Of a stretch of 58,871 nt of DNA, positions 1 through 58,871 are shown in pieces. The stretch spans positions 1 to 58,871 of the forward strand of contig JAIETA010000008.1 in NCBI GenBank assembly GCA_019745575.1, written 5' to 3'. Every line of letters begins with the position of its first letter. Position 1 is the first letter of the stretch. The position numbers and the translations under genes are program-made. The notes under the pieces were generated by a model. That model saw only the letters and a list, made by a program, of their open reading frames with translations, was not told the origin of the DNA and ran no database searches. This DNA is from Reyranella sp. GTDB lineage: Bacteria > Pseudomonadota > Alphaproteobacteria > Reyranellales > Reyranellaceae.

Positions 1-78
1 GAGGCGGGCTTGCTGGTGCAGACCGGCGATAACGTCCGCGAGCCGCAGAACCGCCGCGTCGAGATCGTCATCCAGTAG
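1..78 (+). CDS. OmpA-family protein, C-terminal end (partial)
   Basis: The frame open at base 1 ends with the residues VREPQNRRVEIVIQ and a TAG stop. This is the typical last strand of the OmpA-like peptidoglycan-binding domain, whose NRRVEI motif closes the fold. Such proteins anchor the outer membrane to peptidoglycan, often as Pal-like lipoproteins or porin-type proteins. Only about 25 residues are in the window, so the N-terminal part (barrel, lipoprotein or other) cannot be judged. A strong terminator follows 42 bases after the stop, so it ends its transcription unit. Confidence 0.8.
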   Translation, partial: EAGLLVQTGDNVREPQNRRVEIVIQ

Positions 79-120
79 GACGGCTCGAAGCGTCAGTCTT
101 CGCCTAAAAGTCTCAAGGGA

Positions 121-151
121 CGGCCGGGTAAATCCCGGCCGTTTCTTTTTT
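121..151 (+). terminator. Rho-independent terminator after the OmpA-family gene
   Basis: A perfect 8-bp GC stem (CGGCCGGG / CCCGGCCG) with a 5-nt TAAAT loop is followed directly by a run of T residues broken by a single C. This is the clearest intrinsic terminator in the window and separates the OmpA-family gene from trcR. Confidence 0.9.
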
Positions 152-187
152 CGGGCCGGCTATTCCGCCGGGCCCGTGCTTTTCGGG

Positions 188-216
188 TTGGCGCGGCCGG
201 GAGCGGCCTCTATATC
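188..216 (+). promoter_or_regulatory. Predicted sigma-70 promoter of trcR
   Basis: TTGGCG (-35) is separated by exactly 17 bases from TATATC (-10), about 21 bases upstream of the trcR start codon and directly downstream of the terminator. An AGGAGA ribosome binding site then lies 8 bases before the ATG. Confidence 0.55.
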
Positions 217-237
217 CGGGCGCAGGAGAACGCATTC

Positions 238-888
238 ATGTCGCAAGTATTGATGCCCAAGGCGACCGCCGTCTGGCTGGTCGAGAACACGACCCTAACC
301 TTCGATCAGATCTCGGCCTTCACCGGCCTGCATCCGCTCGAGGTCCAGGCGATCGCCGACGGCGAGGTGGCGGGCGGGATGACCGGGTTCGACCCCACGA
401 CCAACGGCCAGCTCACCAAGGAAGAGATCAAGCGCGCCGAGGCCGACCCCGAGGCGCGGCTGAAGCTCACGCCGCGTGACGTGCCGATGCCGGTCGCCCG
501 CTCCAAGGGGCCGCGTTACACGCCGGTGGCCAAGCGGCAGGACCGGCCCGACGCCATCGCCTGGCTGCTCAAGGTCCATCCCGAGCTGCAGGATTCGCAG
601 GTCGCCAAGCTCGTCGGTTCGACCAAGAGCACCGTCCAGTCGGTGCGCGACCGCTCGCACTGGAACATGCAGAACGTCCGGCCGCGCGATCCGGTCACGC
701 TGGGCTTGTGCATGCTGAAGGACCTCAACGACGCCGTCGACAAGGCGCGCCGCAAGGCCGCCCGCGAGGATGCGGCCAGGAAGAAGGCGCAGGCCAAGGC
801 CGGTGCGGACAAGGAGTCGGCCAAGGCCGCCGCCCTCGATCCGGCCGAAGCCGACCAGCCCGACCTCGGCGAAGCGTCACAAGGCTGA
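238..888 (+). CDS. trcR: TrcR-type cell-cycle transcriptional regulator (former DUF1013)
   Basis: This 216-residue protein matches the alphaproteobacterial family once called DUF1013 and now named TrcR, a DNA-binding regulator tied to the cell cycle and associated with RNA polymerase in this class. The N-terminus (MPKATAVWLVENTTLTFDQI) and the central KSTVQSVRDRSHWN segment are family hallmarks, and both look like helix-turn-helix units. The last 50 residues are a Lys/Ala/Glu-rich low-complexity tail, which is variable in the family. The ATG start is supported by an AGGAGA site 8 bases upstream and by a predicted promoter. It is transcribed alone: a terminator precedes it and 111 bases without an obvious signal follow it. 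Confidence 0.88.
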   Translation: MSQVLMPKATAVWLVENTTLTFDQISAFTGLHPLEVQAIADGEVAGGMTGFDPTTNGQLTKEEIKRAEADPEARLKLTPRDVPMPVARSKGPRYTPVAKRQDRPDAIAWLLKVHPELQDSQVAKLVGSTKSTVQSVRDRSHWNMQNVRPRDPVTLGLCMLKDLNDAVDKARRKAAREDAARKKAQAKAGADKESAKAAALDPAEADQPDLGEASQG

Positions 889-999
889 CGCCTCCGCCAA
901 CTTCGCGCTCGCCTTCCCGCGCGAAGATCGGCAGACTGCCGCCAGGTTGAACGGCGCCGGCAGCGCGCCGACCGACAAATGCGTGGAGGAGGGAACATC

Positions 1000-2025
1000 A
1001 TGACTCGACTGACGGGAGCTATTTTCGCGGCCGGCACATTCCTGGCCCTCGCGCTGGCGGGCGGCGCCGGTGCGCAGCAGGCCGCGACCGAACTTCGCTA
1101 TACCACCGGCGCGCCGGAGAAGACGCCGTGGGTGACGCCGCAGCTGCGCCGCTTCGAGCAGGACATTGTCGAGGAGAGCGGCGGCAAGCTCAAGATTTCG
1201 TCGTTCATCAACGCCCAGCTCGGCAACGAGCAGGATACGGTGCAGCAGGTGGCGCGCGGCCGCATCGACATGGGCGGCTTCTCCAACGGCGCCGTGGCGC
1301 TGCTGGCCCCCGAACTGGCGCTGCTCGGCCTGCCGTTCTTCTTCAAGTCGACCGCCGAGCAGGATTGCACGGTCGACGCTATGACCAAGCCGGTCTCGGA
1401 CCTGCTGGCCAAGAAGGGCGTGAAGTTCCTCGGCTGGACCGAGGTCGGCACCGCCGACATCGTCGGCAAGAAGCCGTTCCTCGTGCCGGCCGACGTCAAG
1501 GGACTGAAGGCCGCTTCGGCCGCCAACAAGGTGTCGGCGACGATGTGGGCGACGCTGGGCGCCAACCCGACGCCGATCGGCATCACCGAAATCGCCTCGG
1601 CCTTCCAGACCGGACTCACGGACGTCAACTCGACGGTCGTGACCTTCTACCTGCCGTCGGGCCTGGCCAAGGTGGCGCCCGTGCTGTCGCGCGTCGAACT
1701 CGCGGACGCGCCGGGCATCATCCTCATCAACAAGGGTGTCTACGACAAGCTGCCGGCCGCCGAGCGCGCCGCGCTCGACAAGGCGGTCGCCCGCCGCAGC
1801 GCCACGCAGTTGCGCCAGGAGATCCGCGGCTTCGAGGCCGCGCTGCGCGACATGCATGTGAAGGCCGGCGGCACCATCGCCACGCCGACGCCCGAGCAGC
1901 GCGAGCTGTGGCGCAAGGCGCTGCAGCCGGCCTGGCCCAAGATGGTGCAGGAGGTGGGCGGCGACGCTCCGAACTTCTACAAGCAGATGGAAGCCGCCCG
2001 CGCGAGTTGCGACAAGAAGAGCTAA
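1000..2025 (+). CDS. dctP: TRAP transporter substrate-binding protein (DctP family)
   Basis: This is the periplasmic solute receptor of a tripartite ATP-independent transporter. I start it at the ATG at 1000 because GGAGGAGGG lies just upstream; the ORF-track start 21 bases earlier has no such site. The first 25 or so residues form a Sec signal peptide (MTRLTGAIFAAGTFLALALAGG..AGAQQ). The mature protein of about 315 residues has the DctP-fold signature LGNEQDTVQQVARGRIDMGGF and the hinge region near GITEIASAFQTGLTD. It is followed by its own small and large permease genes. The ligand cannot be read from sequence; carboxylates are usual for the family. Confidence 0.9.
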   Translation: MTRLTGAIFAAGTFLALALAGGAGAQQAATELRYTTGAPEKTPWVTPQLRRFEQDIVEESGGKLKISSFINAQLGNEQDTVQQVARGRIDMGGFSNGAVALLAPELALLGLPFFFKSTAEQDCTVDAMTKPVSDLLAKKGVKFLGWTEVGTADIVGKKPFLVPADVKGLKAASAANKVSATMWATLGANPTPIGITEIASAFQTGLTDVNSTVVTFYLPSGLAKVAPVLSRVELADAPGIILINKGVYDKLPAAERAALDKAVARRSATQLRQEIRGFEAALRDMHVKAGGTIATPTPEQRELWRKALQPAWPKMVQEVGGDAPNFYKQMEAARASCDKKS

Positions 2026-2034
2026 GCGCGTTCC

Positions 2035-2598
2035 GTGACCGACACGCCGATGGCAGCCGCGCCGCCCGCCGCGGTGCGGATGCTGGCGGTCTGGCACCGT
2101 GTCGAGTGCTGGCTCGCCGTCGTGTGCTTCTCGTTCATTGCGGTGATCCTCGTTCTCGACGTCCTGGGCCGCGAGGCGCTGGCGCCCTTCCTGAATTTGA
2201 TCGGCGTTGACATCGGACCGACCGGCATCTTCGCGTCGCAACGCTTTGCGATCTATGCCCTGGTCGTCGGCAGCTTTGCCGGTATCGGCATCGCCACTGC
2301 CACCGGCAGCCATCTGGTGCCGCGTGTCGCCTTCGGCTGGGTGCCGAAGGCGTTCGGTCCGACGATGGATCGGATCGCCGATCTGTTCACCGGCTGCTTC
2401 CTGGTCGCCGTCGCCTACTACGGCGTCAAGTTCGTCGAAGTGACCTACAGCATCGACCTGCGCGCGCCCGTCCTCGACTGGGTGGTGTGGCCGTTCCAGA
2501 TCGCCATTCCGCTCGGCTTCTTCTCAGCCGCCTGCCGCTACTTCATCTATGCGGTCTGGCCGGCACTCAGGCCCCAGCTGCCGGAGTTCCAGGAGTGA
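2035..2598 (+). CDS. dctQ: TRAP transporter small permease (DctQ family)
   Basis: A 187-residue membrane protein with a GTG start 9 bases after dctP. Four hydrophobic helices are visible (about residues 20-45, 60-85, 105-125 and 145-170), as in DctQ subunits, and the arginine-bearing DVLGREALAPF stretch in the first helix region is typical. In TRAP systems this subunit pairs with the large permease and is needed for sodium-coupled uptake. Its last codon overlaps the GTG start of the large subunit by 4 bases (GTGA), indicating translational coupling. Confidence 0.88.
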   Translation: MTDTPMAAAPPAAVRMLAVWHRVECWLAVVCFSFIAVILVLDVLGREALAPFLNLIGVDIGPTGIFASQRFAIYALVVGSFAGIGIATATGSHLVPRVAFGWVPKAFGPTMDRIADLFTGCFLVAVAYYGVKFVEVTYSIDLRAPVLDWVVWPFQIAIPLGFFSAACRYFIYAVWPALRPQLPEFQE

Positions 2599-3869
2599 AC
2601 ACGGTCCTCCTTCTTGGCATCGTTGGGCTGCTGCTTTTCCTGCGCCAGCCGCTGCTCGTCATCCTGCTGTCGGCGACCGCCTTCATCCATCTCGTCTGGG
2701 GCAAGGGCGACCTCGAGTACATCGTCGAGGACATGTGGATCGGCCTCGACAAGGAACTGATCCTGTCGATTCCGCTGTTCATCCTGTGCGGCAATGTCAT
2801 GACGCGCGGCTCGATCGCCCAGCGCCTGATCAACCTTTTGGCGGCGATCACGCGACCGTTGCCGGGCGGCATGGCCGTGGCCTGCGTGCTGGCCTGCGCC
2901 GTGTTCGCCGCCATCTCCGGCTCGTCGATCGTCACCATGCTGGCGATCGGATCGGTGATGTTCCCGGCGATGCGGCAGGCCGGCTACGATCTCAAGTTCA
3001 CCCTGGGCGCCATCATGTCGGGCGGAACGCTCGGCATCATCATCCCGCCGTCGATCCCGATGATCATCTATGGTCTCGTCACCGAGACGTCGATCGTCGA
3101 CCTGTTCGCCGCGGGCTTCGGGCCCGGCATCCTGCTGACGGTGGCGATGTCGGCCTACGCCATCTGGTTCAACCGCAAACGTCCCGCCGAATCCTTCAGT
3201 GTCGACGAGTTTATGACGGCTTTCGCGCGCGGCATCTGGGCGCTGATGATGCCGGTGATCATGCTGGGCGGCATCTACAGCGGCTTTTTCACCGCCACCG
3301 AGGCCGCCGCCGTGGCGCTGGCCTACGCCATGGTCGTCGAGATCTTCGTGCACAAGGAGCTGAAGTTCCGCGACTTCTACAATGTCGTGCTCGAGGCCTC
3401 AAAGCTCGGCGGCTCGCTGTTTCCCGTGCTGGCCGTGGCGCTCAGCCTCAACATCATCCTGATCGAGCACCGCGTCCCGCAGGGCATGGTGGCCTTCATG
3501 CAGGGCTACATCGACAGCCCGGTGATGTTCATGCTGATCATCAACGTCCTGCTGCTGATCGTCGGCTGCCTGATGACCACTGGCGAGGCCATTCTGGTGC
3601 TGGCGCCGCTGCTGGCGCCGGTCGCCGCCGCCTACGGCTACGACAAGGTGCTGTTCGGCGTGATCATGATCCTGAACCTCGAGATCGGCTATCTGACGCC
3701 GCCGGTCGGGCTCAACCTGATCGTGGCGATGAGCGCCTTCAAACAGCCGTTCGGCCTGCTGTGCCGCGCGGCCATCCCGTTCATCCTGATCATGATGGTC
3801 TGCCTGTTCATCGTCGTCTGGCAGCCCTGGATCGCGATGTATTTCGTGGACGGCAGGCTCTGGAACTGA
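2595..3869 (+). CDS. dctM: TRAP transporter large permease (DctM family)
   Basis: A very hydrophobic protein of 424 residues with about 12 predicted membrane helices. It carries the DctM signatures SGSSIVTMLAIGSVMFPAM and GGTLGIIIPPSIPMIIYG, which line the transport pathway in the ion-transporter superfamily. The ORF track begins earlier, but the GTG at 2595 (VNTVLLLGIVGLL) is the natural start: it overlaps the dctQ stop by 4 bases and sits behind AGGAG. The neighbouring convergent gene ends 1 base away, so this is the last gene of the operon. Confidence 0.92.
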   Translation: MNTVLLLGIVGLLLFLRQPLLVILLSATAFIHLVWGKGDLEYIVEDMWIGLDKELILSIPLFILCGNVMTRGSIAQRLINLLAAITRPLPGGMAVACVLACAVFAAISGSSIVTMLAIGSVMFPAMRQAGYDLKFTLGAIMSGGTLGIIIPPSIPMIIYGLVTETSIVDLFAAGFGPGILLTVAMSAYAIWFNRKRPAESFSVDEFMTAFARGIWALMMPVIMLGGIYSGFFTATEAAAVALAYAMVVEIFVHKELKFRDFYNVVLEASKLGGSLFPVLAVALSLNIILIEHRVPQGMVAFMQGYIDSPVMFMLIINVLLLIVGCLMTTGEAILVLAPLLAPVAAAYGYDKVLFGVIMILNLEIGYLTPPVGLNLIVAMSAFKQPFGLLCRAAIPFILIMMVCLFIVVWQPWIAMYFVDGRLWN

Positions 3870-3870
3870 G

Positions 3871-4863
3871 CTAGACCGTCATCATCACCTTGCCGACATG
3901 ATCGGCGCGCTCCAGCTCGGCGTGCGCCGCCGCGGCCTCGCGCAGCGGGAAGGTCTTGTAGATGATGGGCTTCACCTGGCTGCTTTCGAGCAGCGGCCAG
4001 ACCTTGTCCTTGAGGCCCTGCGCCATGCGGGCCTTGTTGGCGACGCTCTGCGGCCGGAGCGTCGAGCCGGTGAGGGTAAGGCGATTGACCATCAGGATTC
4101 CGGCGCTGATCGTGGCGACAGGTCCGAGTTGGACGGCGATCACGACGCAGCGGCCGTCCTGCTTCAAGAGCTGGAGGTTCTTCGGCAGATAGTCGCCGGC
4201 CACCATGTCGAGCACGACGTCGACGCCGCCTGACAGCTTCTTCACCTCGGCCGCCCAGTCGTTGTCCTTGTAGAGCACGGCATGATCGGCGCCGAGTGCC
4301 GTCACGGCCGCCGCCTTCTCGGGGCTGCGCACGGTCGTGAAGACAGTGGCGCCAAAAGCCTTGGCGAGCTGGATCGCCGTCGTTCCGATGCCGCTGGCCC
4401 CGCCATGGATCAGCACCGCCTCGCCCGACTTGAGCTGGCCGCGCTCGAAGAGGTTGTGCCAGACGGTGAAGTAGTTCTCGGGCAGTGCCGCGGCCCGCAG
4501 CATGTCGAAGCCCTTGGGCACCGGCAGGCACTGCGGCGCGGGCGTGGTGCAGTATTCGGCGTAGGAGCCACCCGGTGTCAGCGCACAGACAGGGTCGCCC
4601 ACCTTCCAGCCGGTGACGCCCTCGCCGACGGCTGCGACGGTGCCGGCGGCCTCGAGGCCCGGCAGGTCGGAAGCGCCCGGCGGCGGCGGGTAGAGGCCAG
4701 CGCGCTGAGCAATGTCGGGTCGGTTGACGGCCGTCGCCGCGACCTTGATCAGGATCTCACCGGCCTTGGGAACGGGCAGCGGCCGCGTCGCCGGCACCAG
4801 CACTTCCGGCCCGCCCGGCTTGCTGATCTCGACGCAGGTCATGGTTGCGGGAAGAGCGCTCAT
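3871..4863 (-). CDS. NADPH:quinone oxidoreductase, zinc-free MDR family (PIG3/QOR-like)
   Basis: A 330-residue medium-chain reductase. The N-terminal GroES-like domain (AATAVNRPDIAQRAGLYPPPPGASDLPGLEAAG) has the PIG3-type substrate lobe without the catalytic zinc cysteines. The Rossmann domain follows with the coenzyme loop IHGGASGIGTTAIQLAKAFG at about residues 145-165, typical of NADPH binding. Members reduce quinones or alpha,beta-unsaturated carbonyls in the cytoplasm. It is a single gene, convergent with the TRAP operon and divergent from the DUF1192 gene across 66 bases. Confidence 0.88.
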   Translation of the reverse strand: MSALPATMTCVEISKPGGPEVLVPATRPLPVPKAGEILIKVAATAVNRPDIAQRAGLYPPPPGASDLPGLEAAGTVAAVGEGVTGWKVGDPVCALTPGGSYAEYCTTPAPQCLPVPKGFDMLRAAALPENYFTVWHNLFERGQLKSGEAVLIHGGASGIGTTAIQLAKAFGATVFTTVRSPEKAAAVTALGADHAVLYKDNDWAAEVKKLSGGVDVVLDMVAGDYLPKNLQLLKQDGRCVVIAVQLGPVATISAGILMVNRLTLTGSTLRPQSVANKARMAQGLKDKVWPLLESSQVKPIIYKTFPLREAAAAHAELERADHVGKVMMTV

Positions 4864-4929
4864 GGTCGGCCTTTCGAAGGGATGGGAGCAATGCTACGTC
4901 TCCCTTAGACGCTTCCGCGGAGCCGCGCC

Positions 4930-5118
4930 ATGGCCTTTGAGTTGGACGATCTCGATCCCCGGCAGAAGAAAACGCAACGCCTGAATCTCGACCCGCTGTC
5001 GATCGAGGAGCTTCGGGAGTATGTCGAAGCCTTGAAAGCCGAGATCGACCGGGTCGACGAGAAGATCAAGGCCAAGCAGAGCCATGCCGCCGCCGCCGCG
5101 TCGTTTTTCAAGAAGTGA
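4930..5118 (+). CDS. DUF1192 family small protein
   Basis: A 62-residue acidic/basic coiled-coil-like protein that matches DUF1192, a small alphaproteobacterial family of unknown role. The conserved core is NLDPLSIEELREYVEALKAEIDRVDEKIKAK, predicted to be a single long helix. GGAG lies 7 bases before the ATG. The stop overlaps the GTG start of the sulfhydrylase gene by 4 bases, so it heads the directon that follows. Confidence 0.8.
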   Translation: MAFELDDLDPRQKKTQRLNLDPLSIEELREYVEALKAEIDRVDEKIKAKQSHAAAAASFFKK

Positions 5119-6422
5119 GGGCCGTCGTGGTCGATGCCAAGTTCCTGAGGCCCGATACGCTGGCGTTGCACGCCGGCCAGCATCCCGATCCCGTCACCGG
5201 GGCACGGGCCGTGCCGATCTACCAGACGACGTCGTTCGTCTTTCGCGATGTCGACCATGCCGCCAGCCTGTTCAACCTGGAGGTCGGTGGCCACATCTAT
5301 AGCCGTATCTCCAATCCGACCGTGGCCGTGTTCGAGGAGCGGGTCGCGGCGATGGAGGAGGGATCGGGGGCACTCGCCACGTCGAGCGGTCAGGCGGCGC
5401 TTCACATCGCCATTGCCACCCTGATGGGCGCCGGCGGCCACATCGTCGCCTCGACGTCGCTTTACGGCGGCACGCGCAACATGCTGGCGTTGACGCTGCC
5501 GCGCTTCGGCATCTCCACGACCTTCGTCCAGCCGAACGACCATGACGGCTTTGCCCGCGCGATCCGTCCGGAAACGCGGCTGGTATTGGGCGAGACCATT
5601 GGCAATCCGGGCGGCGAGGTACTCGATATACCGGCCATCGCGGCGATCGCCCATGCCGCCGGCGTGCCGCTCATGATCGACAACACCTTCGCCTCGCCGA
5701 TCCTCTGCCGGCCGCTGACGCTCGGCGCCGACATCGTCTTTCATTCTGCCACCAAGTTCATCGGTGGCCACGGCGTGGCGATCGGCGGCGTGATCGTCGA
5801 ATCGGGTCGCTTCGACTGGGAACGCTCCGGCAAGTTCCCGACTCTGACCGAGCCCTACGCGGGCTACCATGGCATCGACTTCGCCGAGGAGTTCGGCCCG
5901 CACGCCTTCATCATGCGGGCGCGGACCGAGGGCGTGCGCGATTTCGGTTGCTGCATGGCGCCGCAGACGGCGTTCTATCTGCTGCAGGGGCTGGAGACGT
6001 TGCCGCTGCGCGTCGCCCGGCACGTGGAGAACGCCCGCAAGGTTATGGCTTTTCTGAAGACCAATCCGGCGGTCGAGCGGATTGCCTCGCCGGAACTGCC
6101 CGGCCATCCCGACCATGCGCTGGCACAGAGACTGCTGCCCAAAGGCACCGGATCGATCTTCAGCTTCGACATCAAGGGCGGTCGCGACGCCGGCCGCCGG
6201 TTCATCGAGCGGCTAAAGCTCTTCTCCCATCTCGCCAACGTGGGCGACGCCAAGTCGCTGGTCATCCACCCGGCGACGACCACGCACGCCCAGCTCGACG
6301 CAGAAGCCCTGAAACAGGCCGGCATCGGCGAGGGCATGATCCGGCTCTCGGTCGGCCTGGAGGACCCGGACGATCTGCTGGACGATCTCGGGCAGGCGCT
6401 GCGCGCCGCACACAAGGCCTGA
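5115..6422 (+). CDS. metY: O-acetylhomoserine sulfhydrylase-like enzyme (MetY, PLP-dependent)
   Basis: A 435-residue member of the Cys/Met-metabolism PLP family. Visible signatures are the phosphate-binding SSGQAALHIAIATLM, the IDNTFASPILCRPL aspartate region and the Schiff-base lysine in HSATKFIGGHG. The insert TEPYAGYHGIDFAEEFG is characteristic of the longer MetY branch, which makes homocysteine from O-acetylhomoserine and sulfide, rather than MetB or MetZ. The GTG start overlaps the DUF1192 stop (GTGA). No SAM-II riboswitch-like leader is apparent in the short upstream gap. The exact thiol or substrate could differ in this family. Confidence 0.87.
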   Translation: MRAVVVDAKFLRPDTLALHAGQHPDPVTGARAVPIYQTTSFVFRDVDHAASLFNLEVGGHIYSRISNPTVAVFEERVAAMEEGSGALATSSGQAALHIAIATLMGAGGHIVASTSLYGGTRNMLALTLPRFGISTTFVQPNDHDGFARAIRPETRLVLGETIGNPGGEVLDIPAIAAIAHAAGVPLMIDNTFASPILCRPLTLGADIVFHSATKFIGGHGVAIGGVIVESGRFDWERSGKFPTLTEPYAGYHGIDFAEEFGPHAFIMRARTEGVRDFGCCMAPQTAFYLLQGLETLPLRVARHVENARKVMAFLKTNPAVERIASPELPGHPDHALAQRLLPKGTGSIFSFDIKGGRDAGRRFIERLKLFSHLANVGDAKSLVIHPATTTHAQLDAEALKQAGIGEGMIRLSVGLEDPDDLLDDLGQALRAAHKA

Positions 6423-6424
6423 CC

Positions 6425-7213
6425 ATGAAACTCACAGTCGACGGCCGCGCCGTTTTTGCCACGACGGGCGGTGCTGCCTTCGATCCGGCGCGGCCGACGG
6501 TCGTCTTTCTTCATGGCGCCGGTTTCGACCGCACGGTCTGGCGCCTTCAGAGCCGCTGGTTCGCCCACCATGGCCGGAGCGTGCTCGCCGTCGATTTTCC
6601 CGGCCACGGCTGGTCCGACGGGCCGGCGCTGGCCGGTATCGCCGCCATGGCCGACTGGGTCGCCAAGGTGATCGAGGCCGCCGGGCTGGAAACGGCGGCG
6701 CTGGTTGGTCACTCGATGGGCGCTCTTGTGGCGCTCGACGCAGCGGCGCGCCATGCCGGCAAGGTACGCGCTCTGGCACTCTGCGGCGTCGCAACGGAGA
6801 TGCCGGTGCATCCGGAGATGCTGGAATCCGCCAGCGCCGGCACGCTCAAGGTCCAGCAACTGATGACCTTCTGGGGATTGGGCAACGCGTTGCACAAGGG
6901 CGGTATGGTCTCGCCGGGCCTGTGGCTGCGGGCCGAGTCGCTGGCCATCTTGTCGGCCAACAAGCCGGGCGTCATCCACACCGACCTGGCCGCCTGCAAC
7001 GTCTACAAGGACGCGCTGGCACGCGCTGGCGAGGTGAAGTGTCCAACGGCGTTGGTGCTGGGCGACAGCGATCTGATGACGCCTGCCGCCAAGGCCAAGG
7101 CCCTGGCCGCAGCCATCCCCGGCGCCAGGATCACCGTGATCGCCGACTGCGGGCACTTCATGATGGTCGAACGGCCCGACGAGACTCTGGAGGCATTGAA
7201 AGCCTGTGTCTGA
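6425..7213 (+). CDS. Alpha/beta-fold hydrolase
   Basis: A 262-residue cytoplasmic alpha/beta hydrolase starting at the ATG 2 bases after metY. The ORF-track entry begins far upstream inside metY and should be shortened. The oxyanion strand is VVFLHGAGFDRTVW, the nucleophile elbow is VGHSMG (Ser near residue 98), the acid is in LVLGDSDLMTP, and the base is the histidine in ADCGHFMMVERPDE. It has the size and layout of epoxide-hydrolase or enol-lactonase-like enzymes, but the substrate is unknown. It overlaps the next gene by 8 bases, which supports an operon. Confidence 0.88.
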   Translation: MKLTVDGRAVFATTGGAAFDPARPTVVFLHGAGFDRTVWRLQSRWFAHHGRSVLAVDFPGHGWSDGPALAGIAAMADWVAKVIEAAGLETAALVGHSMGALVALDAAARHAGKVRALALCGVATEMPVHPEMLESASAGTLKVQQLMTFWGLGNALHKGGMVSPGLWLRAESLAILSANKPGVIHTDLAACNVYKDALARAGEVKCPTALVLGDSDLMTPAAKAKALAAAIPGARITVIADCGHFMMVERPDETLEALKACV

Positions 7214-7958
7214 GCGCGTTGCCCAGTCAAGAGTGGCGCTCGTCACCGGCTCGACCTCGGGCATCGGTGAGGCCATCGCCCGGCGCCTGGCCCGCGACGG
7301 CTACCGTCTGGCGGTGCATGGCCGCCGGTCGGCCGACGCCGGGGCCAAGCTCGCGGCCGAGCTGCCGGGCGCCAGTCACCACCAGGCGGATCTCGCCGAT
7401 GTGGCGCGCGCCGGCGAACTGGTGCGGGCCGTGATTGCCCATCACGGCCGCCTCGACGTGCTGGTGAACAATGCCGGCGAGGCGGCACGGTTTCCGCACG
7501 CCGACCTCAAGGCCGCGACGCCCGAAGTCTGGCGACGCATGATGGACGTCAACCTGATCGCGCCCTGGATGCTGATCGCCGAGGCCGAAGTGGCGCTGCG
7601 GCAATCGGCGGAGAGCGGCCGGCCGGCCGCCATCGTCAACATCGGCACCCATGCCGCAGTGCGACCCAAGGGCTCGTCGATCCCCTATGCCGCCGCCAAG
7701 GCCGCCCTGCATCATACCACGCGCCTGCTCGCCCTGACGCTCGGCCCCGCCATCCGGGTCAACTGCGTGGCGCCGGGCCTTGTCGACACACCGATGAGCG
7801 CCGGCTGGGAAGCGGCCTATGAACTGTGGAACACCCGATCGCCGATGAGGCGTCCGGCCCGGCCGGAGGATATTGCCGATCTGGTGGCCGCCCTCGTCGC
7901 CAACGACTACGTTACCGGAGAGATCGTCATCGCCGACGGTGGGTTGAACCTCACCTAG
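7206..7958 (+). CDS. Short-chain dehydrogenase/reductase
   Basis: A 250-residue classical SDR with a GTG start inside the end of the hydrolase gene. The coenzyme motif TGSTSGIG is at about residues 15-22, and the HGRRS segment after beta-2 suggests a preference for NADP(H). NNAG is near residue 88, and the active-site YAAAK (YxxxK) near 160 follows NIGTHAAVRPKGSSIPYAAAK. The C-terminus has the SDR motif DYVTGEIVIADGG. It probably reduces or oxidises a small carbonyl or alcohol. The operon partners do not fix the substrate. Confidence 0.9.
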   Translation: MSERVAQSRVALVTGSTSGIGEAIARRLARDGYRLAVHGRRSADAGAKLAAELPGASHHQADLADVARAGELVRAVIAHHGRLDVLVNNAGEAARFPHADLKAATPEVWRRMMDVNLIAPWMLIAEAEVALRQSAESGRPAAIVNIGTHAAVRPKGSSIPYAAAKAALHHTTRLLALTLGPAIRVNCVAPGLVDTPMSAGWEAAYELWNTRSPMRRPARPEDIADLVAALVANDYVTGEIVIADGGLNLT

Positions 7959-7976
7959 CCAGACACGGAGGAAGCC

Positions 7977-8804
7977 ATGAACGTCCAGACCTTGCCGCCC
8001 GGCTACAAGACCGCGCCGTGGACTCCGCCGGAGAAGATCACCGGCGCCATGCTCGCCGAGGCGTCGGCCAAGTTGATCGAGCTGCTGCGCATCCGCACCA
8101 ACCCGATCGGCATGCGCCTGTTCGAGGACCCGAAAGACATGGAGAAGATCCAGGGCCTGCGCAGGCCGACCGAGGGTTTCAAGTTCACCATGTGCCAGAT
8201 GGTGACGCAGTCGCGCTGGTACGGCTTCACCCTCGGCATCACCGTCGACAATACCCGCGGCGGTAATTGCGGTGGCGTGGTCGGCCTCAATCATCCCGGC
8301 GAGGGGTTCCTGTCGGGCGATCACATGAACGGCGTCTGGTTCGGCAACAAGGAGGCCTCGGCCGCGCATCAGGCGCAGATGCCGCGTGTGCCGGACGGCA
8401 AGTACAATGGCCTGGTCGTCTCGCCGCTGCGTTCGGCCCGGCTCGACCCGCCGGACATCTGCATGTTCTACGGCACGCCGGGGCAAATGATCTATTTCAT
8501 CAACGGCCTGCAGTATCACCGCTATCGTCGTTACGATTTCACGGTCACCGGCGAGAGTGCCTGTGCCGACTCGTGGGGCCGAGCGCTGGCGACCCGCCAG
8601 ACCTCGCTGTCGCTGCCCTGCTTCGCCGAGCGTCGCTATGGCGGCGTGGCCGACGACGAGCTGCTGATGGCCTGCCCGCCGGACGAGTTCCTGCGAGCCA
8701 TCGAGGGCATGGGGCATCTCGGCAAGAACGGGCTGCGCTATCCGTTCCCGCCCTACGGCGCGGTCATGGACCCGGCGCTCGGCATGGCCAAGAGCTACAG
8801 TTGA
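7977..8804 (+). CDS. DUF169 family protein
   Basis: A 275-residue protein of the DUF169 (COG2043) family, whose biochemical role is not established. Conserved features visible here are IRTNPIGMRLFEDP, GFKFTMCQM, the NCGG turn within RGGNCGGVVGL, and PPDICMFYGTPGQM. Six well-spaced cysteines (MCQM, NCGG, ICMF, ACAD, PCFA, ACPP) could bind a metal or cluster, but this is inference. A GGAGG site precedes the ATG. It sits between the SDR and a 2'-5' RNA ligase-like gene on the same strand. Confidence 0.85.
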   Translation: MNVQTLPPGYKTAPWTPPEKITGAMLAEASAKLIELLRIRTNPIGMRLFEDPKDMEKIQGLRRPTEGFKFTMCQMVTQSRWYGFTLGITVDNTRGGNCGGVVGLNHPGEGFLSGDHMNGVWFGNKEASAAHQAQMPRVPDGKYNGLVVSPLRSARLDPPDICMFYGTPGQMIYFINGLQYHRYRRYDFTVTGESACADSWGRALATRQTSLSLPCFAERRYGGVADDELLMACPPDEFLRAIEGMGHLGKNGLRYPFPPYGAVMDPALGMAKSYS

Positions 8805-8805
8805 G

Positions 8806-9288
8806 ATGCTCTACGTCGTCGCTTGGCCGGTTCTGGCCGAGGCCGATGACGTCGCCTTGAGGCGCCTGCGCGCGCAGTATCACCCCACGCAGGCGGACAT
8901 GATCGGTCCGCATTTCACGCTGGTGTTCGGCGTGCCGCTCGAGCATGAGGTGGCATTGCGCGCGGCGCTGGAGGCGGTCGAGCGCCGGCCGTTCTGGTTC
9001 ATGATCGACCGCATCGTGCGCAACGATCTCCATCTTTTCGCCGAGCCGTCCGACGGTGCCGCGGAACTGACCGAATTGTACGAGACTCTCAACTCGGTGC
9101 CGGGGACCATACCTTTTCAGCCGCACATCACGCTGGGCCTGTTCAGCCACGCCGCCGAGGCGGAGCAGGTGGCGCGCATCGTCGGCCGCCAGCATCTGCC
9201 GATCCGCGGCCGGATCGCGGAGCTCGCGCTGCTGCGCCTAGAGGGTGAAAGGGTCGACACCCTCGCCACCCGCCGCCTCGCTGCATGA
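8806..9288 (+). CDS. 2'-5' RNA ligase / cyclic phosphodiesterase-like protein
   Basis: A 160-residue protein with the two HxT motifs that define the 2H phosphoesterase superfamily: PHFTLVFG near residue 36 and PHITLGLF near residue 105. Members open 2',3'-cyclic phosphates or join RNA ends; the biological substrate in bacteria is often unknown. The length fits the short LigT-like branch. It begins 1 base after the DUF169 stop and its own stop overlaps the next ATG by 4 bases, so it is embedded in the operon. Confidence 0.83.
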   Translation: MLYVVAWPVLAEADDVALRRLRAQYHPTQADMIGPHFTLVFGVPLEHEVALRAALEAVERRPFWFMIDRIVRNDLHLFAEPSDGAAELTELYETLNSVPGTIPFQPHITLGLFSHAAEAEQVARIVGRQHLPIRGRIAELALLRLEGERVDTLATRRLAA

Positions 9289-10394
9289 AGACGCCACGCC
9301 GGTTGGCGATCGGCTTGGCTGTCGCGGTGGCGCTGGTCCTGACGTTCGGCCGGCCGGTGACGTGGGTGCAGGCGGCACTGGTCATGTGGGATGTGGCCGC
9401 CGGTGGCGCGCCGACCCTGTGGCAGGAGGTCACCGATCCGCCGCGCGAGTATCCGACGCGTTGGGAGAGCGGAGAAGGCGATCTCTATCTGCCGGCCGGC
9501 GGCGTGCGGGCGGCCATGGTGCTGGTACCCGGTGCCGCCGTGCTGGGCCGCGACGAGCCGCGGCTGCAGGCGCTGGCCCGTACCTTCGCCCGCGCGGGCT
9601 TTGCCGTGCTTGTGCCCGAACTGCCCGAGGTGCGTCAGCTCACGCTGTCGCGGGCCGATGGCGAGCGGGTGGCAGGCGCGCTGCGGCAGCTGCATAAGTG
9701 GCAACCGGACGCCCCGCTTGGCGTGGCGGCCATCTCCTATGCCGTCGGGCCGGCGATCATCGCCGCCCTGGAGGCCGACCTCACGCCCCGGATTGCTTTC
9801 CTGGTCGGCATCGGCGGCTATCACGACATCACCGCAGCCATCCGGTTCATGACGACCGGCAGCTTCCGTCCGATGGGCGACAGCCGGGAACTCCGGCGTG
9901 AACCCAACGCCTACGGCCGCTGGGCGTTCCTTCACGCCAACGCCGGCCGCCTCGACAATGCTGCCGACGCCCGCCTTCTGCAGGAGATCGCGCAACGCCG
10001 TTTCCGCGATGCCGAAGCCGATATCGCGCCGCTGGCGGCGTCGCTCGGAGCGCAGGGGCGTGCCGTGCTGGCGGTGGTCGATAACCGCGACCCCGACCTC
10101 GTGCCGGCCCTGATCGCGGCGCTGCCGGAGCGCGTCCGTCGCGAAATAGACGGCCTCAACCTCGCGCTTTACGACCTCTCGAAGCTGCGCGGCCGGCTCA
10201 TCCTGGTTCATGGCCGGAGTGATCCGATGGTACCCTACAGCGAGAGCCAGAGCCTGGCGGCGTCGGCATCGGGCGCTCACGTCTCGCTTTTCCTGATCGA
10301 CGACATCGGGCACGTCGAATTCAACGCCGTCAACGCGGCCAACGCCTGGACGATGTGGCGGGCCATTGTCGTCCTGTTGGGTGAGCGGCGCTAA
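9285..10394 (+). CDS. Alpha/beta hydrolase with N-terminal signal or anchor
   Basis: A 369-residue protein with a hydrophobic N-terminus (LAIGLAVAVALVLTFG) that looks like an uncleaved anchor or a signal peptide, placing the enzyme in the periplasm or at the membrane. The hydrolase core has MVLVPGAAVLGRDEPRL as the oxyanion strand, an unusual nucleophile elbow AAISYAVG (Ala in place of the first Gly), the acid in LVHGRSDPMVPYSESQ, and the base in DDIGHVEF. The ATGA overlap with the preceding gene supports co-translation. Its stop overlaps that of the convergent sppA by 4 bases. Substrate unknown. Confidence 0.8.
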   Translation: MKTPRRLAIGLAVAVALVLTFGRPVTWVQAALVMWDVAAGGAPTLWQEVTDPPREYPTRWESGEGDLYLPAGGVRAAMVLVPGAAVLGRDEPRLQALARTFARAGFAVLVPELPEVRQLTLSRADGERVAGALRQLHKWQPDAPLGVAAISYAVGPAIIAALEADLTPRIAFLVGIGGYHDITAAIRFMTTGSFRPMGDSRELRREPNAYGRWAFLHANAGRLDNAADARLLQEIAQRRFRDAEADIAPLAASLGAQGRAVLAVVDNRDPDLVPALIAALPERVRREIDGLNLALYDLSKLRGRLILVHGRSDPMVPYSESQSLAASASGAHVSLFLIDDIGHVEFNAVNAANAWTMWRAIVVLLGERR

Positions 10395-12148
10395 CGCCAG
10401 AGCGGTGGCAGCGGCGGCAGGCGGACGTTGCCGGGGCGCGCCACGATGCCGATCCGGACCAGCGCCTCGCGGACCTCGCGCGGGGCGCGCACCGTCGGTC
10501 CGGCGGCGACGCCGACCATCCGGAACAAGCGCTCGGCCAGGCGTTGCCAGCGGTCTTGGTCGTCGGGGTAGTGGCGGACTTCGATCGGGCGGGTCTCGTC
10601 AATCCCCGCCTTGGCTTTGGCGATACTGAACGCCAGTTGCAGGCCGCCCAGTTCGTCGACCAGCCCGGCACGCTGGGCATCGACTCCGCTGAAGACCCGG
10701 CCACGGGCGGCGGCGTTGAGCCGACCGGCGTCGAGCTTGCGCGCTTCGCCGACCTGACGCGTGAACTCCCGATAGACGGTGTCGAGATCGCGCGAGACGG
10801 CGGCGCGCTGCGCCGGCGTCGGCGCCTGGAAGGAGGAGTACATGCCGGCATTGGTGCCGACCGAGAGCCGTTCGACGCGGACACCCAGCGAGGTCAGCAG
10901 ATCGGAGGCGACCGGCCAGACCGTGAAAACGCCGATCGAGGCCGTGATCGTGGTGGGCTGTGCCACGACGACGTCGGCGCGAACCGCGGCAAGGTAGCCG
11001 CCGGAGGCCGCAACATCTCCCATCGAGGCGATCACCGGCTTGCCGCTGGCGCGGGCGCGGCCGACCGCATCGGCGATGGCGTCGGCAGCGGGATAGGTAC
11101 CGCCCGGCGAGTCGATGCGCAGCACGATGGCGCGTACGTCCTTCGCCCGCGCTGCGGCATCGAGGGCATCGACGATGTCTTCGGAGGCGGCCAGCGAGTC
11201 CTCATCGAGGAAGCCGCCTTCCTTGGGTCCGGAGACGATCGGACCGTTCACCCGGATCAGGGCGATCACGTCGCCACGCGGCGTGGGCCGCTCCTCATCG
11301 GTGGCGTAATCCGACAGGGAAACGAGGTCGCGCACGGCGCCGGCGCGCTGCCAGACCTCGTCCATGGCGTCGGCGCGATAGCCCAGTCGGTCGACCAGCC
11401 CCGCCTCGCGCGCCCGCTCTGCGTCGAATGGCGCCGAGTCGACAAGACGGCGCAGTTGTGCCGGTTCGAGGCGGCGATCGCGGGCGACATCGGCGACGAA
11501 CTGGCCGAACAGGCTATCGAGGAGCTGCTGCAGGTTTTCGCGGGCCGGCGCGGTATAGCCCGTCTCCAGAAAACTGTCCGGCGCGCTCTTGTACTCGTAG
11601 CGCTTGCCGCCCTCGATCTGGACACCGAGCCGGTCCAGGCCGGTCTTAAGGAAGGGCGTCTCGACGGCAATCCCCGCGACGCCGAAGCCGCCGCTCGGCT
11701 GCAGCCAGATCTGTTCCAGGGCTGCCGCGAGATAGTAGTCGCCGAAGTGGCTGCCGCCGCTTCCCAGCTGCTCGGCAAAGCCCACGGTGAACTTTCCCTT
11801 GCCGCGGAAATACGCGATCGCCTGGCGCAACTCCTGGACACGGGCGAGGCCCGCCTGCTCGTCGCCAACCTCGACGAACAGGCCGACGACCCGCGGATCG
11901 TCGGCAGCCTGCCGCAGCAGCTGCACGACGTTGACGATGTCGCGCGAGCCGCGGAACAGGCCGCCATGGAGAAGATCGGTCGATGCCGTCTCCGGCGGCA
12001 CGCTGCGCAGGTCGAGCGACAGCACCATCGACTTCGGTAGCGGTTTGGGCGCGAACGGTGCGGAGGCCAGCAGGACGGCACCGCCGGCCAGGGCCAGAAG
12101 GGTGAGCGTGCCAACGGTGGCGAGAAGGCCAACGATGTAGCGTCGCAT
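10391..12148 (-). CDS. sppA: Signal peptide peptidase SppA, 67K type
   Basis: At 585 residues this is the long, tandem-domain form of SppA, which clears cleaved signal peptides at the inner membrane. An N-terminal transmembrane helix (LLATVGTLTLLALAGGAVLLAS) anchors it. The catalytic lysine lies in the first S49 domain (RYEYKSAPDSF) and the serine in the second (GDVAASGGYLAA), as in the E. coli enzyme. It is followed on the minus strand by no further gene; upstream, 20 bases away, is the small membrane protein gene, so these may be co-transcribed. Confidence 0.93.
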   Translation of the reverse strand: MRRYIVGLLATVGTLTLLALAGGAVLLASAPFAPKPLPKSMVLSLDLRSVPPETASTDLLHGGLFRGSRDIVNVVQLLRQAADDPRVVGLFVEVGDEQAGLARVQELRQAIAYFRGKGKFTVGFAEQLGSGGSHFGDYYLAAALEQIWLQPSGGFGVAGIAVETPFLKTGLDRLGVQIEGGKRYEYKSAPDSFLETGYTAPARENLQQLLDSLFGQFVADVARDRRLEPAQLRRLVDSAPFDAERAREAGLVDRLGYRADAMDEVWQRAGAVRDLVSLSDYATDEERPTPRGDVIALIRVNGPIVSGPKEGGFLDEDSLAASEDIVDALDAAARAKDVRAIVLRIDSPGGTYPAADAIADAVGRARASGKPVIASMGDVAASGGYLAAVRADVVVAQPTTITASIGVFTVWPVASDLLTSLGVRVERLSVGTNAGMYSSFQAPTPAQRAAVSRDLDTVYREFTRQVGEARKLDAGRLNAAARGRVFSGVDAQRAGLVDELGGLQLAFSIAKAKAGIDETRPIEVRHYPDDQDRWQRLAERLFRMVGVAAGPTVRAPREVREALVRIGIVARPGNVRLPPLPPLWR

Positions 12149-12168
12149 GGCTGGTCTCCGTTCAGGTC

Positions 12169-12705
12169 CTACGATTTGACGAGGTTCGGCCGAAACTTCC
12201 CGACGGCATCGAGCATGGCTGACGAGGTGACGTCCAGCCCGTTGTCGCGAACCAGGACGGCCGCGGGCACCCCGCGGATCGGACGCAGGCTGTCATCGAG
12301 ATTAAACAGAGACAGCCTGAGGTCGGCGGCTACGAAGGTTTCCGGGCGCACGCCGATCTGCAGCTGCGGCCGCAATGCCAGGCGGCGCAGCCGGACCCAT
12401 TCGATGTCGTCCCATGCGAGGCGGCGGTTGCGACCGAAACCCAGCACGATGCCGTCGCGGTCGATGACAATCTGCGGCCGGCGGTCGACGTAGCGGCTGA
12501 CGCCGAGAAAAATGTAGTAGGCCATCGCCAGGGCGATGACCGAGAACAATACGAACCGCGGATCGTTGAGCGAAAATGTCGGGGCGTGCTGAGAATTCGT
12601 GGCGAAGTGGATGATCGCGCCGACGATCATGGCGACGGCGATCGCCGCCATGCCGAGGTTGTGCAGCGCGCTGTAGCGTGCCTCGACAGATTTCGCGGGC
12701 GCCAT
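12169..12705 (-). CDS. STM3941-like membrane protein with a PH-like domain
   Basis: A 178-residue protein with two N-terminal transmembrane helices (about residues 18-36 and 50-68) and a basic cytoplasmic domain that reads IVIDRDGIVLGFGRNRRLAWDDIEWVRL. This resembles the PH-like fold of the STM3941 family, for which no function is known. It lies between aroC and sppA on the same strand, with gaps of 10 and 20 bases. It may simply be carried with them; no catalytic motif is visible. Confidence 0.6.
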   Translation of the reverse strand: MAPAKSVEARYSALHNLGMAAIAVAMIVGAIIHFATNSQHAPTFSLNDPRFVLFSVIALAMAYYIFLGVSRYVDRRPQIVIDRDGIVLGFGRNRRLAWDDIEWVRLRRLALRPQLQIGVRPETFVAADLRLSLFNLDDSLRPIRGVPAAVLVRDNGLDVTSSAMLDAVGKFRPNLVKS

Positions 12706-12715
12706 CGTGCCGCCG

Positions 12716-13786
12716 TCAGCCGCACTGGGCGCGGTGCCGCATCAGATGATCGGCCAACACGCAGGCGACCATCGCCTCGGCCACCGGCGTGGCGCGGATG
12801 CCGACGCAGGGATCGTGACGGCCCTTGGTCCGCAGTTCGATCTCGTTGCCGAAGCGGTCGATGCTGCGTACCGCCGAAAGGATGGAGCTGGTGGGTTTCA
12901 CGGCCAGGCGACAGACGACGTCCTGGCCAGTCGAAATGCCGCCCAGGATGCCGCCGGCGTGGTTGCTGAGGAAGGCCACCTGGCCGTCCCGCATGCGCAT
13001 CTCGTCGGCGTTTTCCTCGCCGCTCATGGCCGCCGTCGCAAAGCCGTCGCCGATCTCCACGCCCTTGACCGCGTTGACGCTCATCAGGGCCCTGGCCAGG
13101 TCGGCGTCGAGCTTGTCGTAGACTGGATTGCCGAGGCCCGCCGGCAATCCGGACGCCACGACTTCGATCACCGCACCGCACGAACTGCCGCGCTTGCGCA
13201 CGTCGTCGAGATAGCCCTCCCAGCCCTGCGCCGCCTGCCGGTCGGGACACCAGAAGGGGTTGTCGGCAGTGGCCGCCCAGTCCCAGTTGGCGCGGTCGAT
13301 CTTCTGCGTGCCGATCTGGATCACGGCCCCTCGTATGGAAACGCCATCACCCAGGATCTTGCGCGCGATGGCGCCGGCGGCGACGCGCACCGCCGTCTCG
13401 CGCGCCGACTGCCGGCCGCCGCCGCGGTAGTCGCGCACGCCGTACTTCTTGAAGTAGGTGTAGTCGGCGTGGGACGGCCGGAACTGGTCCTTGATCTCGC
13501 CGTAGTCGCGGCTGCGCTGGTCGACGTTGTCGATATGCAGGGCGATCGGCGTGCCGGTGGTGACGCCGTCGAACACGCCGGACAGGATTTTCACCGTGTC
13601 CGGTTCCTGGCGTTGGGTGACGAAGCGCGACTGGCCGGGCCGGCGCTTGTCCATCCAGACCTGGATGTCGGGCTCGGCGAGCGGGATGCGCGGCGGCGTG
13701 CCGTCGACCACGCAGCCGATCGCCGGACCGTGGCTTTCGCCCCAGCTCGTGAACCGGAAAAGCGTGCCGAAGCTGTTGCCGGCCAT
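12716..13786 (-). CDS. aroC: Chorismate synthase
   Basis: A 356-residue enzyme that converts 5-enolpyruvylshikimate 3-phosphate to chorismate, the last shared step of aromatic amino-acid synthesis, using reduced FMN. Signatures present are [27 protein letters not shown] at the N-terminus, [27 protein letters not shown] and [14 protein letters not shown]. The length matches the bacterial enzyme. It follows fabI on the minus strand with a 10-base gap, an arrangement that suggests a shared transcript. Confidence 0.97.
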
Positions 13787-13796
13787 GGCCGCCGGC

Positions 13797-14633
13797 CTAC
13801 TCGCCCTCGAAATTGCCGAGCAGTTCGGCGATCTGCTTGGCCGACGAGGTCTTGATCATGCCGACGACATGGTAGCCGCCATCGACATGCATCACTTCAC
13901 CGGTCATGCCGGTGCCGAGGTCGGACAGCAAGTAGAGGGCGGCGTTGCCGACTTCCTCCTGCGTGATATTACGCTTGAGCGGCGAGTTGAGCTCGTTCCA
14001 CTTCAATATGTAGCGGCCGTCGTTGATGCCGGCGAAGGCCAGCGTCTTGATCGGACCGGCCGAGATGGCGTTGACGCGGATCTTCTGCTCGCCGAGATCG
14101 GCCGCCAGATAGCGCACGCTTGCCTCCAGCGCGGCCTTGGCAACGCCCATGACGTTGTAGTGCGGGATGACGCGCTCGGCGCCGTAGTAGGTGAGGGTGA
14201 GCAGGCTGCCGCCGTTCTTCATCAGCGGCACGGCGCGCTGCGCCACCGCGGTCAGGGAGTAGCAGCTCACGTTCATGGTGAGCTGGAAGTTGTCCGGCGT
14301 GGTATCGAGATAGCGGCCGCGCAGTTCATCCTTGTTGGAGAACGCGATGGCGTGGACCAGGAAATCGAGGTGGCCCCAGCGCTTGCCGATCTCGGCGAAC
14401 GTGGCGTCGATACTGGCTGCGTTGGTGACGTCGCAGGGCAGGATGATATCGCTGCCGATCGACGTGGCGAGCGGCCGGACCCGCCTTTCCAGGGCCTCGC
14501 CCTGGAAGGTGAAGGCGACCTCGGCGCCATGGTCATGGCAGGTCTTGGCGATACCCCAAGCGATCGAGCGCTCGTTGGCGACGCCCATGATCAGGCCCTT
14601 CTTGCCGGCCATCAACTTTGCAGCAGCGGTCAT
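13797..14633 (-). CDS. fabI: Enoyl-[acyl-carrier-protein] reductase (NADH)
   Basis: A 278-residue FabI, the reductase that completes each round of type II fatty-acid elongation. The nucleotide motif [15 protein letters not shown] and the active-site [22 protein letters not shown] (Tyr-x6-Tyr-type spacing with a downstream Lys) are diagnostic of FabI rather than FabK or FabV. It is the first gene of the minus-strand fabI-aroC-(membrane protein)-sppA run and is divergent from pdxH across an 80-base gap that must hold both promoters. Confidence 0.95.
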
Positions 14634-14713
14634 CCCTCGTTCTTAGCGGGGGATCGGCATTGGGACAAGATGCCGGTGGTGGAAGGCTTTGGCAGCCCCT
14701 TATATTGTGGGTC

Positions 14714-15307
14714 ATGATCCGCGAGAAACCAGACCCCCTGGCGCTGTTCGGCGACTGGTATGCCGAGGCCGGCAAGAGCGAGCCCAACGACCCGGAGGCG
14801 GTGGCGCTGGCCACGGTCGGGCCCGACGGCACGCCGTCGGTCCGCATGGTGCTGCTCAAGGGCTACGATCCGTCGGGCTTCGTCTTCTACACCAACTACG
14901 AAAGCCGCAAGGGCCAGCATTTGCTGGCTCATCCCAAGGCGGCGCTGCTGTTCCACTGGAAGTCCCTGCGCCGCCAGGTTCGCCTGGAAGGACCCGTCTC
15001 GCAGACCACGCCGGAGGAGGCGGACGCCTATTTCGCGACGCGCGCCCGCGGCAGCCAGATCGGCGCCTGGGCGTCGGCGCAGTCGCGACCGCTGGAGGGG
15101 CGCTTTTCCCTGGAAAGACGGGTGGCCGAGGTCACCGCCCGGCATGCTGTGGGCAAGGTGCCGCGGCCGCCCTACTGGTCGGGATTCCGCCTGACGCCCC
15201 TGCTGATCGAATTTTGGCAGGACGGCGCGTTCCGCCTGCACGACCGCCTCGAGTATAGTCGCGGCGCGCCCGGCGACTCCTGGACGACGCGGACGCTTTT
15301 TCCGTGA
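14714..15307 (+). CDS. pdxH: Pyridoxamine 5'-phosphate oxidase
   Basis: A 197-residue FMN enzyme that makes pyridoxal 5'-phosphate from PNP or PMP. I place the start at the ATG at 14714 ([16 protein letters not shown]); the ORF-track extension of 32 residues upstream has no family similarity. Motifs include [28 protein letters not shown] for FMN and substrate binding, and the C-terminal [10 protein letters not shown]. No Shine-Dalgarno site is visible, but TATATT stands 7 bases before the ATG, so the transcript may be leaderless. It is followed after 4 bases by the cation transporter gene. Confidence 0.95.
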
Positions 15308-15311
15308 GGCG

Positions 15312-16211
15312 ATGATGGCCGCCGATCTTCCACGCCTGATGCGGGCTGCGACCGTGGCCTCGATGGTCGTGGCGGTCATTCTGATCGGCGCCAAGACGGC
15401 GGCATGGCTGATCACCGAGTCGGTCAGCATGTTGTCGTCGCTGGTCGATTCGTCGCTCGACTTCCTTGCCTCCCTGATCACTTTCCTGGCCGTCCGCCAG
15501 GCGCTGACGCCGGCCGACGCCGACCACCGCTTCGGACACGGCAAGGCCGAAGCGCTGGCCGGCCTCACCCAGGCGGGCTTCATTGCCGCTTCGGGCGGCG
15601 GCCTGCTGCTGACGGTGGGTGACCGCCTGCTGCACCCGCACCAGATCCAGCGCGAGGGCATCGGCGTGGCGATCAGCCTGCTCGCCGTCGCGCTCACGCT
15701 TGCGCTGGTGGCGTTCCAGAACTACGTGGTGCGCCGCACCGGCTCGATCGCCATCGGCGCCGACAAGGCCCACTACAAGACCGACCTTGTGAGCAATGTC
15801 GCCGTCGGCGCGGCGCTGTTCCTGTCGGGGCGCTTCGACCAGCCGTTGATCGACGCCGGCATGGCGGCTCTGGTGGCGCTCTACCTGCTGCACGGCGCAT
15901 GGGAGGTCGGTCGAGGCTCGCTCGACGTGCTGATGGACCGCGAGCTGCCGGATGCCGACCGGCTGCGCATCGTCGACATCGCCAAGCGTCACCCCGAGGT
16001 GCAGGACATCCACGATCTGCGCACCCGTTCCTCGGGCCTCACCAAGTTCATCCAGCTCCATATCGAACTCGATCCCGCTCTGTCGCTCACGCGGGCGCAC
16101 GAGATCGGCGACCAGGTCGAGGCAGATATCCAGGGGGCATTCCCGGATGCCGAGATCATCCTCCACGTCGATCCCTACGGCGTCGAGGAGAGACGCGTCG
16201 GCTTCGCCTGA
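15312..16211 (+). CDS. Cation diffusion facilitator family transporter (FieF-like)
   Basis: A 299-residue metal-proton antiporter of the inner membrane. Six helices are predicted in the first 210 residues. The metal-binding DSSLD in helix 2 and the DHRFGHGKAEALAGL segment match FieF/YiiP, and a second DxxxD-like pair lies in helix 5 near DKAHYKTDLVSN. The C-terminal 90 residues form the usual cytoplasmic dimerisation domain, with HPEVQDIHDLRTRSSG. Iron or zinc export is typical. It is sandwiched between pdxH and the phosphotransferase fusion with gaps of 3-4 bases. Confidence 0.92.
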   Translation: MMAADLPRLMRAATVASMVVAVILIGAKTAAWLITESVSMLSSLVDSSLDFLASLITFLAVRQALTPADADHRFGHGKAEALAGLTQAGFIAASGGGLLLTVGDRLLHPHQIQREGIGVAISLLAVALTLALVAFQNYVVRRTGSIAIGADKAHYKTDLVSNVAVGAALFLSGRFDQPLIDAGMAALVALYLLHGAWEVGRGSLDVLMDRELPDADRLRIVDIAKRHPEVQDIHDLRTRSSGLTKFIQLHIELDPALSLTRAHEIGDQVEADIQGAFPDAEIILHVDPYGVEERRVGFA

Positions 16212-16214
16212 TCC

Positions 16215-17714
16215 GTGACCGCCCGGCCCTCCTTCGTCGTCGAGGACCAGTCGGAGGTCATCGCCTTCCTGGCGGCCAGGCTGGCGCCGGCCCGACGCAT
16301 CGACACCCATGGCGCCGTGGTGTTCCTGTCGGGCGTCCGGGCCTACAAGCTGAAGCGCGCCGTGAAGTTCCCCTACATGGACTTCTCGACGTCGGCGCGG
16401 CGGGCCGCCATGTGTGCCGCCGAGATCGAGATCAACCGCCGGCTCGCGCCCGAGATCTATCTCGGCGTGGCGCCGATCCGGCGCGACCGCGGCGGCGAGC
16501 TGGTGCTGGGCGAGCCGGGCGAGACGGCGGCCGGCGCCGTCGACTGGCTGGTGGTCATGCGCCGCTTCGACGAAGAAGGGCTGCTCGGCCGCATGGCGGC
16601 GCGTGGCGTGCTGACGCCGCAGCTGATGACGGCGCTGGGTGCGCGCATCGCGCGCTTCCATGACGGTCTGCCGGCCATCGTCGCGGGGTTCGGCGGCCCG
16701 GACGACTACCGCCATTCCGTCGCGGCCGACGTGCGTCAGATGCGCGAGGCGGGCGAGCGGCTCGATCCGGCGGCCAGTGAGGCGCTGGCCGAGGCGATGC
16801 CGCGGGCGCTGGAACCGTTCGTCGATCTCGTGGCGCGACGGGCGGCGGCCGGCGCGGTGCGGCGCTGTCACGGCGACCTCCACCTGCGCAACATCGTGAT
16901 GCTGGCCGGCGCACCGGTGCCGTTCGACGCCATCGAGTTCTCGGACAGGATCGCCAACATCGACGTGCTCTACGATCTCGCCTTCACGCTGATGGATCTC
17001 GCCCGGCAGGGCCTGCATGGGCTGGCCAACCGGCTGCTGAACGAGTGGCTGTGGCGGATCGCCGAGCTGCCGGCGGCGCCGCACGACGAGGCGTTGGCCC
17101 TGCTGCCGCTGTTCCTGTCGCGTCGCGCCGCGATCCGCGCCTATGTCGACTCGGCGATGACCGCCGTCAGCGGCGCCGACAACGCCCCGGCGCGGGCCTA
17201 CCAGCGCGCCGCCCTGGGCTTCCTGCAGCCGGCGCCGCCGCGCCTGCTGGCGGTGGGCGGGCTGTCAGGCAGCGGCAAGACCACGCTGGCGCTGAAGCTC
17301 GCGCCGGAGGTCGGACGAGCGCCTGGTGCCGTCGTGGTGCGCAGCGACGTCGAGCGCAAGCGCGAGGCAGGCGTCGCGCTGGAGGAACGCATGCCCGCCG
17401 GCAGCTACACAGCCGAGGCGTCCGCCAAGGTCTACGCGGCTTTCATGGCGCGCACCGAGCGCGTGCTGCGCGCCGGCCACAGCGTCGTCCTCGATGCGGT
17501 CTTCGCCAAACCGGCCGAACGTGCCGCCGCCGAGGCTCTGGCGCGGAAGGTCGGCGTGCCGTTCCAGGGCATCTGGCTCGATGTGCCCAAGCAGGTGGCG
17601 CAGGAGAGGGTGGCAGCCCGCACGGGCGACGCCTCGGACGCCACGCCGGCCGTGGTCGAGCGCCAGTTTGGCTACGACTTGGGGGCCATTGATTGGGAGC
17701 GGCGACCGGCTTGA
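16215..17714 (+). CDS. Bifunctional aminoglycoside phosphotransferase-like / P-loop ATPase fusion protein
   Basis: A 499-residue two-domain protein with a GTG start 3 bases after the transporter gene. The first 330 residues are APH-like, with the kinase catalytic loop HGDLHLRNIV and the downstream DAIEFSDRIANIDVLYD metal-binding aspartate. The C-terminal 160 residues are a gluconate-kinase-like nucleoside kinase fold with the Walker [17 protein letters not shown] near residue 348. The same fusion occurs widely in Proteobacteria, but its substrate is unknown. It should not be called a resistance gene without evidence. Confidence 0.85.
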   Translation: MTARPSFVVEDQSEVIAFLAARLAPARRIDTHGAVVFLSGVRAYKLKRAVKFPYMDFSTSARRAAMCAAEIEINRRLAPEIYLGVAPIRRDRGGELVLGEPGETAAGAVDWLVVMRRFDEEGLLGRMAARGVLTPQLMTALGARIARFHDGLPAIVAGFGGPDDYRHSVAADVRQMREAGERLDPAASEALAEAMPRALEPFVDLVARRAAAGAVRRCHGDLHLRNIVMLAGAPVPFDAIEFSDRIANIDVLYDLAFTLMDLARQGLHGLANRLLNEWLWRIAELPAAPHDEALALLPLFLSRRAAIRAYVDSAMTAVSGADNAPARAYQRAALGFLQPAPPRLLAVGGLSGSGKTTLALKLAPEVGRAPGAVVVRSDVERKREAGVALEERMPAGSYTAEASAKVYAAFMARTERVLRAGHSVVLDAVFAKPAERAAAEALARKVGVPFQGIWLDVPKQVAQERVAARTGDASDATPAVVERQFGYDLGAIDWERRPA

Positions 17715-17722
17715 CTTTAGAA

Positions 17723-17746
17723 AAATAAGTGAGTAATCACTTATTT
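17723..17746. promoter_or_regulatory. Perfect 10-4-10 palindrome overlapping a predicted promoter and start region (operator candidate)
   Basis: AAATAAGTGA and TCACTTATTT are exact reverse complements separated by GTAA. The site is very AT-rich compared with its surroundings. A TTGACT box at 17711-17716 lies 17 bases before TAATCA (17734-17739), so the palindrome covers the putative -10 and ends at the ATG at 17747. The symmetry and half-site length resemble operators of TetR-type repressors, but no such regulator is encoded nearby. Confidence 0.65.
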
Positions 17747-18750
17747 ATGCTTTCCGTCATACCACTCGTCGAGGCCTCGGCCGCGACCGCCGTCACGAAC
17801 CGGGAGCGTGCGCTGGCCGTCCGCGCGGCCTGCCTCGGCTGGCTGCCCCTGGGCGGCCTGCTAGCGCGTCTGGCCGATCCTGTGGTTCGCCACTGGATGC
17901 AGCGCTCGGGGACGCCGTACCTGGGCGAAATCGAGACCGTCGCCCGTGCGATCGGACAGCCCGGGATCTGGCTGTTGCACGGCGCCTACCTGCTCGGCTG
18001 CACAGCACTTGCCGACGAGGGACCGGATGGGCCGCGGCTGCGCCGAACGCTCGATTGGCCGTTCCCCGGGCTCGGCCGGCTGGTCGAGGTGGTGCGCCGA
18101 CACGGGACCGCGGGCGACTATCTCAATGTCACCTGGCCGGGGTTCGTTGGGGTGCTGACCGCCGTCGCGCCCAGACGGTTCGCCGCCTCGATCAACCAGG
18201 CGCCGATGCGTCGCCGCTGGCGGAGCACGATGCTGCTGTGGCTCGACTATGCGCTGAACGCGCTCGCCGGCCTGCGTGGCAGCGGACGTCTGCCGCCGGA
18301 GCATCTGCTGCGCCGTGTCTTCGAGACCTGCGCGAGCTTCGATGAGGCGCGGCGCACGCTGGAGACGACGCCCGTCGCGCGGCCCGTGCTCTTCGTGCTG
18401 GTCGGATGCAAGGCCGGCGAGCGTGTCGTGATCGAGCGCGAAGGCGACATCGTTCGCAGCATTCCGGACGAGACCGTCGTTGCCAACGATTGGCGTCGCC
18501 GGTCGGACAACTGGCGGCCGCGTGCCTGTGGCGACGGCGCGCCGGTCGAGAACAACCGCCGCCGCGTCGCCGCGCTCGAAGCGTGGCGCGGGCGCGATGT
18601 CGAGGGCTTTGGTTGGGCGACGGCGCCTGTGCTCAACGTCTGCACGCGGCTAACGGTCGAAATGTGCCCGGCCAGCGGCACGCTGAAGGTCGCGGGTTGG
18701 GAAGACGACGGACGGGGCGGAGCCGTCCGTGTCACCGACCATGCCGAATT

Positions 18751-18754
<4 letters not shown>
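17747..18754 (+). CDS. Acid ceramidase/NAAA-like Ntn hydrolase (C-N amide hydrolase family)
   Basis: The protein of 335 residues, from the ATG at 17747, has the layout of cysteine N-terminal-nucleophile amidases. The nucleophile is Cys85 in [11 protein letters not shown], followed by RTLDWPF, which supplies the conserved Arg and Asp, and by FAASINQAP, a typical substrate-pocket Asn region. In acid ceramidase and NAAA the cysteine becomes the N-terminus by self-cleavage; whether that happens here is unknown. The substrate is probably a fatty-acyl amide or similar amide. The GTG at 17729 is an alternative start but lies inside the palindrome. The stop overlaps that of uvrA at CTAG. Confidence 0.72.
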
Positions 18755-21651
<2,897 letters not shown>

Positions 21652-21736
21652 GGGGACCGGAGAATGGCGATGCGCGGGACGATCGCATATGGCGATTAAC
21701 CCCCAGGCTCGCCAGAGGCGACCCTCGGTTCCGGCC

Positions 21737-22981
21737 TCAGGCCGCCGCTGTCTGCCCGGCCAGCACCCGGTCGGTTGGCCGATCGTTCATCAGGAGTTGC
21801 ATGGTGCCGGCAATCAGTCCGATCAGGACGCCGATCTTCCAGGCAAGATCGTAGGAGCCCATCAGGTCGAAGAGGTATCCGCCGCCCCACGCACCCAGGA
21901 ACGAGCCGGCCTGATGACTTAGAAAGGCAATGCCGGTCAACGTCGACAGAAAGCGCAGGCCGAAGATCTGCACCACCAGCCCGTTGACCAGCGGGATGAC
22001 GCCCAGCCACAGCACGCCCATGGCGGCACCGAACAACACGACGCTGAGCGGCGTCGGCGGAAAGGCGAAGAACAGCGCCAGGGCCACCGAGCGCAGCAGA
22101 TAGATGCCGCCCAGCAACAGGCGCTTGGGGTAGCGGTCGCCCAGCCAACCGAACAGCCAGGAACTCACGATGTTGAAGCCGCCGATCAGCATCAGGGCGA
22201 TGGCGCTGTAGGACGCATCCATGCCGCACTGCGCGAGGTAGGTCGGCAGGTGGGTCGTCAGGAACACGAGTTGCAGACCGCACACGAAGAAGGCGATCGC
22301 CATGACAACGTAGCCGCTGTGGCGGCGGGCCTCGTCGAGGGCGCCCATCAAGGTGAGATCGCGATCGGTCGGCAGGCTGTTGGGCAGCTTGTCGGCACGG
22401 CTGCCGATCCAGGCAGCCGGCAGCATGGCGAAGGCCAGAATGACGAAGGCCCAGACCGCCGCCCGCCAGCCGTCGGTGTTCAGGAGGTAGGCAGCGATCG
22501 GCGCCGTCAGCATGGTGCCAACGGAGCCGGCGGCCGAGACGATGCCGAAGGCGAGCGTCCGCCGGCTCGGCGTTACCACCCGGGCGGCGATGTTGGCGGT
22601 GATGCCCGAGGTCGTGCAGGCCAACGCAACGCCGATCAGCACGCCGGCGCCGATCACGATCGGTAGCGCGCTCTGGGCCGTTGCGGTCAGCCAGATTCCC
22701 AGGATGAACAGGGCGCTGCCGATCAGCGCCACCCAGCGCGTGCCGTACTTGTCGGCGAACACGCCGGCAATCGGCTGGCTGAGCCCCCAGGCGACCTGCT
22801 GCACCGAGATGGCCAGCGCGAAGTCCGAAATGGCGATGCCCAGTTCCTTGGAAGCCGGCGCCTGGAAAAGGCCGAGGTTCTGCCGGATGCCCATCGCCAG
22901 GGTCATCATCAGCGCCGCGCCGCCCAACATAGCGTAGGCCTGGCTGCGGGAGACCTCGGAAACGTGGAAGGATTTGCTCAT
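21737..22981 (-). CDS. MFS transporter (oxalate/formate- or monocarboxylate-type)
   Basis: A 414-residue major facilitator with 12 predicted helices. The loop-2/3 motif is [14 protein letters not shown] and the corresponding C-half motif is [15 protein letters not shown]. The overall pattern ([21 protein letters not shown], then [22 protein letters not shown]) resembles the oxalate:formate antiporter/monocarboxylate branch. I set the start at [14 protein letters not shown]; the 38 extra residues in the ORF track are not transporter-like. A TTGGCC-N18-CTATCC promoter is possible, with its -10 only 7 bases from the ATG. It separates uvrA and ssb. Confidence 0.85.
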
Positions 22982-23129
22982 GGATCGAGGATAGGGGTGG
23001 AGCCGCTTGCACGGCCAATGAATTGTCGGAGGGTCGGCATGAGCGAAGCTCACGCCTGGCCGTTGGGGCACAACCCAAAATTGGTGGCTGCCCACAGGCC
23101 GCCGGGTCTAGTTTGCTTGTCGTGAGGTA

Positions 23130-23150
23130 GGTGCCGCAGCCCGCGGCACC
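23130..23150 (+). promoter_or_regulatory. GC hairpin in the ssb leader
   Basis: GGTGCCGC and GCGGCACC form a perfect 8-bp stem with an AGCCC loop, ending 22 bases before the ssb ATG and followed by a GGAGG ribosome binding site. It lacks a T-run, so it is not an intrinsic terminator. It may stabilise the ssb mRNA or tune its translation, which is inference. Confidence 0.4.
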
Positions 23151-23171
23151 GGGAAAGCGAAGGAGGCCCCT

Positions 23172-23660
23172 ATGGCGGGCAGTGTCAATAAAGTCATCCT
23201 GGTCGGCAATCTCGGCCGCGACCCCGAAGTGAAGTCGATGCAGGATGGCCGCTCGATGGTGAACATGTCGGTGGCCACCTCGGACACCTGGCGGGACCGT
23301 CAGAGCGGCGAGCGCAAGGAGCGCACCGAGTGGCACCGGGTCGTCATCTTCAACGAGAAGCTGGCTGAAGTGGCGCAGAAGTTCGTCCGCAAGGGCTCAA
23401 AAGTCTATGTTGAGGGCCAGCTGTCCACACGCAAATGGACCGACCAGAGCGGCCAGGAGCGTTACACGACCGAGGTCGTGATTCCGCGCTTCGGGGGTGC
23501 GCTCACCATGCTGGATGGCCGTGGCGGCGAAGGCGGTGGTGCGGCGGGCGGCGGCGGCATGGAGAGCGACATGGGCGGTGGCGCCCCGCCATCGAGTGGC
23601 GGCGGACGGCCGGCCGCCCGCGGCGGCAAGGCGGAGCTCGACGACGACATTCCGTTCTAG
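23172..23660 (+). CDS. ssb: Single-stranded DNA-binding protein
   Basis: A 162-residue SSB. Residues 1-112 form the OB fold ([51 protein letters not shown]). A Gly-rich flexible linker follows, and the protein ends in the acidic tip DDDIPF, which binds partner proteins in replication and repair. GAAGGAGGC lies before the ATG. The gene is monocistronic or shares a transcript with the amidohydrolase gene that starts 9 bases downstream. uvrA lies upstream in the divergent direction, but with an MFS gene between them. Confidence 0.98.
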
Positions 23661-23669
23661 GCCGGACCG

Positions 23670-24674
23670 ATGCGCCGGAGGATCACGGTCGAGGAAGCTT
23701 TCATCACCCCGGCCATTCTGGACGGCTGGAAGGCCGTTCTGAATGGCAAGAACGTCGAGCCCGGCTTTGCCGCGATGGGCAAGTGCCTGCTCGGGCCGGC
23801 GGGCAAGCCGCTTTTCGACAGGCTCCTCGACCTGGGTCCCGCCCGCATCGCCCACATGGACTCGGTCGGGATCGACATGCAGGTTCTGTCGCTGACCGCG
23901 CCGGGGGTACAGGTGTTCGACCCGGCGCAGGGCGCAAAATTGGCGGCCGACTCGAACGACGTGCTTGCGGAGGCCGTAAAAGCCTATCCGACCCGCTTTG
24001 CCGGTCTGACGGCGGTGGCGCCGCAGGACCCCGGGGTGGCCGTCCGCGAGATCGAGCGCGGCGCCAAAATCCTCGGCATGCATGGTGTGATCATCAACTC
24101 CCACACCAGCGGCGAATATCTCGATCTGCCGAAGTACTGGCCGATCCTCGAGGCGGCTGAAGCACTCAATATGCCCATCTATCTGCACCCGCGAGAGCCG
24201 GGGCCGGCGATGGTTGCGCCGTTCCTCGACTATGGCCTCTACTTTGCGACGTGGGGCTTCTCGGCGGAAACCGGCCTCCATGCCATGCGCCTGATCATGT
24301 CAGGCGCGCTGGACCGATTTCCCCGGCTCAGGATCGTGCTCGGCCATCTCGGCGAGGGCATTCCCTATTATCTGCCGCGTATCGACAATCGCTACGCTCT
24401 GCAGGTCCGACTGGGCGCGACGGCCAAGTTGCCGAAGAAGCCCAGCGAGTACTTCAAGGAGAGCTTCTACGTCACCACCGCCGGCATCACGTTCCTGGGG
24501 TCGTTGCGTCTGTGTCTCGACGAGCTCGGCCCGGAACGCGTGCTGCTCGCTGCGGACTACCCCTATGAAGATGACGGCGAATCGGTGCGCTTCATCAATG
24601 ACACGGCCCTCACTGTCACCGAGCGCCAGCTGATATGCGAGAGCAATGCCGTGCGTGTCTTCGGACTTTCCTAG
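23670..24674 (+). CDS. Amidohydrolase-2 family, hydroxybenzoate decarboxylase-like
   Basis: A 334-residue TIM-barrel metalloenzyme of the ACMSD/gamma-resorcylate decarboxylase group. The N-terminal metal motif reads TVEEAFITP. The EEAF form, with Ala replacing the His of EEHF, is what I recall from 2,3-dihydroxybenzoate decarboxylases, so the change need not mean loss of activity. Other ligands are visible: His in MPIYLHPREP, the HLGEGIPYYLPRID segment, and Asp in LLAADYPYEDD. The usual reaction is non-oxidative decarboxylation of a hydroxylated aromatic acid. It starts 9 bases after ssb and its stop shares CTAG with the convergent HAD gene. Confidence 0.8.
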   Translation: MRRRITVEEAFITPAILDGWKAVLNGKNVEPGFAAMGKCLLGPAGKPLFDRLLDLGPARIAHMDSVGIDMQVLSLTAPGVQVFDPAQGAKLAADSNDVLAEAVKAYPTRFAGLTAVAPQDPGVAVREIERGAKILGMHGVIINSHTSGEYLDLPKYWPILEAAEALNMPIYLHPREPGPAMVAPFLDYGLYFATWGFSAETGLHAMRLIMSGALDRFPRLRIVLGHLGEGIPYYLPRIDNRYALQVRLGATAKLPKKPSEYFKESFYVTTAGITFLGSLRLCLDELGPERVLLAADYPYEDDGESVRFINDTALTVTERQLICESNAVRVFGLS

Positions 24675-25288
24675 ACCGGGAAGGCCATCGCACGTAGCGC
24701 CCGCGCGGTGTCGGCGGCCGAGCGATGATGGATCGCACTCATGCCAAACGCTCGCGCGCCCTCGACGTTTGTCAGGACGTCATCGATAAAGACCGCGTCA
24801 GCTGGCTGAAAGCGGCCGGCGCGACAGACGAGATCGTAGATCTCGGGTTGCGGTTTGGAGCAGCCCACGGCCCCCGACACCACGTAGTCGCGGAAGCGCC
24901 CGAGGAAGGGATGGCGGTCGTGGGCCGGCCCGCGCAACCAGGCGTCGAGGAAACCAGGGGCGTTGGACAGAAGATAAAGGGGCGTCCCCACGCGGTGTAG
25001 CCGCTCGACCAGATCGGCCATTTCCGGAAAGGCGTGGTCGCACATCTCGTCGAACCGGTCGTAAAAGGCTGCGATCAAAGTCTCGTGACCCGGATTTTCG
25101 GCCTGCAAGCGGCGCGTCGATTCCATGGGGTCGCCGCCATGGTCCTGGACCTGGTGCCATTGAGAAGTGGTCACCGTGGCGAGGAAATGTTCCATTTCCG
25201 CAGCATCGGGGATCAGCTTGCGGTAGAGGTGGCGCGGGTTCCAGTCGAGCAGCACGCCGCCCATGTCGAAAACCACGACCGAGGGCAT
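24671..25288 (-). CDS. HAD-superfamily hydrolase, subfamily IA (YihX-like)
   Basis: A 205-residue HAD phosphatase. Motif I is VVFDMGGVLLDWNP, with Gly at the position two after the nucleophile Asp, as in YihX-type sugar-phosphate phosphatases. Motif II is LLSNAPGFLDAW, the lysine is in GCSKPQPEIYD and motif IV is FIDDVLTNVEGARAFGM. I use the ATG at 25288 (MPSVVVFD); the longer TTG start in the ORF track adds eight unsupported residues. It is convergent with the amidohydrolase gene and divergent from gyrA. The substrate is not predictable. Confidence 0.85.
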   Translation of the reverse strand: MPSVVVFDMGGVLLDWNPRHLYRKLIPDAAEMEHFLATVTTSQWHQVQDHGGDPMESTRRLQAENPGHETLIAAFYDRFDEMCDHAFPEMADLVERLHRVGTPLYLLSNAPGFLDAWLRGPAHDRHPFLGRFRDYVVSGAVGCSKPQPEIYDLVCRAGRFQPADAVFIDDVLTNVEGARAFGMSAIHHRSAADTARALRAMAFPV

Positions 25289-25347
25289 TCGGGAGGCTGT
25301 TTCTGGGGGCAATTCGCGACCTTTCCGGGGGCCATTTTCGACGACGA

Positions 25348-25376
25348 TTTACTCAATAAAATCAATCAGTTAAAGA
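25348..25376 (+). promoter_or_regulatory. Possible gyrA promoter
   Basis: In the 200-base gap before gyrA the most AT-rich part has TTTACT and, 17 bases later, TAAAGA. Matches to the consensus are moderate. It is the best-placed candidate I can see and would give an mRNA leader of about 105 bases. Confidence 0.3.
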
Positions 25377-25444
25377 CCAGTTTCCGAGACGTTTTTTGTT
25401 GGTGTTCCGGGACGAGTTTGGTAGGGTGCCGCCTTGTTCCGCCG

Positions 25445-25461
25445 GGCCCTCTGGCAGGGCC
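25445..25461 (+). promoter_or_regulatory. Hairpin in the gyrA leader
   Basis: GGCCCT and AGGGCC pair as a 6-bp GC stem around a CTGGC loop, 27 bases before the GTG start. An AT-rich single-stranded stretch (AAAATAACGAGTAAAATTC) and then AGG follow. It may keep the ribosome binding region open; there is no T-run. Confidence 0.35.
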
Positions 25462-25488
25462 AAAATAACGAGTAAAATTCAGGTTTCC

Positions 25489-28266
25489 GTGAGCGACGAA
25501 ACGACCCTTCCGCCGCCGCCGCCCTCCGACGCGCCTCCGCCGCAGCAGCCCACGCACGACATAGAGCCCATCACGATCGAAGAGGAGATGCGTCGCTCCT
25601 ACCTCGATTATGCGATGAGCGTGATCGTGGCGCGCGCGTTGCCCGACGCCCGCGACGGGCTGAAGCCGGTGCAGCGGCGCATCCTGCATGCCATGAAGGA
25701 AAGTGGCTACGACTCGACGCACGCCTTCCGCAAGTCGGCGCGCATCGTGGGCGACGTGATGGGCAAATATCACCCGCACGGCGATCAGTCGATCTACGAC
25801 GCATTGGTGCGCATGGCGCAGGACTTCTCCATGCGTCTGCCGCTGATCGCGGGCCAGGGAAATTTCGGCTCGATGGACGCCGATCCGCCGGCGGCGATGC
25901 GCTATACCGAAGCGCGGCTCGCTCGTGTTGCCGAGACGCTGCTGGCCGACATCGACAAGGATACGGTCGACTTCCAGGCGAACTACGACGAAACCACGCT
26001 GGAGCCGACGGTCCTGCCGGCGGCGTTCCCCAATCTTCTCGCCAATGGCGCGGGTGGCATCGCCGTCGGCATGGCCACCAACATTCCGCCGCACAACCTC
26101 GGCGAGCTGATCGATGCCTGCTGCGCGCTGATCGACAATCCCGAGCTCACCGTCGCGCAGGTGATGGAACATGTGCCGGGTCCGGACTTCCCGACCGGTG
26201 GTGCCATTCTTGGCCGCAACGGCATCCGGGCGGCCTACGAGCTCGGTCGTGGGTCGCTGATCATGCGGGCCAAGACACGGATCGAGGAGGGCCGCGGCGG
26301 CCGCGAGTCGATCATCGTCTCCGAGATTCCGTACCAGGAGAACAAGGCCCGGCTGCACGAGCGGATCGCCGAGGTGGTGCGCGACAAGCGGGTTGAGGGC
26401 ATTGCCGAGGTGCGCGACGAGAGCGACCGCGACGGTGTGCGCCTGGTCATCGAGCTGAAGCGCGACGCGATGTCGGACGTGGTGCTGAACCAGCTCTACC
26501 GGTTCACGCCGCTGCAGACCTCGTTCGGCGTCAACGCGCTGGCGCTCGACGGTGGCCGACCGCGCCTGATGAGCCTCAAGGAGCTGCTGGAGGCGTTCAT
26601 CCGCTTCCGTGCCGAGGTCATCACGCGGCGCACCAAGTTCGAGCTCAAGCACGCCCGCGACCGCGCCCACGTGCTGGTCGGCCTCGCCATCGCCGTCGCC
26701 AACATCGACGAGGTGATCGAGATGATCCGTCGTTCGCCCGACCCGGTGGTTGCGCGCGAGCGCCTGATGGCCAAAGACTGGCCGGCCTCCGATGTGGCGC
26801 CGCTGATCGCCTTGATCGCCGAACCCGGACGCGAGGTCTCGGGGGAGGGTACCTACAAGCTCTCCGAAGCGCAGGCCCGCGCCATCCTCGAACTGCGCTT
26901 GCAGCGCCTGACCGGCCTTGAGCGCGACAAGATCGCCGAAGAACTGGGCGAAGTCGCCAAGCTGATCGAGGGGTATCTCGAGCTGCTGGGTGACCGCGAC
27001 AAGCTCTTCGCGCTGATGCGCAGGGAGCTGCTCGAGATCAAAGAGCAGTTCGCAACGCCGCGCCGGACCGAGATTCTCGACAACGAGTTCGAGCAGGATG
27101 TCGAGGACTTGATCCAGCGCGAGGACATGGTGGTCACCGTTACCCATGGCGGCTACGTCAAGCGTGTGCCGGTGTCGGCCTACCGCGCCCAGCGACGTGG
27201 CGGCAAGGGGCGCTCGGGCATGGCGACGCGCGAGGACGATTTCGTCTCGAGCCTGTTCATCGCCAACACGCACACGCCGGTACTGTTCTTTTCCAGTCGC
27301 GGCATCGTCTACAAGCTCAAAGTGTGGCGGCTGCCGCTGGGCGCGCCGCAGGCGCGCGGCAAGGCCTTCGTCAATCTGCTGCCGCTCGACGAAGGCGAGA
27401 CGATCAGCGCCGTCATGCCAATGCCTGAGGACGAGGCGAGCTGGTCGACGCTGCACGTCATGTTCGCGACGGCGCGCGGCGGCGTCCGGCGCAATGAACT
27501 CAGTGATTTTGTCAGCGTCAATCAGAGCGGCAAGATCGCCATGAAGTTCGAGGGCGAGGATGCCGGCGATCGGCTGATCGGCGTCAGCGTCTGCAGCGAG
27601 GACCAGGACGTTCTGTTGGCGAGCCGGCAGGGACGGTCGATGCGCTTCCCGGTGGCGACGGTGCGGGTGTTCCAGAGTCGCGCGTCGACCGGCGTGCGCG
27701 GCATTGCGCTGGCCGAAGGCGATGAAGTCATCTCGATGTCGCTGTTCGACAGCGGCAAAGGCATCACGACCGAGGAACGCGATGCCTACCTCCGGCAGTC
27801 GCGGGCGCTCCGCCAGGCCGAGAATGCCGAGGAGGAGACGGTGAACGGCGAGGAGCAGGCGGCGGTCGCCACGACCCTGTCGCCGGAGCGTTTTGCAGAG
27901 CTCAAGGCCAAGGAAGAGTTCGTCCTCACCGTGGCTTCGTCGGGCTTCGGCAAGCGCACGTCGGCCTACGAGTACCGGGTGACCGGTCGCGGCGGCAAGG
28001 GCGTCGAGCTTATGAACCTGGCCAAAGGCGGCGAGATCGTCGCCGCTTTCCCGGTGCTCGACAGTGACCAGGTCATGCTGGTCACCGACGGCGGTACGCT
28101 GATCCGCTGCCCGGTCGACGGAATCCACATTGCAGGACGGGCGACGCGCGGCGTGCGCATCGTCAACGTGAGCGATGGCGAGCGAGTAGTTTCCGCCGTC
28201 CGGATCGGCGAAGACGACGCGGGCAACGGCAATGGCGAGAGCCATGCCGAAACAAACGGTGGATAA
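25489..28266 (+). CDS. gyrA: DNA gyrase subunit A
   Basis: The breakage-reunion subunit of gyrase, 925 residues from the GTG at 25489. The ORF track adds 31 residues from an upstream TTG that do not look like GyrA. After a Pro-rich extension ([14 protein letters not shown]) the core starts at [37 protein letters not shown]. The catalytic tyrosine is Tyr139 ([11 protein letters not shown]). The GyrA-box QRRGGKG is present, so this is gyrase and not topoisomerase IV. The quinolone region reads [12 protein letters not shown], with Gln at the E. coli Ser83 position. An acidic insert near [14 protein letters not shown] interrupts the C-terminal beta-pinwheel, as is common in related bacteria. Confidence 0.98.
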
Positions 28267-28321
28267 GGATCGCCCGTGTCGCTAAGACTTTGCCGCCGAA
28301 TCTGGCGCACAAGGGGGAGAC

Positions 28322-28828
28322 ATGGCCTCAGAACGCACCGGGGTCTATCCGGGCACGTTCGATCCGGTTACCAGCGGACACATGGAAGTGATGCGCCGCT
28401 CGTTGCGGCTTGTCGATCGGCTGGTGATCGGATGCGCGATCAACATCGGCAAGGGGCCGTTGTTCTCGCTCGAAGAGCGGATGGAGATCGTCAAGGAGGA
28501 CATCGCGGACTTCCCGGCGGCCGACCGCGAGCGCATCGTTGTGGTGCCGTTCGAGGGATTGTTGATCCACTTCGCGCGCGAGGTCGGCGCGTCGGTCATT
28601 ATCCGCGGTCTGCGGGCGGTATCGGACTTCGAGTACGAAATCCAGATGGCCAACATGAACGCTCGTATGGAGCCGAACATAGAGACCATCTTCCTGATGG
28701 CTTCCGACAGGCACCAGTTCATCGCCTCGTCGCTGGTAAAGGACATCGCGCGGCTGGGCGGGGATACCTCGCAGTTCGTCTCCAAACGCGTGTTCCAGCG
28801 GCTCAAGGCGAAATTCGCCAAGTCCTGA
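28322..28828 (+). CDS. coaD: Phosphopantetheine adenylyltransferase
   Basis: A 168-residue enzyme for the fourth step of coenzyme A synthesis: ATP plus 4'-phosphopantetheine gives dephospho-CoA. The nucleotidyltransferase motif is GVYPGTFDPVTSGHMEVMRR; most CoaD proteins have TGH and this one SGH, a mild change that keeps the catalytic His. IIRGLRAVSDFEYEIQMANMN and the C-terminal EHMF-like stretch (MASDRHQFIASSLVKDIARLGGD) are also present. AAGGGGGAG precedes the ATG. It follows gyrA after 55 bases, an arrangement shared by many Alphaproteobacteria. Confidence 0.96.
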   Translation: MASERTGVYPGTFDPVTSGHMEVMRRSLRLVDRLVIGCAINIGKGPLFSLEERMEIVKEDIADFPAADRERIVVVPFEGLLIHFAREVGASVIIRGLRAVSDFEYEIQMANMNARMEPNIETIFLMASDRHQFIASSLVKDIARLGGDTSQFVSKRVFQRLKAKFAKS

Positions 28829-28854
28829 CGCCGGTTCCGGCTGCCGCCCCCGCG

Positions 28855-28883
28855 TTGACCATGGGGCCGGCGCACCTTATACG
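28855..28883 (+). promoter_or_regulatory. Strong predicted promoter of tRNA-Lys
   Basis: TTGACC is followed by exactly 17 bases and TATACG. The predicted start site near 28890 lies in a GC-rich discriminator (GGGCGCCGCGCGGGG), the kind of sequence that makes stable-RNA promoters sensitive to stringent control. The tRNA begins about 35 bases downstream. It may also drive the polysaccharide-export genes that follow. Confidence 0.65.
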
Positions 28884-28924
28884 GGCGCCGCGCGGGGTTT
28901 CGGCCTGCAGCGCGACGCCGGAGC

Positions 28925-28999
28925 GAGCCCGTAGCTCAGCGGTAGAGCATCTGACTTTTAATCAGAGGGTCGTGGGATCGTACCCCACCGGGCTCACCA
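28925..28999 (+). tRNA. tRNA-Lys (anticodon TTT)
   Basis: A 75-base cloverleaf with encoded CCA. Acceptor arms GAGCCCG and CGGGCTC pair fully. The D arm is GCTC/GAGC, and the anticodon stem TCTGA/TCAGA holds the loop CTTTTAA with anticodon TTT. The variable loop is GGGTC and the T stem is GTGGG/CCCAC. The T loop reads ATCGTAC, so positions 54 and 58 are A and T instead of the usual T and A. Only 28 bases separate the CCA end from the next start codon and no terminator is present there. Confidence 0.95.
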
Positions 29000-29027
29000 C
29001 TGGTCCAGAGAAGGAGAATTGCGGCTC

Positions 29028-29903
29028 ATGCCGTCGGTGAAAGTCGTGAACGGCAAGCAGATCGTGGTCGAGAACCTCGGCCCGCTCGGCCGCGCCTCCC
29101 GGTTCGTCACGAGGCCTTTCGAACAGATGGTGCAGCATCAGGATCTGATCGCCGCCATCCTTCGCCGCGAGATCCGCGAGCGCTTCAAGGGATCGGTCGC
29201 CGGCTGGATCTGGGCGGTGGTTGCGCCGCTGCTTGCCATCACCGTCTATTCCTTCGCCTTTTCCACGAACCTGAAACTGCCGGGCTCGGAAGGCGATGGC
29301 CCGATCGTCACCTACTCGCTGTTCATCTTCAGCGGCATCATCGTCTTCAATTTCTGGTCCGAGATGGCGTTTCGCGCGCCGATGCTGCTCCACGAGTACA
29401 CGCACTTCATCAAGCAGACGATCTTTCCCAGCGACATGCTGGCCGTGATCTCGACCCTGCGAGCGACGGCCTACACTCTGATCTCGATCGGCGTCATGCT
29501 GATCTTTCAGCTCGCCGTCACGGGCAGTCTGCCGTGGACCGTGTTGCTGATGCCGCTGATCTTCATCCCCTTCATGGCCTTCCTGATCGGAATGTCGTGG
29601 TTTTTGTGCGCGATCGGCGCCTTCACCCGCGACGCCGGCTATTTCATGATCAACGTGGTGCCGTTGTTCATGTTCGCCACGCCGATCTTCTACCAGCACG
29701 GCACGCTGCCGGCGCCGTTCGATTTCTGGATCTATGCCAATGCGCTCACCGGCTATGTCGAGGTCATGCGTGACATCGTGCTGCTGGGAAAGGTGCCGAA
29801 CCTGATCGTCTACGGGTGGACCCTGTTCACTTCGGTCTTCACTTTCTATTTCGGCTATTGGTTCTTCGACAGGTACCGCAATGTCATCGTCGACGTCATC
29901 TGA
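29028..29903 (+). CDS. ABC-2 type polysaccharide/glycoconjugate exporter permease (Wzm/KpsM-like)
   Basis: A 291-residue inner-membrane protein with six predicted helices. The amphipathic N-terminal region (LIAAILRREIRERFKGSVAGWIWAVVAPLL) is the hallmark of polysaccharide ABC-2 permeases. It would carry a lipid-linked or polymerised glycan across the inner membrane. I use the ATG at 29028, 11 bases after AAGGAG; the TTG at 29019 is too close to that site. The end overlaps the ATPase gene by 23 bases. It is the first protein gene after tRNA-Lys. Confidence 0.9.
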   Translation: MPSVKVVNGKQIVVENLGPLGRASRFVTRPFEQMVQHQDLIAAILRREIRERFKGSVAGWIWAVVAPLLAITVYSFAFSTNLKLPGSEGDGPIVTYSLFIFSGIIVFNFWSEMAFRAPMLLHEYTHFIKQTIFPSDMLAVISTLRATAYTLISIGVMLIFQLAVTGSLPWTVLLMPLIFIPFMAFLIGMSWFLCAIGAFTRDAGYFMINVVPLFMFATPIFYQHGTLPAPFDFWIYANALTGYVEVMRDIVLLGKVPNLIVYGWTLFTSVFTFYFGYWFFDRYRNVIVDVI

Positions 29904-30669
29904 CATCGTTGTCGAGGCAAAGCACCTCGGCAAGGCCTATCAGCTTTATGCTCACCGCAACGACTGGCTGAAGCAGGTCCTGTTCGGCTGGTGGAAAGCC
30001 TATTTCAAGCCGTTCTGGGTGCTGCGCGATATCGATCTCCACGTGAAGCGCGGCGAGAGCATCGGTGTGCTCGGCCGCAACGGTTGCGGCAAGTCCACGT
30101 TGTTGCAGGTCATCTGTGGCATGACTCTGCCCAGCCACGGCGAACTCCGTGTCACCGGACGGATCGCGCCGGTGCTGGCGCTCGGGTCGACCTTCGATCA
30201 GGAACTGACAGGTCGCGAGAACGTCCTGATCGGTGGCGCCGTGCTCGGCCTCAAGCGCGCCGAGGTCCTGCGGAAATTCAACTCCATCGCCGAGTTCGCC
30301 GGAATCGGCGACTACATGGATCAGCCGGTCAAACACTACTCGATGGGCATGCGCACACGCCTGGCGTTCTCAATCTGCGCCCACGTCGAGGCCGAGATCC
30401 TGGTGGTCGACGAGGCGTTGTCGGTCGGCGATGCGGCCTTCCAGCGGAAGTGCCTCGACTGGATCGACAGCTTTCGCAAGACAGGCACTCTCCTGTTCGT
30501 GTCGCATTCCATGGCCGAAGTCAGACGGCTGTGTACGCGCGCGATCTGGATCGAGGATGGCCGCATTCGCGAGCAGGGCGACCCCAACGAGGTTATCCGG
30601 TCCTATCATCGCGCCCTGTTGGTCGAGAAGGACGATGTTCACCGCTTCTCGGCGGGCGGCGAGAGATGA
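29881..30669 (+). CDS. ABC exporter ATPase for polysaccharide/glycoconjugate (Wzt/KpsT-like)
   Basis: A 262-residue nucleotide-binding subunit partnering the permease just upstream. The Walker A is GVLGRNGCGKSTLLQ near residue 65, the signature is the degenerate YSMGM typical of this subfamily, and the Walker B is ILVVDEALSVGD. The stretch APVLALGSTFDQELTGRENV is a further mark of the polysaccharide exporter group. There is no C-terminal carbohydrate-binding domain of the Wzt O-antigen type, so chain-length recognition by that route is unlikely. Confidence 0.92.
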   Translation: MSSSTSSDIVVEAKHLGKAYQLYAHRNDWLKQVLFGWWKAYFKPFWVLRDIDLHVKRGESIGVLGRNGCGKSTLLQVICGMTLPSHGELRVTGRIAPVLALGSTFDQELTGRENVLIGGAVLGLKRAEVLRKFNSIAEFAGIGDYMDQPVKHYSMGMRTRLAFSICAHVEAEILVVDEALSVGDAAFQRKCLDWIDSFRKTGTLLFVSHSMAEVRRLCTRAIWIEDGRIREQGDPNEVIRSYHRALLVEKDDVHRFSAGGER

Positions 30670-30672
30670 CGC

Positions 30673-31815
30673 ATGGAGGCTGCCGCCCCCGTCTATTTCG
30701 GGCTTGGCTGGTGGGCATTCGGCTCGGCCGTGCATTGGGCAAGCGCCGCACTCGGCCGCTGGCCTAGGCCCAGGATGGTGGTCCGGCACACTGCCGCCGA
30801 TTTCAGCATCGTCGCACCGATGAATGGCGCGAGCGACGCGTCCGCCATCTATATCCAGGCGCTGGCTGGTCTTGCTCGTGCCGGCGCCGAAGTGCTGATC
30901 TGCGTCGCTGATCCCGACGACGGCGCCATTGCACCGACCCGCGCTCTGTGGCCGGACGCGACGATCCTCGTCGGCAAGGACGATACGTTCAACCCGAAGA
31001 TGAACAATGTGCGCAAGGGCCTCGAGGCGGCCGGCCGGCCGATCGTGGCGCTGTGTGACGCAGGTGTCGTGCTGGGCGTCGAAGACCTTTGCCGGGCAGC
31101 CGCGCCCCTGTCCGAGACCGTGGGCCTCGTGCTGGCACTCAAGGCTGCGGCCGACCCGCAGGGCTTCGCCGCTGAAATGGAGCGAGCCTACATCAACGGC
31201 CATCAGGCGAGATTCCTTTTGGCCGCGGACCGGCTTGGCCTTGCCGTCGCATCCGGCGGCGTGACGCTCCTGTCGCACGAGACGCTGCAGCGTATTGGCA
31301 ATTGGCGCGGCTTCAACCGCTGGATCGCCGACGACTACTCGGTTGTCCGCTCCGTGCGTGAACTCGGCCTGGCAACGCGCCTGGGCGACTTCATGCCGCG
31401 TCTGCCGCTGGCTCGCCGGCAGTGGAGCGCGGTGTGGCAGCGGCAGGTTCGTTGGGCGCGCACCCGGCTGCGCCTGCCGGTATGGCCTCTGGTCCTCTGG
31501 GAGCCCGCGATCGGCTGGCTGGTCTGCGGCGCCGCGGGGAGCGCCGCGCTGGCCGCGGCCGGCGCCGGAACAGGTGTCGTCGCGGCCGCGATCGTCGCCC
31601 ACACCGTGGCGTGGCTGGCCGGCGAGAAATGGTTCGCCAGCGGACGAGGATTGGCATTCGGGCCGCGGGCGGCGGCGGCGGCACTGCTGCGCGAGGCACT
31701 GGGGCCGGTGCTGATGGCAAGCGCGCTCGGCAGTCGGGCCATTCACTGGCGTGGCACTGACCTTGGGGGACAATGGCGCTCCCAGGGGGATGGGGCGGCA
31801 GGGAAGTCCGTATGA
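30673..31815 (+). CDS. GT21-like glycosyltransferase (ceramide glucosyltransferase/HpnI-like)
   Basis: A 380-residue enzyme with the GT21 pattern: FSIVAPMNG, the D1 region VADPDDG, TFNPKMNNVRKGLEAA (the NPK-NN motif of ceramide glucosyltransferases), D2 in IVALCDAG, D3 in WIADDYSVVRSV, and a QVRWAR processive-type motif. Hydrophobic stretches at the N-terminus and after residue 270 place it at the membrane. Relatives glycosylate ceramides or hopanoids. The usual DSD-type D2 motif is reduced to CDAG, so activity is likely but not certain. It starts 3 bases after the ATPase gene. Confidence 0.7.
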   Translation: MEAAAPVYFGLGWWAFGSAVHWASAALGRWPRPRMVVRHTAADFSIVAPMNGASDASAIYIQALAGLARAGAEVLICVADPDDGAIAPTRALWPDATILVGKDDTFNPKMNNVRKGLEAAGRPIVALCDAGVVLGVEDLCRAAAPLSETVGLVLALKAAADPQGFAAEMERAYINGHQARFLLAADRLGLAVASGGVTLLSHETLQRIGNWRGFNRWIADDYSVVRSVRELGLATRLGDFMPRLPLARRQWSAVWQRQVRWARTRLRLPVWPLVLWEPAIGWLVCGAAGSAALAAAGAGTGVVAAAIVAHTVAWLAGEKWFASGRGLAFGPRAAAAALLREALGPVLMASALGSRAIHWRGTDLGGQWRSQGDGAAGKSV

Positions 31816-32186
31816 GCGAGGCGAGAGCGGAGGAAGCCATTGCCACGATCATGCTGCCGGAGCGTGTTGATTCGTCGACTTCGGAGTCGGTCGAAAAGTC
31901 GATGCTGGCGGCCCTGGGGCCAGGTGCACGGGTGATTGTCGACGGCAGCGCGGTTGGCTACATGAGCGCCGCCGGCGTGCGTGCTCTGGCCGTTGTCCTG
32001 CATCGGGCCGCCGAGCAGTCGGCCCGCATCGTCTTTTGCTCGTTCAGTGGCCCGGCAGCCGATTGCCTGCTGGTCAGTGGGTTTTCGCAACTGTTTGACG
32101 TCGCTAATTCGACCGAAGAGGCCGTCTTGAGGCTGCGTCCGAAGCCCGCAGGGGCCCCTGGCGGGCCGCTTGCACCCGCAGGGTAG
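31812..32186 (+). CDS. STAS-domain protein without the usual phospho-acceptor
   Basis: A 124-residue single STAS domain. I start it at the ATG at 31812, which overlaps the glycosyltransferase stop by 4 bases. The core strand-helix segment is VIVDGSAVGYMSAAGVRAL. In SpoIIAA-type antagonists the matching position after the first residue of this turn is a phosphorylated Ser (MDSSG), and in MlaB it is Thr; here it is Ala53 (S52-A53-A54-G55). It could be an unregulated anti-sigma antagonist or a MlaB-like accessory of one of the adjacent ABC transporters. No anti-sigma kinase is seen in the window. Confidence 0.8.
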   Translation: MSEARAEEAIATIMLPERVDSSTSESVEKSMLAALGPGARVIVDGSAVGYMSAAGVRALAVVLHRAAEQSARIVFCSFSGPAADCLLVSGFSQLFDVANSTEEAVLRLRPKPAGAPGGPLAPAG

Positions 32187-32280
32187 CACGGGTTAATTAG
32201 GTGGTAGGCTGAGGCAAGATCATGACAAGGGACGAGGCGCGGCCCGCAACGTTGCGACCGTTCCCGACGGAGATCGGAAT

Positions 32281-33435
32281 TTGACAATTTGGAGCTGGCT
32301 GCGCGCTGTCGCGCGACCTACCGCCATTGTCCTCGGCTTGGGTATTGGCGTTGCTGCCTGCACGGCGCTGCCCGGCGATGGCCCTTGGATGGGTGGTGCG
32401 CCAGGGACGAGTACCGAGGCGCTGCCGTTCGATGTCATCGACCTCACGCCGACCACCATCGCGGCGTACCGTCAGCCGGTCGCCATCGATCGTCCATCGA
32501 CCACCAGTTCGCTGTCCGCCGGCGGCCGTGTTGCCGTCGCGCCCGGCGATGCCATCAAGGTTCGCATCTTCGAGCCCTACGAAGGCAGCATCTTTCCGAC
32601 CATCCAGAAGCCTGGTGCCGATTTTGGCGTCCAGCGCGTCACCGACGACGGAACCATCAAAATTCCGTTCGTGGGCACTGTGCGGGTGGCCGGGCTTGAT
32701 CTGTCCCAGATCGAGCGCCGCATCGCCGACCAGCTGGCTGGCAAGGCGCAGGACCCTCAGGTGATCGTCGAGTTCGTGGCTGACCGGACTCATACGGTAA
32801 TGGTTTCGGGCGACGTCAAGAACCCCGGCCGGATCTCCATTCTCGAAGGCGTGAGATCGGTCGTCGAGGCGATCAACCGGGCTGGTGGCCCGGCCGGCAG
32901 CGCCGCGCCGGGCGGTGGAGTAGGCGCGGCCCAGGTCGAGGTCGTCGTGCGTCGGCAGGGCCAAGTGATCCTGACGGCGCAATTTTCGGAACTCCTCGCC
33001 GGTGGCGATATCGGCATCCAGAAAGGCGACGAGATCGTCGTCCGGCCCAATTCCCGACTATACACAGTCCTCGGCGCCGTGGCTAAGTCCGGAAATGTCG
33101 AGATGAACAGCCGCAACGTGACGCTTCTGGAGGCGTTGGGCCAGGTCGGCGGCCTGAACGACATCCGCGCCAACAAAACGGGCGTTTATTTGTTCAGAAT
33201 GGGGGATTTGCAGACCAATCCCACCGCCCGGGCCCGTGTTTTTCGACTGGACCTGATGCAGCCGGTGTCTATCTTCGTCGCCCAGCAGTTCGGGATGCAG
33301 CCTCGTGACGTCATCTATGTCACGAACGCTCCGCTCTATGAGTACGACAAGGTCTTGAGGTCTATTTACAGCACCTTCTCGCTGTATGGAGTCGTCAGGA
33401 GCAGTGGTACGGTCGCGCTACCCTCAGCGTTCTGA
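32281..33435 (+). CDS. Polysaccharide export outer-membrane lipoprotein (Wza-like OPX)
   Basis: A 384-residue export protein. The TTG start at 32281 is supported by GGAG 8 bases upstream. The signal sequence ends in a lipobox, GVAAC, so Cys27 is the lipidation site. The poly-export domain follows (VAPGDAIKVRIFEPYEGSIFP, DDGTIKIPFVGTVRVAGLDLSQIERRI), then SLBB repeats (HTVMVSGDVKNPGRISI and LYTVLGAVAKSGNVEM). The C-terminus, RDVIYVTNAPLYEYDKVLRSI, is Wza-like. No Wzc kinase or Wzb phosphatase gene accompanies it; a DevBCA-type exporter does. Confidence 0.92.
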   Translation: MTIWSWLRAVARPTAIVLGLGIGVAACTALPGDGPWMGGAPGTSTEALPFDVIDLTPTTIAAYRQPVAIDRPSTTSSLSAGGRVAVAPGDAIKVRIFEPYEGSIFPTIQKPGADFGVQRVTDDGTIKIPFVGTVRVAGLDLSQIERRIADQLAGKAQDPQVIVEFVADRTHTVMVSGDVKNPGRISILEGVRSVVEAINRAGGPAGSAAPGGGVGAAQVEVVVRRQGQVILTAQFSELLAGGDIGIQKGDEIVVRPNSRLYTVLGAVAKSGNVEMNSRNVTLLEALGQVGGLNDIRANKTGVYLFRMGDLQTNPTARARVFRLDLMQPVSIFVAQQFGMQPRDVIYVTNAPLYEYDKVLRSIYSTFSLYGVVRSSGTVALPSAF

Positions 33436-33479
33436 CGAACCTGGCGGGCGGCCAAGGGAAAAGTTTGGTACAAAGAGAC

Positions 33480-34478
33480 ATGGCGCGCACAAGAAAACTC
33501 ACCTGGAGTGCGGTGGGCGTGGCGGCTTTGGTCGTCGTCGCCATCGTCGCCATGTGGGTCACTCCCAGTCGCCAGACGAGCAGCGCCCAAGACGGTGCTC
33601 GGCAGGCGGCGCCCCTTATCTCGCGCGGCTACACCGATGCGCCGGCCGGCACGGCGGTCATCGCTGGCGACCCTACGGGCGGTGCGGTGATTATCGAACT
33701 CCGCATCACGGACGGCCAGCGGGTGAAGCGCGACGACATCATTGCGGTCCTCTCCAACTACCCTAAGGCCGATGTTGCGGTCCGTTCGGCTGAGGCGGAG
33801 CTGGCAAAGGCAAAGCAGCAGCGCGAGGCCATGATTTCCGGGTTCCGGACGGCCGAGATCGCCATGCAGGAAGTCGTCGTCAAATCGGAGACCGAGTCCA
33901 ACAAGCTGAAGGCGCTCCAGATGCAGCGATCGGGTCTGCCGCCCGACCAGAAGCAGCTGGAGATCAGCATCGCCCAGCAGAACCTCGAGCGCGAGCAGGC
34001 CAAGTTGCGCGTTCAGAAGGAGACGTTGGCCACCGATCTCGCGCAGATCGAGACCGACATCAACATCATCACGGCCAAGCTCGACAACGCGCAGACCACG
34101 CGCGAGCAAGCCTTGGTTCGTTCGCCGCTCGACGGTGTAGTGGTGCAGATCTACTCGCGGCAAGGCGAGCGCGTTTCCGGCAGCGGCATTGCCAAGATCG
34201 TCGACCTGAGCCAGTTGCGCATCCTGGCCGATGTCGACGAGTTGCATGTCGGCCGAGTACTGCCGGGCGGCAAAGTCGAGGTCACGTTCCGCGGCAGCAC
34301 GACCGTGTACAAAGGCAAGATCACCCGCGTCGCACCGACTGTGAAGCGGATGCAGCGGGTTGAGCCAGATGGCGGCTCGTCGACTGACGGCCGTGTGGTC
34401 CAAGTCGAAATCGAACTCGACGACCCGGCGAGCATGCCGCAAGTCTTGGGACGCGAGACGCGCGTCACCTTCCTCTAA
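33480..34478 (+). CDS. Periplasmic adaptor of a DevBCA-type ABC exporter (HlyD family)
   Basis: A 332-residue membrane-fusion protein. One N-terminal helix (VGVAALVVVAIVAMWVT) anchors it. Two half-lipoyl segments (GGAVIIELRITDGQRVKRDD and VRSPLDGVVVQIYSRQGERV) flank a long alpha-hairpin at about residues 95-205 that is rich in Lys, Glu and Gln, as in adaptors that reach an outer-membrane partner. The beta-barrel part follows at LRILADVDELHVGRVLPG. The ATG at 33480 is preferred over the TTG 15 bases earlier. Its stop overlaps the permease start by 1 base. Confidence 0.88.
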   Translation: MARTRKLTWSAVGVAALVVVAIVAMWVTPSRQTSSAQDGARQAAPLISRGYTDAPAGTAVIAGDPTGGAVIIELRITDGQRVKRDDIIAVLSNYPKADVAVRSAEAELAKAKQQREAMISGFRTAEIAMQEVVVKSETESNKLKALQMQRSGLPPDQKQLEISIAQQNLEREQAKLRVQKETLATDLAQIETDINIITAKLDNAQTTREQALVRSPLDGVVVQIYSRQGERVSGSGIAKIVDLSQLRILADVDELHVGRVLPGGKVEVTFRGSTTVYKGKITRVAPTVKRMQRVEPDGGSSTDGRVVQVEIELDDPASMPQVLGRETRVTFL

Positions 34479-35749
34479 TGGCGCTGACCCTGCCTGACGT
34501 CCCGGCGCTGCGACTGCGGCTGCGCGGATGGAAGCCGCAGTTTTCGCTGGCCCGCCTGCGCGCGGCAGCCAGAACGGCCACCGCGATGCCGCTGGGTGCC
34601 CAGCAACTCAAGCGCCAGCGCACCAGTACACTTCTGTCGCTGGCCGGCGTCACCGCCAGTCTGCTGGTGATCTTCGCCCAGCTCGGCATCGAACGAGCAG
34701 TCTATGACTCGGCGATCCGTCTTCATCGCACCGTGGCCGCCGACCTGGTCCTGGTGCCCTACGGCTTCAAGTCGCTGCAGCTCCATGCCGAGGTCCCGGT
34801 CGCCATGACCGACATCGTATCGGCCAATCCTTCGGTGGCGGGTACGATGCCCCTGTGGTTCGGCGTCATGTCGATGAGTCACGCCGGCATGCCGACGGCC
34901 CGCCGGATCGCGTGGTATGCCATCGACGTCGAGCGACCGGCGATCGACGTGCCGGGGCTGCGTGAAAACCTCTTCAAGCTGCGCGAGGCGAGGCGGCTTC
35001 TGTACGATCGCGAATCGCGTCCCTACTTCGGCGACCTCGGCGAGATTGCCCAGAATACCCCGGAAGTACCGGTGCTCGGCCCGCCCGACAATCGCGGCCT
35101 GCTGCGGCAACTCTATGTCGTTGGTACGTTTGCCGTTGGGCCCAACGTTCTCAATGACGGCGCGATCATGATGTCCGAGGCGACCATGGCCGAAATTTTC
35201 GGCGCCTGGTGGTCGGACCGGCCGGCCTTCATCGCCATCCGGCTCGCCGCCGGTGCCGACGCGACTGCAGTTCGGCAGGAGCTCAATCGAGCCCTGGCCG
35301 GCCGCGGCGAGGTGATCTCGATCCCTGAGTTGGAGCAGCGCGAGCGTACCTACTGGTCACGCGAGACGCCCGTCGGCTACATCACGGACCTCGGCTTCGT
35401 GATGGGCTTGATGATCGGCATGGTGTTCATCTACTACGCCCAGTATCAGATCATCCGGTTCTATCTGCCGGAGTACGCCATCCTGAAGAGTCTGGGCTAC
35501 GACTGGTGGTTCTTCCTTTTCATGATCGGCCAGATCGGCGCTGCCATCATCACGCCAGCCTTCTTGGTGTCATTCACGCTGGGCCGTTTCGTCTACGGCG
35601 CGACGGAGGCGGCGATGCATCTCGGCATGTCGATGGGCCTGCGGGAAATGGTCGTCGCTCTCGTCGCCTGCGTGGTCATGACGGTCGTGTCCAGCCTGTT
35701 CGCGATCCGGCGGCTCTGGAAGGTCGACCCGATCATGCTGTTCGAATGA
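34478..35749 (+). CDS. ABC exporter permease (DevC/MacB-FtsX type)
   Basis: A 423-residue permease with the MacB/FtsX topology: one helix near residues 50-70 (STLLSLAGVTASLLVIFAQLG), a large periplasmic domain to about residue 300, and three C-terminal helices. The start of the periplasmic part (HRTVAADLVLVPYGFKSLQ) and the LKSLGYDWWFF segment resemble DevC, the heterocyst glycolipid exporter permease, rather than LolC. It lies between its adaptor and ATPase genes, with overlaps of 1 and 4 bases. The cargo may be a glycolipid or a lipoprotein-like substrate. Confidence 0.85.
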   Translation: MALTLPDVPALRLRLRGWKPQFSLARLRAAARTATAMPLGAQQLKRQRTSTLLSLAGVTASLLVIFAQLGIERAVYDSAIRLHRTVAADLVLVPYGFKSLQLHAEVPVAMTDIVSANPSVAGTMPLWFGVMSMSHAGMPTARRIAWYAIDVERPAIDVPGLRENLFKLREARRLLYDRESRPYFGDLGEIAQNTPEVPVLGPPDNRGLLRQLYVVGTFAVGPNVLNDGAIMMSEATMAEIFGAWWSDRPAFIAIRLAAGADATAVRQELNRALAGRGEVISIPELEQRERTYWSRETPVGYITDLGFVMGLMIGMVFIYYAQYQIIRFYLPEYAILKSLGYDWWFFLFMIGQIGAAIITPAFLVSFTLGRFVYGATEAAMHLGMSMGLREMVVALVACVVMTVVSSLFAIRRLWKVDPIMLFE

Positions 35750-36468
35750 CCATGTCGGCCGACGCCCACGGCTTCGGGCCGCCAGTCGTGGAAGCGGTGA
35801 ACGTCCATCACCACTACGGCGATGGGCCACAACGCGTCGACGTGTTGTTCGACATCAACATGCAGGTGCGCGAGGGCGAGCTAGTGATCGTCACCGGCCC
35901 GTCCGGCTCCGGCAAGACGACGCTGCTGACCATCCTCGGGACCATGCGCCGGCCCTCCGAGGGCAAGCTCCGTTTGCTGGGGACTGATCTCGTGGGGCTC
36001 GGTGGCTCCGAACTGGACGTCCTGCGCAACCGCGTGCGCTTCCTGTTCCAGAAGCGCAATCTTCTGTCTTCGCTTACGGCTCTGCAGAACGTGATCGCAG
36101 GCGTCTCCACGACGCCTCTGTCGGATGTTGCCTGGGACGAGCCGCGCGCCCGCCATCTGCTCGGCCTGCTGGGGCTTGCCGACAAGGCCGATGCCTGGCC
36201 GGACGAGTTGTCGGGCGGCCAGCAACAGCGCGTCGCCATCGCCCGCGTCATGATCGGGCTGCCCGACCTCATTATCGCCGATGAACCGACGTCTGCCCTC
36301 GATCGCGTGGCCGGGCGCCTGGTCGTCGATCAGCTCAAGGATCTCGCCATGCGCGCCAAGTGCGCGGTGGTGCTGTCGACGCACGACGAGCGTATCTTCG
36401 ACGTGGCGTCGCGCCGCCTTCACATTGAGGACGGCCGCTGCTTCGAAGTGCCGATCCACTACCACTGA
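35746..36468 (+). CDS. ABC exporter ATPase (DevA/MacB/LolD type)
   Basis: A 240-residue ATPase. Walker A is [17 protein letters not shown], the signature is [17 protein letters not shown], and Walker B is [13 protein letters not shown] with the switch His in [10 protein letters not shown]. The [22 protein letters not shown] stretch matches the DevA/MacB family, which drives mechanotransmission-type export without moving the substrate through the membrane helices. I use the ATG at 35746, which overlaps the permease stop by 4 bases; an ATG two codons later is also possible. The 80 residues upstream in the ORF track belong to another frame. Confidence 0.92.
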
Positions 36469-36484
36469 TCGCGGAACAGGTGCG

Positions 36485-37726
36485 TTGCTCTTCGTTGTGG
36501 ATCTTGTCGTAGTCTTCTCGCTGGCCGTGCAGTTCGCCATTGCCGGCTATTTTCTCTATCTGCTCTACTGGTTGGCCAATCTGCCGTCGGTTGTTCCGGC
36601 GGCCCCGGCGCCGATATCCGAGCCGCCCAGGGTACTTGTGCAGATTCCGGTCTACAACGAACCGCTCGTGGTCGAGCGTGCGCTTCTGGCGGCGGCGGCA
36701 CTCGATTGGCCGCTCGATCGGCTGACGATCCAGCTCCTCGACGACAGCACGGACATCACGTCGGACATTGCCGTCCACGCCGTAACGCGGCTGCGGCGCG
36801 AAGGCGTTGCGGTGGAGCATGTGCGCCGCACCGAGCGAAGCGGCTTCAAGGCCGGTGCGCTTGCCGCCGGCATGGCGCTTTGCGACGCGCCCTTCATTGC
36901 AGTGTTCGATGCCGACTTCGTGCCGCCGGCCGACTGGCTTCGCCGCGCCATGGCGGCCATGCTCGCCAGTCCGGAGGCAGCCTTCGTGCAGACCCGTATC
37001 GAATGGGGCAACGGCGGGCGCAACTGGCTGACGCGTGCCCAGCGCCTTATGCAGGACGCCCACTTCGCCGTTGAGCAGGACATCAGAGCTCGACGCAGTG
37101 TGCCTTTCCAGTTCAACGGCACGGGCGGCATCTGGCGGCGCGCAGCGATAGAAGAAGCCGGTGGCTGGTCGCACGACACGCTGTCGGAGGATCTCGATCT
37201 GGTGCTGCGCACCCATCTCAAAGGCTGGACTGGCGTCTTTCTGATGGAGCCACACGTCGTGGGCGAACTGCCGCAGAAAATCGACGCCTTCAGCGCCCAG
37301 CAGAGCCGCTGGTCGAAGGGATTTGTCCAGGTGGCACGCAAGCTGCTCGGCCCGATCTGGAAGTCCGACTGGTCGGCCGAGGCCAAGTTCGTGACGACTG
37401 TCCAGCTGGGTCAGCAGCTCGTCTTTCCGGTTCTGCTGGTCGGTGCAGCGGCGCTTGGCCTGTCGATCCTGGGCCACGGGCATTTGCTCGGCGGATACCG
37501 CTTTTGCCTCTGGCTGTGGCTGGTGACGATGCTGGCCGTCCTGGTCGGCATGACATGGGGGGCCTATCGCCGCCTCGGTCGCGGCAGTGTCGTAGACTAC
37601 GTCGCGACAGCGGCAAGCGTACCGGCTCTGATCATCTATCTCGCGTTCGCCAACGCCGGCGCAATCGTCGGGGCTGGCTTCGGCAAGAAGACCGAGTTCA
37701 ATCGCACGCCCAAGACAGGCGGCTGA
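36485..37726 (+). CDS. Cellulose-synthase-like glycosyltransferase 2 (first of tandem pair)
   Basis: A processive-type GT2 of 413 residues. I choose the TTG at 36485 (after AGG, 16 bases downstream of the ATPase stop); the ORF-track start lies inside the ATPase gene. One N-terminal helix precedes the catalytic domain, with VLVQIPVYNE, LLDDSTDITSD, AVFDADFVPP, FNGTGGIWRR, SEDLDLVLR and the QQSRWSKG (QxxRW) motif. Two to three C-terminal helices follow and the protein ends in FNRTPKTGG. The family includes plant CslA mannan synthases and bacterial homologues, so a beta-mannan or glucomannan backbone is plausible. Confidence 0.88.
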   Translation: MLFVVDLVVVFSLAVQFAIAGYFLYLLYWLANLPSVVPAAPAPISEPPRVLVQIPVYNEPLVVERALLAAAALDWPLDRLTIQLLDDSTDITSDIAVHAVTRLRREGVAVEHVRRTERSGFKAGALAAGMALCDAPFIAVFDADFVPPADWLRRAMAAMLASPEAAFVQTRIEWGNGGRNWLTRAQRLMQDAHFAVEQDIRARRSVPFQFNGTGGIWRRAAIEEAGGWSHDTLSEDLDLVLRTHLKGWTGVFLMEPHVVGELPQKIDAFSAQQSRWSKGFVQVARKLLGPIWKSDWSAEAKFVTTVQLGQQLVFPVLLVGAAALGLSILGHGHLLGGYRFCLWLWLVTMLAVLVGMTWGAYRRLGRGSVVDYVATAASVPALIIYLAFANAGAIVGAGFGKKTEFNRTPKTGG

Positions 37727-37733
37727 CCCACCG

Positions 37734-39032
37734 ATGGCCATCCTCGCCACCCTGGCTCTCCTGTTCGCCATCGTGTTCATGGTCTGCTGCGCGCTGTTGG
37801 CCGCCTTCATCGGCAGCCTGCTCTACATGGTTGTTCTGCACCATCGCCTGAAAGAGGCCGGGCTGCGCCGCGAGGCGTTGTTGCTGGCTACACCCTTGCC
37901 GGCCGATTCCGACCTGCCCCATGTCGTCGTGCAGATCCCGTCCTTCAACGAGGGGGCCGTCGTTCGTCGCGGCGCCGAGTCGGCGGCCGCCCTCGATTGG
38001 CCGCGCGACAAGCTTCATATCCAGCTCCTGGATGACAGCACCGATGAGACGGCCGACATGGTTCGTGCCGTGGCGACGGAACTCAGGGGCCAGGGCTTCG
38101 ACGTCGTGGCCCTGCAGCGTACCGACCGCAGCGGCTACAAGGGCGGCGCACTGCATGAGGCGATGCAGAAAACGCCCTACGACTTCTTCGCGATCTTCGA
38201 CGTCGACTATGTGCCGCCGGCCGACTTCCTGCGTGTCTGCATGCGGCCCTTCTTTGCCGAGCCCAGGACGGCTTTCGTGCAGGCCCGGTTCGACTTCCTC
38301 AATCCGCATGAGAATGCCCTGACGGAAATGCAGATGGTCACGCTCGACGCCCATCTCGGCATCGAGCAGGCGACCCGCTGCTGGGCCGGTCATCCGCTGC
38401 CCTTCAACGGCACCTGCGGCATCTGGCAGCGCGCCGCGATCGAGGCCGGCGGTGGTTGGAAAGGCGACACCGTCACCGAGGATCTCGATCTCACCTACCG
38501 CGGCTGGGTGAAAGGCTGGCGTGCCTTGTTCCTGACGAGTGTGGGCGTGCCAGGCGAGCTGCCCGCCGACACCAAGACCTGGCTGCGCCAGCAGCAGCGC
38601 TGGCAGGACGGATTCCGCCACGTCTCCTTCCGGATGTTTCCCGAGATACTGAAAAGCCGCGACATCACGCCGTCGGCCAAGGTGGCGGCCCTGCTGCATC
38701 TCTGCATGTCGCTGAACCAGCCCGTGCTGCTGGTGGGCGTGGCGTCGGGCCTCCTGGCGGGCCTATTGGCGCCGCAGCTCGTGCCGCTGCTGTTGACGCT
38801 TTTCGTCGTCACGGTGGCCTGGGTGTTGTTCTGCGCCACGACCTTCCTGCGCGCCGGCCACAATTTCATCCGGGGTGGCGCGATCCCGCCGTTGGCGTTC
38901 GGCGTCGTACTGCTGCGCTTTGCCGGCGGTCAGGTCGCCACCGTCGTCCGGTCGCTGGGCGTGCACATCAAGAAGGCGTTCAGCAAGCCCAAGCCGGTCG
39001 TGTTTGACCGCACCCCGAAGAAGGGCGCCTAG
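37734..39032 (+). CDS. Cellulose-synthase-like glycosyltransferase 2 (second of tandem pair)
   Basis: A 432-residue paralogue of the preceding gene, starting 7 bases downstream. The same order of motifs is seen: VVVQIPSFNEG, LLDDSTDETADM, IFDVDYVPPADF, NGTCGIWQR, TEDLDLTYRG, QQQRWQDG, then C-terminal helices and a terminal FDRTPKKGA. The two proteins are clearly related but far from identical, so the duplication is old and they may make different linkages or work as a pair. Its stop shares CTAG with the convergent amidinotransferase gene. Confidence 0.9.
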   Translation: MAILATLALLFAIVFMVCCALLAAFIGSLLYMVVLHHRLKEAGLRREALLLATPLPADSDLPHVVVQIPSFNEGAVVRRGAESAAALDWPRDKLHIQLLDDSTDETADMVRAVATELRGQGFDVVALQRTDRSGYKGGALHEAMQKTPYDFFAIFDVDYVPPADFLRVCMRPFFAEPRTAFVQARFDFLNPHENALTEMQMVTLDAHLGIEQATRCWAGHPLPFNGTCGIWQRAAIEAGGGWKGDTVTEDLDLTYRGWVKGWRALFLTSVGVPGELPADTKTWLRQQQRWQDGFRHVSFRMFPEILKSRDITPSAKVAALLHLCMSLNQPVLLVGVASGLLAGLLAPQLVPLLLTLFVVTVAWVLFCATTFLRAGHNFIRGGAIPPLAFGVVLLRFAGGQVATVVRSLGVHIKKAFSKPKPVVFDRTPKKGA

Positions 39033-39991
39033 GCCAGCACACTTTCCCGCAGCAGCGGATGATGGGCGCAGCGCAGACCGCCGCCGGTGCTGATCGGACC
39101 ATCAAAGGGCAGCGGGATGACGTCGACCTTGCGCTTGCGCAGCTCTCCGATCACGCGGGCGTTGCCAGCGTCGATGATGACGCGGCCTTCCTCGAGCACC
39201 AGGCCATTGGTTGCCAGCAGGTTCGCTTCGTCCCTGGAGACGGTGACCGCATCCCAGTCCCGGAGCGACATCGGCAGGCCATCAATGAACTTTTCCGGGC
39301 ACCAGATGAGCAGACCCGGCTTGATCAACGCCAGGGCGCAGTCGAGATGGAGCACGTCCGACTTCATGGCGACGGGAATGACCCGGTAGCTATCGCCCAG
39401 CAGCGCCTGTAGCCAGTCGACGCCGGCGAGATCGGAGGCGCAGCCGGAAATGCCGACATAGATCTCGTAGCCGTTCAGCAGGGTATCGCCGCCTTCGAGG
39501 AACGGGCCGTCCACGCAAGCCGGCGAGCCCAAGGGCACGCTCGACCAGTGCGCGCCGCGCTGTTGAACGACCTGCTGAATGATCGGCCGCAGTCCATAGC
39601 GTTCGCGTTGCCGGCACTTCAGGCGGAGCGAGGCGTCGATGACGTGGTTGCCGATCACGATCATGCCGTCGCGTGGAAAAAGCTGGGCGCCTTCGCCATT
39701 GGGGGCGAGGAACGTGCGCTCGTCGCCCTTCAGGCGTTCCGGCCGGTGCACTGTGACGCCCTCGCGGGCGACCAGCTCGGCCAGCGTGTCTGCCTGGCGC
39801 TCGATGCGCATAGCCCACTCGGGATCGATATCGATCAGGCGGCGCCCTGCATGCTGCCGGCTGAATGCGTCGCTGGGCGGGATCAGCCAGCGCTGCGACG
39901 CTTCGTGGAAGACGACGAAGTCCTCGGCGGGCGAGATGCCGATGACGACTTCGCGGAGCCTGCCCCACTCGTGGTGTACGCCGAACAGCAC
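39029..39991 (-). CDS. Amidinotransferase family protein (glycine amidinotransferase-like)
   Basis: A 320-residue enzyme of the guanidino-group-modifying superfamily. LFPRDGMIVIGNHVIDASLRLKCRQRERYG closely follows the PRD..VGN.I.EA pattern of arginine:glycine amidinotransferase, and FLEGGDTLL, VLHLDCALALI and the active Cys308 in STGGGLRCAHHPL fit the catalytic Glu/Asp-His-Cys set. Members move an amidino group from arginine to an amine. The gene begins 2 bases after manC and so probably shares its transcript. The acceptor is unknown; an aminosugar, aminocyclitol or lipid amine would fit the neighbourhood. Confidence 0.78.
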   Translation of the reverse strand: MLFGVHHEWGRLREVVIGISPAEDFVVFHEASQRWLIPPSDAFSRQHAGRRLIDIDPEWAMRIERQADTLAELVAREGVTVHRPERLKGDERTFLAPNGEGAQLFPRDGMIVIGNHVIDASLRLKCRQRERYGLRPIIQQVVQQRGAHWSSVPLGSPACVDGPFLEGGDTLLNGYEIYVGISGCASDLAGVDWLQALLGDSYRVIPVAMKSDVLHLDCALALIKPGLLIWCPEKFIDGLPMSLRDWDAVTVSRDEANLLATNGLVLEEGRVIIDAGNARVIGELRKRKVDVIPLPFDGPISTGGGLRCAHHPLLRESVLA

Positions 39992-39993
39992 GC

Positions 39994-41400
39994 TCAGACC
40001 CGCGCGTAGATGTCCTCGTAGCGTACGATATCGTCCTCCTCGACATAATCGCCGGTCTGGACTTCGACCACTTCCAGCAATTCGGTGCCGGGGTTGGCGA
40101 GGCGATGGATGCCACCGATCGGGATGTAGGTCGATTCATTCTCGTGCAGGGTCATGATCTGGCCGTCGAGCGTCACCTCGGCGATGCCCTTCACGACCAC
40201 CCAATGCTCGGCGCGCCGGTTGTGGCTCTGCAGGCTGAGCTTGGCGCCGGGCTTGACCGTGAGCCGCTTGGCGCGGAAACGCTCGCCGCGGTCGATATCC
40301 TGATAGCTGCCCCAGGGCCGGTGCATCACGGCATGCTCGGTCGCGGCGCGATGCTTGCCATCCGACATGCGCTGCACGACGTCCTTCAGGCGCGGGAGGT
40401 TGTCGCGATGGCCGACCAGCACGGCATCGTTCATCGACACGACGACGACGTCCTCGACGCCGATCACGGCCGTCAGCGGGCCGTCGGAGCGGATGTAGGA
40501 ATTGCGCACATGGTCGATCTCGACCGGACCTTCGGTGACGTTGCCGGCGCTGTCGGCCTCGCCAATGTCGAGCAGCGCGTCCCAGGTACCGAGGTCGGAC
40601 CAACGGAACTTGGCCGGCACCACCCAGCATTTGTCGGTGCGCTCCATCACGGCGTAGTCGATCGACTTGGCCGGCGCCTTGGCGAAGGCCTCGGCGTCGA
40701 GGAAAACGGTCGAGCCGGTCTTCTTCGCCTTGGTCACGGCCTCTTCGGCGGCGGCGGCCATGGCGGGCTCGAAGCGCGCCATCTCGGAGAGCAGCAGGTC
40801 GGGCGGAAACAGGAAGTTGCCGCTGTTCCACAGCAGGCCCTCGGCGATGTAGCGCAATGCCGTCTGGGCGTTGGGCTTCTCGACGAAGGCCGCGACCTTG
40901 TGCACCGCGCCGATGTGCTCGCTGCCGATCCGGATATAGCCGTAGTCGGTTTTCGGCTCCGTCGGCGGAATGCCGAAGGTGACGATGCCGCCCTGGTGGA
41001 CGGCGGCAAGGCCTTCGCGGCAGCCGGCGAGGAATTCCCCGATGCCGATCACCAGATGATCCGACGCCAGCGCCAGTACGGCCTTGGCGCCGAGTCCACG
41101 CGTGTAGGCGGCGGCGGCGGCCATGGCAGGGCCTGAATCACGGCGTGACGGTTCGACCAGGATGTCGATCTCGACGCCGATGTCCTTGGCCTGGCTTTCG
41201 CACATGAAGCGATAGGCGTCGTTGGTCGCGATCACGGGCCGTGCGAACAGGTCGCGGTCGGCCACGCGCTCCAGGGTCTGCTGAAAGGTCGATTGCTTGC
41301 CGAGAAGCGGCACGAACTGCTTGGGCATGCTCTCGCGCGATAGCGGCCACAGCCGCTTGCCGGAGCCTCCGACCAGAATGACGGGTGTGATGAGGGACAT
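39994..41400 (-). CDS. manC: Mannose-1-phosphate guanylyltransferase / mannose-6-phosphate isomerase
   Basis: A 468-residue bifunctional enzyme that makes GDP-mannose. The pyrophosphorylase domain starts MSLITPVILVGGSGKRLWPLSRESMPKQF and includes FVEKPNAQTALRYI. The C-terminal cupin (type II PMI) domain has KLSLQSHNRRAEHWVVVKGIAEV and IPIGGIHRLANPGTELLEVVEVQTGDYVEEDDIVRYED. I start it at the ATG at 41400; the ORF-track extension of 30 residues lacks similarity. It supplies the sugar donor expected for the CslA-like synthases that converge on it. Confidence 0.95.
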   Translation of the reverse strand: MSLITPVILVGGSGKRLWPLSRESMPKQFVPLLGKQSTFQQTLERVADRDLFARPVIATNDAYRFMCESQAKDIGVEIDILVEPSRRDSGPAMAAAAAYTRGLGAKAVLALASDHLVIGIGEFLAGCREGLAAVHQGGIVTFGIPPTEPKTDYGYIRIGSEHIGAVHKVAAFVEKPNAQTALRYIAEGLLWNSGNFLFPPDLLLSEMARFEPAMAAAAEEAVTKAKKTGSTVFLDAEAFAKAPAKSIDYAVMERTDKCWVVPAKFRWSDLGTWDALLDIGEADSAGNVTEGPVEIDHVRNSYIRSDGPLTAVIGVEDVVVVSMNDAVLVGHRDNLPRLKDVVQRMSDGKHRAATEHAVMHRPWGSYQDIDRGERFRAKRLTVKPGAKLSLQSHNRRAEHWVVVKGIAEVTLDGQIMTLHENESTYIPIGGIHRLANPGTELLEVVEVQTGDYVEEDDIVRYEDIYARV

Positions 41401-41428
41401 TCGGACGGCTTTCCTTGACGTGTGGCGT

Positions 41429-43117
41429 TCAGCGGTCGGACGAGGCGGCGTGTCGAGCCGCGATATAGCCGAAGGTAAGGGCTGGGCCAATGGTGATGCC
41501 AGCCCCCGGATAGGTGCCGCCCATCACGCTGGTCATGTCGTTCCCGGCGGCATAGAGGCCGGTGATGGGGATGCCCCGATCATCGAGCACCCGGGCATGG
41601 CCGTCGACCCGCAATCCCAGGAAGGTGCCGATATCGCCCGGGATCAGTTTCATGGCGTAGTAGGGCGCTCGCGTCAGTGGCGCCAGGCACGGGTTGGGTT
41701 GGTGCGTGGGGTCGCCGTTGAAGCGATGATAGGCATCGGTGCCCTTGCCGAAGTCCGGGTCTTCGCCTTTTGCGGCATTGACGTTGAAACGCTGGACGGT
41801 TGCCTGCAGGGCCCCTGCATCGATCCCCATGCGGGCGGCGAGTTCCGGCCAGCTCCCGGCGGCCGTCAGATACCCGCTTCTGAGATGCGGGCCAAGCGGC
41901 AGTGGTGCCGGCCCAATCGCGCCCATGCCGTAGCGGCGGATGGCGCGGTGATCGCACACCAGCCAGCAGCTCGTCTCGAGCTGGTCACGGCAGGCCTCGA
42001 CCATTGCCGGCACGAAATCATGGTAGGATGCCGACTCGTTGGTGAAACGCCGGCCGGTGGCATCGACGGCGATATAGCCGGGCTTGCCGCGCTCATAGAA
42101 GTGCGGAAAGGGCAGGGTCGAGCCGTCGGGCTGCGGCACCAGCGAGACCGGGACCCAGGCCGCAGCGTAGGCGACATCCTCGGCCAGGGCGCCGCCTGCC
42201 GTCTGGCCGAGCCGGATGCCATCGCCGCGGTTGCCCGGTGGGGGCGCCGACCGATGCCGGCGACCGTCGCGTACATGGCCGTAGTACCGGCGTTTCAGTT
42301 CGTCATCAGCCGGGAAGCCACCGCAGGCCAGCACGACGCCGCGCCGTGCCCTGATTTCCTCACGCTGTCCGTCACGTTGCACGACCGCACCGACGACGGC
42401 ACCGGCATTCTGGATCAACTCGACGACCGGGCTGGAGAGCCAGAGGTCGATGCCGCGTTCTTCCGCCGACAGCGCCAGCGCCGCGATCAGGGCGTTGCCG
42501 TTGGCGAGCCGGGTGCCGCGGGGGTGGTTCACGCGGTCCATTGCGTAGCGCACGGTCATGCCCGCGACATGCAGCGCCGATCGCACGGAGCGCGTCATCC
42601 TGAACACATGGGGCAGGTCGCCGCGGCCCAGCATCATGCCGCCGAACGCCATCATGGTCTTGAGCGGAGCCCGCAGGTCGGCAAAGCGCCGGCCGAGCCG
42701 TCGCCCGTCGAACGGCAGCGGCAGCAGTGACCGGCCGCCCTGGGCGGCGCCCGGCTTGGTCGGATGATAGTCGGCCCAGACCGGCACCGCTTCGTAGCGT
42801 ACATACGTGTTGCTCTCGATGAACTCGACGGCCGGATTGCAGTTGTCCAGGAAGGCGTTCGCCAGCTCGAGGTTCAGGCGATTGCCGGCCTCCTGCTGCA
42901 GGTAAGTCAGTGCCTCGTCCTTGGAATCGGCGATGCCCAAGGCGCGGCCGTGGCGGTTGCCGGGGATCCAGATCACGCCGGCCGAATAGGCCGTCGAGCC
43001 GCCGAACTGCGGTTCCTTCTCGACCATCAGCACGCCCAGCCCGGCATGCGACGCGGCAAGCGCCGCGGCGAACCCGGCAGCTCCGGAGCCCACCACCAGC
43101 AGATCCGTTTCAATCAT
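41429..43117 (-). CDS. FAD-dependent oxidoreductase (KstD/fumarate-reductase flavoprotein type)
   Basis: A 562-residue flavoprotein. The FAD motif LLVVGSGAAGFAAALAASHAGLGVLMVEKEPQFGGSTAYSAG is at the N-terminus, with a second FAD segment near the end (GLYAAGNDMTSVMGGTYPGAGITIGPALTFGYIAA). This matches 3-ketosteroid delta-1-dehydrogenase and related FAD-binding-2 proteins, but such similarity does not fix the substrate. It lacks a signal peptide and so is cytoplasmic. Its ATG overlaps the stop of the ion channel gene (ATGA), suggesting coupled translation. manC follows 28 bases downstream. Confidence 0.85.
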   Translation of the reverse strand: MIETDLLVVGSGAAGFAAALAASHAGLGVLMVEKEPQFGGSTAYSAGVIWIPGNRHGRALGIADSKDEALTYLQQEAGNRLNLELANAFLDNCNPAVEFIESNTYVRYEAVPVWADYHPTKPGAAQGGRSLLPLPFDGRRLGRRFADLRAPLKTMMAFGGMMLGRGDLPHVFRMTRSVRSALHVAGMTVRYAMDRVNHPRGTRLANGNALIAALALSAEERGIDLWLSSPVVELIQNAGAVVGAVVQRDGQREEIRARRGVVLACGGFPADDELKRRYYGHVRDGRRHRSAPPPGNRGDGIRLGQTAGGALAEDVAYAAAWVPVSLVPQPDGSTLPFPHFYERGKPGYIAVDATGRRFTNESASYHDFVPAMVEACRDQLETSCWLVCDHRAIRRYGMGAIGPAPLPLGPHLRSGYLTAAGSWPELAARMGIDAGALQATVQRFNVNAAKGEDPDFGKGTDAYHRFNGDPTHQPNPCLAPLTRAPYYAMKLIPGDIGTFLGLRVDGHARVLDDRGIPITGLYAAGNDMTSVMGGTYPGAGITIGPALTFGYIAARHAASSDR

Positions 43118-44307
43118 CGCCTGGGCTCGTCCTTCGTCCGTTCGATATTCTCCTCACGCCGCCGCTTGGCCTCGACCTCGACTGCCTGGGCCAAGGCGGG
43201 GATGCGCGAGGCGATCTCGTAGAAATCGCTGGCATACAGCACCAGCAGCGTGGTCGGCCGCGACGTCGCCACGGTGGCGGATCTCGGTTGGCGCTCCAGA
43301 AGCGACATTTCCCCGAAGAATGCGCCCTCGCCGAGCTTCACGGTGCCGCCGGTTGGGAGGCGGACTTCGCACTCGCCACTGGAGATGAAGAACATCGAGT
43401 CGCCGGGATCTCCGCGCCTCATGATAACCACACGCGAGGGGTAGTAGCGGGTTCGCAACTTGCCCACGATTTCCGACAGGGTGACGACACCCAGGGCGGC
43501 AAATATCGGCACGCGCGCCACCAATTCCCAGACCTTGAGATACTCGCGCCGCCGTTCTTCCTGCGCGAAGCCTGTCGCGAGCACACCGGTCATGATGGCA
43601 AGCACCGAGATTCCGCTGATCATCAGGACCGATCCGACAAGGCGCCCTCCTGCCGTAAGCGGCACGACGTCGCCGTAGCCGGTCGTGGTCAAGGTCACCA
43701 CCGCCCACCACAGGGCGTTGGGCAGGCTGCCGAAGGCCTCGGGCTGGCGTTCGCGCTCGAGCAGATGCGCGACCGTCGCGGCCATTACGAGAACGATGAA
43801 GAAGAGGGCAAGTACGCCGGCGATGGGGGAGCGCTCGTTCGACACGACACGGGCCAGCGTGCCGAGTGCCGGCGCATGCAGGCCTAGCTTCATGACCCAG
43901 AGAACGCAGAAAATCGAGGCAGTGTCGGAATCGACGATGCGATAGCCTGCCAATCGCATGAACACCGGCACGGTCGCGAGAAGGGCGACCAGGCCAGGCA
44001 ACGATATCGCCCATCGAAGCCGGGCGATCATGGGAGGAAACTCGCGGTAGCGTGCCTCCTCCGGCGCGCCCCACAGCCTTATGAGATATTCGACGAAGAA
44101 CAGGACGGCGACGAGCCATATCGTGTAGCGCAAGCCGTCTCGCACATCTAGTGGGAGCCCATCGACCGACAGCAGGATCACGGCAAGCAGGCCGATGACG
44201 AGCAGGCATATGTGCGCCAGCCGCCATGGCCGGCCCGCCTCGCTCGGGTCGGCGAAATTCAGCAACGCATGAATGCGCGCACGGAGACCAGGGGGCGGAG
44301 CCGTCAC
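43114..44307 (-). CDS. Cyclic-nucleotide-gated potassium channel (MlotiK1-like)
   Basis: A six-helix voltage-gated-like channel of 397 residues from a GTG at 44307; a TTG 12 codons further upstream is also open. The pore loop has the K+ filter TTTGYGD after LPNALWWAVVTL. A C-linker follows, then a cyclic-nucleotide-binding domain with VKLGEGAFFGEMSLLERQPRSATV, whose FGE and R-S-A cassette binds the phosphate of cAMP or cGMP. The S4 region has few arginines, as in MlotiK1, so ligand rather than voltage should gate it. It is co-directional and overlapping with a flavoprotein gene. Confidence 0.88.
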   Translation of the reverse strand: MTAPPPGLRARIHALLNFADPSEAGRPWRLAHICLLVIGLLAVILLSVDGLPLDVRDGLRYTIWLVAVLFFVEYLIRLWGAPEEARYREFPPMIARLRWAISLPGLVALLATVPVFMRLAGYRIVDSDTASIFCVLWVMKLGLHAPALGTLARVVSNERSPIAGVLALFFIVLVMAATVAHLLERERQPEAFGSLPNALWWAVVTLTTTGYGDVVPLTAGGRLVGSVLMISGISVLAIMTGVLATGFAQEERRREYLKVWELVARVPIFAALGVVTLSEIVGKLRTRYYPSRVVIMRRGDPGDSMFFISSGECEVRLPTGGTVKLGEGAFFGEMSLLERQPRSATVATSRPTTLLVLYASDFYEIASRIPALAQAVEVEAKRRREENIERTKDEPRR

Positions 44308-44337
44308 GCCATGACCATAGGCGGGCTGGCCTCTGAA

Positions 44338-44366
44338 TTGCAACGCGGGGGAGGCCGGTCTACGGT
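44338..44366 (+). promoter_or_regulatory. Possible promoter of the hyuAB-TRAP run
   Basis: In the 95-base divergent gap TTGCAA is followed after 17 bases by TACGGT, about 37 bases before the GTG start of hyuA. The -10 match is poor, so this is only the best candidate in the gap. Confidence 0.25.
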
Positions 44367-44402
44367 CGCGCCCGTCACGAAGGTCCGGGGTTGGGAGCAG
44401 CG

Positions 44403-46481
44403 GTGGTCAGCGATTTGCGCATTGCCGTCGACATTGGCGGCACGTTCACGGATGTTGTTCTGGAGGAAGGCGGTCGACGGCTGACGCGCAAGCTGCTGAC
44501 GACGCCGCAACGGCCGGAGGAGGCGGTCCTCGAGGGCGTGCGCCTGATCCTGACCGATGCCGGTCGCGGCTTCAGCGACATCGCAGTGTTCGTGCATGGC
44601 ACGACTCTGGCGACCAACGCCGTGATCGAGCGCCGCGGCGCGCGTACCGCCCTGATCGCCACCGAAGGATTTCGCGACGTCCTCGATATCGCCAATGAAA
44701 GCCGCTACGACCAATACGACCTGACGATCGAGAAGCCGAAGCCGTTGGTGCCGCGGGTCCTTCGCTTCACTGTGCCGGAGCGCCTGGACGTACACGGCAA
44801 GATCCGGCTGCGGCTTGACGAGGAGGCGGTCGGCGTCGTGGCAGGCAAGCTGGCCGCCGCCGGCATCGAGAGCGTTGCCGTGGCCTTCATGCATTCCTAC
44901 GTCAATCCAGTGCACGAGCGTCGCGTCCGGGAGATTCTCAAGGTCGGACTGCCGGATCTTCGGGTCACGCTGTCGAGCGAGGTTTGCCCCGAGGTGCGCG
45001 AATACGAGCGAACGTCGACGGCGGTGGCCAACGCCTACGTGCAGCCGCTAATGGACTCCTATCTGGCCCGCATGCAGGCAGCCCTTGCGGCCGAGCGATT
45101 CGTCGGCACGATCTATCTCGTAACGTCGGGCGGCGGCCTGACCGCCATCGAGACGGCGCGGCGATTTCCCGTGCGGCTGATCGAGTCGGGTCCGGCCGGC
45201 GGCGCGATTTTTGCAGCGCAGGTGGCGGCCCGCGCCGGCGAGAAGCGGGCGTTGAGCTACGATATGGGGGGCACCACGGCCAAGATCTGCCTGATCGACG
45301 ACTTCACGCCGCATACCGCGCGACTGTTCGAGGTCGACCGCGCAGCCCGGTTCCTGAAAGGCTCCGGGTTGCCAGTGCGCATTCCGGTGATCGAGATGGT
45401 CGAGATCGGGGCAGGCGGCGGATCGATCGCCCGCCTCGACGCCCTGAAGCGCGTGACGGTGGGGCCGGAAAGCGCCGGCGCCGAGCCCGGCCCCGCCTGC
45501 TATGGCCGCGGCGGCCGCCATCCTGCTGTGACCGACGCCAATGTCGTCCTGGGCACGATCGACCCCGCCGATTTCGCCGGCGGCACCATTCCGCTCGACC
45601 TGGCCGCGGCACGGGCGGCGCTCCAGCGCGACGTCGGCGAGGGCCTCGGGCTCCCGACCGAGATGGCGGCCTATGCCGTCTACGAGATGGTATCGGAAAA
45701 CATGGCAAGCGCCGCCCGCGTGCATGCCGTCGAGCGCGGCGCCGTGGTCAACCAGTACAATCTCATCGCCTTCGGGGGCGGCGCACCGCTGCATGCCGCG
45801 CGGGTTGCCGAAAAGATCGGCGTACGGCGCGTGATCGTGCCGCCCAATGCCGGGGTGGGTTCCGCCGTGGGCTTCCTGGCGGCGCCCGTGTCCTTCGAGT
45901 TGGTGCGCAGCCGCTACATGCGGCTCGACCGGTTCGATGCGGCGTCGGCGTCGGAGCTTCTCGCCGAGATGAGCGCCGAGGCGACCGCCTTGGTGGCCCC
46001 AGGCGCCCGTGGTCAGGCGACCTTCGAGCGGCGCGTCGCTTTCATGCGCTATGTCGGCCAGGGCCACGAGATCATGGTCGTCCTGCCGCAACGGCCGCTG
46101 GTGGCGGGCGATGCCGACGCGTTGCGCGCGTCTTACGAGCGTGACTATGCTGTGCTGTTCGAACGGCACATCCCCAATGCCGCCATCGAGATCCTGAGCT
46201 GGTCGGTCCAGGTCTCGACCGAGACGCCGTTGCCGGCGCAGCAGAGCGCGGCACCGGCCACGCAGGCGCCCGTCCCATCCGGTCGCCGCCCGGTGTTCGA
46301 CGGCCGCAGCGGGCGCACGACCGATGTGCCGGTCTATCGGCGCGAGGCCCTGCCGCCGGGCAGCGCCTTTGCCGGACCGGCCATTGTGGCCGAGGCCGAG
46401 ACATCGACCTACATTTCGGCAAGTTTTACCGCGCACATCGATGCTTCCGGCTGTATCGTCATGGATCGCCGGGCAGGGTGA
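44403..46481 (+). CDS. hyuA: Hydantoinase/oxoprolinase subunit A (HyuA)
   Basis: A 692-residue ATP-dependent ring-opening or carboxylase-type subunit. The ASKHA nucleotide motif is at the start (IAVDIGGTFTDVVLEEGGRRL), with VHGTTLATNAVIERRGARTALI, SYDMGGTTAKICLID, AGGGSIARLD and FGGGAPLHAARVAEKIGVRRVIVPPNAGVGSAVGFL. I use the GTG at 44403, 5 bases after GGAG. Relatives open hydantoins or 5-oxoproline, or carboxylate acetone and acetophenone, always with HyuB. It is divergent from the ion channel gene and is followed after 10 bases by hyuB. Confidence 0.9.
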   Translation: MVSDLRIAVDIGGTFTDVVLEEGGRRLTRKLLTTPQRPEEAVLEGVRLILTDAGRGFSDIAVFVHGTTLATNAVIERRGARTALIATEGFRDVLDIANESRYDQYDLTIEKPKPLVPRVLRFTVPERLDVHGKIRLRLDEEAVGVVAGKLAAAGIESVAVAFMHSYVNPVHERRVREILKVGLPDLRVTLSSEVCPEVREYERTSTAVANAYVQPLMDSYLARMQAALAAERFVGTIYLVTSGGGLTAIETARRFPVRLIESGPAGGAIFAAQVAARAGEKRALSYDMGGTTAKICLIDDFTPHTARLFEVDRAARFLKGSGLPVRIPVIEMVEIGAGGGSIARLDALKRVTVGPESAGAEPGPACYGRGGRHPAVTDANVVLGTIDPADFAGGTIPLDLAAARAALQRDVGEGLGLPTEMAAYAVYEMVSENMASAARVHAVERGAVVNQYNLIAFGGGAPLHAARVAEKIGVRRVIVPPNAGVGSAVGFLAAPVSFELVRSRYMRLDRFDAASASELLAEMSAEATALVAPGARGQATFERRVAFMRYVGQGHEIMVVLPQRPLVAGDADALRASYERDYAVLFERHIPNAAIEILSWSVQVSTETPLPAQQSAAPATQAPVPSGRRPVFDGRSGRTTDVPVYRREALPPGSAFAGPAIVAEAETSTYISASFTAHIDASGCIVMDRRAG

Positions 46482-46491
46482 GGAGAGGATC

Positions 46492-48165
46492 ATGAGCCAG
46501 TCCAATAGCGTCGGGCTGATCGACCTGCAGATCATGTGGAACCGCCTGATCGCCGTGGTCGAGGAGCAAGCCCAGACCCTGATGCGCACCGCCTTCAGCC
46601 CGATCGTGCGCGAGGCCGGCGACCTCTCGGCCGGCATCTTCGACCTTCAGGGCCGCATGCTGGCCCAGGCCATCACCGGCACGCCGGGCCATGTGAATTC
46701 GATGGCCGAGTCGGTGAAGCATTTTCTCCGATACTTCCCGGTCGAGACCATGGAGCCGGGCGACGCCTACATCACCAACGACCCCTGGATGGGCACCGGC
46801 CATCTCAACGACTTCGTCATCACCACGCCCTGCTTCCGCAACGGCAAGCTGGTGGCCCTGTTCTCCTGCACAAGCCACCTCATGGACATCGGCGGCATCG
46901 GCTTCGGCCCCGATGCCACCGACGTGTTCATGGAGGGCCTGTACATCCCGATGCTGAAGCTGTTCGACCGCGGCAAGGTGAACGAGACCCTGATGGCGAT
47001 GATCCGTGCCAACACGCGGCAGCCGGTCGACACCGAGGGCGACGTCTACTCGCTCGCCGGCTGCAATGACGTCGGCGGCCGCCGCTTGGTCGAGATGATG
47101 GATGAGTTCGGCATCGACACGCTGGATCAGCTCGGCGACCACATCATCGCCCGCTCACGCGAGGCGGTGTTGGTCGAGATCGCCAAGCTGCCCAAGGGCA
47201 CCTGGCACAACACCATGACGGTGGACGGCTACGACGAGCCGGTGACTCTCAAGGCCGCGCTCACCGTTTCCGACAACGGCATCCATGTCGACTACACGGG
47301 GACCAGCGGTGTTTCGAAACGCGGCATAAACGTGCCGCACGCCTACACGACGGCCTACACCGTGTTCGGGCTGGGCTGTGTGGTGGCCACGCATATTCCC
47401 AACAATGCCGGCTCGCTCGAACCCTTGACGGTGTCGGCGCCGGCCGATGCCATCCTGAACGCGCCGAAGCCGACGGCCGTTGCCTCGCGGCACGTCATTG
47501 GTCAGATGTTGCCGGACGTCGTGTTCGGCTGCCTGCGCCAGATCATCCCCGATCGCGTGCCGGCTGAAGGCACGTCGTGCCTGTGGAACATCAACGTACG
47601 CGGCCATGTGAAGGGTGGAGAAGGCGGCAACTACGGCTTCGGCATGGCCATCACTTCCAACGGCGGCACTGGCGCCCGTCCCGACAAGGACGGGCTCTCG
47701 GCCACCGCGTATCCCAGCGGGGTGCGTGGTACGCCGGTCGAGATCGCCGAGACCCAGACGCCGCTCATCTTCTGGCGCAAGGAATTCCGCCCGGACTCAG
47801 GCGGTGCCGGCCGCTCGCGCGGGGGCCTCGGGCAGATCATGGAAATCGAAAGCGGCATAGCCGAGCCGTTCGACCTGCTCGCGGCTTTCGACCGGATCGA
47901 CCATCCGGCGCGCGGCCGCGATGGCGGTGGCAATGGCGAGGCGGGTTTCGTGGCTCTGAAGTCGGGCAAGACGCTGAAGGGCAAGGGCTTCCAGCTCATC
48001 CCGCCCGGCGACCGGCTCATCGTCATGACGCCGGGTGGTGGCGGCATAGGCGCGCCGGCCGAGCGCGAGCGCACGCAGGTGGCCAACGATCTCGCTGACG
48101 AGCTGATTTCGCCGGACAGTGCAGACAGACTTTACGCGTACAAGCCGCCGCAGGCGGCCGAGTAG
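46492..48165 (+). CDS. hyuB: Hydantoinase/oxoprolinase subunit B (HyuB)
   Basis: A 557-residue partner of HyuA. The start is the ATG at 46492 behind GGAGAGG; the ORF-track entry runs back into hyuA in another frame. Signature segments are DLQIMWNRLIAVVEEQAQTLMRTAFSPIVRE, AITGTPGHVNSM, YITNDPWMGTGHLNDFVITTP and, near the end, GGAGRSRGGLGQIMEIE and MTPGGGGIGAP. No third subunit of the acetone-carboxylase type follows, which favours a hydantoinase or oxoprolinase role over carboxylation. Confidence 0.92.
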   Translation: MSQSNSVGLIDLQIMWNRLIAVVEEQAQTLMRTAFSPIVREAGDLSAGIFDLQGRMLAQAITGTPGHVNSMAESVKHFLRYFPVETMEPGDAYITNDPWMGTGHLNDFVITTPCFRNGKLVALFSCTSHLMDIGGIGFGPDATDVFMEGLYIPMLKLFDRGKVNETLMAMIRANTRQPVDTEGDVYSLAGCNDVGGRRLVEMMDEFGIDTLDQLGDHIIARSREAVLVEIAKLPKGTWHNTMTVDGYDEPVTLKAALTVSDNGIHVDYTGTSGVSKRGINVPHAYTTAYTVFGLGCVVATHIPNNAGSLEPLTVSAPADAILNAPKPTAVASRHVIGQMLPDVVFGCLRQIIPDRVPAEGTSCLWNINVRGHVKGGEGGNYGFGMAITSNGGTGARPDKDGLSATAYPSGVRGTPVEIAETQTPLIFWRKEFRPDSGGAGRSRGGLGQIMEIESGIAEPFDLLAAFDRIDHPARGRDGGGNGEAGFVALKSGKTLKGKGFQLIPPGDRLIVMTPGGGGIGAPAERERTQVANDLADELISPDSADRLYAYKPPQAAE

Positions 48166-48201
48166 TTCTAGCAACGGATCAACGAGCGAATGGGGGCTAT
48201 C

Positions 48202-49218
48202 ATGAGACTGGGACGCAGGACGGCCTTGAAGGCAGGCGTGGGAGCGGGCGCGGCGGCAGTGATCGGTGTGCCTTCGATGGCAGGCGCGCAGGCGCCGATG
48301 AAGCTCGATCTGGCGACTGTCTGGCCGGACGGCAACTTTCACACCAAGAACGCCAAGCAGTTCGCGGAGGAGGTTGCAAAGGCGACCAACGGCCAGGTGG
48401 TGATTACCGTGCATTCCGGCGGTTCGCTTGGCTACAAGGGGCCGGAGCAGCTGAACGCCGTGCGCGACGGCCTCGTGCCGATGGCCGATATCCTCAACAT
48501 CCAGCAGGTCGGCGATGCGCCGCTGCTGGGCATCGAGGGCGTGCCGTTCCTGGTCGGCAATCCGGAAGAGCTGAAGGTCCTGCAGAAGTACGCTCGGCCA
48601 GAGTTCGACAAGATCGCCACCAGATTCAACCAGACGATCCTCTACACCGTGCCGTGGCCGACCCAGTATCTGCACACCAAGACGAAGTCCGACACGCTGG
48701 ACGGCCTGAAGGGACTCAAGATCCGCGTGCCTGACCGGCAGGCCGGCGACATGGTGAACGCACTCGGCATGGCGGCTGTCCAGATCCCCTGGGGCGAGAC
48801 CGTGCCGGCGCTGGCGTCCGGCGCCGTGGTCGGCGTCACGACGTCGTCGGTGTCGGGCGTCGACGGCAAGTTCTGGGAATTCCTGAAATACTTCTACAAG
48901 ACCAACCATGTCTGGAGCTCGCAGATCGTTACTATCAACAACGACACCTGGAAGAAGATCTCGCCGGCCAACCAGAAGATCATCAAGGACCTCGCGGCCA
49001 AGCTCGAGCCCGAGTTCTGGAAGGTTGCAAGCGATGCTGATGCGAGCAGTGCCAAGCGCCTGACCGAGGGTGGCATGGAAATGATCGTGGTGCCGCCGGC
49101 GATGCTGAAGGAAATGCGCGAGAAGACTGTCGGCCTCGAGAAGGCCTTCATCGATCGCGCCGGCCCGACAGCCGCCGAGATCATCGCCAAGTACAAGAAG
49201 GACCTGGGGCGCAGCTGA
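48202..49218 (+). CDS. dctP: TRAP transporter substrate-binding protein (DctP family), Tat-type signal
   Basis: A 338-residue solute receptor from the ATG at 48202, which follows GGGGG by 5 bases; the ATG 12 bases earlier is less well placed. The N-terminus has a twin-arginine pattern (RLGRRTALKAGVGAGAAAVIG..AGAQA), so it may be exported folded by Tat. The receptor core includes KNAKQFAEEVAKATNGQVVITVHSGGSLGYKGPEQLNAVRDG and LKIRVPDRQAGDMVNALGM. It differs greatly from the DctP at 1000. Its placement after hyuAB suggests that it brings in their substrate. Confidence 0.9.
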   Translation: MRLGRRTALKAGVGAGAAAVIGVPSMAGAQAPMKLDLATVWPDGNFHTKNAKQFAEEVAKATNGQVVITVHSGGSLGYKGPEQLNAVRDGLVPMADILNIQQVGDAPLLGIEGVPFLVGNPEELKVLQKYARPEFDKIATRFNQTILYTVPWPTQYLHTKTKSDTLDGLKGLKIRVPDRQAGDMVNALGMAAVQIPWGETVPALASGAVVGVTTSSVSGVDGKFWEFLKYFYKTNHVWSSQIVTINNDTWKKISPANQKIIKDLAAKLEPEFWKVASDADASSAKRLTEGGMEMIVVPPAMLKEMREKTVGLEKAFIDRAGPTAAEIIAKYKKDLGRS

Positions 49219-49220
49219 TC

Positions 49221-49781
49221 GTGTCCCTCGCCTCGGCTCGACGCCCGCCCGATCCGATCGGGCGGGTGCTCGATGCCGTCGACAGGCTGTCCCTGTGGGG
49301 TGCATGGGCATCGGCCGCGTGCGTGGTGGCGATCCTCGGCCTCATCGTGGCCGAGGTTGCCGGCCGCAATCTGTTCAACGTCAGCCTCTATTTCGCGTGG
49401 GAATTCAGCGCCTACTTCATGGGGGCCGCCTTCATGATGGGCGCGGCCTATACGTTGCGGGCGGGGGCCCAGATCCGCGTCAACGTTCTGTTGGAGAACG
49501 TGCCAAGGCCTCTTGCGCGCGCCTTCGACCTGTTCTCGACGCTGTGCGGACTTGTCATCGGGGCGTATCTGACGTGGGCGTTGGGCGAGATGACCTGGCT
49601 GTCGTGGGTGCGCGAATCCCGGTCACCGGAGAAGAGCGAGCTGTTGCGCTGGATTGCGCAGTTCCCGCTGGCGCTCGGGTCGCTTCTGTTCACCCTTCAG
49701 GTCGCGGCCCGCATGGCGCGCCTGCTGCGCGGCGAGGCCGGCGACGATGCCAGCCTGCGCATCGGCCAGGACATCGAGTGA
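49221..49781 (+). CDS. dctQ: TRAP transporter small permease (DctQ family)
   Basis: A 186-residue four-helix subunit with a GTG start 2 bases after the receptor gene. The first helix region reads ACVVAILGLIVAEVAGRNLFN and is followed by SLYFAWEFSAYFMGAAFMMGAAYTLRAGAQIRV, a strongly conserved DctQ pattern. It is the second of three contiguous TRAP genes, with the large permease 4 bases downstream. Confidence 0.9.
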   Translation: MSLASARRPPDPIGRVLDAVDRLSLWGAWASAACVVAILGLIVAEVAGRNLFNVSLYFAWEFSAYFMGAAFMMGAAYTLRAGAQIRVNVLLENVPRPLARAFDLFSTLCGLVIGAYLTWALGEMTWLSWVRESRSPEKSELLRWIAQFPLALGSLLFTLQVAARMARLLRGEAGDDASLRIGQDIE

Positions 49782-49785
49782 GAGC

Positions 49786-51087
49786 ATGAGCGCCATCCTC
49801 ACCTGGCTGATGGTCCTGATGGTGGCGACGCTCTGCGCCGGCATCTGGATCGGCCCCGCCTTGATCGCCACGGCCGTCGTCCTGCTCGAGATGTTCACCA
49901 GCCTGCCGACGCACAAGCTGATCGGCAATTGGGCCTTTAACGTGCTGACGTCGTCGGACATCGTCTCGCTGCCACTGTTCATCCTGATGGGCGAGCTGCT
50001 GTTCCGTACTCGGCTGTCGCAGTCGCTGTTCTCCGGCATCGCCCCCTGGATGAGCTTCCTGCCCGGCCGTCTGTTCCACACCACGGTGATCGGCTGCTCG
50101 ATGTTCGCCGCCATTTCGGGCTCGTCGGCCGCAACCACGCAGGTCGTCGGCCGCATCACGCTGACCGAGCTGCTGAAGCGCGGTTACGACAAGGGCCTGG
50201 CGGTCGGCAGCCTGGCGGGCGCGGGCACGCTGGGCTTTCTCATTCCGCCGTCGATTCCGATGATCATCTATGCCGTGTTGGCCGAGGAGTCGCTGCTGCG
50301 CCTGTTCACGGCTGGCTTCCTGCCGGGGTTTGCGCTTGCCAGTTGCTTCATGGGCTATATGGCGCTTCGGGCAGTCCTGGACCCCAGGCTGGTGCCGGCC
50401 GACGACCACACGACCTGGACCTGGGGCGACCGGTTCAGGAGCCTGATCGAGTTGGGGCCGGTTGCCTTCCTGATTCTGACCGTGCTCGGCACCATGTACG
50501 CCGGTATCGCCAGCCCCTCCGAGGCCTCCGCGATCGGCGTGCTAGGGGCGATCGCGGTCGCCGCTTTTCAGAAGACACTGAACTGGAAGGGCATTCGCGG
50601 CGCCCTGCTAGGGTCTGTCCAGACGACCTGCATGATCGGCCTCATCGTGCTGGGCGCCTTCACGGTCGGCACGGTCCTGGCCAACCTGCGGGTGCCGCAG
50701 TTCGTGTCGGCGACCATAACGTCATGGCAGCTCTCGCCGTTCGTGCTGATCATGTTCCTGATGGTCTTCTACATCCTGCTCGGCACGGTGCTGGAAGGCT
50801 TCTCCATGATCGTCCTGACCTTGCCGATCGTGTTGCCGGTCGTGTTGGCGGCGGGTTTCGACAAGCTGTGGTTCGGCATCTTCCTGATCCTCACCATCGA
50901 GATGGCCCAGATCAGCCCGCCCGTGGCGTTCAATCTGTTCGTGATCCAGAACATCACCGGCGATTCGCAAACCTATGTCGCCTGGAAAGTCGTCCCATTC
51001 TTCCTGATCATGATGGTCTTCACCGCCCTCCTGACCGTCTTCCCCAGCCTGGTCACCTGGCCGGTCGATTTCATACTGTCGAGATAG
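49786..51087 (+). CDS. dctM: TRAP transporter large permease (DctM family)
   Basis: A 433-residue, roughly 12-helix permease. Signatures include SGSSAATTQVVGRITLTELLKRGYDKGLAVGSLAGAGTLGFLIPPSIPMIIYAV and the C-terminal LILTIEMAQISPPVAFNLFVIQ. The ATG at 49786 is the start that fits the DctM N-terminus; the extra 44 residues in the ORF track come from reading dctQ out of frame. It completes the second TRAP system. A 48-base gap precedes the ligase gene. Confidence 0.92.
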   Translation: MSAILTWLMVLMVATLCAGIWIGPALIATAVVLLEMFTSLPTHKLIGNWAFNVLTSSDIVSLPLFILMGELLFRTRLSQSLFSGIAPWMSFLPGRLFHTTVIGCSMFAAISGSSAATTQVVGRITLTELLKRGYDKGLAVGSLAGAGTLGFLIPPSIPMIIYAVLAEESLLRLFTAGFLPGFALASCFMGYMALRAVLDPRLVPADDHTTWTWGDRFRSLIELGPVAFLILTVLGTMYAGIASPSEASAIGVLGAIAVAAFQKTLNWKGIRGALLGSVQTTCMIGLIVLGAFTVGTVLANLRVPQFVSATITSWQLSPFVLIMFLMVFYILLGTVLEGFSMIVLTLPIVLPVVLAAGFDKLWFGIFLILTIEMAQISPPVAFNLFVIQNITGDSQTYVAWKVVPFFLIMMVFTALLTVFPSLVTWPVDFILSR

Positions 51088-51135
51088 ACGGGCCTCTGAC
51101 AGACTGGGGAAAGTGGAAGTCAATCGGGGGACGGC

Positions 51136-52500
51136 ATGGATCCGCGCCAGGTCAAGACGGCGGCTGATGCCCGCAAGATCGTCAAGGAACGGGGGCTGAC
51201 CCACGTAAAAGTCGGCGTTCACGACATCGACGGCATCCTGCGCGGCAAGTACATCCACGTCGACAAGTTCCACTCCGCGCTGGATGGCGGCTTCGGCTTC
51301 TGCGACGTGGTCCTGGGCTGGGATTCCAACGACCAGCTCTACGACAACGTCGCCTATACCGGATGGCACACCGCCTATCCCGACGCCAACGTCCGCATCT
51401 TGCCGGACACCTGCCGCGAGATCGCCACCGAGCCCGGCAACCTGATGTTCCTCTGCGAGTTCGTCGGCAAGGCGGAGGAGATCTGTCCGCGGGGCGTCTT
51501 GCGGCGCGTGCTGGCGCGGGCCGCGAAGATGGGCTTCGAGGTCAAGGTCGGCTTCGAGTACGAGTTCTTCGTCTTTGCCGAGACCGCCTTCTCGATTCGC
51601 GAGAAGGGATTTCGCAACCTGAAGCCGATTTCGCCGGGCTTCTTTGGCTATTCGGTGCTGCGCAACTCGGTTCTCTCCGACTGGTACCAAGACCTGCTGG
51701 CCATGTGCGAGACCATGGATATGGGCATCGAGGGCCTGCACACGGAAACCGGCGCTGGCGTGCTCGAAGCGGCGCTGCGGGTCGGCGATGCGCTGCCGTC
51801 GGCCGATCGGGCGGCGCTGTTCAAGCTCTTCACCAAGGTGCTGGCGCAGCGACGCGACTGGCTCGCCACCTTCATGGCCAAGTGGTCGAAGGATTGGCCG
51901 GGCTGCGGCGGCCACATGCACATGTCCTTGTGGAAGGCGGGCAAGTCGGCCTTCTATGACGAGAAGGCGCCCCACCGCATGAGCGCGACGATGCGCCACT
52001 TCGTCGGTGGCCAGCAGGCGCTGATGCCGGAAATGCTGGCGATGGTCGCCTCGACTGTGAACGCCTATCGGCGGCTCATTCCGGGCTTCTGGGCGCCGAC
52101 CGACGCGACGTGGGGCGTCGAGAATAGAACCACGGCGCTCAGGGTCATCCCGGGGTCGGCCAAGTCGACCCGCGTGGAATACCGGGTCGCTGCCGCCGAC
52201 GCCAATCCCTACCTGGCGCTCGCCGCCGCGGTCGGTGCCGGCCTCTGGGGTGTCGAGAACAAGATCGATCCGGGCCAGCCGATCACCGGCAACTCGTATG
52301 CCCGCAAGCATCCGGCGAAGGCGCAGCTGCCGCGCACCCTGATGGAGGCAGCCGGCCGGCTGAAAGCATCGAAGCCGGCGCGTGGTCTGTTCGGCGATGC
52401 CTTCGTCGATCACTATTCGGCGACGCGTGAGTGGGAAGAGCGGGAGTTCCGCAAGGCCATCACGGATTGGGAACTCGAACGCTACATGGAAATCATCTGA
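51136..52500 (+). CDS. Glutamine synthetase-family ligase, PuuA-like (gamma-glutamyl-amine synthetase)
   Basis: A 454-residue GS-fold ligase. Metal and ATP motifs are intact: VGFEYEFFVF, GLHTETGAGVLEAAL, GGHMHMSLW, and NRTTALRVIPGSAKSTRVEYRVAAADANPYLALAA. The C-terminus (NSYARKHPAKAQLPRTLMEAAGRL..FVDHYSATREWEEREF) resembles PuuA and lacks the NLYDLPPEE adenylylation site of true GlnA. It probably joins glutamate to an amine rather than ammonia. GGGGGA precedes the ATG. It is followed with a 1-base overlap by an alcohol dehydrogenase gene. Confidence 0.82.
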   Translation: MDPRQVKTAADARKIVKERGLTHVKVGVHDIDGILRGKYIHVDKFHSALDGGFGFCDVVLGWDSNDQLYDNVAYTGWHTAYPDANVRILPDTCREIATEPGNLMFLCEFVGKAEEICPRGVLRRVLARAAKMGFEVKVGFEYEFFVFAETAFSIREKGFRNLKPISPGFFGYSVLRNSVLSDWYQDLLAMCETMDMGIEGLHTETGAGVLEAALRVGDALPSADRAALFKLFTKVLAQRRDWLATFMAKWSKDWPGCGGHMHMSLWKAGKSAFYDEKAPHRMSATMRHFVGGQQALMPEMLAMVASTVNAYRRLIPGFWAPTDATWGVENRTTALRVIPGSAKSTRVEYRVAAADANPYLALAAAVGAGLWGVENKIDPGQPITGNSYARKHPAKAQLPRTLMEAAGRLKASKPARGLFGDAFVDHYSATREWEEREFRKAITDWELERYMEII

Positions 52501-53672
52501 TGGCTGCGTCCTCTCCGCTCACCGGCAACTGGAGCTATCCGACCTCGATCCGCTTCGGCGCCGGCCGCATCCGCGAGCTGCCGGAAGCCTGCAAGGCGGT
52601 CGGCCTGACGCGACCGCTGCTCGTGACCGATCCCGGGCTGGCGAAGCTTCCGATGATCGCCGACGCCTTGGTCTCACTGCGCAAGGCGGGCCTCGAGGTC
52701 GCGCTGTTCAGTGAGGTGAAGCCCAATCCGGTCGCCGCCAATGTCGAGGCCGGCATCCGCGTGCTGCGCGCCGGCAAGCATGACGGCGTGATCGCCTGGG
52801 GTGGCGGGTCGGGTATCGATGCCGCCAAGGCGATTGCCTTCATGGCGGGCCAGACCCGGCCGATGTGGGATTTCGAGGATATCGGCGACTGGTGGACGCG
52901 CGCCAATCCGGCCGGCATCTACCCGTCGATCGCCGTGCCGACCACGGCGGGTACCGGCTCGGAAACCGGTCGCGCGTCGGTCATCACCGACGAGAAGACG
53001 CATACCAAGAAGGTGATCTTTCATCCGAAGATGATGCCCCAGGTGGTGATCGCCGACCCGGAGCTCACGGTCGGCCTGTCGGCGAAGCTCACGGCAGGCA
53101 CCGGCATGGACGCCTTCATCCATTGCTTCGAGGCCTATTGCGCACCTGGCTATCACCCTTACGCGGAAGGCATCGCCGTCGAAGGCATGCGGCTCGTGAA
53201 GGAGAATCTGGCGCGCGCCGTGAAGGACGGCCGCGATGTCGAAGCCCGCGGCCATATGCTGGCCGCCTCGCAGATGGGTTCGACGGCCTTCCAGAAGGGC
53301 CTGGGTGCCATCCATTCGCTGTCGCATCCGGTCGGTGCGGTGCTCGATACCCATCACGGCCTCACCAATGCCGTCGCCATGCCCTACGTCGTGAAGTTCA
53401 ACCGTCCTGCGATCGAAGGGAAGGTCGTGCGCCTTGCGCGCTGGCTCGACCTTCGCAGCCCGACCTTCGACGGCTTCATGCAGTGGACGCTCGATCTTCG
53501 CCGTGAGATCGGCATCCCGCATACGCTGGCCGAGCTCGGCGTGAAGGCCGAGCATCTCGACAAGTTCGCCGAGATGGCCGCGGTCGATCCCACGGCCGGC
53601 GGCAATCCGGTGAAGGCAGGTGTTGCCGAAATGCGCAGGATGTACGAAGCCGCCTTGAGCGGGAGACTCTGA
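52500..53672 (+). CDS. Iron-containing alcohol dehydrogenase
   Basis: A 390-residue group III alcohol dehydrogenase. The coenzyme motif is IAWGGGSGIDAAKAIAFM near residue 100, with IAVPTTAGTGSETGRASVITD and the metal ligands in LTAGTGMDAFIHCFEAYCAPGYHPYAEGIA, GLGAIHSLSHPVGAVLDTHHGLTNAVAMP. I start it at the ATG at 52500, overlapping the ligase stop by 1 base; the ORF-track start adds 23 unrelated residues. It would oxidise a primary alcohol or reduce an aldehyde made in this pathway. The next gene begins 1 base after its stop. Confidence 0.93.
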   Translation: MAASSPLTGNWSYPTSIRFGAGRIRELPEACKAVGLTRPLLVTDPGLAKLPMIADALVSLRKAGLEVALFSEVKPNPVAANVEAGIRVLRAGKHDGVIAWGGGSGIDAAKAIAFMAGQTRPMWDFEDIGDWWTRANPAGIYPSIAVPTTAGTGSETGRASVITDEKTHTKKVIFHPKMMPQVVIADPELTVGLSAKLTAGTGMDAFIHCFEAYCAPGYHPYAEGIAVEGMRLVKENLARAVKDGRDVEARGHMLAASQMGSTAFQKGLGAIHSLSHPVGAVLDTHHGLTNAVAMPYVVKFNRPAIEGKVVRLARWLDLRSPTFDGFMQWTLDLRREIGIPHTLAELGVKAEHLDKFAEMAAVDPTAGGNPVKAGVAEMRRMYEAALSGRL

Positions 53673-53673
53673 C

Positions 53674-56139
53674 ATGACGGCCAACTTCCCCACCCAGGCG
53701 CGGGTCGTCATCATCGGCGGCGGCATCATGGGCTGTTCGACCGCCTATCATCTGGCCAAGCTCGGCTGGAAGGACGTGGTGCTGCTCGAACAGGGCCGGC
53801 TGAGCGGCGGCACGACCTGGCACGCCGCCGGACTGGTGGGCCAGTTGCGCAGCTACCAGAACCTGACGCGGCTGATCCGCTACAGCACCGACCTGTACGC
53901 GAAGCTCGAGGCCGAAACCGGACTGGCCACCGGCTGGAAACAATGCGGCTCGCTGTCGGTCGCGCGCACCGAGGAGCGCATGGTGCTGCTGCGCCGCTCC
54001 GCCGCCATGGCGAACGCCCAGGGCGTCGCCTGCGAGCCGCTGACGGCGCGGCAGGCTGGCGACAAGTATCCCATCATGCGGACCGACGATCTCGTCGGCG
54101 CGGTGTGGTTGCCGGGCGACGGCAAAGCCAATCCGGCCGACATCACCCAGGCGCTGGCCAAGGGCGCGCGCAACGGCGGTGTCCGCATTTTCGAGAAGAC
54201 GCGCGTGACGTCTATCGAGACCGAGGACGGCCCGAGTGGCCGGCGAGTCACCGGCGTTCAGACCACCGAAGGGCCCATCACGGCAGAGATCGTGGTCAAC
54301 TGCGGCGGCCAGTGGGCGCGCCAGGTCGGGCGCATGGTCGGCGTCACGGTGCCGCTCTATTCCTGCGAGCACATGTACATCGTCACCGAGAAGATGGAGG
54401 GCGTGCCGCGCGACCTGCCGGTGATGCGCGATCCCGACGGCTACATCTACTTCAAGGAGGAGGTCGGCGGCCTGCTGATGGGCGGCTTCGAGCCGGATGC
54501 CAAGCCGTGGAACAAGGACGTCATTCCCGACGATTTCGAGTTCGGTATGCTGCCGGACGACTGGGACCAGTTCCAGATCCTGATGGACAACGCCCTGATC
54601 CGGGTGCCGTCGCTGGACAAAGTCGGCATCAAGACCTTCATGAACGGCCCGGAGAGCTTTACGCCCGACCTGAACTACATCCTGGGCGAAGCGCCGGGCC
54701 TGAGGGGCTTCTTCGTGGGCGCCGGCTTCAATTCGATGGGCATCGCGAGTTCGGGCGGCGCCGGGATGGCGCTTGCCGAGTGGATCGTGGCCGGCGAGCC
54801 GACGATGGATCTCTGGCCGGTCGACATCCGCCGCTTTGCGGGCTTCCACGGCAACGATTCGTGGCTGCGGGCGCGGGTCGCCGAGACGCTGGGCCTGCAC
54901 TACAAGATGCCGTGGCCGCAGCGCGAGCACGAGAGCGGCCGGCCGTTCCGCCGCTCGCCGCTCTATGACCGGCTCAAGGCGCGCGGCGCCTGGTTCGGCA
55001 ACAAGATGGGCTGGGAGCGACCCAACTGGTTCGCCGGCACCGGCAAGACGCCCGACATGCAGTATGGCTGGGGCCGGGGCGAGTGGTTCGACCACGTCGC
55101 GGCCGAGCATCGCGCCACCCGCGAGGGCGTCACCGTCGTGGACGAGACGTCGTTCGGCAAGCTCCTGATGCAGGGGCGCGATGCCGAGAAGGTGCTGCAG
55201 CACCTATCCGCCAACGACGTCGCCGTGCCGGTCGGCCGCACCGTCTATACCGGCCTGCTGAACGACCGTGGCACCTTCGAGAGCGACCTCACCATTGCCC
55301 GGCTGGCTCGCGACAGGTTCATGATCATCACCGGGTCGGCGCAGGCCACGCGCGACGCCGACTGGATCGGCCGCCATATGCCGCCGGAGGCGCATGCCAC
55401 GCTGACCGACGTGACGTCGGGCTGGACCGTGCTGTCGGTCATGGGCCCGCGCAGCCGGGCTTTGCTGCAGAAGGTGAGCCGCGCCGACTTCTCGAACGAG
55501 GGGTTTCCGTTCGCCACCATCCGCGAGGTCGGCCTTGGCTACGCCACGGTCCTGGCCTCGCGCCGTACCTACATGGGCGAGCTTGGCTGGGAGCTCTACG
55601 TGCCTGTCGAGTTCGCGGTGACGGTGTTCGAGACCCTACATGAGGCGGGAGTCGAGTTCGGCCTGCGCGACGCCGGCTACTACGCCGTCGAAACGCTGCG
55701 CCTGGAAAAGGGCTATCGCGCCTGGGGCCGGGAGCTCACGCCCGACGACAATCCCTTCCAGGCCGGCCTCGGCTGGGCGGTGAAGCTCGACAAGCCGGGC
55801 GGCTTCATCGGCCACAAGGCGCTGATAGAGGCCAAGGCCAAGCCTCTGACGCGGCGGCTGGTGACGGTGGTGCTGGCCGACGGCGAACCGCTGCTGTGGG
55901 GCGGCGAGGCGCTGCTGCGCGACGGCAAGCCCGTCGGCGATCTCACCTCCGCCGGTTATGGCCACACGATCGGCGCATCGATCGGGATGGGCTACGCCAA
56001 ACGCGACGACGGTGCCGCCATCGATGCCGCCTGGCTCGAGGGCGGCCGCTTCGAGGTCGATCTCGCCGGCACGCGCCTTGCTGCCAAGGTGTCGCTGCGC
56101 TGCCCCTACGATCCCACGGGGGCACGCATCAAGGGTTGA
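53674..56139 (+). CDS. Dimethylglycine/sarcosine dehydrogenase-like flavoprotein with GcvT domain
   Basis: An 821-residue two-part enzyme. Residues 1-430 are a DAO-type FAD domain with VVIIGGGIMGCSTAYHLAKLG and SGGTTWHAAGL, where His50 matches the residue that binds FAD covalently in dimethylglycine dehydrogenase. Residues 430-821 are a GcvT-like folate-binding aminomethyl domain (VDETSFGKLLMQGRDAEKVLQ, GELGWELYVPVEFAVTVFE, ETLRLEKGYRAWGRELTPDDNPFQAGLGWAVKLDK). It should demethylate an N-methyl amine and pass the one-carbon unit to tetrahydrofolate. Its end overlaps the convergent Na/Pi transporter gene by 34 bases. Confidence 0.9.
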   Translation: MTANFPTQARVVIIGGGIMGCSTAYHLAKLGWKDVVLLEQGRLSGGTTWHAAGLVGQLRSYQNLTRLIRYSTDLYAKLEAETGLATGWKQCGSLSVARTEERMVLLRRSAAMANAQGVACEPLTARQAGDKYPIMRTDDLVGAVWLPGDGKANPADITQALAKGARNGGVRIFEKTRVTSIETEDGPSGRRVTGVQTTEGPITAEIVVNCGGQWARQVGRMVGVTVPLYSCEHMYIVTEKMEGVPRDLPVMRDPDGYIYFKEEVGGLLMGGFEPDAKPWNKDVIPDDFEFGMLPDDWDQFQILMDNALIRVPSLDKVGIKTFMNGPESFTPDLNYILGEAPGLRGFFVGAGFNSMGIASSGGAGMALAEWIVAGEPTMDLWPVDIRRFAGFHGNDSWLRARVAETLGLHYKMPWPQREHESGRPFRRSPLYDRLKARGAWFGNKMGWERPNWFAGTGKTPDMQYGWGRGEWFDHVAAEHRATREGVTVVDETSFGKLLMQGRDAEKVLQHLSANDVAVPVGRTVYTGLLNDRGTFESDLTIARLARDRFMIITGSAQATRDADWIGRHMPPEAHATLTDVTSGWTVLSVMGPRSRALLQKVSRADFSNEGFPFATIREVGLGYATVLASRRTYMGELGWELYVPVEFAVTVFETLHEAGVEFGLRDAGYYAVETLRLEKGYRAWGRELTPDDNPFQAGLGWAVKLDKPGGFIGHKALIEAKAKPLTRRLVTVVLADGEPLLWGGEALLRDGKPVGDLTSAGYGHTIGASIGMGYAKRDDGAAIDAAWLEGGRFEVDLAGTRLAAKVSLRCPYDPTGARIKG

Positions 56140-57785
56140 GCCTCCTTGAGGCGCGTGTCGGCAAGCTCGCCGGCGGCCTCGAGGATGGGATAGGCGACCG
56201 ACGTCAGGTGGCCGTTGATGCGCTTGAAGTCGCGGATCACGTCCATGTGGATCGAGCTGGTCTCGATCGACTCGGCGCGTCCTTCGCGCAGGCGGGCGAA
56301 ATGGCTGTCGGCGGCCCGCGATTCGGCTTCGCGCATGGCGGTCTTCTCGGCGACCAGGCGGCGCGCCAGCGTGATGTCGCGGGTGGTGAAAACGTTGAGC
56401 GCCAGCTGCAGGTTTTCCAGCACGCGGGCGTGGAAGGCCCTGAGCTCGGCCGTGCCTTCTGGCGAGAAGGCGTAGCGGTTCCTGATCTTCTTGGCCGCGA
56501 GCTCCATCAGGTTCTTGTCGACGATGTCGCCAACGTGCTCGAGGTTGGTCGTGAAGGTCAGGATCTCGACGTAGCGCTTGCCGTCCTCTTCACCCAGTTC
56601 GTTGCGCGAGGTCTGGATGAGGTAGAGCTTGATCGCCTCGTAGAGTCTGTCGACCGCGTCGTCGGCGGCTTCGATCGCCTTCACCGCCTTGGGATCGTTG
56701 CGCTCGAAGACGTCCATCGTCTTGCGCAGCATGTCGGCCACGCGGTCGCCGAGGTTCAGTGTTTCGCGCAGCGCGCAGCCCAGCGCCTCGGCGGGGCTGT
56801 CCAGGACGTTGGGATCGAGGTGGCGGGGCTTGCCGGGATCGTCCAGCCGCGGCTTGGCGGGCAACAGGCGCACGCAGAGGGCGGCGACCACGTCGGTCAG
56901 CGGCAGGAAGACGATGGCGACAGCGAGGTTGAAGGCGGTGTGGAAGTTGACGGCGAGGCGCGTCGCCGACGGGTCGAGGATCGTCAAGACCTGCAGCACG
57001 GGCTCGAGGAACGGCAGGACAGCGATGGCCATCAGCCCGCGGGTGATCAGGTTGGCCAGAGGCACGCGCCGCGCCTCGACCTCGGCGCCGGCCTGAGCCA
57101 TGTAGGGCGCCAGCGCGCCGCCGACGTTGGCGCCGATCACCAGGGCCAAGGCCAGCTTGGGCTCGACGATCCCGCCGCCGGCGAACGACATGACCAGCAG
57201 CACGACCGACAGACTGGAATGGACGAACCAGGTGGCGAGCGTCGCCAGGATGACCGCGATGACGTACTCGTTCTGGAGACCCTGCAGCGCGGCCATGAAG
57301 GAGGGCGAGGCGCGCAGCGGCTCGGTGGCATGGCCCAGCAGCTTGAGCGACAGCAGCATCAGGCCGAGGCCGATGGCGACCCGGCCGAGGTGGCGCGACC
57401 TGTCCTGCTCGCTCGACAGGAAGGCGATAACGCCGGCGCCGATCAGCAGCGGCGACACCCAAGCAAGATCGAACGACAGGACCTGGGCGGCGATTGTGGT
57501 GCCGACGTCGGCGCCCAGCATGACGGCGAGGGCGATCGACAGCGGAATGAGGCCGCGGCCGGCGAAGGAGGAGAGCAGCAGCGCCGTGGCGGTGCTCGAC
57601 TGCAACAGCCCGGTAACGGCAAGGCCGCCGGCGAAGGCGGTGAACCGGTTGCGCGAGCAGGCGGCGATGGCGCGGCGCAGCGTGGCACCGAAGGCACGCG
57701 TCAGGCCGGTGCGGACCATGCGCACGCCCCAGAGCAGTAAGGCCACGCTGCCCAGAACGTTCAGGATCGTCTCGACGCCCTGCAT
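56106..57785 (-). CDS. Na+/phosphate cotransporter with C-terminal PhoU-like domain
   Basis: A 559-residue NptA-type carrier. The two inverted QSS-like repeats are GLLQSSTATALLLSSFAG and FVHSSLSVVLLVMSFAGG. Eight or so helices cover the first 340 residues. The last 200 residues are a PhoU-like helical domain (DRVADMLRKTMDVFERND..LEHVGDIVDKNLMELAAKKI). It moves phosphate with sodium, either in or out. Its place beside a phosphonate-type regulator and phnW suggests that it handles phosphate released from aminoethylphosphonate, which is inference. Confidence 0.92.
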   Translation of the reverse strand: MQGVETILNVLGSVALLLWGVRMVRTGLTRAFGATLRRAIAACSRNRFTAFAGGLAVTGLLQSSTATALLLSSFAGRGLIPLSIALAVMLGADVGTTIAAQVLSFDLAWVSPLLIGAGVIAFLSSEQDRSRHLGRVAIGLGLMLLSLKLLGHATEPLRASPSFMAALQGLQNEYVIAVILATLATWFVHSSLSVVLLVMSFAGGGIVEPKLALALVIGANVGGALAPYMAQAGAEVEARRVPLANLITRGLMAIAVLPFLEPVLQVLTILDPSATRLAVNFHTAFNLAVAIVFLPLTDVVAALCVRLLPAKPRLDDPGKPRHLDPNVLDSPAEALGCALRETLNLGDRVADMLRKTMDVFERNDPKAVKAIEAADDAVDRLYEAIKLYLIQTSRNELGEEDGKRYVEILTFTTNLEHVGDIVDKNLMELAAKKIRNRYAFSPEGTAELRAFHARVLENLQLALNVFTTRDITLARRLVAEKTAMREAESRAADSHFARLREGRAESIETSSIHMDVIRDFKRINGHLTSVAYPILEAAGELADTRLKEAQPLMRAPVGS

Positions 57786-57840
57786 GATCGTCAGAGCCTA
57801 CGCCTCAGCCTGCAGCGATTAAAGTTTTTTGACGAATTTG

Positions 57841-58707
57841 TTACGATGCCAGGTGCGTTGCCTCTTCCATGAAGGCGCGAACCAGCGCGACGCGGCGGCG
57901 CTCCTGCAGGCAAAGGGCATACTCCGCCACCGCGAGATCGCTGTCGGCCACGGCGATGTGGCGAAAGCGGCGATCCTCGCCAAGCTCGCTGGCGAAGACG
58001 GCACCGACGCCGAAGCCCGCGGCCACCGCCTCACGCACGCCCTCGCGGGTCTGCACCTCGACGATGGAACCCGGCCGCACATCGGCCGCGGCCATGGCCT
58101 GTTCCAGCACCTCGCGTGTGATCGAGCCGCGCTCGCGCAGCACCAGTTCCTGGCCGTTGAGGGCGGCGAGTGGAGCACGGCCGCGCTTGGCGAGCGGATG
58201 GCGAGCCGGCGCAAAAAGCACCACCCGGTCGGTGCGCAGCCGCACGGCATGCAGGCGGGGGTCCGACACGCTCTTGGCCATCACCGCGACGTCGGCCTCG
58301 TGGCGCAGCAGGCGTTCCAGCACGACGGCGGAGTTGTCGATCGACAGCGCGAAAGTAAGACCGCCGGCGCGCTTCCGGAGCGCCGCCATGATCGGCACCA
58401 CGTGGTGGGCCGAGTCGGCGGCGATCCGGAGATGGCCGCGGGTCAGGGCCTGCTCGCCGGCCAGCAGGGCGCGTGCCTCCTCCTGCAGGGCAAAGAGCCG
58501 GGTCGTGACGCCGTGCAGCTGCCGGCCGGTTTCGGTCGGGGTGACGCTGCGGCCGCGGCGGTCGAACAGGTGTACGCCATAGGCCTTCTCCAGGGCCGTC
58601 ACCTGGCCCGACAGGTTGGGCTGGCTGAGGCCCGAGGCGCGGGCGGCGGCGGAGAAGGAGCCCGATTCGGCCACGAGATGGAAGGCGCGGAGCTGGGTGG
58701 GCGTCAT
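57841..58707 (-). CDS. LysR-family regulator, aminoethylphosphonate-catabolism type
   Basis: A 288-residue LysR regulator from the ATG at 58707 (MTPTQLRAFHLVAESGSFSAAARASGLSQPNLSGQVTALEKAYGVHLFDRRGRSVTPTETG). The 48 residues before it in the ORF track are in the intergenic region. The N-terminal winged helix is standard and the rest is an effector domain. Its opening sequence and its divergence from phnW match the known group of LysR regulators that accompany aminoethylphosphonate catabolism. It should activate phnW in response to a phosphonate and repress itself. Confidence 0.85.
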   Translation of the reverse strand: MTPTQLRAFHLVAESGSFSAAARASGLSQPNLSGQVTALEKAYGVHLFDRRGRSVTPTETGRQLHGVTTRLFALQEEARALLAGEQALTRGHLRIAADSAHHVVPIMAALRKRAGGLTFALSIDNSAVVLERLLRHEADVAVMAKSVSDPRLHAVRLRTDRVVLFAPARHPLAKRGRAPLAALNGQELVLRERGSITREVLEQAMAAADVRPGSIVEVQTREGVREAVAAGFGVGAVFASELGEDRRFRHIAVADSDLAVAEYALCLQERRRVALVRAFMEEATHLAS

Positions 58708-58745
58708 ATATGTGAAACCTATAGGTAGCATATGGAATATATACT
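58705..58745 (+). promoter_or_regulatory. LysR operator cluster and phnW promoter
   Basis: The divergent gap has the palindrome ACCTATAGGT (58717-58726), flanked by CATATATG at 58705-58712 and CATATG at 58729-58734. A near-perfect -10, TATACT, lies at 58740-58745, but the sequence 17 bases before it (ACCTAT) is a poor -35 and lies in the palindrome. This is the layout of a LysR-activated promoter. The LysR start codon itself overlaps the first element. Confidence 0.5.
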
Positions 58746-58780
58746 GGACGGATAGAAGACGCGAGCCGATCATCGCCGCC

Positions 58781-58871
58781 ATGACCACCAAGAAGCCTGC
58801 CGCCTCCGAAACCGGTGATCCGCTGCTGCTGACGCCGGGTCCGCTCACCACCTCGGCCAGCGTGAAGCAGG
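58781..58871 (+). CDS. phnW: 2-aminoethylphosphonate:pyruvate aminotransferase, N-terminal end (partial)
   Basis: Thirty residues are in the window. DPLLLTPGPLTTSASVKQ is the characteristic opening of PhnW, the PLP enzyme that turns 2-aminoethylphosphonate into phosphonoacetaldehyde. Related serine-pyruvate and alanine-glyoxylate aminotransferases share the TPGP motif, but the LTTS extension and the adjacent LysR gene favour PhnW. The gene runs off the right edge. Confidence 0.75.
   Translation, partial: MTTKKPAASETGDPLLLTPGPLTTSASVKQ

Follow-up and report, generated by a model that had tools for sequence, protein, structure and literature searches.

The closest described relatives of the gene examined here are enzymes of the guanidino-group-modifying (GME) superfamily. 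The catalytic triad of the amidinotransferases AGAT and AoaA is Asp-His-Cys (PMC3684758), whereas that of arginine deiminase (ADI) and dimethylarginine dimethylaminohydrolase (DDAH) is Cys-His-Glu (PMC11659421). Amidinotransferases and arginine deiminases share a covalent intermediate, which is ended by water or by an amine. The solved amidinotransferases AGAT (1JDW), StrB1 (1BWD), HsvA (5WPI), and SxtG (6U1R) have chains of 343-423 aa, arginine deiminase (ArcA, TIGR01078) has about 406-418 aa, and ArgZ and AgrE, which carry an additional domain, reach about 700 aa. We analyzed a 58,871-nucleotide stretch of Reyranella sp. DNA (contig JAIETA010000008.1, referred to as the window), which carries a 320-aa member of this superfamily. 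The protein belongs to a branch of the superfamily that lies between the arginine deiminases and the amidinotransferases and is misplaced by its best matches. The most noteworthy result is that its catalytic cysteine has been lost repeatedly within the genus while the gene has been retained.

The gene occupies positions 39029..39991 on the minus strand, with a GTG start codon at 39991 and a stop codon at 39031-39029. Directly upstream on the same strand is manC (39994..41400), encoding mannose-1-phosphate guanylyltransferase/mannose-6-phosphate isomerase, whose TGA at 39996-39994 is separated from the GTG by 2 bases, as the earlier note had described. A gene for an FAD-dependent oxidoreductase (43117..41429, minus strand) and one for a cyclic-nucleotide-binding ion channel are also found upstream on this strand. 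On the other side, a gene for a cellulose-synthase-like family 2 glycosyltransferase (37734..39032, plus strand) is arranged tail-to-tail with the 320-aa gene and overlaps its stop codon; it forms the other boundary of the location behind manC, designated site A. This glycosyltransferase gene is part of a plus-strand cluster that includes a DevBCA-like exporter and an OPX/Wza-like protein. The cluster (28276-39032, plus strand) is a surface-polymer cluster that is conserved in Reyranella and adjoins gyrA, and encodes an ABC-2 exporter, a family 21 glycosyltransferase, a STAS protein, the Wza-like OPX protein, the DevBCA-like exporter, and two cellulose-synthase-like glycosyltransferases.

Profile searches placed the protein in the GME superfamily, in agreement with the earlier note. 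The Pfam ADI family (PF02274) matched with 34.1 bits against a gathering threshold of 22.8, and this was the only PF02274 protein found in its genome. The NCBIfam arginine deiminase model TIGR01078 (ArcA) gave 29.7 bits, far below its cut-off of 489.1. The PF02274 score, the matches to solved amidinotransferases, and the presence of orthologues throughout the genus indicate that the gene is not a chance reading frame, and a frame artefact was ruled out by these orthologues and by dN/dS values well below 1. An AlphaFold2 model of the protein (pLDDT 83.7, pTM 0.87) matched the alpha/beta propeller of GME structures. In Foldseek searches with this model, the top seven matches were all amidinotransferases; the four solved enzymes named above matched with E values of 1e-21 to 1e-23, TM scores of 0.77-0.84, and 21-24% identity in the fold alignment, whereas matches to the hydrolases NnhA, DDAH, ADI, and ArgZ were weaker (E 1e-12 to 1e-14). 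The DDAH, ArgZ/AgrE, and NnhA branches have a cysteine nucleophile and a related fold (TM about 0.6-0.7), but their sequence match to the window protein is weak. Sequence searches of the PDB likewise ranked the amidinotransferases HsvA, StrB, AGAT, and SxtG first, at about 1e-15 to 1e-18. The predicted fold thus leans toward the amidinotransferase side, and the amidinotransferase likeness proposed in the earlier note was reproduced at this level. Because the best matches of genes in this branch are amidinotransferases, such genes are readily annotated or interpreted as amidinotransferases themselves.

The active-site residues were then located in the alignment. The motifs quoted previously were all present: FPRDGMIVIGNHVID (D108), FLEGGD (E166, D169), VLHLDC (H215, D217), and GGGLRC (C308). 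The predicted nucleophile C308 is encoded at 39068..39070 (TGC), the predicted general acid/base H215 at 39347..39349, the predicted triad acid E166 at 39494..39496, and the two predicted guanidinium ligands D108 and D217 at 39668..39670 and 39341..39343, respectively (all minus strand). D108 was found in all full-length orthologues except that of genome G003. The 'PRD..VGN..ID' pattern of the earlier note could be seen in the window protein, but in sister species the Asn of VGN gives way to D, K, H, E, R, or S, and this part of the pattern is therefore uninformative.

For comparison, the family was aligned with seven amidinotransferases taken from plasmid records (five of them carrying this annotation, the other two being unnamed homologues) and six arginine deiminases. 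All seven amidinotransferases had Asp at the column of the triad acid, in FDAAD, FDAAN, or DGAQ, together with a C-terminal HCxTLD(xxR) or HCCSLD motif and further HxD and RxRYxE motifs. The six arginine deiminases had (I/L/M)EGGD, HLDT, (R/H)CM(S/T)CPIxR, and ARQRETNHLR. The corresponding motifs of the window protein are LEGGD, HLDC, RCAHHPLLR, and RQRERYGLR, the last of which resembles the deiminase motif. Across its family the triad motif is (F/Y)LEGGD, with Glu as in ADI in place of the catalytic Asp (Asp254 of AGAT), and the C-terminus has RC followed by Pro four residues and Arg seven residues after the Cys, the same arrangement as in deiminases (RCxxxPLxR). Residues D108, E166, H215, R307, C308, and P312 were invariant across 15 diverse family members. 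The protein therefore has in common with AGAT, StrB1, HsvA, and SxtG the PRD, HxD, and C-terminal Cys, but differs from them in the Asp of the FDAAD-type motif and in the HC and LD of the C-terminal motif; with arginine deiminase it shares LEGGD, HLD, a conserved Asn, (R/H)CxxxP(I/L)xR, and RQRE, that is, a Cys-His-Glu triad (C308, H215, E166) with two Asp ligands (D108, D217). In a maximum-likelihood (ML) tree, the amidinotransferases formed one clade with a support of 100, and every member of the window family fell outside it; the window family itself was a weakly supported grade with several low internal supports.

The Glu triad acid, the C-terminal motif, and the tree position led us not to file the window protein as an amidinotransferase. 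The residue check asked for in the earlier note thus gave a divided answer: the core catalytic positions of an amidinotransferase are filled, but the triad acid and the C-terminal motif resemble those of a deiminase, and a place within the amidinotransferase clade was not borne out. A divergent amidinotransferase, in which C308 would pass the amidino group of arginine to a small acceptor, either an amine or an amino acid, with no link to surface sugars, would account for the closeness of AGAT, StrB, HsvA, and SxtG in fold and sequence and for the filled core positions; given the Glu, the missing HCxTLDxxR motif, and the position outside the clade, we consider it rather unlikely. Judging from the motifs, hydrolysis appears to be a better guess than transfer, and the choice of Glu or Asp in the triad correlates with the type of reaction without proving it.

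We therefore favor, with confidence about evenly divided, a reading in which the gene product is a GME cysteine enzyme that would act as a small-molecule guanidino hydrolase and that in some lineages is retained as a pseudoenzyme. D108 and D217 would hold the guanidinium group of the substrate, which we infer to be a small arginine-like metabolite, C308 would attack the central carbon of this group with H215 and E166 serving as acid/base, and water would complete the reaction, yielding a ureido product resembling citrulline plus either ammonia or an amine. The earlier note had named action as a deiminase as an outcome that would refute its proposal, and this outcome is now the favored hypothesis. 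This hydrolase reading draws on the deiminase-like motifs, the published triads, the tree, the invariant residues, and the catabolic neighbors of distant relatives described below; counted against it are the first rank of amidinotransferases by fold and sequence, the weak clade of the family, and the lack of carbamate kinase. Carbamate kinase (TIGR00746) was found above the cut-off in none of the Reyranella genomes searched, which had weak partial matches only, indicating that the classical energy pathway of arginine deiminase is absent from them. A hydrolase of the DDAH type, clearing methylated arginine, was suggested by the EGGD motif and by weak matches to the NCBIfam DDAH model in 14 of 15 family members. 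The window protein, however, scored 31.1 bits against a cut-off of 340 for this model, exceeds the bacterial DDAH chains found in the PDB (254-255 aa) by about 65 residues, and has D217 where the DDAHs of PMC11659421 carry Lys, which makes this role very unlikely. As the branch lies between the enzyme classes whose intermediate is ended by water or by an amine, it lends itself to the question of which residues determine the outcome.

Comparison of the orthologues revealed that C308 is replaced in 11 other Reyranella genomes, by Ser in eight (G002, G003, G004, G005, G016, G042, G044, and G804) and by Ala in three (G013, G046, and G807). Most Ser copies have D108, E166, H215, and D217 unchanged; G003 lacks D108. 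The Ala copies also show a change of HLD to HLE, together with in-frame deletions toward the N-terminus. Most orthologues, and all aligned relatives outside Reyranella, retain Cys308. An assembly error is an unlikely source of the loss, which was seen in G016, a single-contig, 100% complete genome, and in related genomes, with two Ser codons (TCG and TCC) and an Ala codon (GCA, in G013). The in-frame stops noted in G002 and G003 fall where the alignment ends on the C-terminal side, after open frames of 313-315 codons.

In the ML tree, the Cys-loss sequences formed one clade, with G004 and G005 placed apart from it. A single origin of the loss was rejected by an AU test in which the nine testable sequences were held together and column 308 was left out (p = 0.002), on a quick tree with a simple model and with the tested group named after the tree had been seen. 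The dN/dS ratio within Ser-lineage pairs was 0.16-0.28, compared to 0.06-0.13 for the neighboring glycosyltransferase in the same pairs, estimates of dS close to 1 being imprecise. Most of the genomes are metagenome assemblies. In simulations of neutral decay, such frames stayed open in 0.2-1.8% of cases at 0.3-0.45 substitutions per site. The low dN/dS and the rare survival of open frames under neutrality indicate that the Ser proteins are kept by purifying selection, under weaker constraint than their neighbors.

The proteins without Cys308 are probably non-catalytic and possibly substrate-binding pseudoenzymes. Engineered Cys-to-Ser mutants of DDAH (C249S, 1H70) and ArgZ (C264S, 6JV1) were, according to their structure titles, crystallized with bound ligand, which makes a substrate-binding role of the natural Ser proteins conceivable. 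It is possible, although we hold it only tentatively, that Reyranella has repeatedly made a natural Cys-to-Ser pseudoenzyme whose intact guanidinium-binding residues serve under selection as a sensor or binder of guanidino compounds. Another explanation is that the conserved role in Reyranella was already a non-catalytic one, in binding or regulation, and that the Cys could therefore be freely lost; this would agree with its loss in several lineages that retain most of the remaining active-site residues, and with dN/dS values far below 1. Nevertheless, the conservation of Cys308 in most orthologues and in the aligned relatives outside the genus, and the faster evolution of the Ser copies relative to neighboring genes, which fits loss of function and not indifference, make such a role unlikely, and we retain the hydrolase reading with loss of catalysis in some lineages. 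With repeated replacement of Cys by Ser and selection maintained, conversion of an enzyme into a binder is directly testable within one genus.

The earlier note had further proposed that the gene is coupled to manC and may add a guanidino group to a surface molecule. The pairing is not unique to the window genome: in 42 Reyranella genomes it was tight, with no more than about 15 bases between the manC stop and the start of the gene, in three it was loose (gap of 146-831 bases), and in 13 the genes were unpaired (12 with manC not adjacent, plus G037 from a separate comparison of sites), the remaining genomes being left out of these classes because the gene lay at contig ends. In eight genomes (G001, G028, G037, G053, G058, G059, G046, and G807), the gene occupies a second site, likewise conserved, which is flanked on one side by genes for a CydDC-like ABC exporter and a Bug-type binding protein and on the other by a glutaredoxin-DinB-like gene, names that were assigned by reading the sequences. 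In genomes with the gene at this site, manC adjoins the glycosyltransferase gene with no room for the gene between them, and the second site was empty in genomes G012, G022, G024, G036, and G043, which have the gene behind manC. Reyranella massiliensis is among the species with the gene at site A. In G002, G003, G016, and G804, the gene stays beside the glycosyltransferase gene and manC is missing there. The gene and manC are thus separable in both directions, and the position behind manC, a common but dispensable neighbor, is not evidence of joint function. Within this one genus the two genes are associated by position, which is not a sign of action on GDP-mannose-derived material.

These observations also bear on the proposal that the adjacent cluster exports a surface sugar derived from GDP-mannose, or a lipid head group, to which the enzyme adds a guanidino group. 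The tight pairing in 42 genomes and the convergent glycosyltransferase/export cluster are what would be expected of such a role. However, at least eight genomes keep manC by the glycosyltransferase gene with the 320-aa gene elsewhere, four keep the gene without manC, the inspected relatives outside the genus do not have it beside manC, and the catalytic Cys has been lost in several genomes that retain the cluster. No evidence that a surface sugar is guanidinylated was found, and we regard this proposal as highly improbable. The motifs and the tree make the amidinotransferase label unfit for inferring guanidinylated surface molecules or toxins from this gene. Literature searches on a Reyranella amidinotransferase, on guanidino exopolysaccharide with an amidinotransferase, and on the Enterococcus gene described below returned nothing useful.

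The gene was present in 63 of 65 Reyranella genomes, and searches of one further genus in the family and one further family in the order did not find it. Outside Reyranella its occurrence was sporadic, with five genomes among 387 of the class. Members at 32-42% identity were found in Margulisiibacteriota and Victivallales assemblies, on Persicobacter and Agrobacterium plasmids, in other alphaproteobacteria, and in Enterococcus faecalis DNA; manC was not seen beside the gene in any inspected neighborhood outside Reyranella. Genes for biuret amidohydrolase-like, histidine ammonia-lyase, agmatinase-like, and N-carbamoyl-amidase proteins were among the neighbors of the alphaproteobacterial relatives. 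As these relatives are 32-33% identical to the window protein, such nitrogen-catabolism neighbors, which fit a breakdown of nitrogen-rich compounds, are no more than suggestive. Two loci (L074 11814-14037 and L072 11743-12948) have N-carbamoyl-amidase genes at a distance of a few kb to distantly related family members, L074 also having an agmatinase-like gene, and represent a possible locus for the breakdown of guanidino/ureido compounds.

The homologue in E. faecalis DNA (L190 4301-5272) has 323 aa, aligns end to end with the window protein at 36% identity, and contains FIEGGD, HLDCAL, and FRC, but it adjoins mutS2-like, alkaline phosphatase-like, and surface-protein genes, with no manC. This record and a second one with a homologue (L191 8057-9028) are unannotated GenBank entries filed as Enterococcus phages. 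The mutS2-like, alkaline phosphatase-like, and surface-protein genes alongside the homologue make them look like host contamination, so the phage homologues are apparent only, the surrounding DNA reading as host chromosomal. By eye, the N-termini of the Margulisiibacteriota and Victivallales homologues (L054 9923-10951 and L055 1396-2466) read like lipoprotein or secretion signals, suggesting that the enzyme may act outside the cytoplasm there; no signal peptide was apparent in the Reyranella proteins. One genome of the Reyranella group (G011) has, besides the orthologue, a second family member (L075 7437-8411) that is 41% identical and in which the active-site residues are intact and the Cys is present.
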